Positions 1 to 37,381 of a DNA stretch of 37,381 nt are shown here, in pieces. The notes below the pieces were generated by a model, which was not told the DNA's origin, searched no databases, and saw only the letters and a list, made by a program, of their open reading frames with translations. The stretch's first letter is position 1, and the number at the start of each line of letters is the position of its first letter. The translations under genes and the position numbers were made by a program. Location: positions 1 through 37,381 of IMG/VR virus record IMGVR_UViG_3300038954_000404. One strand, given 5' to 3'. The DNA comes from a virus.

Positions 1-709
1 CTTCTAAGTTCTTTATTTTGTTTTGTTTCTGAGACTCTTCGACTTCTTTATTTTCTATATAATTTAATAAATTTTCAGTGAGAGTGTTTATGCTTTCTTT
101 TTTCTCATTTATTTTAGATTCTAAGTTATTAAGCTCAGGATTAATTGTTCTTAGTATCTCTTTAGTTGCCTTATGATATTTAGAAATAAAATCATACATA
201 AGTAAGTTTTCTATTATTTTCCGCCTCTCTAGAGAGTCTTTTTCTGCGAAATTTTCTACTTTTTCTTGGCTAAGTACTATACTTAATATAAACGAACGGA
301 AGCTTACTTTTATTATATTTTCAATGTATTTCTGCGTGTCATTCTTACTTTCGCCAGATATATCTTTATTATTTTTAAATAATATTAAAGAATTTTCATA
401 TTCTGTGTGGTTTCTGTACCTCATTATATTAAATGAATCTCTACCTATTGAAAAAGAAACTTCTACAAAACAATCTTTCTTAGTTTTATTATTAGTCACT
501 TCATCAGCTTTTATTTTTTTAGTTGTTTTGCCAAACAACCCATAGACAAGTGACTCTACGACTCCTGAGCTCTTTCCAGACCCATTACTCCCGCCATCTT
601 TATTATTTTTACCGATAACTAAATTTATACCATTATCAGAAAAATTTAGTTCTTGCATTTCATCGCCATAGCTTAAGAAGTTTTTGAAGCGTATATAATT
701 AAATCTCAT
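1..709 (-). CDS. 46: Recombination endonuclease subunit gp46 (SbcC/Rad50-like ATPase), partial
   Basis: The reading frame opens at ATG 709 and is still open at the left edge, so only the first 236 residues are visible. The start reads MRFNYIRFKNFLSYGDEM, the typical SMC/Rad50 opening strand. A P-loop follows at about residues 39-48 (GGSNGSGKSS). Around residues 143-171 there is FILSIVLSQEKVENF and then RRKIIENLL, matching the Q-loop region and the start of the coiled coil in SbcC/gp46 proteins; the rest is Lys/Glu-rich coiled coil. In T4 the protein pairs with gp47 as the Mre11-Rad50-like nuclease that resects ends for recombination-dependent replication and degrades host DNA. Its start overlaps the end of the gp47 gene by 11 bases, so the two are probably translationally coupled. 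The second ATPase half must lie outside the window. Confidence 0.93.
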   Translation of the reverse strand, partial: MRFNYIRFKNFLSYGDEMQELNFSDNGINLVIGKNNKDGGSNGSGKSSGVVESLVYGLFGKTTKKIKADEVTNNKTKKDCFVEVSFSIGRDSFNIMRYRNHTEYENSLILFKNNKDISGESKNDTQKYIENIIKVSFRSFILSIVLSQEKVENFAEKDSLERRKIIENLLMYDFISKYHKATKEILRTINPELNNLESKINEKKESINTLTENLLNYIENKEVEESQKQNKIKNLE

Positions 710-1724
710 AATCTGTTATATTGTTAGCAACATCTTGTATTTTGTCAAAATATTTTAATAATTTTTCTTTTTTAAGTGATAAATTATTTATGCTTTCTAT
801 ATAAGCTGCAGCTATATCTGATGGGTCATCACTTAATTCTTTGTCATAATATTTTTCTATCTCTTGAATGTCTTCAAATGGAATTATTTCTACGCTTAAA
901 GCGCCCATCTCAAACAACTTTTCTTTCAGAGAAGACTTTCTTATATCTTGATTATATAATTTTATCCTAAGAAAATTATTATTTACATCTTTTTCTTTTA
1001 GTTGATTAATATTGTCTACTTCATATACTTTATATTCAGGCACATCATTAATAGTCTCTAAATGCCACTCTAGAGTATCAGTATCAAATATCAAAAAACC
1101 ATGTTCTTGATTTCTTTCTCCATAATTGGTTTGATACGGACTGCCCACGTAGACTACATTTTCTTTTGTTTGATGTTTATGATAGTGACCGCTTATTACT
1201 AAATCAAAATCTTTTAAATCTGATAGCTTGAAGCCATTAGTGGCTCTAAAACCATTCGACATAGTAAAGCCTATAATGTCTATATGAGTAATCAGCACAT
1301 TCTTTTTATCCTCAGCAAGGATAAAATTATCAAATGCTTCATTAGTATAGCTTAAGAAGTGTATTCTAGTGCTTTCCACGTCTATGAAATAATAATCAGG
1401 TACTACTTTTACGTAATCACTAAAGACAAATAATATAGAATTCATACTGTTATTTGGAGTTGCCATATCATGGTTGCCAACCAACATGAATTGTTCTATA
1501 TTATTTTTATTGAAATCTTTAAGTCTTAATAGCGCTTGTACCACATGGGGTGCATATGCGCGAGCTTTAGTATGAAAAAAGTCGCCCGCGCATACTACCT
1601 TATCTATATTATTTTTTGAGCAATAATTTTTAATTTTAGATAGTATGTCTAAAGCTATTTCGGAATTATATAGTAATCCACGATGATTATGGAGATGCAG
1701 ATCAGAGTATACTAATATTTTCAT
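699..1724 (-). CDS. 47: Recombination endonuclease subunit gp47 (SbcD/Mre11-like phosphoesterase)
   Basis: A 341-residue calcineurin-like phosphoesterase, close to the length of T4 gp47. All metal-binding motifs are present in order: YSDLHLH at the N-terminus, CAGDFFHTKA, LVGNHDM, THIDIIG and SGHYHKH. These ligands bind two Mn ions in Mre11/SbcD. It should form the nuclease of the gp46-gp47 complex, acting at DNA ends during recombination and replication. It lies directly upstream of gp46 with an 11-base overlap. No good Shine-Dalgarno precedes ATG 1724, only an AT-rich stretch, so initiation may be weak or depend on the gene before it. Confidence 0.94.
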   Translation of the reverse strand: MKILVYSDLHLHNHRGLLYNSEIALDILSKIKNYCSKNNIDKVVCAGDFFHTKARAYAPHVVQALLRLKDFNKNNIEQFMLVGNHDMATPNNSMNSILFVFSDYVKVVPDYYFIDVESTRIHFLSYTNEAFDNFILAEDKKNVLITHIDIIGFTMSNGFRATNGFKLSDLKDFDLVISGHYHKHQTKENVVYVGSPYQTNYGERNQEHGFLIFDTDTLEWHLETINDVPEYKVYEVDNINQLKEKDVNNNFLRIKLYNQDIRKSSLKEKLFEMGALSVEIIPFEDIQEIEKYYDKELSDDPSDIAAAYIESINNLSLKKEKLLKYFDKIQDVANNITDYEI

Positions 1725-1742
1725 ATAAAATAATATATGCTT

Positions 1743-2072
1743 TTATTTCGGAATTTTCGGTACACCCTTATTCTTACTACTAAATTTACCCTTTAAAGCA
1801 TTGTAATTTTGTTTACCCATTTTTCCTGGCGGAGGAGCGGCTTCTTGTGAGGTGCCCTTCTTCATTTCACGCTCTTCTTTCTTCTTAATATCAGTTATTA
1901 TTTCCACGAGAGTTTCGCGATCTTCTCGTGTCATGTCCTTGATTGAATTCATTTCGACCGCGCCTTGTGAGACATAAGCTATCTGATACCGCTCTGCCAT
2001 GAGCGACTTATATCTTGCATTATTTCTGGCGGGGTCGAGATCGACGAAAAAAGTTTCTCCCAAGAGGTACAT
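1743..2072 (-). CDS. Overlapping second-frame ORF after the gp26-like gene; possible +1 frameshift product
   Basis: A 109-residue frame whose first 53 bases overlap the end of the gp26-like gene in the +1 frame. ATG 2072 has no recognisable Shine-Dalgarno (upstream reads GGCTAGAATTTA), unlike most structural genes here. The overlap contains AAC TTT TTT CGT in the upstream frame. A +1 slip of a Phe tRNA from TTT to TTC would enter this frame and fuse it to the gp26-like protein. The protein is charged: a helical middle (MTREDRETLVEIITDIKKKEEREMKK), then a basic Pro/Gly/Lys tail. Gene position and overlap resemble the G/GT tail-assembly chaperone pairs of other tailed phages, and T4 has gp51 next to gp26. 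That assignment is inference; the frame may also be translated alone by reinitiation. Confidence 0.55.
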   Translation of the reverse strand: MYLLGETFFVDLDPARNNARYKSLMAERYQIAYVSQGAVEMNSIKDMTREDRETLVEIITDIKKKEEREMKKGTSQEAAPPPGKMGKQNYNALKGKFSSKNKGVPKIPK

Positions 2073-2940
2073 TAAATTCTAGCCATCCATCACATCGAGG
2101 GCATTTTATGTTTTCTAATTGTTTTATACCAGGAGAATTCTCATTGAGAGTTTCACGGAAATAATCTATATCAGATCCAACCATATTTGAGATAAAATCC
2201 TCTTTGTCTTGAGGGCTCAATACTTCTTCATCTGGCATCGTTACTTTATCGATAAGCATTAACAATGTTCTGCTAGAACTACTATCTGGTTGATCAAAAG
2301 TCCTTGATTCTTGTTCTACTTTTGTTAATTCTCTTTCTTCGTGGCCCCTCATGTAGTGAGCTTCTATAGTAGCACCTGAAATAGGTAATTCTATTTTCAC
2401 CGGTTCTTCTGCTTCTTTTTTATTTTCCCATTCTTTGATTGGCAACTTATCTATTTCTACAGTTTGTACAAAGTTATATCCACAATGGTAACATCTGATA
2501 TCAAAATCATATTCTAATCCAAATGTCATTCCGCGTAAGTAAAATAAGATATAAAGCCTATCGGAAGAAAGTAAGTCATAAGGGTCTATGTCCGACTTAA
2601 TACAATTTTCTAATACCATATCTAGTGCTTTTCCTTGTTGTACTAGACGGTCAGTGGTGAGTATTTCTTCTTCTCTCATTGTGATAGGTTTAACTCTAAG
2701 TACTCCCTTTGCAACTTCTTCATCGTTCGTAATTCCTTGATAAAGAAAGCCGTGGGAAGGTACCTCGACAGAAACAGGAGCAGGTTCAAATCTAGAACCT
2801 GCTCTTTTGTTCTTAACAGGTGTGCCTATTTTATTTGTGGTATTCACCTTACTTTCAGGATGTTTTACCTTAGTTTTCTGTTCTTCCTGAGGTGGTTTGT
2901 TCACTGGCTCAGGAATATTTATTTCATTACTGTCACTCAT
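2020..2940 (-). CDS. 26: gp26-like baseplate hub assembly / tail chaperone protein
   Basis: A 306-residue protein with a basic, proline-rich N-terminal tail of about 50 residues, then a domain that I recognise as T4 baseplate (gp26-type). Key stretches are VEVPSHGFLY, VKPITMREEEILT, NCIKSDIDPYDLLSSDRLYI and LRGMTFGLEY. Two CxxC pairs (CYHCG near residue 150, CPRCDG near residue 285) probably build one zinc ribbon across the fold. T4 gp26 helps assemble the central baseplate hub and is thought to act with gp51; homologues elsewhere behave as tape-measure chaperones. A Shine-Dalgarno (AAAGGAGTAAAT) precedes ATG 2940. It follows tail tube gp19, which fits a tail-assembly role. Its stop lies inside an overlapping +1 frame, see the next gene. 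Confidence 0.75.
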   Translation of the reverse strand: MSDSNEINIPEPVNKPPQEEQKTKVKHPESKVNTTNKIGTPVKNKRAGSRFEPAPVSVEVPSHGFLYQGITNDEEVAKGVLRVKPITMREEEILTTDRLVQQGKALDMVLENCIKSDIDPYDLLSSDRLYILFYLRGMTFGLEYDFDIRCYHCGYNFVQTVEIDKLPIKEWENKKEAEEPVKIELPISGATIEAHYMRGHEERELTKVEQESRTFDQPDSSSSRTLLMLIDKVTMPDEEVLSPQDKEDFISNMVGSDIDYFRETLNENSPGIKQLENIKCPRCDGWLEFNVPLGRNFFRRSRPRQK

Positions 2941-2999
2941 ATTTACTCCTTTCTACGAATTTATATTATATTTCTAATATGCGATGTAAAGTTGAATTT

Positions 3000-3638
3000 T
3001 TAGCTTTGTTTGTACCAACCTCGAGTGCCTTTATCGCTACCAGTATGTAAGTTCGCATAATCAAAATTAAGTTCTACACTTACTGTTAATACATCAGTGC
3101 TTTCGTAACTTAAGTCACCAGTTGACATATTTCCAGGAAAACAACCAAATAAATCCCAAGCTTCTACTATTTCGATTCCTGTTTCTGGTACTGGATTGCC
3201 TCCAAGATCGGCCGTTTGACCTGGGTTCAATAGTATCAATGAAGCATCAACTTTATAAGTAGCAGCATATCCCATTGTACCATTAAGTACGTCGTAGATA
3301 GTTTGCATCCATCGCCATAAAATTTGTGTCGCTGAGCCTGCGCCAGCTTCAAAGTCATAGAAAGTTACTGTTATTGGTTCCCAAGTAGGGTTAACAGCGA
3401 ACTTCCATTTTTCATTTAATCGCGATATACTTGAGTCAGCATTAACGTTTAATGTTGGCCTACTAGCGGATTGCAAATCAATAGCTAACTGTTCTGACCT
3501 ATCTGTAGCTGACATATTTAGTTCTTCTACATTCGAATCTCTGGTAATCACAGGGACTGATTCAAATTTCAATATCCATCTATTGGCTCTTTTCGGTTCT
3601 TTTTTGCCTGATGCAGCATTACTAAGACTTATAGCCAT
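3000..3638 (-). CDS. 19: Tail tube protein gp19
   Basis: 212 residues, somewhat longer than T4 gp19 (163). The second half carries the tail tube signature: WKFAVNPTWEPITVTFYD, then IEIVEAWDLFGCFPGN, and the end STDVLTVSVELNFDYANL, which matches the closing beta strand of T4-like tubes. It stacks as hexamers to make the inner tail tube inside the contractile sheath. The start at 3638 is supported by TTGGAGGAAACAA. It follows the sheath gene after an 82-base gap holding a perfect late-promoter match and a strong hairpin, so it is likely made both from its own late transcript and by read-through from gp18. Confidence 0.92.
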   Translation of the reverse strand: MAISLSNAASGKKEPKRANRWILKFESVPVITRDSNVEELNMSATDRSEQLAIDLQSASRPTLNVNADSSISRLNEKWKFAVNPTWEPITVTFYDFEAGAGSATQILWRWMQTIYDVLNGTMGYAATYKVDASLILLNPGQTADLGGNPVPETGIEIVEAWDLFGCFPGNMSTGDLSYESTDVLTVSVELNFDYANLHTGSDKGTRGWYKQS

Positions 3639-3661
3639 TTGTTTCCTCCAATTTCATTTGT

Positions 3662-3669
3662 TATTTATA
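3662..3669 (-). promoter_or_regulatory. T4-type late promoter (TATAAATA) for tail tube gene
   Basis: The minus strand reads TATAAATA exactly, the consensus -10 element recognised by T4 gp55 polymerase. It ends 24 bases before ATG 3638, leaving room for a short leader with GGAGG. A gp55-like sigma is encoded at 33537-34361. The motif is AT-rich and can occur by chance, but this is one of very few places where it sits correctly in an intergenic gap. Confidence 0.65.
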
Positions 3670-3704
3670 TCTTTAGAGAAAACTCCAAAAACTTTTTGTT
3701 TTTA

Positions 3705-3740
3705 GAGCTCAATCAGCGTATTAAACGCTGACTGAAGCTC
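3705..3740 (-). other. Long hairpin spanning the gp18 stop codon
   Basis: Arms at 3725-3740 and 3705-3719 pair over about 15 positions, with one bulge and one G-U wobble. The loop (3720-3724) contains most of the gp18 stop codon region. On the minus strand it is followed by TAAAAAC, not a U tract, so it is not a normal intrinsic terminator. It could protect or delimit the gp18 mRNA 3' end, or mark an RNA processing site between sheath and tube transcripts. Confidence 0.6.
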
Positions 3741-6462
3741 CAGTTCTTTGGATAGTAATATCTATAAAGATTCTTTCTGCAACCTTTACTGGTTGAATAT
3801 ATACTTGACCGTACATAATGCCTTGATCAATTCTATCAGGTGTATTAGTACTTGCATCAAATATAACTTGATAATCTTGTAAACCACCTCTTTCTGCTAT
3901 ATTTCCTAAGAAAGCATTTAAGTTCCTAGAAACAGCAGCCCATGTACTTGCATTATTTAATTCAAAAATATAACCATCTGCTATATTTTGTACATTCCTG
4001 CTTATGTGGTTTACTAATCTTACGACGTTAATTCTATTCATTGCTTTATTTAATCGTAAGCATGTTTTCTGTCCGTAAATCAATGTACCCTTATTAGGGA
4101 ACTGAACTATAGGATTTATACAAGCTGGATCTACATCGTTGTATAGATATTCTCTTTTCTCTTGGTTCGGTTTAGTATAAGAAGATATAGAATTCACTAC
4201 TCCTCTTAGTGGTCCAGCTGGTGCTTCCCAGAGCTCGTAGTTAGCAGCTGTAGAAGCAATTGCTACAGCTTCATATATAGAAGGTGGCAAATCAACGTAG
4301 TTAGCATTGTATGGATCAAAGTCTTTTTGCCATCCCCAAGTGGCTACTGTGTAAGATGAGTTTAAAGCAACTGATGTGCCCATTCCCATTGAGTATTCTC
4401 CATTGTGCCACTGAATTATTTCTTGCCATGTTAAGAACGATGGCGGATCTACAAGAGCTAGTAAATCTCTCCTAGCTTCTCCAATACTTACTAATTTTGA
4501 AACTACCGGAGTTCCCGTAAATCCAGGGGCTAATATTAAATCTATTATATATTGTTCTTTGTCATTATAGTCATCTAATGCTTCTGTGACTAGTGCATCA
4601 ATTTCAGTGCTGTTGGTTGGTATTCCATCGCTGCCATTAGAAAGAACCCAATATTCTGGCATGCTTGGATCTGAGTTACTAGGTGGATTAGAAGTTGGTG
4701 CACTTGCAGTATCAGCATTTGGATATTGTAATGTTTCTCCAAAATCTACTCTAATGTAGTCAGAGTCTTCTAAGAGGTTTACAATGAAATTATCGCTACT
4801 AGAATCTATCCAATTTATATTATTGAAGACTTCTACGCTTTCATCGTCTTCATAGACTTCTAAATTATAAATAGTATTGCTAGTAACTGGGTTAGTTGTG
4901 GTATAAGTTCTAACTTTTATCCTATTTCCCCACGTACCAGGATCTTTACATACTATATTTACTACTCCATCATTTGAAGCGTTATCACCTGTGTCACTAT
5001 CTCCATCGGTGAAATTTAGTATTGCTAGAGCCGATTCTACTGCTGTAGTTGCTTCGTTTATTTCTATAAAGCTAGTGCCACCTAAAGTGTTACTTTCAAA
5101 AGTAAGTAAATCTGTTGAAGCTGTTATTTGTGCTTCAACTACTAGTAAGTTTAGCTTTTCTGCGACTCCTGAAACCGAGTAAGTTGAGTCGCCACCGGTT
5201 GCAGAAGTTGGATCAGTATACCCGATTTCAGTAACGATAGTCCCCGAAATTTCTATTTGGCATTGAGAGCCAAAGTTTGCTAGACCGTCTGTTCCATTTA
5301 CTAAAGTAATTTTGTCAGTATCATATACAGCGAACTGTATGTATTGGTCTAATGTCCCTCCAGTAGTCGTAACTCCAGCTAGTTGTGTATTTAAGTCAGA
5401 TACTATGTCAGATGCTGAAGTTTGGGTACCAGTTAGAGTCGAAGTGATAGTAAATGATGTATTGATATCAGTACTGCCATCTCCAGAGACGAAATCATAG
5501 AACCCAGAAATCGTTATTGTTATTGCTGATACACTTAAATCAGCACTCAAGTTTGGAGTGTTAGGTGCTTGTACTTCAGGAAAAGTTGCTGCAGTTCCTT
5601 CAGCTGGTGTTATATCTAAATCTTCATATTCTCTAAAAGGATTGGTCGTATCCCCATCGATTTTTAAATTGATTAAATTAAAAGCACTTATTTGATTTAG
5701 TTGTTCTTGAGTGATTGCAGAGCTTGATGTGATACTTGCGTTAGTTGCTTCTACAGGATTTACTGGAATTCTGTTGAATGCATATGCATATGCTCCAACA
5801 TCCTCTGAAGAGCTCCCATCTTCAATTCCTATAATTCCAGTGCCGGTTGTTCCAACTGCATTGTTAGTAGTGTCTTGTGAAGCATGAATTGTGATTCTTA
5901 CGTTCTTATGAAAATCACTTCTTATAGAAAGTAATGTTTCATCATCTTCATCTTTTTCTGCTGTTAAGTAAGAATCTAAAGTGCTTGTTCCATCTGGAAG
6001 TGTAACAGAGCTAAATGCATTATTTAATTCTGTGATTAAAGCATCTAAGTCAGCTAATTCACTTCCACCAGCAAAGCTGATTCTAAACATACCATTATTA
6101 GGTACTGGGAAATCAGCTAATTCAATCCAAAATTCTGGAGTTGGTTTAGAAGTGAAGTCAAGATCTGGAACTACTGTACTTACTACAGCTTCGTAATCTT
6201 TTTCTTTTGCTACTCTCGTAAAATATGCGTTGCTAACATCTAAGAATTTGTCAGCAAACATTCCCATATAATAATTGTCTTCTATTGGTTCTCCAAATGT
6301 TTGTATATAATTTTCTTTTGATATTATTAAGGTCGGTTCTCCTATAGGTCCTTTTTCTGCGAATCCTGCGGTAGCTGCCATCGTTCCGCCAGCAGCTGCT
6401 GCATAAGATGTATTATCTTTTATTTGGACCGATACACCCGGACTTAAAATGTTATGAGCCAT
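3721..6462 (-). CDS. 18: Tail sheath protein gp18
   Basis: A 913-residue contractile sheath subunit, larger than T4 gp18 (659). The N-terminus (LSPGVSVQIKDNTSY, then GFAEKGPIGEPTLI) and C-terminus (AERGGLQDYQVIFDASTNTPDRIDQG, YGQVYIQPVKVAERIFIDI) are typical of the conserved sheath core that packs around the tube and wires to neighbouring subunits. Roughly residues 110-620 are surface insertions rich in Thr, Ser, Gly and Asp. Two stretches inside the insertion resemble each other (about 122-213 and 316-410), each with a 'LN..L..VT..G(T)STLD.Y' core followed by a strand. Start 6462 has GAGGAGGCTAATAA upstream. The gene lies between gp15 and gp19, as expected for a tail module. Confidence 0.95.
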   Translation of the reverse strand: MAHNILSPGVSVQIKDNTSYAAAAGGTMAATAGFAEKGPIGEPTLIISKENYIQTFGEPIEDNYYMGMFADKFLDVSNAYFTRVAKEKDYEAVVSTVVPDLDFTSKPTPEFWIELADFPVPNNGMFRISFAGGSELADLDALITELNNAFSSVTLPDGTSTLDSYLTAEKDEDDETLLSIRSDFHKNVRITIHASQDTTNNAVGTTGTGIIGIEDGSSSEDVGAYAYAFNRIPVNPVEATNASITSSSAITQEQLNQISAFNLINLKIDGDTTNPFREYEDLDITPAEGTAATFPEVQAPNTPNLSADLSVSAITITISGFYDFVSGDGSTDINTSFTITSTLTGTQTSASDIVSDLNTQLAGVTTTGGTLDQYIQFAVYDTDKITLVNGTDGLANFGSQCQIEISGTIVTEIGYTDPTSATGGDSTYSVSGVAEKLNLLVVEAQITASTDLLTFESNTLGGTSFIEINEATTAVESALAILNFTDGDSDTGDNASNDGVVNIVCKDPGTWGNRIKVRTYTTTNPVTSNTIYNLEVYEDDESVEVFNNINWIDSSSDNFIVNLLEDSDYIRVDFGETLQYPNADTASAPTSNPPSNSDPSMPEYWVLSNGSDGIPTNSTEIDALVTEALDDYNDKEQYIIDLILAPGFTGTPVVSKLVSIGEARRDLLALVDPPSFLTWQEIIQWHNGEYSMGMGTSVALNSSYTVATWGWQKDFDPYNANYVDLPPSIYEAVAIASTAANYELWEAPAGPLRGVVNSISSYTKPNQEKREYLYNDVDPACINPIVQFPNKGTLIYGQKTCLRLNKAMNRINVVRLVNHISRNVQNIADGYIFELNNASTWAAVSRNLNAFLGNIAERGGLQDYQVIFDASTNTPDRIDQGIMYGQVYIQPVKVAERIFIDITIQRTGASVSV

Positions 6463-6477
6463 TTATTAGCCTCCTCT

Positions 6478-6660
6478 TTATTTTTCTATCCTTGTTATCT
6501 GAATAAATTTTAATTTTTTAGCATTCTTCAACTGTCCGTTCAAAGAGTGCACTTTTACTTGGTCCCTGTTATATTTATCTCCTTTAGGATATAAATACTG
6601 AGTATGACCATCTATTGCTAAGACTATGTTTTTTATAGTCTTATTCTTAATTAAATACAT
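6478..6660 (-). CDS. Small protein between gp15 and gp18, unknown function
   Basis: 60 residues, basic (K-rich), predicted mainly beta (NIVLAIDGHTQYLY ... AKKLKFIQITRIEK). I do not recognise it. Its ATG overlaps the stop of the gp15 gene (TAATG), and GGAGGTAG lies about 15 bases upstream, inside gp15. It is probably co-translated with gp15 and gp18, so a small virion or tail-completion component is plausible but unproven. Confidence 0.7.
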   Translation of the reverse strand: MYLIKNKTIKNIVLAIDGHTQYLYPKGDKYNRDQVKVHSLNGQLKNAKKLKFIQITRIEK

Positions 6661-7370
6661 TATATCATTCTACCTCCGCCAGGAAATTCATTGATATCAG
6701 CATATACTTCTTCGATGATATTATCATCAATTTGTGCTGCTACTGTTGGTACATAAGCTTCAGTCACTGTCCAAGAAAAATCTTTCCTTACTACTCTTTC
6801 ACCAATATCTCCCGGTTCGTATTCAGTAGCATCTGTAACACCATCTAAGATCATATGTGCCCAGACTCCCTTAGTTCCATCTCCTTCAGTGCCTGGCTGA
6901 CCTATCCATAAATGATGTTGTGGCCTAAATTCCGTCATGAACCTATAAACTAATATGTCCATGTCTTGCATAAGACCAGTATATAATGTAGCTGTATAGT
7001 TTATTTCGTAGACAAGAAATGGTTTACCTCGTCTTTCACCAACTACATTATTATTATTATCTTTCACTTTTGACTTCAAAACATGTTCGTAAGGGATAAT
7101 TTTTCCAGTCTGTGGAGTAGCATTTGTATAATGAAAAGTTAATATCGGTAACCAGTTATTACCTTGATTAGGTGGAGCATAATAAGGTTCTCCACCTGCA
7201 TCACCAAGTTGTTCACTAGATGAACCTAAAGCAAAAGCTCTTCTTGGTGTACTATAAACTACCGGTATCTTTTTATCTAATTTATTTATACGTGGTAGCT
7301 CCATTAATCTCTTAAGCCAACATTTCATAAAAAAATGATATTCTGCGAAAATAGGATATTCATTAAGCAT
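6660..7370 (-). CDS. 15: Tail sheath terminator / tail completion protein gp15
   Basis: 236 residues against 272 for T4 gp15. The second half shows the gp15 pattern: YEINYTATLYTGLMQDMDILVYRFMTEF followed by a strand, then RVVRKDFSWTVTEAYVP. The first half carries IPVVYSTPRRAFAL and a predicted loop. In T4 gp15 caps the tail tube and sheath as a hexamer and joins the tail to the gp13/gp14 neck. Its place between the neck genes and gp18 is the same as in T4. AGGAGAG lies about 12 bases before ATG 7370; no better internal start is seen. Confidence 0.8.
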   Translation of the reverse strand: MLNEYPIFAEYHFFMKCWLKRLMELPRINKLDKKIPVVYSTPRRAFALGSSSEQLGDAGGEPYYAPPNQGNNWLPILTFHYTNATPQTGKIIPYEHVLKSKVKDNNNNVVGERRGKPFLVYEINYTATLYTGLMQDMDILVYRFMTEFRPQHHLWIGQPGTEGDGTKGVWAHMILDGVTDATEYEPGDIGERVVRKDFSWTVTEAYVPTVAAQIDDNIIEEVYADINEFPGGGRMI

Positions 7371-7372
7371 AA

Positions 7373-7774
7373 CTATTCGAGCTCTCCTATAGCATTTTTA
7401 AATATCTCAGAAGCTCTGTGAGGGTCTATATTAGCCATTTCTTTTACTATACGACCAACTGGGTCATCTTTATACTCTTTTACTTGGTTTTCACTCATTC
7501 GCGTTTTCACGTCAATATATTCTTTCCCCCGACTGGGATTATAATCTATTTTGACTCGATTTTCTCCACTCTTTTTAACTGCTGATTCTATTACAGCTGA
7601 TGTAAACAGTCCAGCTTCTTTCTTAAAACTAGTGGGTGTTTGGTTATCACCTCTACCAGCAGTGCTTTTCACAAACAAAAATTCTTTCATTCTATCATCT
7701 TGACTATTGAAGAACTTTTTTATTTTCTTTTTAGTCTTCTTTATATCAGAGCCTTCTCCTATAGTTATTGTCAT
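7373..7774 (-). CDS. Unknown protein in the neck region
   Basis: 133 residues, strongly charged. It has a basic N-terminus (SDIKKTKKKIKKFF), a middle KIDYNPSRGKEYIDVKTRM and a helical C-terminus ending FKNAIGELE. I do not recognise a family. It lies 2 bases after the gp14-like gene and 2 bases before gp15, inside the neck and tail-completion block, so a head-tail joining role is a reasonable guess only. Confidence 0.7.
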   Translation of the reverse strand: MTITIGEGSDIKKTKKKIKKFFNSQDDRMKEFLFVKSTAGRGDNQTPTSFKKEAGLFTSAVIESAVKKSGENRVKIDYNPSRGKEYIDVKTRMSENQVKEYKDDPVGRIVKEMANIDPHRASEIFKNAIGELE

Positions 7775-7776
7775 AA

Positions 7777-8289
7777 TTATATACCTTCTAAATCTAATTG
7801 TGTCTCATCTACTTTTCTAGCTATCACGTTAATATGTATAAATTCCCACAGTGCCGTCTCTTCACTGACATAAGCATCTTCTACAATGTAAAATTTTTGA
7901 TGAAATGTTTTTAAAACATCACCTATGACAAAACCTCTTCCAAAAAGCTCGACGACTTCTTCTTTATTAAATTTAATGTTTATTTCTTCTGGTTCAGTAA
8001 TACCGAAAGCCATTAAGTCTTGAGTCCATGTGGGTTCTAAATAACTTCCTTTTAATGGCCCAACTGGCCCATCATAAACCATATTTTCTGGAAGTGCTTC
8101 TCCATATAATTCGTTTAGATCTAATCCATCATCAGGAATAGAATCGTTTGTTTTCTTTGTCTCTTCTAAATTGAAGAGCCATATAGTAAAAGGTGCACCC
8201 TCAATATGAATTTTTTCTTTATCTATTTTATTGAAGAGATCCATTTCAACTTTGTCATATTCATCATATAATTCGAAAGGACTAGACAT
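7777..8289 (-). CDS. 14: Probable neck protein, gp14-like
   Basis: 170 residues, shorter than T4 gp14 (256). The C-terminal half (INIKFNKEEVVELFGRGFVIGDVLKTFHQKFYIVEDAYV, then WEFIHINVIARKVD) is a beta-rich pattern like that of gp14 and other head-completion proteins: a strand, 'GDVL', a strand with FYIV and a final Trp-containing strand. The N-terminal part is acidic. In T4 gp14 sits with gp13 on the portal and accepts the tail. The order gp13, (small genes), this gene, gp15 matches T4. AAGAGGAAAAT precedes ATG 8289. The assignment rests mostly on context. Confidence 0.55.
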   Translation of the reverse strand: MSSPFELYDEYDKVEMDLFNKIDKEKIHIEGAPFTIWLFNLEETKKTNDSIPDDGLDLNELYGEALPENMVYDGPVGPLKGSYLEPTWTQDLMAFGITEPEEINIKFNKEEVVELFGRGFVIGDVLKTFHQKFYIVEDAYVSEETALWEFIHINVIARKVDETQLDLEGI

Positions 8290-8318
8290 ATTTTCCTCTT
8301 TATTTTATCTTGAGTATA

Positions 8319-8573
8319 TTAATGACTTCTACGCCACTTAAGCTTACTTATAGCTGTATCAATTCCAGGATATTTTTTGTACTTTTGTCTCTTCAATTTG
8401 TCTAATACGCTGGCGATTTTGATTCTAGGAAATTGATTAATAATATAAGTCATTTTTAGACTATCGTCCTCTTTAATAGCATCTACTAATTTGTCAAATT
8501 TCTTCTTGGGTTCTTCTGAAGGTATTTCTATTTCGTTACCCATTTTAGTATCTAATACTTCTTCTAATTTCAT
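8319..8573 (-). CDS. Small basic protein, unknown
   Basis: 84 residues. An acidic N-terminus (EIPSEEP) leads to a Lys-rich helical C-terminus ending in KLKWRRSH. No family recognised. TAGGAAG lies before ATG 8573. It falls between the gp14-like gene and a second small gene, in the same direction. Confidence 0.7.
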   Translation of the reverse strand: MKLEEVLDTKMGNEIEIPSEEPKKKFDKLVDAIKEDDSLKMTYIINQFPRIKIASVLDKLKRQKYKKYPGIDTAISKLKWRRSH

Positions 8574-8637
8574 GTTATCTTCCTACTTTCTGCAGTTTTA
8601 CAGTCATAGTTTCTAAGTCTATAATAATTCTAAAGAT

Positions 8638-8907
8638 TTATGTCATGAAACCACTAATGTTTGGATCGTTACCAGTCGCGACTAGTTTTTGAAACTTTAT
8701 AATGAAATTATTTTCTTCAACGTTAAGTATTAACATTTTAGTTTCATTATATACATATTCTGGCAGTATATCTTTTACGATCTTATTCAAGTCACCCTTT
8801 TCTAATTTTACAGCAGCGTTGTCCAAGCTTTTGTCAGAGAATACAGCTTTTATGGTTAAATTATCTATCAATCCTCTTTTGAATATTTCTAAATAACTTT
8901 TTTTCAT
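8638..8907 (-). CDS. Small protein downstream of the GC-rich repeat, unknown
   Basis: 89 residues with alternating helices and strands (IKAVFSDKSLDNAAVKLEKGDL, then KMLILNVEENNFIIKFQKL). Not recognised. The start at 8907 is supported by GGAGAGG about 8 bases upstream. Immediately before that Shine-Dalgarno is the three-copy GC-rich repeat, which on the coding strand is a series of G-tracts, so translation or transcription of this gene may be controlled by that element. Confidence 0.7.
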   Translation of the reverse strand: MKKSYLEIFKRGLIDNLTIKAVFSDKSLDNAAVKLEKGDLNKIVKDILPEYVYNETKMLILNVEENNFIIKFQKLVATGNDPNISGFMT

Positions 8908-8923
8908 TTATAACCTCTCCAGG

Positions 8924-8985
8924 GCCCGCAAATTTCCCGCCCGGAGCCCGCAAATTTCCCGCCCGGAGCCCGCAAATTTCCCGCC
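8924..8985 (-). repeat. Three-copy 22-bp GC-rich tandem repeat with G-tracts
   Basis: Unit starts are at 8924, 8946 and 8968, period exactly 22, with the last copy partial. On the + strand the unit is CCCGC, AAATTT, CCCGC, then CCGGAG. The copies are essentially identical. On the minus (transcribed) strand this gives at least eight G-tracts of three, spaced by C, CTCC or AAATTTGC, suited to a G-quadruplex. The surroundings are about 70% A+T, so the base composition is foreign. It lies in a 116-base gap upstream of the 8638-8907 gene and downstream of the 9024-9281 gene. Confidence 0.9.
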
Positions 8986-9023
8986 TATAATTAAACATAA
9001 ATAACTAAACATAAACAATATTA

Positions 9024-9281
9024 TTAATCTCCAAATGTTCCTTTTATACAATCTTTGTCTAGTGTACTTCTATATTCGATTGGTTTTAAGTCTTTATATA
9101 GCCAATTAGCTTCTACTCGCAATTCTTCAGTCTTACCTTTTGAGTTAATTATAGCCACTTTGTGATATGCTGGGCTAGTCTCTATTATCTCTAAAGGCAT
9201 TATATGAGTTGACCCCTTAAATTCGTATGAGAATTTATGAGTAAACCATTGCCCTAGTTTCTTAGACTTTACTTTTCTCAT
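9024..9281 (-). CDS. Small protein of a putative paralogous family, unknown
   Basis: 85 residues, beta-rich. The N-terminus has KKLGQWFTHKFSYEF followed by HIMPLEII, the same 'x-L-x-G-x-aromatic-aromatic ... I-x-P-L' layout seen in its upstream neighbours. The C-terminus IEYRSTLDKDCIKGTF resembles the 'IKRSTLAIEKPKETF' end of the 9619-9864 protein. Function unknown. Its start overlaps the upstream stop by 4 bases, so it belongs to the five-gene set 9024-10443. Confidence 0.7.
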   Translation of the reverse strand: MRKVKSKKLGQWFTHKFSYEFKGSTHIMPLEIIETSPAYHKVAIINSKGKTEELRVEANWLYKDLKPIEYRSTLDKDCIKGTFGD

Positions 9282-9619
9282 TTCCAGTTCCTGTGTTTAT
9301 CGAAAATCGGAATAAACACTAATGCCCAATTGTCTTCTATTTTAACACTATCTAATATAGTATCAGTATCTCTCAATTTTGAAATTCCAGTACTTGGCTT
9401 AAGATGTTGCCCACGAACATGCTTTTTATTAACTAGATCAACTAAGACATCTATTTTATAATCTTCTAAATATTTTAACTTAGCATGTATATTTTCACCT
9501 TCAATTCTAGAGGTTCTGTCTATTAACTCTAATGGCTTGAATATCATATATCTCCATGGTGGGGCATAAATATAAAATTCTCCTATTTCTAGCTGATTCT
9601 TTTCATATATAGATGCCAC
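9278..9619 (-). CDS. Small protein of a putative paralogous family, GTG start, unknown
   Basis: About 113 residues from GTG 9619, which I prefer because GGAGGAAATA immediately precedes it and because it forms a TAGTG junction with the stop of the gene before. The N-terminal layout is NQLEIGEFYIYAPPWRYMIF then KPLELI, similar to its neighbours. The rest alternates strands and charged loops and ends DNWALVFIPIFDKHRNWK. No function recognised. Confidence 0.68.
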   Translation of the reverse strand: MASIYEKNQLEIGEFYIYAPPWRYMIFKPLELIDRTSRIEGENIHAKLKYLEDYKIDVLVDLVNKKHVRGQHLKPSTGISKLRDTDTILDSVKIEDNWALVFIPIFDKHRNWK

Positions 9620-9864
9620 TATTTCCTCCAAAATATCAAATCAAATGTTTCTTTGGGCTTTTCTATCGCTAAAGTACTTCTTTTGATATAATCTTTATTA
9701 TAAATTTCCATTTCAAATGGCACTTCACTAACCCATTTATTAGCTATGATATCTACTTTATAGTTACCTAATTCAGACTGACTTTTGACTATAAATAAGT
9801 CAGCTGTTCTACTTTTAGATAAACTTTCAGCCATTTGTATGTATAATCTGTTTTTCTCTAGCAT
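9619..9864 (-). CDS. Small protein of a putative paralogous family, unknown
   Basis: 81 residues: LEKNRLYIQMAES, then a strand (ADLFIVKSQ), then a KVDIIANKWV strand, ending in IKRSTLAIEKPKETFDLIFW. The end resembles that of the 9024-9281 protein. Function unknown. Start 9864 follows the stop of the preceding gene by two bases. Confidence 0.68.
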   Translation of the reverse strand: MLEKNRLYIQMAESLSKSRTADLFIVKSQSELGNYKVDIIANKWVSEVPFEMEIYNKDYIKRSTLAIEKPKETFDLIFWRK

Positions 9865-9866
9865 TA

Positions 9867-10139
9867 TTAACTAAATATCCACTTTATTACAGTCTCATGT
9901 TTGTAATCATCTTTAGTTTGGAATAAGCTCTTCCCTACAAAAGAACTCCAGTTCTTCGATTCTCCAACATCTGGGCCACTTATTTCATTCACGACAACTA
10001 CTAAAAAATTACTTTTGCCTAAACTTTTCAAAGGTATAAAATAACTGTTGTGCCAATGTTGAGGGTTTCTACGATATTGGTCTTTATATGGTTTATAAAT
10101 TTTACCTACTTCAAAGTTTTTTCTACGTACGACTTTCAT
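9867..10139 (-). CDS. Small protein of a putative paralogous family, unknown
   Basis: 90 residues: KNFEVGKIYKPYKDQ, then SYFIPLKSLGKSNFLVVVVNE, which matches the 'aromatic pair ... IPL' layout of the neighbouring proteins. Basic, probably a small beta barrel. No function recognised. Its ATG lies within the last 17 bases of the upstream gene. Confidence 0.68.
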   Translation of the reverse strand: MKVVRRKNFEVGKIYKPYKDQYRRNPQHWHNSYFIPLKSLGKSNFLVVVVNEISGPDVGESKNWSSFVGKSLFQTKDDYKHETVIKWIFS

Positions 10140-10443
10140 ATTCTTTAAATGTACCCCTTATAAGCTCAGTCATATCTTCAATTGGTATATTTTCTAACTT
10201 ACCCCTAGCTTCTTCTGAAAATCGAAAATAGTAATTTCTGGGTAAATTAAAAACTTCATCATCTTCTGATCCTTGCCTGAAATCTATTGCATCGACTACA
10301 TTAGTTGAAAACCTACCATTACTAACCTGGAAGACTTCCATATCATCTGCACCTGTCTTATCTATCACAAAATAAATGACGTCATCTTCTTTCAAATTTA
10401 TCACATATAGTTCGTTTTCTTTTATATCTTCAAATCTCATCAT
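10123..10443 (-). CDS. Small acidic protein of a putative paralogous family, unknown
   Basis: 106 residues: FEDIKENELYVINLKEDDVIYFVIDKT is the family-like N-terminus, followed by an acidic middle and a helical C-terminus (EDMTELIRGTFKEYESR). AGGA precedes two adjacent ATGs (10443 and 10440); either could start it. First gene after gp13 in the direction of transcription. Confidence 0.7.
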   Translation of the reverse strand: MMRFEDIKENELYVINLKEDDVIYFVIDKTGADDMEVFQVSNGRFSTNVVDAIDFRQGSEDDEVFNLPRNYYFRFSEEARGKLENIPIEDMTELIRGTFKEYESRT

Positions 10444-10488
10444 AATATTCCTGTGTCTTGAAAACTTCTTGAAGCAGAAACTGCAAGA

Positions 10489-11193
10489 TTAACCGAAAAT
10501 CATTTCGAGCGGGTCTTGTTTCTGGAAGTTCTCGTCTTTTAATGCTTCAATTTCTGCTTGTGCTTCAGTTTTTAACGTGTCACCATTAAGACTTACTTCG
10601 CCAGAACCTGCTTGAAAAGAACTGAATTTAGATCTAATTTCACCTTCTACTTGTTTAGTCAAAGCTAGTGTATATAATCTAATCCATCTTATATTTTCTA
10701 TTACTGATTCATCAGGTATTGTGTCATGTTCTATCCCTATGTTAAATCCTACACTAGGAGTTGGGTCTAGTAATAACTTATTACCTTCGATGATTTGATA
10801 ATGCGGTTGGTTACCAAGCACTCTGACATATTCTTCATAAGATGCTAATGTCATCCAATAATCAACAATAAAGTTAGAGGCTCCACCAGCATTCTGTAAA
10901 TAATATAATATATAAGTGTCTTGCATTACACCAGTTAATGACAATAGAGGGTCACTTGGTTTGAATACTACTCTTCTTATAAACTTTGGTACTATGTGAG
11001 GTGGAATATCATACTTATTGACACCTGCTGTTCCCGATAAGTAGTCCCATTTTGTATTAAGAGATCTATATTCGAAATATCTGTTTATAGCTTCCCATAT
11101 GTTATCTTCAATCTGTTCTGATGTAGTATACACCTTAACTACAGGATACCCTAACCTTCTCATAACGAAGTTTTTAATGCCTTCATAAGCCAT
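10489..11193 (-). CDS. 13: Neck / head completion protein gp13
   Basis: 234 residues; T4 gp13 is 309. The protein opens AYEGIKNFVMRRLGYPVVKVYTTSEQIEDNIWEAINRYFEY, then NKYDIPPHIVPKFIRRVVF and YWMTLASYEEYVRVLG, and a later PTPSVGFNIGIEHDT. This is the pattern of connector adaptors of the T4 gp13 type: an N-terminal helix bundle that sits on the portal, then strands. It should cap the filled head and bind gp14 for tail docking. A strong GTAGGAGG lies before ATG 11193, behind a late-promoter-like motif. Confidence 0.8.
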   Translation of the reverse strand: MAYEGIKNFVMRRLGYPVVKVYTTSEQIEDNIWEAINRYFEYRSLNTKWDYLSGTAGVNKYDIPPHIVPKFIRRVVFKPSDPLLSLTGVMQDTYILYYLQNAGGASNFIVDYWMTLASYEEYVRVLGNQPHYQIIEGNKLLLDPTPSVGFNIGIEHDTIPDESVIENIRWIRLYTLALTKQVEGEIRSKFSSFQAGSGEVSLNGDTLKTEAQAEIEALKDENFQKQDPLEMIFG

Positions 11194-11212
11194 GAATTTT
11201 TCCTCCTACTTT

Positions 11213-11220
11213 TATTTATC
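11213..11220 (-). promoter_or_regulatory. Late-promoter-like motif (GATAAATA) before gp13
   Basis: The minus strand reads GATAAATA, one mismatch from T4 late consensus TATAAATA, ending 19 bases before ATG 11193. Similar placement to the perfect copy before gp19. In the gap between the divergent gp13 and the + strand cassette, where a minus-strand promoter is required. Confidence 0.45.
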
Positions 11221-11256
11221 TTTCTCAGAAGTTTTATCTTTTTCGCATAAGTTAAT

Positions 11257-11283
11257 TATAAATCATGACCACAATCATGGTCA
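11257..11283 (+). promoter_or_regulatory. TATAAATC motif and TGACCA/TGGTCA inverted repeat before the + strand cassette
   Basis: TATAAATC at 11257-11264 is one mismatch from the T4 late -10 element. Right after it are TGACCA (11266-11271) and TGGTCA (11278-11283), six-base inverted arms with a six-base spacer, then GGGA and ATG 11293. The inverted repeat could be an operator or a leader hairpin next to the ribosome site. Both calls are from position and pattern only. Confidence 0.4.
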
Positions 11284-11292
11284 GGGAATAAT

Positions 11293-11505
11293 ATGGTTAC
11301 TGAAAAATATAAATGTATTAGATGTGATAAAGATTCAGTTGGATTTATACATGAGATAGATCCTATATTTTATGGTATATGTGATGCTTGTCTGACTAAA
11401 GAGGAAAAAGAACAGGCAAAAAGCATATGGAAACAAAATCTTTATAAAAGATATGATATAGAGGTAAATGATGAGCGAGAAAGTAAAGCCGGGGATCAAG
11501 ATTGA
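11293..11505 (+). CDS. Small zinc-finger protein, + strand cassette
   Basis: 70 residues. CIRC near residue 8 and CDAC near residue 32 form a CxxC ... CxxC zinc-binding knuckle. The C-terminal half is charged and helical. GGGA precedes the ATG by about five bases. First of four + strand genes set against the direction of the rest of the window. A DNA- or protein-binding regulatory role is possible, but no family is recognised. Confidence 0.7.
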   Translation: MVTEKYKCIRCDKDSVGFIHEIDPIFYGICDACLTKEEKEQAKSIWKQNLYKRYDIEVNDERESKAGDQD

Positions 11506-11773
11506 TAAAGAAACTTGGGAGAAATTTAAAGAGAGATATAAGCATCCCTCTCACGAAGTAGAAAAGTTAATGCGTTTAGCTTTAGGAGCTAATGAAATAA
11601 GTGATTTTTCTAACATAAATAGCGAAAGTCTTGCCTCAATAAATATTGATTCACCAGAAAATTGGCAAATAAGTTATGATTCTAGCTCTTTAACAATATC
11701 AAATGCTAATCTTACTTGTAGCACTTACAGCAAAGGTACTACAAGTGATTGGAAAAACATCATAATTAAATAA
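11468..11773 (+). CDS. Small protein with ribbon/helix-like N-terminus, unknown
   Basis: 101 residues from ATG 11468, or 100 from the adjacent ATG 11471, which has better spacing to GAGG. The N-terminal part (PGIKIDKETWEKFKERYK ... EVEKLMRLALG) looks like a strand followed by helices, as in small DNA-binding or antitoxin-type proteins. The C-terminal half is Ser/Asn-rich, predicted beta (NLTCSTYSKGTTSDWKNIIIK). It overlaps the preceding gene by 38 bases in another frame. Confidence 0.65.
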   Translation: MMSEKVKPGIKIDKETWEKFKERYKHPSHEVEKLMRLALGANEISDFSNINSESLASINIDSPENWQISYDSSSLTISNANLTCSTYSKGTTSDWKNIIIK

Positions 11774-11787
11774 GGAGGATGATATGA

Positions 11788-12276
11788 ATGAAAAAAGACA
11801 TTCTAAACATATCTGATAGCAGCACCATTAATATTAGCTCTGATGATACAAATCGTTTTACTATAGATTCTAATACTTTTTATATAGACGATAATTCGTC
11901 AGGTCTTTCAACAGGCTGGTATTGGAGTCAACCTAAATATGAATATCCTTATGAAGACCCTTATAAAGATATCGGTCTCGGTAGTAAAGCTGACCAGATA
12001 TTAGCTGAGCTAGCAAAACAAAGTGGTATAAGAAAACTCGAAAAGGAGGAAAATTTAATGAAAGTATTCGAAATTACTGTAGTAGACAAAAAAGAGTGTG
12101 AAATCTTAAGTCAGCATAAAGTAATTGCAAAAGACAGTGAAACTGCAATGCTAGACTTAGACCTCACACCCGAAGTCAAGAAAAAAGTAAAAAAAGGTCA
12201 AGTTGAATTTATCTTTAATGAACTTGGTTCTTTCGAAAGAATAAAAGATAAGAAAACTTACGAAGACGAAGATTAA
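11788..12276 (+). CDS. Two-part protein with an in-frame internal start
   Basis: 162 residues. Residues 1-90 are Ser/Asn/Asp-rich then aromatic (STGWYWSQPKYEYPYEDPY). Residues 91-162 form a compact conserved-looking domain beginning MKVFEITVVDKKECEIL, of a kind common as a free-standing small protein in phages of Gram-positive and other bacteria. AAGGAGGATGAT lies before the start; an out-of-frame ATG sits 4 bases earlier. A second strong Shine-Dalgarno before Met 91 implies that the C-terminal domain is also made alone. Function unknown. Confidence 0.7.
   Translation: MKKDILNISDSSTINISSDDTNRFTIDSNTFYIDDNSSGLSTGWYWSQPKYEYPYEDPYKDIGLGSKADQILAELAKQSGIRKLEKEENLMKVFEITVVDKKECEILSQHKVIAKDSETAMLDLDLTPEVKKKVKKGQVEFIFNELGSFERIKDKKTYEDED
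12058..12276 (+). CDS. Nested gene: C-terminal domain translated from an internal start
   Basis: ATG 12058 is in frame with the 11788-12276 gene. AAAAGGAGGAAAATTTA lies directly before it, as good as any ribosome site in the window, although inside a coding region. The product would be 72 residues (KVFEITVVDKKECEIL ... QVEFIFNELGSFERI), matching the size of free-standing versions of this small phage protein. Either the upstream half is a fused extension and both forms are made, or the long frame is fortuitous. Confidence 0.6.
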   Translation: MKVFEITVVDKKECEILSQHKVIAKDSETAMLDLDLTPEVKKKVKKGQVEFIFNELGSFERIKDKKTYEDED

Positions 12277-12305
12277 ACGCATATTTAGCGTAGATAAGAA
12301 CTTTT

Positions 12306-12330
12306 AAGCCCTTCATTGAAGGGCTTTTTT
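12306..12330 (+). terminator. Intrinsic terminator closing the first three + strand genes
   Basis: AAGCCCTTCA and TGAAGGGCTT form perfectly complementary arms (12306-12315 and 12317-12326), realistically a 7-8 bp stem with a small loop, followed by a run of T to 12330. The next gene begins 16 bases later, so it must be read by escape or by its own start. Confidence 0.85.
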
Positions 12331-12346
12331 AACGGGAGGAAACTAT

Positions 12347-12529
12347 ATGGCTGAAGTTAAAAAAAGCAAAAATGCTAGAACTGGTACTTCTGCTCAAACA
12401 TTCACTTGCCATTGTGGTGGCCAAATAAAAATGGTTACTGTAATGCGTAAAAGTAAATTAAAAAATGTAGCAAGATGTATGTCTTGTAAAAAAGAAGCTA
12501 GAAAGCCTCGAGAACTCCAATCCCTATAA
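12347..12529 (+). CDS. Small zinc-binding protein, + strand
   Basis: 60 residues, basic. CHCGG near residue 21 and CMSC near residue 45 make a CxC ... CxxC zinc-ribbon-like pair. GGGAGGAAACTAT is a strong ribosome site before ATG 12347. Its last 32 bases overlap the convergent minus-strand gene at 12498. No function recognised. Confidence 0.75.
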   Translation: MAEVKKSKNARTGTSAQTFTCHCGGQIKMVTVMRKSKLKNVARCMSCKKEARKPRELQSL

Positions 12530-12791
12530 GAGCAGCTTTCAAATAATCACGACGTTTAGTGGTTAATTCAAAATAACTTAAATCTACAATTTGCGGCAAT
12601 TTTTCTGTCCGAATGTTGAACGTAAAAATATTGTTGGTGTGTGTAGAATGAGCTTGTATGACATATTCACTCATAGAGTTAGTTTCACTTATATGCAAAT
12701 AATCTACGTATATTAAACCTTCTTTACAATATAAATTGGGGGCTTCTTTCTCGACTGAAGGTTTGTATAAGCCACAAATAACGTTTTGCAT
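12498..12791 (-). CDS. Unknown protein, end of the Cys-rich small-gene cluster
   Basis: About 97 residues from ATG 12791, chosen because it sits one base after the stop of the preceding gene; the longer frame to 12812 would need TTG. Beta strands (GLIYVDYLHISE ... IFTFNIRTEKLP) followed by a helical C-terminus. Converges on and overlaps the + strand gene ending at 12529. Not recognised. Confidence 0.65.
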   Translation of the reverse strand: MQNVICGLYKPSVEKEAPNLYCKEGLIYVDYLHISETNSMSEYVIQAHSTHTNNIFTFNIRTEKLPQIVDLSYFELTTKRRDYLKAALIGIGVLEAF

Positions 12792-12792
12792 A

Positions 12793-13290
12793 TTAAAGTT
12801 CAATCTCTTCAATGGTATTGTTAACTATTTCCTCTACTTCTTCTCTTTTTAGGCGGACTTTCTTTCCAGGATTTCCTTGTTGTTTCAGTTTCTCTTTAAG
12901 CTGATATCTCATAAATACCTTAACGGTCAATTCTCGCTTTCTCTCTTTTGTCATTTCTTTGTAATCTTCATCAAGTACTTTTTTCATATACCGTCTCATT
13001 TTTCGGACGTCTCTTTTAATTCTCTTCTTTAAACCTTCAGCGACGTCAATATCACATTCACCTTTAAAATGATTTACGCACTCACTGCCGACTTTTATTT
13101 GCTCTTGGGTATTAGTGTTTAGAATTGTAAATGAATAAAGACATGGTTCGTGACCACAAAGTTCACATTTAAAAGTAGCAGGAATATAAGACATACCTAC
13201 AATTTTAAATTTGTCTTGAGTACTAGAACTAATATTTGCTAGACTGATTTGTATTTTATCCTCGTAAGCTTTAGAAATATAATTTTTCAT
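12793..13290 (-). CDS. Zinc-finger protein with 'VGSEC' motif, unknown
   Basis: About 165 residues from ATG 13290, chosen because AGGGGGAAAT precedes it. The first half has FKCELCGHEPCLYSF and then IKVGSECVNHF, a Cys cluster common in small phage and plasmid proteins whose role is unknown. The second half is a basic helical region (KKRIKRDVRKMRRYMKKVL) that could bind nucleic acid. Co-directional with the small-gene cluster 12498-14900. Confidence 0.72.
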   Translation of the reverse strand: MKNYISKAYEDKIQISLANISSSTQDKFKIVGMSYIPATFKCELCGHEPCLYSFTILNTNTQEQIKVGSECVNHFKGECDIDVAEGLKKRIKRDVRKMRRYMKKVLDEDYKEMTKERKRELTVKVFMRYQLKEKLKQQGNPGKKVRLKREEVEEIVNNTIEEIEL

Positions 13291-13319
13291 ATTTCCCCCT
13301 TGCTTACGATTATAGAGCA

Positions 13320-13706
13320 TTATCGATAATTTTCGTCATATATATGTTCTCGGAATGCAGGAGGGATTATTTCATCTGGAAAATCAATCTTATACTCTTT
13401 TTCTAGTCTTTCTTTTATTGTATCCCAAAATTCTCGCTCTGTCTTGTAATTTGGGAAAATCATAATTCCAGATAAGACTTGCAAGACCATAGTTGCCAGT
13501 CCCTCTTCTTCATGACTGTTTACAGCTAGTTTTACATTATCTAAGTTGTCTATAGAATAACTAAACATGCCTGCATTTACACAACTACCCGCATTTGTAA
13601 AATACACTCCATGTTTGCCAAGCCAGCTATACATCTCATTTTCACTAGCCCAACCATTTTTAATACAAACTTTGTTCCACTTTTCAAGCTTTTCTTTATC
13701 AGTCAT
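13320..13706 (-). CDS. Unknown protein in small-gene cluster
   Basis: 128 residues: helical N-terminus (DKEKLEKWNKVCIKNGW), a central hydrophobic stretch VLQVLSGIMIF that is too short to be sure of a membrane segment, and a helical C-terminus. Not recognised. TATAAT occurs just before the ATG but with no fitting -35 and no leader. Confidence 0.65.
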   Translation of the reverse strand: MTDKEKLEKWNKVCIKNGWASENEMYSWLGKHGVYFTNAGSCVNAGMFSYSIDNLDNVKLAVNSHEEEGLATMVLQVLSGIMIFPNYKTEREFWDTIKERLEKEYKIDFPDEIIPPAFREHIYDENYR

Positions 13707-13724
13707 AATTTTATTATACAGTTT

Positions 13725-13958
13725 TTACGAAACTACGCTTTCTCTGTTTAATAAGTAACCTTTTAATTTAGCTTTTAGTTTAGAGCGCGCTAACACTTTA
13801 TTCATTTCTCGTTTTTCAAAATGTTCACATAATAAACATACCATGTTAAAAGTACATTCAAAACCTAAATCATCCATTGTAATAGTAACGTTTGTTTGTG
13901 TTAATGCTTCATTTTTTAATGGGCAATCTTTTATTTTGCAGTTCACTTTTTCTTCCAA
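13725..13958 (-). CDS. Small Cys-rich protein (zinc-binding), unknown
   Basis: 77 residues. CKIKDC near the start and CTFNMVCLLCEHF in the middle give five Cys in pairs, then a basic tail (RSKLKAKLKGYLLNR). Part of a run of four adjacent small Cys-rich genes. It overlaps the previous gene's end by 16 bases. Function unknown. Confidence 0.68.
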   Translation of the reverse strand: MEEKVNCKIKDCPLKNEALTQTNVTITMDDLGFECTFNMVCLLCEHFEKREMNKVLARSKLKAKLKGYLLNRESVVS

Positions 13959-14185
13959 TAAGGCTTATGATTTGTGTATTTTATTAGTGATATTAAATCA
14001 TCAAAATATTGTTTTGATGTCCTCTTGGCGTATAATGAACACGTGTCATATTTTGGCTCAGATATGTTATAACAGCACCATTCCTCTCTTTTATCAGAAT
14101 ATTTGTATTTACAGTTATCACATCTTTCTTCTTTTAGCAAGTTTTTATTAACGTGTCGTTTTAATTTATTAAGTTCGTTCTTCAT
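13943..14185 (-). CDS. Small Cys4-type zinc-binding protein, unknown
   Basis: About 80 residues from ATG 14185; the longer frame to 14227 needs GTG and has no ribosome site. After a basic helix (KNELNKLKRHVNK) comes CDNCKYKYSDKREEWCCYN ... TCSLY, a C-x2-C-x9-C-x10-C layout also present in the 14169-14351 product. Overlaps its upstream neighbour by 17 bases, so likely coupled. Function unknown. Confidence 0.68.
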   Translation of the reverse strand: MKNELNKLKRHVNKNLLKEERCDNCKYKYSDKREEWCCYNISEPKYDTCSLYAKRTSKQYFDDLISLIKYTNHKPYWKKK

Positions 14186-14351
14186 TTTTAATAAAAGTAC
14201 CAATATCAGCTGGTAAGAATTCGCCACAAGTGTTTTCTTTAGGTTTATAATCCGTTTTTGTGCACCATTTTCTGTTATTCACTTTATAGATGCAGTTTTC
14301 ACATGTATACCCTCTTAATACTCTTTTTAAATTGCTACGAATTATCATCAT
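14169..14351 (-). CDS. Small Cys4-type zinc-binding protein, unknown
   Basis: 60 residues. CENCIYKVNNRKWC ... NTCGEF closely follows the spacing of the neighbouring protein at 13943-14185, suggesting gene duplication. Basic N-terminus (RSNLKRVLRG). Overlaps its neighbours on both sides, 17 bases each. Function unknown. Confidence 0.7.
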   Translation of the reverse strand: MMIIRSNLKRVLRGYTCENCIYKVNNRKWCTKTDYKPKENTCGEFLPADIGTFIKNEERT

Positions 14352-14664
14352 CTATAGGCTTTTTAGTGAATGTAGGTTTTATGTAATAAATACCATCTGT
14401 TGATTTCTGCATAGGATATTCTTTGACTAACATAGATTTAGTTTCGAAATCTTTACAAATTTTAACTTTAACTTTCTTCTCACATTTTGCTTCATGCTCG
14501 CACTTTCCGCAATTCAGTCCAGACAGTAATAATTTAGTTAGATAATGATCGCCATCTCGATCATACTTTTCTTCTTTAGCTTCTGTTGGAGTGTTATTAA
14601 TAGTATCTGGATATGTTCGTCGCATTAGGGGAAAAAGAACATCAGCTGCGTCTTTCTTATTCAT
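14335..14664 (-). CDS. Cys-rich small protein, unknown
   Basis: About 109 residues from ATG 14664, which forms an ATGA overlap with the preceding stop; a GTG at 14682 is the alternative. The middle carries CGKCEHEAKCEKKVKVKICKDF, a shorter version of the Cys4 pattern in the two downstream genes. The C-terminus YYIKPTFTKKP is basic and ends with four acidic residues. Function unknown. Confidence 0.68.
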   Translation of the reverse strand: MNKKDAADVLFPLMRRTYPDTINNTPTEAKEEKYDRDGDHYLTKLLLSGLNCGKCEHEAKCEKKVKVKICKDFETKSMLVKEYPMQKSTDGIYYIKPTFTKKPIDDDNS

Positions 14665-14900
14665 AACTGTCTTACAAACCACCTTCCTAATCTAGTTAAT
14701 TTTGCTTCTGCTCGGTTAGTGTCATGATTAAAACCAAAAGTCACCATACCGGTAGAAGCATGTCGTTGTAAAATTTCCATTTCTTCTTCAGAAGTGATAA
14801 AAGCGCCACGTTTAAATTTACTTAATACTCTTTTATGTTGTAGCTCTTTAGTCTCGCCACGTAATGCTATCTTTATTTTCTTGCGTTTTATATTTCTCAT
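14661..14900 (-). CDS. Small basic protein directly after the structured leader
   Basis: 79 residues, very basic N-terminus (RNIKRKKIKIALRG), then GAFITSEEEMEILQRHAST and a C-terminus TRLGRWFVRQL. Not recognised. Its ATG is only 17 bases after the U tract of the terminator at 14918-14942, with no promoter space and only a weak ribosome site, so its expression must depend on read-through of the upstream structured RNA. Confidence 0.68.
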   Translation of the reverse strand: MRNIKRKKIKIALRGETKELQHKRVLSKFKRGAFITSEEEMEILQRHASTGMVTFGFNHDTNRAEAKLTRLGRWFVRQL

Positions 14901-14917
14901 TTTATTTAATTATGCAC

Positions 14918-14942
14918 AAAAAAGGGCTTACAAAGTAAGCCC
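14918..14942 (-). terminator. Strong intrinsic terminator ending the structured RNA
   Basis: On the minus strand GGGCTTAC (14942-14935), loop TTT, GTAAGCCC (14931-14924), then six T. The stem is 8 bp and perfect. It ends the gene-free stretch and sits just before the 14661-14900 gene, so it may act as an attenuator. Confidence 0.9.
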
Positions 14943-15285
14943 TCTATATCTTAGAAAGAATTAATCAGTCACCTCCTGTTGCGATAGCATTGCTTTCAGT
15001 CCAACGGACAGTGGCTTTGTCAAATTAAATCAATTTTGATAGGCCTCCCTTAAAAATTAGAAGATTAAGTAATGAACTTTATGGATAATAATCTTCTAGG
15101 GACAGGAAATGATCCTATCTTCAAAAGCTCTGTCTATCACTAACGAGGGCGCCCTAAGTAAAGTTAGCAATAAACTTCATTGCTTTTGCTTTACCTATAA
15201 GCTACCTCGAAGTTATTTTTCCTGTTCATTAATATTATCTTTTGCTATCTATAAGATTAATCACTAAAAGATAATGCTTTATCAT
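14918..15285 (-). ncRNA. Candidate structured non-coding RNA or attenuator leader
   Basis: A gene-free stretch of about 370 bases with dense minus-strand pairing. ACAGGAAA (15225-15218) pairs with TTTCCTGT (15109-15102) as a long-range stem. Inside it CGAGG (15209-15205) pairs with CCTCG (15148-15144), and GTAAAG with CTTTAC plus AGCAAT with ATTGCT form a nested hairpin (15194-15158). Next TAGAAGATTA (15098-15089) pairs perfectly with TAATCTTCTA (15067-15058). GTCC-GTT-GGAC (about 15009-14999) follows, then an AGGAGGTGA without a reading frame, and the terminator. I could not match it to tmRNA, RNase P, a known riboswitch or a group I intron. A short hairpin with TTTT (15283-15266) may end the upstream mRNA. 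Confidence 0.6.
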
Positions 15286-15483
15286 TTATGGTCCTTCATA
15301 CTTTATTTCATTCCAACTTCTTTCGAATATACGGTATATAATTAATTCTAAATAACTTTCATTATCTGGTATATATTTATAATTATTACGTAACTCTGCT
15401 TTCATACTACTCCATTTATTGTAGTTAACAACTTTGATTTCAAATTTCTTTGTAGTGATGTTTTCTGCTGCAAATATAAACAT
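15286..15483 (-). CDS. Small protein, unknown
   Basis: 65 residues with a strand start (FIFAAENITTKKFEIKVVNY) and a helical second half with several aromatics. Not recognised. TAATG junction with its upstream neighbour. Last coding gene before the structured RNA. Confidence 0.62.
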   Translation of the reverse strand: MFIFAAENITTKKFEIKVVNYNKWSSMKAELRNNYKYIPDNESYLELIIYRIFERSWNEIKYEGP

Positions 15484-15965
15484 TATTGTTTCCAGACCTT
15501 CTCTTCTGGAATGATCATACCATTAGAGAATACGAAATACCAATCATTATAAGCTACTTTAGCAACCACAACATCATCAGTCCCAGCCCCTAAATACTTT
15601 TGATATTTAGACTTTATTTGATTCTTTCTTTCTAACATAATATCAATAAAATTATATCCTTTACTTAAAAAGTCTCCGTCTTCATTAAATAGAGCGATAT
15701 TTCTGCTACTTTTAATATCAAAATTGGGATATTGATATACTTTTATGATATCATCGGTTTCATGCTGAAAATATAGTGTCCCTCCTTCAAATAAGCCTAC
15801 TATTTCTTTCGTTTTTTTATTTATCAACAATGTAAGACCCTTGTTACTACTTTTAAAAACTAAAGCTACTAATTTTTTATCCATATTAGCTGGTAGATTT
15901 CCTATTGTGCTTTCAGGAGAATCAAATATAGAACTATATAAATCGCGTAATAATTCTTCAGTCAT
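15483..15965 (-). CDS. Unknown protein
   Basis: 160 residues: helical start (TEELLRDLYSSIF), then strands (KLVALVFKSSNKGLTLLINKKTKEIVGLFEGGTLYF) and a C-terminal strand pair DWYFVFSNGMIIPEE. Reads as a beta-rich cytoplasmic protein. No family recognised. GAGG lies about 11 bases before ATG 15965. Confidence 0.65.
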   Translation of the reverse strand: MTEELLRDLYSSIFDSPESTIGNLPANMDKKLVALVFKSSNKGLTLLINKKTKEIVGLFEGGTLYFQHETDDIIKVYQYPNFDIKSSRNIALFNEDGDFLSKGYNFIDIMLERKNQIKSKYQKYLGAGTDDVVVAKVAYNDWYFVFSNGMIIPEEKVWKQ

Positions 15966-16011
15966 TTGTGACTAACCTCGTATTCATAGTCAGCATATTG
16001 TTCTCTATGAT

Positions 16012-16221
16012 TCATTCTCTTTTATCCACTACTATATAATCTTCAAAGTCATAAGAAAACAATTCTTTTATTATTTTCTTTAGAAAATCAATACCATCCA
16101 ATGTCGGGTAACTCATCTGCGCTCCCGCAGATAACTTCTTATACTGCTCTTCATTTATCAACCTCAGCTTAAAATAAGAGTAACTACCAGATTTAGAAAC
16201 TTCTACACTTATATGTGTCAT
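16012..16221 (-). CDS. Small protein, unknown
   Basis: 69 residues: beta start (HISVEVSKSGSYSYFKLRLI), then helix (IDFLKKIIKELFSYDFEDY). ATGA overlap with the preceding gene. Not recognised. Confidence 0.62.
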   Translation of the reverse strand: MTHISVEVSKSGSYSYFKLRLINEEQYKKLSAGAQMSYPTLDGIDFLKKIIKELFSYDFEDYIVVDKRE

Positions 16222-16454
16222 AATAGATCTTTAATTAATTCTTCATCAGTAAGCAACACAGTTGTTGGCAAAGCATTACCCCAAACTATACCTACAACAC
16301 TTTTGTCTTTTACCCAAAACGTCCTAACCTCACTTGGATTGACATTGTAATAATTTTCTTCATCATGTTCTAAATTCTTCTTAGTCAAATTAGGTGCTTC
16401 TAGTATACCCATCAATTCATCATCAAATCCATAGAACGGTATATAGTATTTCAT
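16218..16454 (-). CDS. Small acidic protein, unknown
   Basis: 78 residues, acidic, aromatic-rich start (MKYYIPFYGFDDELMGIL), a middle strand TFWVKDKSVVGIVWG and a helix at the end. Short overlaps on both sides (4 bases each). Not recognised. Confidence 0.62.
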   Translation of the reverse strand: MKYYIPFYGFDDELMGILEAPNLTKKNLEHDEENYYNVNPSEVRTFWVKDKSVVGIVWGNALPTTVLLTDEELIKDLL

Positions 16455-16849
16455 AATTTTTCATCCATCTTCTCAATTATTTTCTTGGCAAATTTATAAA
16501 TGTTACTAAAATTCGTAGTATAAGCAAAATCTCGATTGTAATCACCAAACACTTTTTCTTTATCATACCGATTATCAAGATCAGCTCTTATATAAAAACC
16601 ATCTCGTCTCTGTAATATATCTAACGTCAAATCTCGTGGCGCTTTGTAAACATAAATCCGCCAATTATATTGAAGGACTGCACTAGTAGCATTCTTATTT
16701 ATTTCAACATTTGTTTCAAATACTTCTGGCAATTCTTCTAACGAGTCTGCTAAGGATTCTACTCTCGTGACGAACTTTGTGTAATCGAAAATACTTATAA
16801 TTACTAACTGGTAGTCTGTGCGTTCGTCATGTTCAACCCATTCACTCAT
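16451..16849 (-). CDS. Unknown protein
   Basis: 132 residues. Strands YQLVIISIFDYTKFVTRV and SAVLQYNWRIYVYKAP flank an acidic helix (LADSLEELPEVFE). Ends with a basic-acidic helix. Overlaps by 4 bases with both neighbours. Not recognised. Confidence 0.64.
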   Translation of the reverse strand: MSEWVEHDERTDYQLVIISIFDYTKFVTRVESLADSLEELPEVFETNVEINKNATSAVLQYNWRIYVYKAPRDLTLDILQRRDGFYIRADLDNRYDKEKVFGDYNRDFAYTTNFSNIYKFAKKIIEKMDEKL

Positions 16850-17217
16850 ATGTCATCTCTCACTACTATTTTAGTATCACTAAAAACTTTCGACACATCA
16901 ATATCTTCAAAGATTGTCCTAACTATCTCTTTGTCTACTGTCTGTAAATACTTATAATGGTTTATGTCTTTTATACTTGTGATTTCGTTCAGCTTCTCAT
17001 CAGTCTCTTCGTCGACTTCTTCTGGCATATCGTAACTACCAGACCACATGACGTCAAACACAAACTTTTCATCTTTATAAAAATCTATATCACCCCTATA
17101 TCTATATCCGACAAACACATCACCAAAACCTTTATACTTAGGTCTATATATTAAAATATAATATGAGTAAAATCCATATCTAGTCTTATACCATTTATTT
17201 GTTTCTACTTTTGCCAT
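16846..17217 (-). CDS. Small protein with the family-like N-terminus, unknown
   Basis: 123 residues. The start VETNKWYKTRYGFYSYYILIYRP resembles the aromatic N-terminal layout of the 9024-10443 proteins, suggesting distant relationship. The middle is acidic (MPEEVDEETDEKLNE). Only a weak ribosome site (AAAGAT) precedes ATG 17217, where GATAAATA is also found. First gene of the 15286-17217 set. Confidence 0.64.
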   Translation of the reverse strand: MAKVETNKWYKTRYGFYSYYILIYRPKYKGFGDVFVGYRYRGDIDFYKDEKFVFDVMWSGSYDMPEEVDEETDEKLNEITSIKDINHYKYLQTVDKEIVRTIFEDIDVSKVFSDTKIVVRDDI

Positions 17218-17259
17218 GTATTTATCTTTAGTTTAACTCTATATAATAGAAAGTAAGAT

Positions 17260-19356
17260 TCACTTCAAAAACAATATATACTCTTCATTTTTATAATTTT
17301 TGAAGTGACTCTTCTTATTCTTAAGAACTATTGACGTATTCGGATACTCACTATCAATTATTTCTTTTAACTCTCTGTTTACAACTAATACAACCTTTTT
17401 AGCTACATCTAACATATTTTCAATAGTCGGATATAAGAATTCACTACTCACATCTTTATATGGGATCATGTCTTTAGAATATTTTTCGCTATTGAAATAT
17501 GGAGGACATGTAAAAGCTAAGTCAAATCTCATATTAGGTTTATGATCTTCTGCTTTATCACAAAGTATTTCTCCTTCTAGCTTTATTTCTTCTAAAAGCT
17601 TCTTATTCTCTTTTACTGTCTCTTCATTATAATCAATTCCGTAGTAATATTTACCACCGCAAGCTTTTAGGCCTAAAGCTCGAGCACCAAAGCCGCAGCA
17701 TGGATCATAAACTGATTCGATATCACCTATTCTTTTATATATTTCACATGCTAAACTTGGAGAAAACCAACTTATAGCATAATTGCCCGAAATAAAACCT
17801 CTTAATATATTCTTTGCAGATATATCAAAAGTTTCGCGTTTTGCATTTAGTCCGACTCTGTATCTAATAATTTTTTCTAAAATAGCTTCATTTCCCCATG
17901 CGTCATATATGGATTCTTTTGATCCTTTTTTACCCTTCCAATAAGAAATAAATCTATTTTTTAAGAAATTATTACCACCAATAAGTGAAGTGTGTGGGTG
18001 CTCCCAGAATGTATCCCTATTTCTAGATTGGTCACCTCGTACCGATGACAACTCTTGCTCTAAATTACTTTCTTTATATTTTACAGTAAATTTGGGAAAA
18101 TATGCTCGTGTCCAGCGGACTAATAGGGGTACTATTTTCTCTAACTTCTTTTTATCTAACGATAATAGCCATTCTTTTCTTATAAAAATCTCATCCCACT
18201 CGAAGTTACGATTAGATATTTTATATTCGAAATCACCATTAATTATTTTACTCTCCCATATTCTATATAATTGATAACCCGCCCGAGTACACTTAATTTC
18301 TTTTTCTTTGTCAACAACTACTTTTTTTATTTGTTTTATTCTAGTTATTTCTACGCCATCGTTTTTATGCCAATAATCACCATCTACTTCTATAAGAGAA
18401 TCGTCACTTAATTTAAAATCAAATGACTTATTAAACAAACTATAATGCTGCTCATACGAGATATTTTTAGAGTCTAAATAATTAGCAAATAACATTTCTG
18501 GTTTGCTGGGGTACTGAACAGATGCGGGCCCTAATTTACCATATTTCCCTTGCTTTGATCCAATTTTAGAAAATGCTTTTACCCTACAATCTTCTGAACA
18601 ATATTTTTGCTTTTTTTGACATCTAGCAACTCTTACACTGAATTTATTTTTACATTCAGGGCACTCTCTATCTTCCCATTTGTCAATATAGACACCTCGC
18701 TCTCTAACAGATCGCTTCATTTTTTCTATTGAAGACTCGGAGTGTTTAAACCCACTATGAGATATAGACATTCTACAACTAGGACAAATATGATTAGTGT
18801 ACTTTTTGTCTATAAAATGTCCGACTCTAATTGTGTATTCTGTATTGCACCTTTCACACTTAAACATTATTTTTTCGTTCCTGGGTATCTTACGCTTCTT
18901 TATATATAGCTTATTGTCTTTAATGCTATAATCATTACTAGATAAATCATATATTGTCTTCTTATATAGTGGTAAACTAGCAACATATTCTTTTATTTCT
19001 TCATCATTCATTTTAAATTTATAGCATTCATTTTTTTCGTATTTATCTAGTATGTTCATTACACTAGTTTTAGAAAGACCCACTAATTCCCCTATCTTAG
19101 AAAGTGATAAAGACTCTTTCTTCGCTAGAATAACTCTATCTACTTCTTGCGGCTCTCGTATATTCCAGCAAAATTTACATATAGGTTGAAAATACTTTTC
19201 TCTTATCGAAGGGTAATTATAAATACTTTTTTTATTACAACGTTTACAAATAAAAGTGACTTTATCTCTTTTAACTAACCTCTTAAACTCGACTACTCCA
19301 AATATCTCTTGTCTTTCATTTTTATAGACTTCTATATCTTCTAATTTTACTAACAA
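17260..19356 (-). CDS. Zinc-ribbon / Vsr-like homing endonuclease fused to a DNA methyltransferase
   Basis: 698 residues in several modules. Zinc ribbon CKRC (37-40) with CKFC (60-63); helix-turn-helix near 82-105 (LSKIGELVGLSKTSVMNIL); second ribbon CERC (167) with CPSC (191); a NUMOD3-like GFKHSESSIEKMKRS (202-216); third ribbon CPEC (232) with CSEDC (253). Then a Vsr/EDxHD-type nuclease: E287, D313 in FDFKL, IEVDGDYWH (322-330) and GYQLYRIWESKI (360-371). Residues about 530-698 are a methyltransferase: DPCCGFGARALG (551-562) as SAM motif I, and TCPPYF (616-621) as the catalytic motif of amino-methylating enzymes. Start is TTG 19356 with GGAG before it; a 12-base palindrome lies at 19368-19379. 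It follows the gp23 terminator, the kind of site where free-standing homing endonucleases insert. Confidence 0.85.
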   Translation of the reverse strand: MLVKLEDIEVYKNERQEIFGVVEFKRLVKRDKVTFICKRCNKKSIYNYPSIREKYFQPICKFCWNIREPQEVDRVILAKKESLSLSKIGELVGLSKTSVMNILDKYEKNECYKFKMNDEEIKEYVASLPLYKKTIYDLSSNDYSIKDNKLYIKKRKIPRNEKIMFKCERCNTEYTIRVGHFIDKKYTNHICPSCRMSISHSGFKHSESSIEKMKRSVRERGVYIDKWEDRECPECKNKFSVRVARCQKKQKYCSEDCRVKAFSKIGSKQGKYGKLGPASVQYPSKPEMLFANYLDSKNISYEQHYSLFNKSFDFKLSDDSLIEVDGDYWHKNDGVEITRIKQIKKVVVDKEKEIKCTRAGYQLYRIWESKIINGDFEYKISNRNFEWDEIFIRKEWLLSLDKKKLEKIVPLLVRWTRAYFPKFTVKYKESNLEQELSSVRGDQSRNRDTFWEHPHTSLIGGNNFLKNRFISYWKGKKGSKESIYDAWGNEAILEKIIRYRVGLNAKRETFDISAKNILRGFISGNYAISWFSPSLACEIYKRIGDIESVYDPCCGFGARALGLKACGGKYYYGIDYNEETVKENKKLLEEIKLEGEILCDKAEDHKPNMRFDLAFTCPPYFNSEKYSKDMIPYKDVSSEFLYPTIENMLDVAKKVVLVVNRELKEIIDSEYPNTSIVLKNKKSHFKNYKNEEYILFLK

Positions 19357-19367
19357 CTATAAACTCC

Positions 19368-19379
19368 GTTAATATTAAC
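19368..19379. promoter_or_regulatory. Perfect 12-base palindrome before the nuclease-methyltransferase gene
   Basis: GTTAATATTAAC is self-complementary and lies about 12 bases upstream of the TTG start, touching the Shine-Dalgarno. It could be an operator or recognition site for a dimer. Short AT-rich palindromes occur by chance, so this is weak. Confidence 0.3.
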
Positions 19380-19428
19380 TTACCGATATTCTATTGATTG
19401 TCTTAATAATATATGCTTGAAAACACAC

Positions 19429-19458
19429 AAAAAAGAGGAGCTCGTAAAAGCTCCTCTT
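19429..19458 (-). terminator. Strong intrinsic terminator after gp23
   Basis: On the minus strand AAGAGGAGCT (19458-19449), loop TTTACG, AGCTCCTCTT (19442-19433), then Ts down to 19429. The 10-bp stem is perfect. It closes the capsid operon right after the major capsid gene, which is usual for the most abundant late message, and separates it from the nuclease-methyltransferase gene. Confidence 0.92.
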
Positions 19459-19482
19459 GTTAATTGCTTATGTTATAAAAAC

Positions 19483-21078
19483 TTAAGCACCTGGAAGTTC
19501 ATCTATGCTTACCATGCCGTAGAGTAGGTCTCCAAGTGGTACTTGGACGAGTCCGTATCTTGCGAGGAAACCCTTTCTTGGTGTAAAGTCGTTGGGACCA
19601 TACAACGTGGGGGTTACTTGCGTTACGTAAGGCGCATATACTACTCCAGCTCCGAAAGGAGATGCAGGAGATTTATGTCCCATTAGTATTTTGTTTGCAG
19701 GGAATAGAGGATCTTTATATACAGAATAATTACCTCTAAAATCACCAGCTTTAACAATACCAAGTCCACCCTGAGTAGCTGCCGGAGCTGCTACAAAGCC
19801 TTCTAAGGTTTCAAGGTAAGAACTTACCTTTGGTGAAGTTATAATCCAGTTTCCCGGACCAATCTTTGATTTTCTATAAATTTCATTACTGAGTTCAGCT
19901 AAGACTTGAACGAGATGTCTGTGTCTATCTAAATAGTTACCAGATGTGTTGTTGTTAGTGTCATCGCTCCAGTCAAAATATCTGAAAGATGAAATAGGTA
20001 CAACGTCCATACAAGTTCGGACGATTTCCCTGTCAATTTCAGCAATCATTTCATTTGAAACAAGAGCTGTTAGCTCAGCATCAGCGTTTAAGCCGTGGTA
20101 AGCCTTCAAGTCTTGTTCAGCTTCGTTCGTCCAGGTAGCTTTAAGCTTTCTGGATTTAACAGTAATTGGATACTGTGAAATACTAATTGACATATCAGGG
20201 ATATTTTCTGTACCTTCTTGTTTGTAGGTATAGAATGCTTCATCTCCGGTTACAGTACCAGAAATTGTTGATACAGTAGTTCCGAAAGGTCTTACTGTAA
20301 TTTCATCAGAAGTATCGGTATAAGAAACTGTCATCTTTGGAAGAGTACCATCACTTAGATAATCAGTTCCAGCTGTTACGCCGAAAGCAGCTGCTAAAGT
20401 AACTCCATCTCCACTTCTATCAGTTTCTTTAAATTGCCAAGCAGTTTTACCTTCTCGGCCATCATATCGAATAATGTAAGTAGAAGTATTTCCACCACCA
20501 TCATCGACAGTAAATCTTAGTCTAACTCTTTTGAGAAGACTGTTAGTTGAATCTGTCCAGTCAGAGCCCTTAAGGCCATCGTCCCAGTCAGTATCGGTTC
20601 CGAATACAAAGTTAGATTCACTAGTACCAGCACCATCATTAACAGTGATAGTAGTTTCTCTTACTTCATCACTAGAATAATAAGGATTATATCCTTGATT
20701 AACTAACGGATCGTTTGGATCTTCAGAATACATGCTGTATTCACTGCCAGCTGCAGTCTCAGATTTGCTTGAAGCAAATTGATATTTTAGATAAAATATA
20801 ACTCCAGTCGGACCAGCAAGTGGTTGTACTGAAACTATATTATTTGCTACTAGGTTAGGGAATACCCTTCTAACTATCGGTAGAAGAATCTTTTGGATAC
20901 CAACTACATCTTGTGCTTGAGTAGAAGGATCTTCTAATAGATATTGAGCTTCATTTTCAAGTAACATGGCTGTACTTTCTTTCAAGTAATCATCGCCAAT
21001 TCCTTTAAGGAAGGGTTTCCATTTACCTAATATTTTACCTTTTTGTTCTTTCTTTAATCGATTATAATCGAAAAGCAT
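19483..21078 (-). CDS. 23: Major capsid protein gp23
   Basis: 531 residues, T4 gp23 is 521. Recognised by GIGDDYLKESTAMLLENEAQYLLED near the N-terminus, the LAGPTGVIFYLKYQ strand, SRKLKATWTNEAEQDLKAYHGLNADAEL, and NEMIAEIDREIVRTC, followed by the A-domain GDFRGNYSVYKDPLFPANKILMGHK and the end YGLVQVPLGDLLYGM. Between residues about 150 and 280 lies an insertion rich in Thr, Asp and Gly, a surface domain. The N-terminal region is presumably removed by gp21. Strong AGGAGGGAAAGCAC ribosome site. Follows scaffold gp22 as in T4. Confidence 0.97.
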   Translation of the reverse strand: MLFDYNRLKKEQKGKILGKWKPFLKGIGDDYLKESTAMLLENEAQYLLEDPSTQAQDVVGIQKILLPIVRRVFPNLVANNIVSVQPLAGPTGVIFYLKYQFASSKSETAAGSEYSMYSEDPNDPLVNQGYNPYYSSDEVRETTITVNDGAGTSESNFVFGTDTDWDDGLKGSDWTDSTNSLLKRVRLRFTVDDGGGNTSTYIIRYDGREGKTAWQFKETDRSGDGVTLAAAFGVTAGTDYLSDGTLPKMTVSYTDTSDEITVRPFGTTVSTISGTVTGDEAFYTYKQEGTENIPDMSISISQYPITVKSRKLKATWTNEAEQDLKAYHGLNADAELTALVSNEMIAEIDREIVRTCMDVVPISSFRYFDWSDDTNNNTSGNYLDRHRHLVQVLAELSNEIYRKSKIGPGNWIITSPKVSSYLETLEGFVAAPAATQGGLGIVKAGDFRGNYSVYKDPLFPANKILMGHKSPASPFGAGVVYAPYVTQVTPTLYGPNDFTPRKGFLARYGLVQVPLGDLLYGMVSIDELPGA

Positions 21079-21100
21079 GTGCTTTCCCTCCTATTTTGCC

Positions 21101-22057
21101 TTAATCCTTTGGAATGCCAGCTAAGTCTAACATTTCATTAAGTTGATTGACATATTCGTCGTTCTTTTTTTCATTCCTATCGAAATGAACTTTAGGTTGA
21201 ATCTCAAGATCTTCGTCAACTTCATCTTCTTCGTCTTCTTCATCGTCATCCTTAGATCTCTTCTTCTTTAAAGTCTTTTTCTTTTCTTTATATGATTTGC
21301 CACCGTACTTAGCATAATCGGCAGCATCACCATCACCTTCTTCATTTACACTTTCTTCCATATCTTCGTCGTCTTCATCTTCTTCGGGTTCTTCACCCTC
21401 TTCTTCCTCTTCCTCTTCCTCGTCGTAATCGTCTTCTTCATCATCGTCTTTGGCTTTTTTCTTACCTTCAGAAACTAAGTTCTTCAACTTAGCATATTTT
21501 TCAACGACTTCTTCTTCAGAATTTGCTTCGCCAATGAAAGTTTCTACGGCTTCTGCAACTTGTGGAGAAAGTGTGGATACTATTTCTTTTAATTTCAATT
21601 TAGCTCTTAATTTATCGTTTTCATCATCTTTAGATTCTACCATTTTAAGAGCGTTAGCTAATTCGTCTACATAACCTTTAGTTACTGTTTCGTCCATAAG
21701 TGGATAAACAACGTTTTTAACTTCTTCTAATGCTAAAATTCTTGGGTCATTTAATACATCTTTTCTGGCTTCTACTTTTAATTGGTCATACGTTTCTTTC
21801 ATTGCATTAGTAAATCTTTTTACTAATACTTTTTGCATCTTATCTTTTATCTGTTCTACAAGATTTCCTTGTTCTTCTTTAAATTTCTCTTTTTCTTCTT
21901 TAATTTCTCGTAATTTGACGTCGTATTCAGTCTTGATCTCAGATCTCACTTCTTCTTCAATCTTTTTACGAGTTTTCTCTTTCCAGACATCTAGCTCTTC
22001 GTTAAAAGCTTTAATCTGCTTTTCACTAAGCTCTATATCAGCTAATATATTAGGCAT
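21101..22057 (-). CDS. 22: Prohead scaffold protein gp22
   Basis: 318 residues. The first 130 form a coiled coil (EKQIKAFNEELDVWKEKTRKKIEEEV ...), the middle is helical, and residues about 205-245 are an almost pure Asp/Glu tract, followed by KEKKKTLKKKR. The C-terminus reads YVNQLNEMLDLAGIPKD; the same EMLDLAGIP word opens the 22686-23045 protein. T4 gp22 forms the internal core around which gp23 assembles and is then digested by gp21. AGGAGGATTACAA precedes ATG 22057. Identity rests on composition and exact gene order between gp21 and gp23. Confidence 0.9.
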   Translation of the reverse strand: MPNILADIELSEKQIKAFNEELDVWKEKTRKKIEEEVRSEIKTEYDVKLREIKEEKEKFKEEQGNLVEQIKDKMQKVLVKRFTNAMKETYDQLKVEARKDVLNDPRILALEEVKNVVYPLMDETVTKGYVDELANALKMVESKDDENDKLRAKLKLKEIVSTLSPQVAEAVETFIGEANSEEEVVEKYAKLKNLVSEGKKKAKDDDEEDDYDEEEEEEEEGEEPEEDEDDEDMEESVNEEGDGDAADYAKYGGKSYKEKKKTLKKKRSKDDDEEDEEDEVDEDLEIQPKVHFDRNEKKNDEYVNQLNEMLDLAGIPKD

Positions 22058-22072
22058 TTGTAATCCTCCTAC

Positions 22073-22684
22073 TTAGTCTTCCAAATTTTCATTCAATGCT
22101 TCAGCAAGGTTGTGTTTTTCTTCTCTATCTTGATACCATCCATCAGCTTCTTGTTCTTCATAAACAGCTTCTGGATAAGCATTAGGTGTTGAAGGATCAG
22201 CGACTATATCAAACGTTATCAATTTGAAGTCATCTTGTACTTCGTTTACACCATTATATTTTTTAACTGAGCCAAATCCTCTTGAGGATATCCCCAGTTT
22301 AACTCCTCTTCTAACCAATGAACCTAGAATTCTACCTTGTGGAGTCCCACCTTCTTCATCGGGTCCATCAAAAACTTCTACTATACCGTTTACTTTTCCC
22401 GACTCATCTATATCAATTTCAGTAATACAATGAGACACTTTATCTAGATGAATCTTACCTTCAGGCGGATGATCTAATTCACCCAACATTTGACGATTAC
22501 TTACTTTTTCTTTATTCTTATTGATTTCTCTCTCTAATATTGGCTTAGGGTACATCCTACCATTTCCATTTTGAACTCCTGCTTGTTGCAAAAGTCCTTT
22601 TAACATCGTTTTCTTTTTACCATCTTCAGATCCTTCAGATAGCATTTTGTAAGAGAAATCTTGATATTCGAGTAATAAACTCAT
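22073..22684 (-). CDS. 21: Prohead core protease gp21
   Basis: 203 residues, matching the T4 gp21 protease (212). Features are NGNGRMYPKPILEREI, the catalytic His in LGELDHPP, the catalytic Ser in LGISSRGFGSV, then FDIVADPSTPNAY. This is the herpesvirus-like serine protease fold used by T4-like phages to cut the scaffold and capsid precursors after assembly, then itself. Its start lies one base before the preceding stop. Sits between the acidic proteins and gp22. Confidence 0.95.
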   Translation of the reverse strand: MSLLLEYQDFSYKMLSEGSEDGKKKTMLKGLLQQAGVQNGNGRMYPKPILEREINKNKEKVSNRQMLGELDHPPEGKIHLDKVSHCITEIDIDESGKVNGIVEVFDGPDEEGGTPQGRILGSLVRRGVKLGISSRGFGSVKKYNGVNEVQDDFKLITFDIVADPSTPNAYPEAVYEEQEADGWYQDREEKHNLAEALNENLED

Positions 22685-22685
22685 T

Positions 22686-23045
22686 TTAACTTACCCTCTC
22701 CACATAAGACATAATCTTATTTAATAAGTTACTTATTTCTTCTCTATACTTTATAAGCTTTTGAGGTATTTTGATTCTAGGACTCTTCTTTTCTTTATAC
22801 CATACATACAGATAAGTGTCATACCATTTAATTTTCATGGTACTACCAACTGATATTTTCACTTCCCATGTATCAGCTAATTCTTTATCTTCTTCAGGCT
22901 CTTCTTCGTCCTCTCCTTCTTCAGGTTCACCCTCTTCAGGTTCGCCTTCTGTAGGTTCTTCCTCTTCATCTTCTTCTGCTTCATCAAGAGGAATTCCAGC
23001 AAGATCGAGCATTTCTTCCATTAGCTCTTTATACTCTTTAGCCAT
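22686..23045 (-). CDS. Small acidic prohead protein sharing a motif with gp22
   Basis: 119 residues. It opens AKEYKELMEEMLDLAGIPLDEAEE, then a 35-residue acidic Glu/Pro/Gly tract, then a folded C-terminus (TWEVKISVGSTMKIKWYDTYLYVWYKEK). EMLDLAGIP is identical to the end of gp22. In T4 the corresponding gap holds gp67/gp68, small internal core proteins; this may be the equivalent. GGAGGAATAATTT precedes ATG 23045. Confidence 0.75.
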   Translation of the reverse strand: MAKEYKELMEEMLDLAGIPLDEAEEDEEEEPTEGEPEEGEPEEGEDEEEPEEDKELADTWEVKISVGSTMKIKWYDTYLYVWYKEKKSPRIKIPQKLIKYREEISNLLNKIMSYVERVS

Positions 23046-23048
23046 AAA

Positions 23049-24350
23049 TTATTCCTCCTTCTCAGCTGCTTTCTTCTCTTTAGCGGTTTCATATACAGAG
23101 CTTAAGAAATCTAAAATCTCTTTAAGTTTGCCTTCTTTCATAGAACCTACTTTAGCATCTTCTAAAGCTTGAATAAATGAATCTACGTATTTCATCTCGA
23201 GAGTCTTCTCTTTGAGATTTTCTTTCATTTTATTAAGTACTTTAATTATTTTGTTGATTGAATCTTCATCTATAGTAGTTTCTTTTTCTTTCTTATCAGC
23301 TTCTTTCTTATCAGCTTCTTTTTCTTTAGGCTTTTCTTCTGGCTCTTCTTCGACTTCAAAATCGAATTCTCCTCCACCAGCATCTCCTTCACCTTCAGCT
23401 TCTACTATCATATTTCTAGATAAATAATCTTTTCTAGCTTCTTGGATTTTAGGAAGATTGTAATACTCACTGAATAATGTTGTTAGTTTATCAGAAACTT
23501 TCGATTCACCAATCATTAAAGTAGTTTTAAGTACTAAGTCTTCTAATTCGTCTTCTTTTAAAATCAAGACTTCTCTGTGATTGTCTATGAAATTTTCTAT
23601 AGTATCTTCAGCTTCTCCTTCGTTTAAAGATTCTACCATTTCTTTGAAATCTTCTTTAAATGATTCTGATGTCCATAAGTTTTTAACTTTTTGTTTAACA
23701 TTCTTACTGTTAACAGTCTTCTTTTTCTTTTCAGAAAGACTAATAACTCTATCGGAATCTTCTTCGAAAAGAGCAACTGATAGTGGACTTTGAAAATCAA
23801 TACTTGAAACAGTATTTTGAATAGGTGAGTTTTCTTTAATTAAAGAATTCAAAGTAGATATCTTTTGATCTTCTACTACTTCTGAAATATCATCTTGTAC
23901 TGACTTTCTTGCTTCTCTTAGTTCTTTAAGAGCTTTAATTTTAGGACTTGATTCTACAATAGATTTCTTCTCTAAAGAAGTCTTATTTAATAACCTTTTA
24001 TAAGGTTCGTTTGAGAACTTTAATTTAAAAGATTCTACTATATCTTTCACTCTTATTTCAGCATCGTTGTTAATGTCAAAATATTCTTCAGCTAGTTCTT
24101 CAAACTTTTTATCATTGTCTGCTTGAATATCAACTTTTTCCCAATTAGATAGATTTAATGCTCTGTCTGATACATTGTAATCAGCAACATAAAATTGCTC
24201 ATTAGCTTCATCTAAAACAAAGATTTTATCATCAAAAACTAAGGATGCAGCTGCATTCTCTGATTCTGCTAATTTCTCTTTTATTATGTTAACCATTTTC
24301 TCATTACTGAGATTAGTCAATTGTGCTACTTGACTATATTTTAATTCCAT
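23049..24350 (-). CDS. Acidic prohead core protein between portal and protease
   Basis: 433 residues, mostly helical and charged. The N-terminus (LTNLSNEKMVNIIKEKLAESE ... DKIFVLDEANEQFYVADYN) is more folded. A middle region is Lys-rich, and near residue 340 there is a Gly/Glu tract and KEKEADKKEADKKEKE, then a helical C-terminus. No enzyme motif. Its position matches gp67/gp68 of T4 but it is far larger, so I call it an internal core or scaffold-type protein by context. GGGAGGAATTCC precedes ATG 24350. Confidence 0.7.
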   Translation of the reverse strand: MELKYSQVAQLTNLSNEKMVNIIKEKLAESENAAASLVFDDKIFVLDEANEQFYVADYNVSDRALNLSNWEKVDIQADNDKKFEELAEEYFDINNDAEIRVKDIVESFKLKFSNEPYKRLLNKTSLEKKSIVESSPKIKALKELREARKSVQDDISEVVEDQKISTLNSLIKENSPIQNTVSSIDFQSPLSVALFEEDSDRVISLSEKKKKTVNSKNVKQKVKNLWTSESFKEDFKEMVESLNEGEAEDTIENFIDNHREVLILKEDELEDLVLKTTLMIGESKVSDKLTTLFSEYYNLPKIQEARKDYLSRNMIVEAEGEGDAGGGEFDFEVEEEPEEKPKEKEADKKEADKKEKETTIDEDSINKIIKVLNKMKENLKEKTLEMKYVDSFIQALEDAKVGSMKEGKLKEILDFLSSVYETAKEKKAAEKEE

Positions 24351-24365
24351 GGAATTCCTCCCATT

Positions 24366-27300
24366 TTAATCTTTCAAGACTTTATTTTTTTTGCGTCTCC
24401 GGATGAGACCTTTTAATTCGCCTTCTTTAAAAAGCATATGGAAACTATTTTCATATAGCTTACGCTTTTTACTTTTAAAATTATCTTTAGTTATCTGCGC
24501 ATTTTCTCTGTATTCTTTCACAAATTTTATCAACGATCGTATGTCGTCTTCATTTTCTACTAAAAACTCTTTACCAGCAACATTTAATATCTTACTAGCT
24601 ACTTCCATCGGAGCTCCCCCCTCTCCACCTGCAGCAGCAGCTTCTTCGCCTCCACCAACTTCAGGAGTTTCTCCTCCTCCAGCAGCAGCTTCTTCACCTC
24701 CACCAACTTCAGGAGTTTCTTCACCACCTGCAGCAGCTTCTTCACCACCGCCACCTACTTCTGGAGCAGCAGGAGTTTCTCCACCACCAGCTACACCAGC
24801 TTCAGTTGGCTGAGCTTGTTGTTGCATCATCTCTAAACGTTTAGCATCTTCTTGCTTTTCTATCATTTCTGCTTGTTGCATTATCTTTAAATTAGATATT
24901 TCTTGATCATTAAAATTGTTTATATGCTTATATAACCATTCCCTAGGGAAATAAGGCTTGCCATTATCATCAACTAATTGCAATGCTGTCTGTATTACGT
25001 TTAATTTTTGCGTCATGGCTTCTAACTCTTGCATCTCATAAATCTTAGATGGCGGAGTTAATTTTATTTGAAAATTATACATATCTTCTAAAGAGAATCT
25101 CTTAAATGCTAATTCCACTATTGCTAATTTCTCTAGACCTTTTATAACCATTTTCTGTATTCTTTCTATAGTTTTAGCAAATCTTACATCCATTGCTGAT
25201 AATGAAGTCTTAGCAACGTCTCCTGTCATCTCTCCAGTTAAATACGACATCGGTATTCTCATCGTCCTAAGGATCTTCTCTTTAAAGTACCTAACATCAT
25301 CTATCTCACCTAATTGTTGCCCTCCTGGCAAATTATCAATAGATACTCCAGTGCCATCCGGTCTCGTTGGTACAAAGAAATCATCGTTTATACTGTTTTT
25401 AATAACGATTCCCGATGAAGTAAAATTATGGTATTTTGCTACTGTGATACAACCGGTGTCTTCTTTTTGGTCGAGCCAAACCACTTTATCAACCTTGTGG
25501 TTCAAGATGTTCTCTTCTAACAGTCTATTTCTCACCATTGTATAACTAGCTTCAAAGCAATCTGCTATTTCTTGTATTGATTTGTCTGCTCTAAGTTTTA
25601 GTAAATCCTCTCGTGGCATTAGTGTTTCTTTTATGAATCTTGAAATAGAATCACAACCTAAATGTTTTTTAAGAGTCGGCCATGATACATTTAATATTTT
25701 TTGAAGGTCTACTGAATTTTTTATTTTATTCTTCTTTATTATCTCTTTTACTTTTCTAGGTGTTATATAATCTTTTTTCAAATAATTAAATCTATTTTTA
25801 TTTGGTAGCATATATTTTTTGCAAAACTCTTTTTTAGTAAGGCCATGCAATTTTATTCTAGAATTTATTACCCTAATAGAGCAACCAAAATGATCACAAA
25901 TATCGTCAAAAGACCTTGCATTACTCCTAGACCATTCTGCTATTTCATTAAAGGTTATATTCTTCCACCTTCCATTATTTGACCCTAATAGCTTAGAATA
26001 ATCTTTAGTGGAATTATTGTGGATTTTACAGTGTTCATCTCTTGTGCATTCTAACAAATTATCTGGTCTATTATTCTTTTTGTTATAATCTATATGATGC
26101 ACTACATTTTCTTTTGGTATATCTACAAAGATTGATTCAGCTACAACTCTATGGACGTATCTATATCTATTTTCTTTCGGGTTATACACTAAATGATATC
26201 CATCACTTTTGTTACCCAATTTTTTATTAGATTCTTTAGTATAATGAGGCATTAAGGAATCACCTTTCTCTAGATACTGAGCTTCTTTATATTCACCATT
26301 GCGTAATAAAAATTTATGATCTGGTGTACATCTAATAGATTTTCCATTATCAATATATACTTCTACTAGTTGAGCATTCTTTCTAGTCGGTCCAGCCCAT
26401 TCGATTTTACCAGGAACTATTTTATTGCCATTTTCTCTATCGATAGAATAAGTCCAATTTTCTTTTCCTTCGTTATATTCTTTTATTAGAGTAGAAAGTG
26501 TTTCTGTTCTTCCATCTAATAAGTCGATAGGAGTATCAAATGCTAGACAGAGTGGGTTTGCTTTGTAATTAATCTCCCCAGACGTCGGATCGACCCATGG
26601 CGTTTTCCTATACTTCTGCTTGAAGTCCTCGACTCGGTTCATAGCATCTCTGTAGGGAAGGTTACCGACTGGGATTCTGAATATTCTACGTTCTGGTGCT
26701 CTAGCTATTCTATAGATCAACATTGCGTCTTCGATTAGTTTCATTTGTTTAAAAGCTAATCTTCCCGATTCCAAGACACTTTTACCATATGGTTCGAATT
26801 CTTTATCATCTAATTTGAAATGAATTATTTGCCATGGGTTTAATACATATTCTTCGCCTTGACCGCTTGTAGTGTAACTAACTCCAGTATCTTCTGGTGC
26901 TATTCTAACCAAGAAAGAAATTAAATTACCGTCTTGTTCTTGTCTAGCCACATATTGAGGTGGTAACCAGCGAATATATTTAATTTTTCTCGGATTTTTA
27001 TAACTGTCTGGTATGACTTCGTAAAAAGCTTCTCCATATTTGCAAGTGTTATAAACAATGTGCCACAAGTTAGCATTCATATCTAGAGAATGAAACCACA
27101 TATCTTCTAAAGTTTCAGTTACATCTTGATTCTCAGCTTCAGTAGTAACAACATGATCGTACTCGTTATATAATGAGCTGTCATCTGCATAAAGCTCTAA
27201 GCCAGCATTCAATTCAGGTATATAACACATCTGTTCGTATTCTCTGTATCTTTGGATACGAGCTTGGTCTATAGAAGTGAAGCCTTCGAGTGAAGTTTTA

Positions 27301-27449
27301 TAATTCCCAAAAGCTGTGACTACAGTGTCGTCTTTGCTAGTCTCGCCTTTAATTAAATCATTTACAGAAGTGATTTTTATTTTGTTAAAATATTTTTGTA
27401 TAGTTTCTGCTTTCTTTTCTACATCTTTATCTCGTTTATCCATTTTCAC
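24366..27449 (-). CDS. 20: Portal vertex protein gp20, interrupted by an intein
   Basis: 1027 residues before splicing and 642 after; T4 gp20 is 524. Portal parts are residues 1-300 (REYEQMCYIPELNAGLELYADDSSLYNE; IRWLPPQYVARQ; AMLIYRIARAPERRIFRIPVGNLP) and 686 onwards (INDDFFVPTRPDGTGVSIDNLPGGQQLGEIDDVRYF; RIPMSYLTGEM; LEAMTQKLNVIQTAL). The insertion at 301-685 is an intein, listed separately. The C-terminus has a Gly/Glu/Ala/Pro repeat tract (24618-24790) and a charged tail. The portal dodecamer occupies one capsid vertex, nucleates head assembly and is the DNA entry channel for gp17. It overlaps the upstream nuclease gene by 14 bases. Confidence 0.95.
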   Translation of the reverse strand: MKMDKRDKDVEKKAETIQKYFNKIKITSVNDLIKGETSKDDTVVTAFGNYKTSLEGFTSIDQARIQRYREYEQMCYIPELNAGLELYADDSSLYNEYDHVVTTEAENQDVTETLEDMWFHSLDMNANLWHIVYNTCKYGEAFYEVIPDSYKNPRKIKYIRWLPPQYVARQEQDGNLISFLVRIAPEDTGVSYTTSGQGEEYVLNPWQIIHFKLDDKEFEPYGKSVLESGRLAFKQMKLIEDAMLIYRIARAPERRIFRIPVGNLPYRDAMNRVEDFKQKYRKTPWVDPTSGEINYKANPLCLAFDTPIDLLDGRTETLSTLIKEYNEGKENWTYSIDRENGNKIVPGKIEWAGPTRKNAQLVEVYIDNGKSIRCTPDHKFLLRNGEYKEAQYLEKGDSLMPHYTKESNKKLGNKSDGYHLVYNPKENRYRYVHRVVAESIFVDIPKENVVHHIDYNKKNNRPDNLLECTRDEHCKIHNNSTKDYSKLLGSNNGRWKNITFNEIAEWSRSNARSFDDICDHFGCSIRVINSRIKLHGLTKKEFCKKYMLPNKNRFNYLKKDYITPRKVKEIIKKNKIKNSVDLQKILNVSWPTLKKHLGCDSISRFIKETLMPREDLLKLRADKSIQEIADCFEASYTMVRNRLLEENILNHKVDKVVWLDQKEDTGCITVAKYHNFTSSGIVIKNSINDDFFVPTRPDGTGVSIDNLPGGQQLGEIDDVRYFKEKILRTMRIPMSYLTGEMTGDVAKTSLSAMDVRFAKTIERIQKMVIKGLEKLAIVELAFKRFSLEDMYNFQIKLTPPSKIYEMQELEAMTQKLNVIQTALQLVDDNGKPYFPREWLYKHINNFNDQEISNLKIMQQAEMIEKQEDAKRLEMMQQQAQPTEAGVAGGGETPAAPEVGGGGEEAAAGGEETPEVGGGEEAAAGGGETPEVGGGEEAAAAGGEGGAPMEVASKILNVAGKEFLVENEDDIRSLIKFVKEYRENAQITKDNFKSKKRKLYENSFHMLFKEGELKGLIRRRKKNKVLKD
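24618..24790 (-). repeat. Low-complexity coding repeat in the portal C-terminal tail
   Basis: Three imperfect copies of a unit that encodes GGEETPEVGGGEEAAA, about 16-17 residues. The DNA copies are also very similar (CCACCAACTTCAGGAGTTTC recurs), and are GC-richer than their surroundings. Number of copies is likely to vary between relatives by slippage or recombination. Flexible linker in the protein. Confidence 0.85.
25395..26549 (-). mobile_element. Intein with HNH homing endonuclease in the portal gene
   Basis: Residues 301-685 of the frame, 385 residues. It begins Cys301 in CLAFDTPIDLLDGRTETL (block A), then IRCTPDHKFLL with TPDH of block B at 375-378. An HNH endonuclease follows (VVHHIDYNKKNNRPDNLLECTRDEHCKIH, about 449-477). 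Three helix-turn-helix-like segments come next (about 500-535, 563-598 and 617-645). The C-terminal block is DTGCITVAKYHNF ... GIVIKN, then Ser686 as the +1 nucleophile. The last two residues are Lys-Asn rather than His-Asn. Removing it joins NPL to SINDDFF, restoring a continuous portal fold. It sits in the most conserved part of gp20, as expected for a homing element. Confidence 0.92.
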
Positions 27450-27966
27450 CCTCTTCCTCTGTAAACCAAAATTCTCTTGGTAATTTAAGTAAATCTTCTA
27501 GCCATACTACTGAATAACCTTTCCATATAAATCTCTTAGCTAAAGGAATAGCGTCTGTATACCGCGAAGCATAAGATATGATATAAGTATATGGCACTAA
27601 TGCTATTCGTTGATGTCTGTTATATTTTATTACTAGCAGAGGAATTTTGTTGACAAATTTTGCATCTCCTTCAGCTTGTTCTATCCATTCGTTCCAATTA
27701 GATTTATCAGATAATAAATCCCAAAAATTCATTGATTCATAGAACTTATGTTCTATTATGAAATTAAAATTCGCGGGGCAGATTATATCTGAGGCGAGTG
27801 TAATTTTCGCCTCCCATGGCAAATTAACAGCGGTTTCTCTGTTTAAACCTCCAGTATAAGCACCAGAAGACGGTGTCCTTTTAAATTCGCCTTCACCAAA
27901 ATGCTCGCATAAAATATGAACAAGTTGGTTTTCTCCCCTATTTCCTTTCTTCTTACTATTTGCCAT
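27436..27966 (-). CDS. PD-(D/E)XK nuclease, Holliday-junction-resolvase-like
   Basis: 176 residues. The core motifs are KGNRGENQLVHIL (E12), KRTPSSGAY, D60 in LASDIICPANF, and IEHK (E72, K74), the order and spacing of Hjc/VRR-type nucleases. Trp-rich FYESMNFWDLL follows. Such enzymes occur in many phages and may resolve branched DNA before packaging, or have another cleavage role; T4 uses an unrelated gp49 for that. AAAGGTGAT precedes ATG 27966. It lies just upstream of the portal and overlaps it by 14 bases. Confidence 0.78.
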   Translation of the reverse strand: MANSKKKGNRGENQLVHILCEHFGEGEFKRTPSSGAYTGGLNRETAVNLPWEAKITLASDIICPANFNFIIEHKFYESMNFWDLLSDKSNWNEWIEQAEGDAKFVNKIPLLVIKYNRHQRIALVPYTYIISYASRYTDAIPLAKRFIWKGYSVVWLEDLLKLPREFWFTEEEGENG

Positions 27967-27986
27967 ATTATCACCTTTAAAATATA

Positions 27987-28289
27987 TTATTTAACCAGTA
28001 TTCTTTCTAGCTCTTCTTCTATTAATTGATTTGCACCGAATACATTCTCGCTCATCCAATGAATGAATCGCACTGTCTCATTTCTGTCTAATGAAGAAAC
28101 AACTTCTTGCAGATTTTTGTACTTAGTCAATTTTACTTGTCTGTTTAATTCTCGTTGTACTAAATCGTTACTTTCGTAAACTCTCTTGATAAGGAGCTTT
28201 AAATTGACTTCATTAAGATTATTTATATATTTAACTGTCTCTTCATTGAGTGAATAATCTAATTCTTTAAAAAATTCATGTAGATTCAT
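27987..28289 (-). CDS. Small helical protein, unknown
   Basis: 100 residues, almost entirely helical with heptad-like leucines (NLHEFFKELDYSLNEETVKYI ... QLIEEELERILVK). CAGGAGAAAGCGAT precedes ATG 28289, and the minus strand carries GATAAATA at 28345-28338, about 50 bases upstream, a possible late promoter. Not recognised. Confidence 0.68.
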   Translation of the reverse strand: MNLHEFFKELDYSLNEETVKYINNLNEVNLKLLIKRVYESNDLVQRELNRQVKLTKYKNLQEVVSSLDRNETVRFIHWMSENVFGANQLIEEELERILVK

Positions 28290-28340
28290 ATCGCTTTCTC
28301 CTGTTTTTTAATTATCTTTCCTATAATAAGATATCTTTAT

Positions 28341-28622
28341 TTATCTTTGGGGTTCTTGCCCAAATATTGCTTTAATAAGTATATCGTATTTTTCGTTTAT
28401 AAAATTAATCAATGCCTTTTCAAACCAGATCTCTTTCCACGATGTCATAGGGCTGATGGCAAAAGTAAACTCTTCACCTGTAGCAGATTCGCTTTTAAAG
28501 AGTACTTTACAGTCCCAATATTTAAACCGTTTTTGCAAAAAACAACGTATAATAAAGGGTCCATAATCAATTCGTCTATATCCCCTCTCGCTTCTTGTTA
28601 TTTCATAATCTTTATTCGGCAT
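28341..28622 (-). CDS. Unknown protein, paralogue of its upstream neighbour
   Basis: 93 residues. YRRIDYGPFIIRCFLQKRFKYWDCKVLF resembles KKIRIDTLYDDAPFFVNCYKEGNKWECEVSF of the 28612-28869 protein, and both end in a helical stretch. They are probably tandem duplicates. A beta-sheet plus helix fold is likely; no function known. ATG 28622 lies inside the upstream gene end. Confidence 0.66.
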   Translation of the reverse strand: MPNKDYEITRSERGYRRIDYGPFIIRCFLQKRFKYWDCKVLFKSESATGEEFTFAISPMTSWKEIWFEKALINFINEKYDILIKAIFGQEPQR

Positions 28623-28869
28623 AATAATCCATCAAATTTTTACTTCTATGTAACAAACTGAAAATTAACTTAATTATTTCTTTCGCTACAAAGGAGTAGT
28701 CTATTTTGCCACTGTTAATGACAAAGTCATGAATAACATAGACACCAAATGAAACTTCACATTCCCATTTATTTCCTTCTTTATAGCAATTAACAAAGAA
28801 AGGTGCATCATCATAAAGAGTATCTATTCTTATTTTCTTATAACGTGGCTTATCGTCTCTTATAATCAT
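28612..28869 (-). CDS. Unknown protein, directly after gp17
   Basis: 85 residues from ATG 28869, which overlaps the gp17 stop as ATGA; the longer frame needs TTG. Shares the strand and Cys/Trp pattern with the 28341-28622 protein. C-terminus is helical (FVAKEIIKLIFSLLHRSKNL). Translation is probably coupled to gp17. Function unknown. Confidence 0.66.
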   Translation of the reverse strand: MIIRDDKPRYKKIRIDTLYDDAPFFVNCYKEGNKWECEVSFGVYVIHDFVINSGKIDYSFVAKEIIKLIFSLLHRSKNLMDYYAE

Positions 28870-30770
28870 TGTACTAACATTTGATAGGTCTCCCAATCAA
28901 CTCCGTATTCTTCTTCGACTTTATTCTTTATTTCTTGTTTTCGCCTATATTCTAGAAAATCATCTGCTTCATTATGCTCGTCTTCAATTCTGACTGTTTG
29001 ATCTTTATGAGCAAACCCTAACACTTGCATTCTTTGATTGCCATATTTTAGTAAATAAGCCAGAAACATCAATGGCAAAACTAAATCATCGTTATAACCA
29101 ATAGAAGCTTGCGGCTTACCTTTAGACCAAATATAGACTTTTAATTCTTCAACAGTTCTCTTGCCATATACAATTATATGATTGTTTTCTAAACAATGTA
29201 TAAACTCATCTAACATCAAACGTTTATTACCGGGACTTGTATGTAATCCCCTGTAAGTTTTATTCTTAAATTCATAATATACATTATGGTATTGATCAGT
29301 ATCGTGTTCAAATACTTCATTAAAGACTGATTGCCCTTGGTTTGTTTCTATTATTACATACGCAGTATTATAACGTCTAGCAACTTGCTTTATTAACTTA
29401 CCAAAAGCTTTCGTATCTAGCTGTTGTTTATATTCAGCAACTTGTTCTAAAGTATCATCTCTAAAAATTTGGAAAGTACTATAATCTTCTCCTGCTCCAG
29501 AAGCCACGTCAACTGTCATTGTATAAGTGATCTGTTGCTGCGGGTCTTCAAAAATTTGTAATCCTTTTATCTTTTCACCGTCTTCCACTAATGAATCTAT
29601 TCTGAGGGGATCTTTTTGTTGTTCTTCTAATTGTTTTAGACAAGCTGCTGAAAGTACTGTATTACCAGAGCCTAAAAATTCAGCTAATACTTCTTGAGCA
29701 AATTCTCTGTATGTTTTAGAATTATCTAATTGTCTTTTGAGCCATGGTTTATTCTCTTTAGGGCCTTTATAATTTAAAGCTTCTTCTGTCTTTAAGTCAG
29801 TAAATCTTTTAACTAGTCGTTTCCAATAAAGATCTGCTTTACCAGTTTTTAAAGTAGTCTTTGTTATGTCTCGTTTTATTTTATTTACTTCTTGTTGGCC
29901 TAATTGTTGTTCAATCCAAGTTTGATCTTTATTTTCAATTTTTTCAAGCCATGGGTTATCTCGACCAGGGAACAACCACCATGGTATATATACAGGGGTG
30001 AAGTCATTTTCTCCATTTTCAGCACCAATCCACATTTTATGATATAAATTACCTACTCCATTAGAAGTAGATACTATAAAACATTTACCATTAGTATTAC
30101 TGAATGCGGGATATATAGAAGTCCATATATCATCTGCATGAGGCATAAAAGCTGCTTCATCTAATATTGCTAAAGACCATGATCCACCACGTCCAGCGTC
30201 AGGGGATTGAGCCCTCGTTATGATTCTCGAATTATTAGTTAATTTAAGAGTAGTCATATTTTGACCATCTTTTGTAGGCTTTGTTTTTAAGAAAAATGGT
30301 AATCTTTCATAAGTTACCATTGCTTTTGCTTTAAAGTCTTGTGCATCTAATCTTGTTTTAGATACGATTAAAATGTCTTGAGCAATATTAAAGTTAGCCA
30401 TCCATAGCGCATATAAGCCAGTTAATACAGAGGCCCCAACTTGTCTGGATTTCCTAAATATCACAAATCGGTCATTCTTTAGAGCTGGTAACACTAATTT
30501 TCTTTGAAAATCAAATAATTTTAGAGGCGATATGCTCTTGTTCTTAGCATCTAAGAAATAAGCGTAATTGTCAATAAAGTATTCTAAATATTTCTTACAT
30601 AAGTAGAATTCACTTACTGGGTCTACTAAGTCTTTTGTGTCATCATTAAACTTTACTTCTACGAAGTTATTAGAAGTTGGTATTTTCTCGCATTTATCAG
30701 GTAGGTTATATTTATCGATTTTTTCTTGTAATTTCTTTTGTATGTATCGACTTTTTTCTTCATTAGTCAT
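28866..30770 (-). CDS. 17: Terminase large subunit gp17
   Basis: 634 residues, T4 gp17 is 610. ATPase: the Walker A region is FRKSRQVGAS (105-114), a deviant P-loop with the Lys placed early, as in lambda-type terminases, where T4 has SRQLGKT. Walker B is LAILDEAAFM (200-209), coupling motif STSNG (234-238). Nuclease: MTVDVASGAGEDYSTF, then VIIETNQG, and NDDLVLPLMFLAYLL, the acidic cluster of the RNase H-like domain. It cuts the concatemer and pumps DNA into the prohead through gp20. Start ATG 30770. The upstream genes 30771-32214 include a gp16 candidate. Confidence 0.96.
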   Translation of the reverse strand: MTNEEKSRYIQKKLQEKIDKYNLPDKCEKIPTSNNFVEVKFNDDTKDLVDPVSEFYLCKKYLEYFIDNYAYFLDAKNKSISPLKLFDFQRKLVLPALKNDRFVIFRKSRQVGASVLTGLYALWMANFNIAQDILIVSKTRLDAQDFKAKAMVTYERLPFFLKTKPTKDGQNMTTLKLTNNSRIITRAQSPDAGRGGSWSLAILDEAAFMPHADDIWTSIYPAFSNTNGKCFIVSTSNGVGNLYHKMWIGAENGENDFTPVYIPWWLFPGRDNPWLEKIENKDQTWIEQQLGQQEVNKIKRDITKTTLKTGKADLYWKRLVKRFTDLKTEEALNYKGPKENKPWLKRQLDNSKTYREFAQEVLAEFLGSGNTVLSAACLKQLEEQQKDPLRIDSLVEDGEKIKGLQIFEDPQQQITYTMTVDVASGAGEDYSTFQIFRDDTLEQVAEYKQQLDTKAFGKLIKQVARRYNTAYVIIETNQGQSVFNEVFEHDTDQYHNVYYEFKNKTYRGLHTSPGNKRLMLDEFIHCLENNHIIVYGKRTVEELKVYIWSKGKPQASIGYNDDLVLPLMFLAYLLKYGNQRMQVLGFAHKDQTVRIEDEHNEADDFLEYRRKQEIKNKVEEEYGVDWETYQMLVQ

Positions 30771-31112
30771 TTAACTATTAGGATTATCTATTCGTTCTTT
30801 TTTATTCTGTGCTCTATCTCTTCTAGCTTTTGCATTAGCTAATTGTTCTTTTATTCTAGCAATTCTCTCGCGACGTCTTGCAGCACCTTGATCATTTCCA
30901 GCTCTTTCTTCTCTCGCGGCAATTTCTTCTTCCCTTTCTATTCTCTGTTGTAATTGTAGTACTCTCTGGTTATAACGGTTTTGTTGTCTATCAGCTCTTT
31001 GTAAATCGTCCATTTCAGCTTGTGAAACTCCATAGCGCTCACTAAGAATATCTTCAAGGACTTCTAGTTCTTTGTCCACATCGCGCATTATCTCATTACT
31101 TTTTATTATCAT
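30771..31112 (-). CDS. Coiled-coil protein, unknown
   Basis: About 113 residues from ATG 31112, which has GGAGG six bases ahead; the longer frame to 31118 uses GTG. Central region is an Arg/Glu/Gln coiled coil (RYNQRVLQLQQRIEREEEIAAREERAG), ending in a basic helical stretch. Sits between the terminase subunits, so it may be a packaging accessory, but no family is recognised. Its start lies within the previous gene. Confidence 0.68.
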   Translation of the reverse strand: MIIKSNEIMRDVDKELEVLEDILSERYGVSQAEMDDLQRADRQQNRYNQRVLQLQQRIEREEEIAAREERAGNDQGAARRRERIARIKEQLANAKARRDRAQNKKERIDNPNS

Positions 31113-31440
31113 CAACACCCTCCAGTTGACCCATAATACCAGCTAGATCATTCATCAACTCTCTTTCTTCAGGACTGCTGCTTACAGGCTCTTCACCTCC
31201 TTCATTTTGTCCTTGTGGTTGATCTGTATAGTATTCGTCATCTGTTTGTAGTAAATGTCCATGTCTCCTATATACTTCTTCCATTTCAGATCTTTCTTCC
31301 CAATTTACTACGTCAGTACCATGTTGAGCTCGTCTTTCTATAGATTCAAATATCCCTAAAGATTCATTCATCAAATCTTCATCTACTTCTACATTCCTAT
31401 ATTGCTGCCATTTAGCATCGTTATATTCGCGCTCATCCAT
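31096..31440 (-). CDS. Acidic protein between terminase subunits, unknown
   Basis: 114 residues, acidic, helical N-terminus, then a disordered QPQGQNEGGEEPVSSSPEE and a helix at the end (RELMNDLAGIMGQLEG). The helix resembles the 'EMLDLAGI' word of the prohead proteins only loosely. Overlaps the next gene by 17 bases. Not recognised. Confidence 0.66.
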   Translation of the reverse strand: MDEREYNDAKWQQYRNVEVDEDLMNESLGIFESIERRAQHGTDVVNWEERSEMEEVYRRHGHLLQTDDEYYTDQPQGQNEGGEEPVSSSPEERELMNDLAGIMGQLEGVDDNKK

Positions 31441-31442
31441 AA

Positions 31443-31859
31443 TTAACCAGCTAGCTTGCCTTTTAATTGCGTACTAGCTCCCCCTTTTTGTTGACCGCTA
31501 TTAGCTACTTTTTTTATAGCATTAATAGCCTTTGTATTCTTTAAAGTATACTTCAACCTCTTATATTCAGTGCCTTCTATTTCAATTGGCTTTTCGGGCT
31601 GCAATGTTACTTCACCACTAGCTTTGAAAGTAATATCTTTTACCTGTGGCTGATTTTCTCTGAAATGTTCGCCATAGTTTTTGTTTATGAATTTATATAC
31701 TTCTTTGACTGCTTCTTTTATTCCAGGATAATTGTTATTTATTTCTTCCCATGGAACTTCCTTGTTGTCTATATATACTTTAGCTCCCATTGGGTCGTCA
31801 GCTGCAGGTACAACTTCGACTTGTTGCTCAAATAATTTAAGAGTATTTTCAAGAGTCAT
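31443..31859 (-). CDS. Unknown protein after the small terminase candidate
   Basis: About 138 residues from ATG 31859, chosen because GGAGGAATAAG precedes it and it follows the upstream stop by one base; the longer frame to 31889 is unsupported. An acidic N-terminus with AKVYIDNKEVPWEEI, then strands and a Lys-rich C-terminus. Not recognised. May be a small structural or packaging protein. Confidence 0.68.
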   Translation of the reverse strand: MTLENTLKLFEQQVEVVPAADDPMGAKVYIDNKEVPWEEINNNYPGIKEAVKEVYKFINKNYGEHFRENQPQVKDITFKASGEVTLQPEKPIEIEGTEYKRLKYTLKNTKAINAIKKVANSGQQKGGASTQLKGKLAG

Positions 31860-31860
31860 C

Positions 31861-32214
31861 TTATTCCTCCGATTTTTCAATACTAGCAATTAATTCACTA
31901 GTATCACTTCCTTTGTTGTTACTGTTATCATTAGATGTATTTTTCATTTCTAATTGTATCTTTTTTTCTATTAATTTCGTTTTAAGTTTAAGAATTTCTA
32001 TCAAGTTATGTACTGAAGATTCACGTAATTCAAGTGACTTTGCTAGAGATTCTCTAGTCTCACCTTTAGCATCTCCTTTGTCTATAAGTTCTTGATAATA
32101 TTGATAAAGTGAATCAGCTTTTCTTCTATCATCTTCAGAATAGCGCGTAACATCTCTAGCAATTGAATCTAGCTGATCTAATTCTTTCTGTGTAACTATT
32201 AAGTCTTTATCCAT
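31861..32214 (-). CDS. 16: Probable terminase small subunit, gp16-like
   Basis: 117 residues. The central part (DDRRKADSLYQYYQELIDK ... SLAKSLELRESSVHNLIEILKLKTKLIEKKIQLEMK) has the two-helix coiled-coil layout of gp16-type small terminases, flanked by a basic N-terminus and a polar tail (Asn/Ser-rich). gp16 oligomerises, recognises concatemer DNA and activates gp17. Its place a few genes ahead of gp17 supports this. Start ATG 32214 overlaps the upstream stop. Sequence identity to T4 gp16 is not obvious to me, so the call leans on layout and order. Confidence 0.55.
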   Translation of the reverse strand: MDKDLIVTQKELDQLDSIARDVTRYSEDDRRKADSLYQYYQELIDKGDAKGETRESLAKSLELRESSVHNLIEILKLKTKLIEKKIQLEMKNTSNDNSNNKGSDTSELIASIEKSEE

Positions 32215-32480
32215 TATGTTACTTTTTCACCATATACTTCTAAATTAGATAGAGAGTCAACTGTTAGTTCGCCTAGAGTACCAACTTTATCAGCAGCCGT
32301 TATCGTTCTATCTTCTTTATAAGCATTATAAGAATTTTCAGTAGCCCAACCAACCTCAATTGTCTCAAGTACGCAATTTGTACCAGCAGCATCTGTACCA
32401 ACAGCCATTTCTACTACTTTATATTTTACTGGTTTGTAATTAGCATCTGCTATCTTCTTAACAGTTAATCTTTCATTCAT
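32214..32480 (-). CDS. Small protein, unknown (virion component possible)
   Basis: 88 residues, Thr/Val/Ala-rich with strands (YKVVEMAVGTDAAG, CVLETIEVGWATE, LGELTVDSLSNLEVYGEKV). The style resembles small phage structural or decoration proteins, but nothing specific is recognised. Located just before the gp16-like gene. Confidence 0.66.
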   Translation of the reverse strand: MNERLTVKKIADANYKPVKYKVVEMAVGTDAAGTNCVLETIEVGWATENSYNAYKEDRTITAADKVGTLGELTVDSLSNLEVYGEKVT

Positions 32481-32486
32481 TTGTAC

Positions 32487-32744
32487 TTACTCCAAAATTA
32501 CTTGTTTTAAGTATTTAAAGTATCCACTTTTTATCCCATATTTTTGACAAATTGTCTTTTTACCATCGCCATTTAATAAGTCTTTTCTTAGTTGATCCCA
32601 AGCTCCATTAGGTAATTTCACTTTGTCTAATACTCTATTCTTCATTTCTATATCGTGTGGATCTTCAAATTTTTCTTTTTTCTTATATTTTCTCTTATTA
32701 CTTTGACTGCTACGTACCTCAGCAGTATAACCAAATTCTGGCAT
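32487..32744 (-). CDS. Small basic HTH-like protein
   Basis: About 85 residues from ATG 32744, chosen because AAGGAGTATAAT precedes it; the longer frame to 32792 lacks a ribosome site. A Lys-rich start (SNKRKYKKKEKFEDPHD) leads to a C-terminal helical pair (DGKKTICQKYGIKSGYFKYLKQVI) that looks like a helix-turn-helix. A DNA-binding role is possible; it might also be the true small terminase DNA-binding unit. Confidence 0.6.
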   Translation of the reverse strand: MPEFGYTAEVRSSQSNKRKYKKKEKFEDPHDIEMKNRVLDKVKLPNGAWDQLRKDLLNGDGKKTICQKYGIKSGYFKYLKQVILE

Positions 32745-32754
32745 ATTATACTCC

Positions 32755-33510
32755 TTAAAATTTGCTTCTTGCTTTTTTAAGAATTTCGGCAAAATTATCT
32801 TTAATTATCTCTTTCAATTTACTAACTACTTTTTTAGAGCCTATTAGTTCGTCCGGAATTATATCATAATCACCTTCATCAAAAGATTTGACTTCTACAT
32901 TTTCTGTCTTGAAAGATATATCTTTCATTACTGTATCTAATACTTCGCCTCTAGCTATAGCTCTTATTTTCTTAGAGCTCTCATCTCTTGACATTAAATC
33001 TTTAAAGAATTTAGCTGCTATAGTATTTAAAGTAGTATCTTCTGAAATTTTTACTTTATCCCAGTCTAATTCGTATACTAGATCTGAAGTTTTAGGGTCA
33101 CTAAATATATCTACAACATTGATATGACGACCTCTACTATCAGTCACATCGCTTTCTTTCTTTTCTGGAATTTCTACAGTAGTAGGCGGGTCATTGTTCA
33201 ACCAATATATTATAATTGGCGAATGGAACAGATCTATTATACCTTTTAGCCGCTTTGTATTTGCTTTTATTTTCTTTTCAGCTACTTCAAATTCGACATC
33301 CTCATCGTCTATAGACTGTATGACATCTTTCAAATTTTCAGCAGCATCAGCTAGTTCTTTCCCTTTTTTCTTGATATCTAATTGTATATCTTGTCTAGCA
33401 TAACCTATTCCATAAGTAGAATTATCTTTTTGAGCCCAAAACCAATATTTATAATCAAAAGACCCAGAGCCTCTTGCTTCTGTTAGTTCGAATGCTTCTG
33501 TTAAATTCAT
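32755..33510 (-). CDS. Unknown protein downstream of the sigma factor
   Basis: 251 residues, mixed fold. KYWFWAQKDNSTYGIGYARQDIQLDIKKK near the start, coiled-coil-like stretch, then HSPIIIYWLNNDPPTTVEI, and a charged C-terminus. No family recognised. Follows the gp55-like gene by 26 bases. Confidence 0.68.
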   Translation of the reverse strand: MNLTEAFELTEARGSGSFDYKYWFWAQKDNSTYGIGYARQDIQLDIKKKGKELADAAENLKDVIQSIDDEDVEFEVAEKKIKANTKRLKGIIDLFHSPIIIYWLNNDPPTTVEIPEKKESDVTDSRGRHINVVDIFSDPKTSDLVYELDWDKVKISEDTTLNTIAAKFFKDLMSRDESSKKIRAIARGEVLDTVMKDISFKTENVEVKSFDEGDYDIIPDELIGSKKVVSKLKEIIKDNFAEILKKARSKF

Positions 33511-33536
33511 TTACTTTCTCCTTTTAATTATCTTGA

Positions 33537-34361
33537 CTAATATACTCCAACTTCCTCGTAAAGTTGATCTCGGTTCTCTTTCAAAAACTTTACAAATTTC
33601 CTTAATAAGTTTGAACTTATGCCATCTGACTTAGCCCATTTGAAGAAATCTTTCTTATCATATTTGCCTTCACTATAAAAAAGATATTCACGTAATTCTT
33701 TAGCGACATTAGTCAAGCTTTTCTTTTCATTTGATTCATCTAACATATTAAATATTGTAGTAGTCAGATTTTCTATCTCTAGATTTCTAAGTGTTTGTTC
33801 TTCGTGCTTAAGCAAATTTTTAAGTTGCAAGTTTTCGTCGTCTAAATATTCTTGGTCTATAGAAAGTTTCTGGAAATTTTTCTTCTTTTTTGCTTTTTTG
33901 ATTAAGTGAAAGCGGATAGAATTTTTAGCAGTAATACTTAAATAGTTGAAAGCTGTGCCTTCATTTGGATTGAAACGTTTTAATGCTTTCATGCATGCTT
34001 CAGTAGCTATTTCTAAACAAGTATCATACCTTTCTCTTTTATGAAACTGTGCTTTAAATATCACTCCTTTGATTACTTTTAAAGCTTCACGCATTATATC
34101 GTTTGAGATTAATTTTGAGTCTTCAATTAATTTATTTCTTTCTTTGATTAATTCGTCTTTTTGAACGTCGGGTATTTCTATTTCTGAATTTTCGTCATTA
34201 GCTTTTTCTAAGAAATTATCTATTTCTTGTTGTTTTTCAAAATATTTTTGCCATTCAAGGATGAGTGGAGCTACTTCTTCTTCTATGAAGTAATAATTAC
34301 TGGGTCTTTTGGTTGAGGATTCTTTCGAAGAACTCATCTTTGATGAACCTCTTGTATTCAT
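33537..34361 (-). CDS. 55: Late-gene sigma factor, gp55-like
   Basis: 274 residues, longer than T4 gp55 (185). Residues about 85-165 read as sigma-70 region 2: ISNDIMREALKVIKGVIFKAQF, then EIATEACMKALKRFNPNEGTAFNYLSITAKNSIRFHLIKKAKKK. The 'F-P-E-G-x-A-F-x-Y' core and basic helix end are typical of phage late sigma factors. gp55 directs polymerase to TATAAATA promoters together with gp33 and the sliding clamp. The N-terminal extension is Ser/Lys-rich; ATG 34361 or the ATG at 34337 (with AGAGG before it) could start it. It overlaps the upstream gene by 65 bases. Confidence 0.82.
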   Translation of the reverse strand: MNTRGSSKMSSSKESSTKRPSNYYFIEEEVAPLILEWQKYFEKQQEIDNFLEKANDENSEIEIPDVQKDELIKERNKLIEDSKLISNDIMREALKVIKGVIFKAQFHKRERYDTCLEIATEACMKALKRFNPNEGTAFNYLSITAKNSIRFHLIKKAKKKKNFQKLSIDQEYLDDENLQLKNLLKHEEQTLRNLEIENLTTTIFNMLDESNEKKSLTNVAKELREYLFYSEGKYDKKDFFKWAKSDGISSNLLRKFVKFLKENRDQLYEEVGVY

Positions 34362-34899
34362 AGTTTAATGTGTCTAGATAAGATATATCTATTTGTTCTT
34401 GAGGCTCTTGAGTACCTTCTTCTCCACTCACTTGTTGTTGTACTGCTTGATCCATCGTAGTACTCTGACCAGTACCTTTCTTTTCAATAGTTTTATGCAA
34501 ATCTTCTCTTTCTATTGTTATTTGACCCATCCCATCCATGAGTCTAATAATATACTTCTCATCTTTAAAATCTCTTATAGGAGATTGTATAGTTAAGACT
34601 AATTGTTTTTCAAATAATTTGTGTATATCTTCTGTTTTTATGTCAAACAAATCTAATATAGATTCAATTGAATTAAGTGTACTCAAAGTAGTATAATCTA
34701 CCAATTCTATTTGACCACTTTTGTCAACATTTTTATTAAGCTTAACCGAAACAGCTACGTCTTCTTCTTCAACTTCAGTATCTTCTAAATCTTCTCTATC
34801 TACATCACTTAAATCTTTACTTGCAAGTTCTTGATCGTCAGTATTTGGTTCGTTATCTTCTTCATAAAGCGATTTATTTATCAGTTCATTTAGTGTCAC
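34297..34899 (-). CDS. Acidic protein upstream of the sigma factor, unknown
   Basis: 200 residues. Residues 15-50 are an Asp/Glu tract (EEDNEPNTDDQELASKDLSDVD ...), then a folded middle with strands (QLVLTIQSPIRDFKDEKYIIRLMDGMGQITIERE), a Gln/Glu-rich linker, and an amphipathic end (YEYKRFIKDEFFERIL). Being just ahead of the gp55-like gene, a co-activator or virion role is possible, but no family is recognised. Confidence 0.66.
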   Translation of the reverse strand: MTLNELINKSLYEEDNEPNTDDQELASKDLSDVDREDLEDTEVEEEDVAVSVKLNKNVDKSGQIELVDYTTLSTLNSIESILDLFDIKTEDIHKLFEKQLVLTIQSPIRDFKDEKYIIRLMDGMGQITIEREDLHKTIEKKGTGQSTTMDQAVQQQVSGEEGTQEPQEQIDISYLDTLNYEYKRFIKDEFFERILNQKTQ

Positions 34900-34937
34900 T
34901 TAGTGTATCACCTCCATTTTATTAGAAGTATGCGGTA

Positions 34938-35375
34938 TTATGCGCTCTCATCGGGAGAGTATTCCTCATCTTTTTCTTTTGAATAAGATTCGTTATCATC
35001 ATTACTACGTTCTTTAGCTTCACCCGATTCCCTTTTATATAGTTCATTAGCAATTTCATAAGAATCATGGCAGCTTAGGCATGTTAACCGTTTTTGTACG
35101 TATTTTGCATCTCCAACAATTGGACGACCACACATGCCACAGTATTTTCTTGTATATCCCCACATCGACATCAGAGTTGACAATATAGTAAAAGCTGATT
35201 GGTCTTGATTGTTCAGCTTTTCTAAGAACTGTTTAAAAAGAACTTTAAACTTTTCAAATTCTTTTTTGTCTATGTCAGGTAATTTACTTTCATCTATTTT
35301 AACAGCTTGATTATACTTTATCGAAGCGTATAATGGCGCTGAAAAGATTACATTAAAAGGATCTGTGTCTGGCAT
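34938..35375 (-). CDS. Zinc-ribbon protein, unknown
   Basis: 145 residues. Residues about 75-105 carry CGMCGRPIVG ... LTCLSCHDS, a CxxC ... CxxC zinc ribbon. Acidic Ser/Glu tail at the end. The N-terminus is helical. Position just upstream of the late sigma block could suit a transcription co-factor such as gp33, but there is no recognised similarity. GGAGGAAAT precedes ATG 35375. Confidence 0.68.
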   Translation of the reverse strand: MPDTDPFNVIFSAPLYASIKYNQAVKIDESKLPDIDKKEFEKFKVLFKQFLEKLNNQDQSAFTILSTLMSMWGYTRKYCGMCGRPIVGDAKYVQKRLTCLSCHDSYEIANELYKRESGEAKERSNDDNESYSKEKDEEYSPDESA

Positions 35376-35399
35376 ATTTCCTCCATATAAATTTTTATA

Positions 35400-35909
35400 T
35401 TATCTCATTTTTAATTTTTTACGTAACACTTTTTCGACGTCTTTCATAAATTTTTCTAATGTTTCTTCTTTTACTCTTTTACTTTTAAGTGTTTCTATAT
35501 CATCCATACGACCTTTATCGTCATAATTATAGTATATTTTACTTAAATCTTTCATGTTAGTAAATTTCTCAATATTTCTTACCCAGTTTATTAACTGATT
35601 CATATGATGTTGAGAAAAGAATTCTCCTTTTCTCCTTCCCGTTCTACACTGATGAATCAAATCAGTAGCTTTATCATAATCACCATTTATTAAGTGATTT
35701 TGCACTGCTACTACTATTTTGTCCATAGGTTCTTGTTGTTCATCTGAAGTAGGCATATGAGTGTATGCAGGCGCTAACCTATCATGTTTATCTCTTGCTT
35801 CAGCCTCATCCCGGATGTCGGTGTCTTGCATTGAGTAGCCTACTGCTATACTTTCATCAATAGGTTCGTCTAATATGTCAGTCAAAGCTTTATCTAAATT
35901 TTTAGCCAT
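35400..35909 (-). CDS. Unknown protein
   Basis: 169 residues. Acidic N-terminus (DEPIDESIAVGYSMQDTDIRDEAEARDKHDRLAP), a helical middle (VQNHLINGDYDKATDLIHQCRTGRRKGEFFSQHHM), and a basic C-terminus. No family recognised. Two short TPR-like helices are possible but uncertain. Confidence 0.66.
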   Translation of the reverse strand: MAKNLDKALTDILDEPIDESIAVGYSMQDTDIRDEAEARDKHDRLAPAYTHMPTSDEQQEPMDKIVVAVQNHLINGDYDKATDLIHQCRTGRRKGEFFSQHHMNQLINWVRNIEKFTNMKDLSKIYYNYDDKGRMDDIETLKSKRVKEETLEKFMKDVEKVLRKKLKMR

Positions 35910-35920
35910 AATTGAAACCT

Positions 35921-36535
35921 CTATTCAATATTTATTTTAATTCCACCATATATAGATGGCTCCATTTTTTCGAAATTGAAATCAAAACCAGCTATGACGC
36001 CCAATTTCGGAAAAAAGTGAAAATTATATGCAAATTGAAAACCAGCATTTGCTGGATATCCAGCCGTCAGAGCAACATTATAATGATGAGTCTGAATTTC
36101 AACCCCAGAATTTATCAATTGTTTTATACTAGTCCTCAAGTCAATTATTTCTTTTTGGTCTTCATTAATTCTATCGTAAGCTTTTTCTAATAATTGATTA
36201 CTAGCAGCGATTGCTTCATCAGCTTCTTTTACAGTAGTCTTTAAGTCTTCTATAGTATTATTCTTAGATTTTAGCTCACTTTCTAATTTTTCAATTTCAT
36301 TTTTTAATTTTTCGTTTTCTTTTAATAACGAGTCACAATCACTTGAAATAATTTCTTTTAATTTAGCTACTTTAGCTTTTAACTCTTCATTTTCTTTTCC
36401 CAATTCACTAATACGTTTACTAGCTTCTTCAAGTAACTTGTCTGATTCTTCTAGAGCTTCTTCACAATCAGAAGTTTGTGAGAAAGCAAAAAATGGGACT
36501 AAAGTAATTATTAATAACAACATTATTATTTTCAT
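35921..36535 (-). CDS. Secreted coiled-coil protein with beta-barrel-like C-terminus
   Basis: 204 residues. A clear signal peptide (KIIMLLLIITLVPFFAFSQ), then a long Glu/Lys coiled coil from about 25 to 145, then a C-terminus of alternating strands (YNVALTAGYPANAGFQFAYNF ... GVIAGFDFNF ... IYGGIKINIE) like an outer-membrane protein end. Exported across the inner membrane, so a candidate for the outer part of a spanin-type lysis complex or another envelope protein. A Cys lies just after the cleavage region (residue 24) but the lipobox is poor. Overlaps its upstream neighbour by 4 bases. Confidence 0.72.
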   Translation of the reverse strand: MKIIMLLLIITLVPFFAFSQTSDCEEALEESDKLLEEASKRISELGKENEELKAKVAKLKEIISSDCDSLLKENEKLKNEIEKLESELKSKNNTIEDLKTTVKEADEAIAASNQLLEKAYDRINEDQKEIIDLRTSIKQLINSGVEIQTHHYNVALTAGYPANAGFQFAYNFHFFPKLGVIAGFDFNFEKMEPSIYGGIKINIE

Positions 36536-36762
36536 TTCAGCATGTCCTTCAATTTGTCTCTTAGTTCTTTATTTTTCTTAATTCTTTCTTTAATTTTTTC
36601 TTTCAATTCGTCTCTCTTAGAGTCGTTCTCTTTGCTGTCTTCTACTGAATTCTCAGCATCTTCTGATCTTTGGGGTTTTCTAATTTTTATTAAATAAAAC
36701 CATGTAGCTAATGCACCAACAAATAATGCACCTACTATAGCAACTATTGTCCACGCTGTCAT
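36532..36762 (-). CDS. Inner-membrane protein with one N-terminal membrane segment
   Basis: 76 residues. One TM helix (TIVAIVGALFVGALATWFYLI) followed by a charged coiled coil (KRDELKEKIKERIKKNKELRDKLKDML). The layout matches an i-spanin, which with the 204-residue exported coiled coil would make a spanin pair. That is inference from topology and adjacency. Overlaps both neighbours by 4 bases. Confidence 0.7.
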   Translation of the reverse strand: MTAWTIVAIVGALFVGALATWFYLIKIRKPQRSEDAENSVEDSKENDSKRDELKEKIKERIKKNKELRDKLKDMLK

Positions 36763-37055
36763 ATTATGTTACTCCTCTTGCCAGAAATTTCACTAGGCAA
36801 ACTTACTCTCTTATGTATTTTATTTTTTTTCTTTTTTACATTTAAAGTATGTTGCTTTTTGTCAAATTTTCGTGGGGAGCTCAAGTTATTTTTGTTTTTA
36901 ATTTCTTTTTCCGGCGTTGACATTAATTGATCTTTAACTATTGCACCACTCTTCTTAGCTTTCTCAGGATAATTAATATCATGTTCTAAGTAATCTTCTG
37001 GAGTCATTAAGTCATCTGGATTAACACATCCAAAGACTTCCTCTTCTGTAGGCAT
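36759..37055 (-). CDS. Basic soluble protein, unknown
   Basis: 98 residues. Acidic N-terminus (CVNPDDLMTPEDYLEHDINYP) and a strongly basic C-terminal half (NVKKKKNKIHKRVSLPSEI). No membrane segment and no recognised family. Sits between the two membrane-protein genes with 1-4 base overlaps. Confidence 0.66.
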   Translation of the reverse strand: MPTEEEVFGCVNPDDLMTPEDYLEHDINYPEKAKKSGAIVKDQLMSTPEKEIKNKNNLSSPRKFDKKQHTLNVKKKKNKIHKRVSLPSEISGKRSNII

Positions 37056-37378
37056 TATATATCACCACCTGTTGCTAAATTTTTACCATCGTCATTTTTC
37101 TTATTTCTAGCTTTTAAGATATTTTTTGCAATACCACCGCCAGCAATACTACTTATTAGTGCAATAAATATACCCTTATAAGAATCCATAAAGCTTACAA
37201 AATCAGCCATTACAAAATTTTCAAAAGGACCGCCCCAATGCATTGAACCCAGCACACCAACTACTAGTAAAACGAGAACAACTATAAATATAACTCGTTT
37301 TGTCCAATCATATAATTTACTTTTAGCAAATTCATTTTCATTTTCTTCCACAGGCTCCACTTCTGGTTTGTCAGACAT
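37055..37378 (-). CDS. Two-membrane-segment protein, holin-like
   Basis: 107 residues. TM1 (VIFIVVLVLLVVGVLGSMHW) and TM2 (GIFIALISSIAGGGIAKNIL), an acidic N-terminus and a charged C-terminal tail. This is a common topology for class II holins, and the neighbouring genes fit a lysis cassette. Lack of an endolysin in view leaves the assignment open. ATG 37378 is three bases from the right edge, so the ribosome site is not visible. Confidence 0.62.
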   Translation of the reverse strand: MSDKPEVEPVEENENEFAKSKLYDWTKRVIFIVVLVLLVVGVLGSMHWGGPFENFVMADFVSFMDSYKGIFIALISSIAGGGIAKNILKARNKKNDDGKNLATGGDI

Positions 37379-37381
37379 CTT

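What the first reader, a model, noticed from the sequence alone, without database searches (positions are those of the whole stretch)
14918..15285. Orphan structured RNA or long attenuator on the minus strand
About 370 bases have no credible gene, yet contain several perfect or near-perfect inverted repeats in the same transcript sense: a long-range 8-bp stem enclosing a nested hairpin, a 10-bp perfect stem, and an 8-bp terminator with six T. It resembles no class I know. It may be a phage-encoded ncRNA, or a leader that decides read-through into 14661-14900, whose start lies only 17 bases past the U tract. This is the best candidate for an undescribed element.
Basis: partly seen in the sequence, partly recalled or inferred. 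Interest (0 to 1): 0.82.

Follow-up and report, generated by a model that had tools for sequence, protein, structure and literature searches.

The report
Phage RNA with hidden tRNA shape
A gap between two genes of an uncultured T4-like virus of bacteria encodes a roughly 350-letter RNA that makes no protein, is kept in shape by evolution in three related viruses, and carries inside it the body of a transfer RNA whose anticodon loop is replaced by a long arm; it matches no RNA family in Rfam.

Summary
Minus strand 14918-15285 has no conserved gene, folds better than shuffles and ends in an intrinsic terminator. It is a real RNA family: three other T4-like phage contigs carry it downstream of gp23, although the genes directly beside it differ. 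A covariance model built without the window finds the window (45 bits, E 2e-8). On the model's alignment, 15 of 35 pairs show changes on both sides, against 1-6 when the partners are slid.

The unexpected part is the core. It is a tRNA cloverleaf in exact tRNA numbering: D arm with G18-G19, five-pair anticodon stem, five-base variable loop, T arm. The anticodon loop is replaced by a 37-53 nt arm, and the acceptor helix runs on instead of ending in a free 3' end. The model also hits ordinary phage tRNAs, and ARAGORN at 80% of its threshold calls all four once the insert is shortened (2 of 1,000 shuffles).

It matches no tmRNA, YrlA, GOLLD, ROOL or tRNA model. Most likely it is a trans-acting tRNA-mimic ncRNA. 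The structure is shown; the function is inferred. The attenuator reading is not supported.

The parts
14918..15285 (-). whole ncRNA as delimited (5' end inferred, 3' end at the terminator U tract)
   Evidence: Aligns over its length with L006 7260-7660, L015 10476-10870 and L014 12966-13345; no protein family or conserved ORF
15234..15275 (-). P1, 5' hairpin (15275-15266 with 15243-15234)
   Evidence: Perfect 10 bp in window; AUCUU...AAGAU counterpart in the relatives, which also share GATAAAAAAAGATC once per contig, only here
15070..15231 (-). P2, long-range closing helix (15231-15224 with 15077-15070)
   Evidence: UAAUGAAC/GUUCAUUA; counterparts AGAAC/GUUCU (L006), AAGGAAC/GUUUCUU (L015), AGAAUUA/UAAUUCU (L014). 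Not significant on its own against shuffles
15093..15212 (-). P3, acceptor-like helix, continuing outward rather than ending (15212-15205 with 15100-15093)
   Evidence: Compensatory changes in P3 and P3b
15188..15202 (-). D arm of the tRNA-like core: GCUU-AUAGGUA-AAGC with G18-G19, preceded by U8-A9
   Evidence: Nearly invariant in all four; same register as tRNA
15124..15186 (-). P4, 'anticodon stem' 27-31/39-43: AAAGC (15186-15182) with GCUUU (15128-15124)
   Evidence: Five pairs in fixed register in all four with four different sequences; 4 of 5 pairs change on both sides
15129..15181 (-). 53-nt arm in place of the anticodon loop, with P5 (15175-15163 with 15144-15132)
   Evidence: 13-bp helix, 2 of 1000 shuffles as long
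15146..15155 (-). palindrome AGGGCGCCCU in the apical loop of P5, possible kissing-loop dimer site
   Evidence: UGGAGCUCCA in L014, GGGCGCCU in L006 and L015; function inferred
15102..15118 (-). T arm: AUAGG-AUCAUUU-CCUGU, 7-nt loop with U55 C56
   Evidence: Stem covaries, loop AUCAUUY invariant in four
15044..15049 (-). first Shine-Dalgarno-like motif GGGAGG
   Evidence: GGAGG at the matching place in all four; no conserved ORF follows
14999..15009 (-). P9 hairpin GUCC-GUU-GGAC
   Evidence: CCAUC-GUU-GAUGG (L006), CCGUC-GUU-GACGG (L015); not found in L014
14969..14979 (-). second Shine-Dalgarno-like motif ACAGGAGGUGA, able to pair 11 bp with the T arm
   Evidence: 5 of 1000 shuffles in the window; weaker in L006 and L014, absent in L015
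14918..14944 (-). intrinsic terminator, U6
   Evidence: terminator at the same place in all four

Best explanation
The stretch encodes an independently terminated phage ncRNA of about 350 nt, read on the same strand as the late structural genes. Its core is a tRNA-like cloverleaf, probably derived from a phage tRNA: acceptor-like stem, D arm, anticodon stem, five-base variable loop and T arm. The anticodon loop is replaced by a 37-53 nt arm, and the acceptor helix continues into the rest of the RNA, so there is no free CCA end and no decoding. Shown: homologues, compensatory pairing, tRNA register, terminator and changing neighbour genes. Inferred: it works in trans by presenting a tRNA elbow to a host factor that handles tRNAs (ribosome, RNase P, tRNA-modifying enzyme, PNPase or an Ro60-like protein). 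The outer domains, with two Shine-Dalgarno-like motifs and an apical palindrome, would set its target or its dimerisation.
For: Homologues at about 62% identity, E 1e-7 to 4e-11, plus a more distant one at 2e-6. Held-out window found by the model at 45 bits. Two relatives alone give 6 double changes among 31 pairs, against 0-1 when slid; all four give 15 of 35 pairs, 91.5% of cells paired against 36-49% when slid, 0 of 500 shuffles. P4 pairs in all four at fixed offsets. The model hits tRNA genes in other phages: six in loci selected by a sequence motif, and in a set not so selected the four best distinct hits are all tRNAs. Its best hit in a distant relative is tRNA-Thr(GGT), whose D-arm stretch GUAGCUUAAUAGGUAAAGCA is identical to that of L006. 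With the insert shortened to 7 nt, ARAGORN at 80% threshold of 4, against 2 of 1000 shuffles. Flanking genes differ.
Against: No expression data. Only four members; the other related records searched with the model, many of them fragments, show no homologue. An ordinary tRNA model with filters off gives the window only 11.8 bits, E 0.6, with the T arm misplaced, and Rfam tRNA does not match. The T loop AUCAUUY is not canonical. The minimum-energy fold of the window differs from the conserved one by about 10 kcal/mol, although L006 and L015 differ by only 1.3. Action in trans is not shown.
Confidence: 0.6

Rival explanations
1. Cis-acting processing element: the tRNA-like fold is cut by RNase P or a similar enzyme to separate the late transcript from what follows, and has no role of its own in trans.
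For: The RNA starts inside or directly after the upstream gene, so it may be co-transcribed; tRNA-like folds are RNase P substrates in general (established knowledge). The upstream and downstream genes vary, as for a punctuation element.
Against: A terminator already ends the transcript. The conserved P1, P2, P5 and 3' motifs go beyond what a cleavage site needs. The 1-nt joint between T stem and acceptor and the lack of a free end make a poor tRNA mimic for cleavage.
Confidence: 0.15
2. Phage form of a bacterial Y RNA (YrlA-like): a tether between an Ro60/Rsr protein of the host and an RNA-processing enzyme.
For: Same building plan of a tRNA-like module on a helix formed by flanking strands; YrlA mimics D, T and acceptor arms (PMC8394870); jumbo phages can encode Ro60-type proteins (PMC7824862). 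The L014 contig encodes RtcB, which sits with Rsr and Y RNAs in some bacteria.
Against: No YrlA match up to E 10 in the four bearing contigs; no TROVE protein in 12 related records, although they may be partial. Two to three times longer than YrlA, and it keeps an anticodon stem with a long arm.
Confidence: 0.13
3. Leader or attenuator that controls read-through into 14661-14900.
For: Terminator 17 bases before the start codon; alternative pairings exist, including an 11-bp pairing of the T arm with the second Shine-Dalgarno-like motif in the window.
Against: The downstream gene is not conserved beside the RNA in any of the other three phages. The terminator-GCATA module also occurs in relatives without the RNA, so it is a general unit end.
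Confidence: 0.06
4. Decaying tRNA gene with an insertion, kept by chance.
For: Close to phage tRNAs in the D arm; phages gain and lose tRNAs often.
Against: Compensatory changes in P3, P4, T stem and the insert arm, and an invariant T loop in four diverged copies, mean selection on the present shape.
Confidence: 0.04

Closest known systems
YrlA, bacterial Y RNA (RF02553)
   Same: Non-coding RNA with a tRNA-like module (D, T and acceptor-like arms) on a helix that continues into a second domain (PMC8394870)
   Different: YrlA is 90-150 nt, binds Rsr/Ro60 by its basal stem and mimics D, T and acceptor arms; here about 350 nt, anticodon stem kept and extended, no TROVE protein found, no match to the Rfam model
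tmRNA
   Same: tRNA-like fold in which the anticodon arm becomes a long helix; similar total length
   Different: No terminal acceptor with CCA, the D arm is a paired stem, no tag ORF conserved, no hit by ARAGORN or Rfam
GOLLD and ROOL RNAs
   Same: Structured RNAs of phages with no known function, often near tRNA genes, with kissing loops between copies (PMC12286853)
   Different: Much larger for GOLLD (over 800 nt); no Rfam match; here a tRNA-like core is part of the fold and no tRNA island lies beside it in the window
mascRNA/menRNA (MALAT1, MEN beta)
   Same: tRNA-like fold embedded in a longer non-coding transcript
   Different: Eukaryotic; released by RNase P. No evidence of release here
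phage tRNA-Thr genes of related phages
   Same: D arm identical over 20 nt to that of L006, same stem lengths and variable loop
   Different: Ordinary anticodon loop, canonical T loop, free acceptor end

Membership tests
tRNA (RF00005) | Match to the family model | tested here: not met
   Not found by RF00005 nor by Rfam scans; own tRNA model 11.8 bits, E 0.6
tRNA (RF00005) | Cloverleaf register: U8, A14, G18-G19, A21, 5-bp anticodon stem, 5-nt variable loop, 5-bp T stem, 7-nt T loop with U55 C56 | tested here: met
   one A-C mismatch in the T stem of L014, outermost T-stem pair missing in L006
tRNA (RF00005) | 7-nt anticodon loop with conserved U33 and an anticodon | tested here: not met
   37-53 nt arm instead, no conserved anticodon
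tRNA (RF00005) | Terminal acceptor stem with CCA | tested here: not met
   Helix continues on both strands, no CCA
tmRNA | Tag ORF with resume codon plus tRNA-like ends | tested here: not met
   ARAGORN tmRNA mode finds none even at 50% threshold; no Rfam match
YrlA (RF02553) | Match to the family model | tested here: not met
   No match in the four RNA-bearing contigs
YrlA (RF02553) | Partner Ro60/Rsr (TROVE) protein | tested here: inconclusive
   None in 12 related phage records, which may be partial; host unknown
YrlA (RF02553) | tRNA-like module with D and T arms | tested here: met
GOLLD / ROOL | Match to the family model | tested here: not met
   No Rfam match to these for the window, L006, L015 or L014
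GOLLD / ROOL | Homo-oligomer through kissing loops | not testable with these tools
   A palindrome in the apical loop changes in step (GCGC to AGCU inside), as reported for OLE and GOLLD loops in PMC12286853, but there are only two states here
Transcription attenuator / leader of 14661-14900 | Conserved link with the regulated gene | tested here: not met
   Immediate downstream gene differs in all four phages
Group I intron | Match to RF00028 | tested here: not met
   RF00028 hits the gp23 gene of L015 but not this RNA

The most novel reading that the evidence does not exclude
A single phage RNA that combines a tRNA elbow with extended Shine-Dalgarno-like motifs (AGGAGGUGA) to dock on host ribosomes or 30S subunits, possibly as a kissing-loop dimer, and so redirect or block translation late in infection: a ribosome-targeting RNA effector. 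A T arm that can pair with the Shine-Dalgarno-like motif would switch between two states.
Probability: 0.12. Interest if true: 0.92.

Novelty: new variant of a known kind. Interest (0 to 1): 0.7.

Why it matters
tRNA mimicry in bacterial RNA is known from very few classes (tmRNA, Y RNAs). A phage family with the tRNA body built into a larger ncRNA, its anticodon loop replaced by a structured arm, would be a new use of the fold. Standard tRNA finders and Rfam miss it, so more may be hidden in phage intergenic stretches. It gives a concrete model to search with and clear tests: which tRNA-handling factor it binds.

Tried and rejected
Flanking proteins as bait found only the identical contig IMGVR 3300037796_000337 and one spurious hit, L003. 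Nucleotide searches of 50,697 phage records with all four RNAs gave nothing beyond chance or terminators. Weak hits in L008, L009 and L013 are only terminators, in L008 and L009 followed by GCATA. MAFFT alignments misregister the window in the core, and RNAalifold on them gives poor structures, so the structure was worked out by stems and then tested with a model that excluded the window. The 92-aa ORF across the RNA of L014 and the short MKFVI frame behind the first GGAGG of L006 and L015 are not shared by the others and were rejected as genes. Pairing of the T arm with the second Shine-Dalgarno-like motif is strong only in the window and absent in L015, so it stays a hypothesis. The reverse test, an ordinary tRNA model on the RNA, is not significant. 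Relatives could not be drawn for a virus record.

Full report
What was checked. The stretch at minus strand 14918-15285 is as described: no credible gene, several perfect inverted repeats, and a 9-bp terminator with six U. It folds at -97.6 kcal/mol, z -4.1. The plus strand scores the same, and without the terminator z is about -2.8, so energy alone was not taken as proof. No Rfam family matches the window at its gathering score, and the one weak hit in the stretch, at E 7, is to the terminator hairpin. ARAGORN finds no tRNA or tmRNA at default settings.

Where it lies. The record is a 37-kb virus contig with gp23 capsid, portal, protease and tail sheath genes: a T4-like myovirus. The RNA lies downstream of gp23 on the same strand, among small genes with no family.

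Homologues. The capsid protein was used as bait and brought 14 contigs at 66-80% identity, besides an identical copy and two remote ones. L006 and L015 carry the RNA at about 62% identity (E 4e-11 and 1e-7), and L014 carries a more distant copy (E 2e-6). All three lie at the same place, downstream of gp23, and all end in a terminator. The genes directly before and after differ: L006 and L015 share the upstream gene, the window and L014 have others, and all four have different immediate downstream neighbours, in L014 an HSP20-family gene. The element is therefore not the leader of a particular gene. The other related records searched with the model, many of them fragments, show no homologue.

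Structure from comparison. The conserved helices were found by comparing the four copies and were then tested. L006 and L015 are 87% identical in the core, yet six of 31 pairs differ on both sides and stay paired. Sliding the partners by 1-3 bases gives 0 or 1. A covariance model from L006, L015 and L014, with the window left out, finds the window at 45 bits, E 2e-8, in about 1 Mb. On the resulting alignment 91.5% of cells pair and 15 of 35 pairs change on both sides, against 1-6 when slid and 0 of 500 shuffles. This alignment was fitted to the structure, so the held-out test and the fixed-register test below carry more weight.

The tRNA-like core. A last pattern scan returned several tRNA genes, and the model scored them. 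Those loci had been chosen by a D-arm-like motif, so the model was run with filters off on 61 kb around tRNAs of two related phages that had not been chosen by that motif. The four best distinct hits are all tRNAs. The best hit in the distant relative G011 is a tRNA-Thr(GGT), whose 20-nt D-arm stretch is identical to that of L006. Laid out in tRNA numbering, all four RNAs show U8-A9, a D stem GCUU/AAGC (AAGU in L015) with A14, G18-G19 and A21, one base at 26, a five-pair anticodon stem in fixed register (AAAGC/GCUUU, GUAAC/GUUAC, AUGAC/GUCAU, GCGAC/GUCGC), a five-base variable loop, and a T arm with a seven-base loop AUCAUUY that keeps U55 and C56. When the insert is cut to seven of its own bases, ARAGORN at 80% of its threshold calls all four, against 2 of 1,000 shuffles. 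It is nevertheless no tRNA: the anticodon loop is replaced by a 37-53 nt arm, the acceptor helix continues on both strands after a one-base joint, there is no CCA, and tRNA models do not find it significantly.

Other parts. In the window the arm in place of the anticodon loop holds a 13-bp helix (2 of 1,000 shuffles). Its loop carries a palindrome: AGGGCGCCCU in the window, UGGAGCUCCA in L014, GGGCGCCU in the others. A Nature 2025 paper on OLE, ROOL and GOLLD (PMC12286853) used stepwise changes of such palindromes as evidence of kissing loops between copies of OLE and GOLLD. Here there are only two states, so this is a hint. The 3' half has two GGAGG-type motifs in each copy without a conserved ORF. 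In the window the second, ACAGGAGGUGA, can pair over 11 bp with the T arm (5 of 1,000 shuffles); this is weaker in L006 and L014 and absent in L015. The motif GATAAAAAAAGATC occurs only at the 5' end of the RNA in the three relatives, among all loci held.

Mechanism. Shown: a conserved, terminated, structured RNA with a tRNA-like core, independent of its neighbours. Inferred: it acts in trans as a tRNA mimic on a tRNA-handling host factor. I put this at 0.6. A cis processing site for RNase P, a Y-RNA-like tether, an attenuator and a decaying tRNA gene are ranked as rivals, in that order.

Known relatives. The nearest kinds are YrlA and tmRNA (PMC8394870), and GOLLD/ROOL as structured phage RNAs. 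Membership fails on tested defining features for each: no match to Rfam YrlA in the bearing contigs, no tag ORF, no GOLLD or ROOL match; a TROVE protein was not found in 12 related, possibly incomplete records, which is inconclusive. It is therefore filed as a new variant of tRNA-mimicking ncRNAs, with unknown partner. In the library searched, no paper on such a phage RNA was found; that library does not hold most subscription journals.

Limits. Four copies only, all from metagenome assemblies; host unknown; no transcript data; 5' end inferred.

Noticed in passing
L015:8207-8478: Group I intron (84 bits, E 2e-20) lies in the gp23 capsid gene, splitting it after about codon 76.
   Followed up: partly
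window 24366-27449 (-): The portal protein carries an in-frame insert of about 383 residues (303-685) with HNH endonuclease matches; relatives such as L007 lack it exactly: probably an intein.
   Followed up: partly
window 14900-14923 and L188:15501, L189:12688, L190:10730, L191:12212, L195:11560: Terminators in this phage group are followed by GCATA and an AT-rich stretch, often with TTTAA, also where the RNA is absent: perhaps a terminator-promoter module at unit ends.
   Followed up: partly
window 17260-19356 (-): 698-aa protein downstream of gp23 joins HNH-endonuclease-like and methyltransferase-like parts; related, mostly shorter forms lie downstream of gp23 in L006, L008, L010, L012 and L019.
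   Followed up: no
L014 contig (G002:83244-84401) and G009:102445-103602: RtcB RNA ligase genes; G009 and G011 also carry long tRNA arrays.
   Followed up: no
window 12793-13320 (-): 175-aa cysteine-containing protein (F-K-C-E-L-C-x-H), conserved at 46-64% identity in eight relatives, with no Pfam or PHROG match.
   Followed up: no
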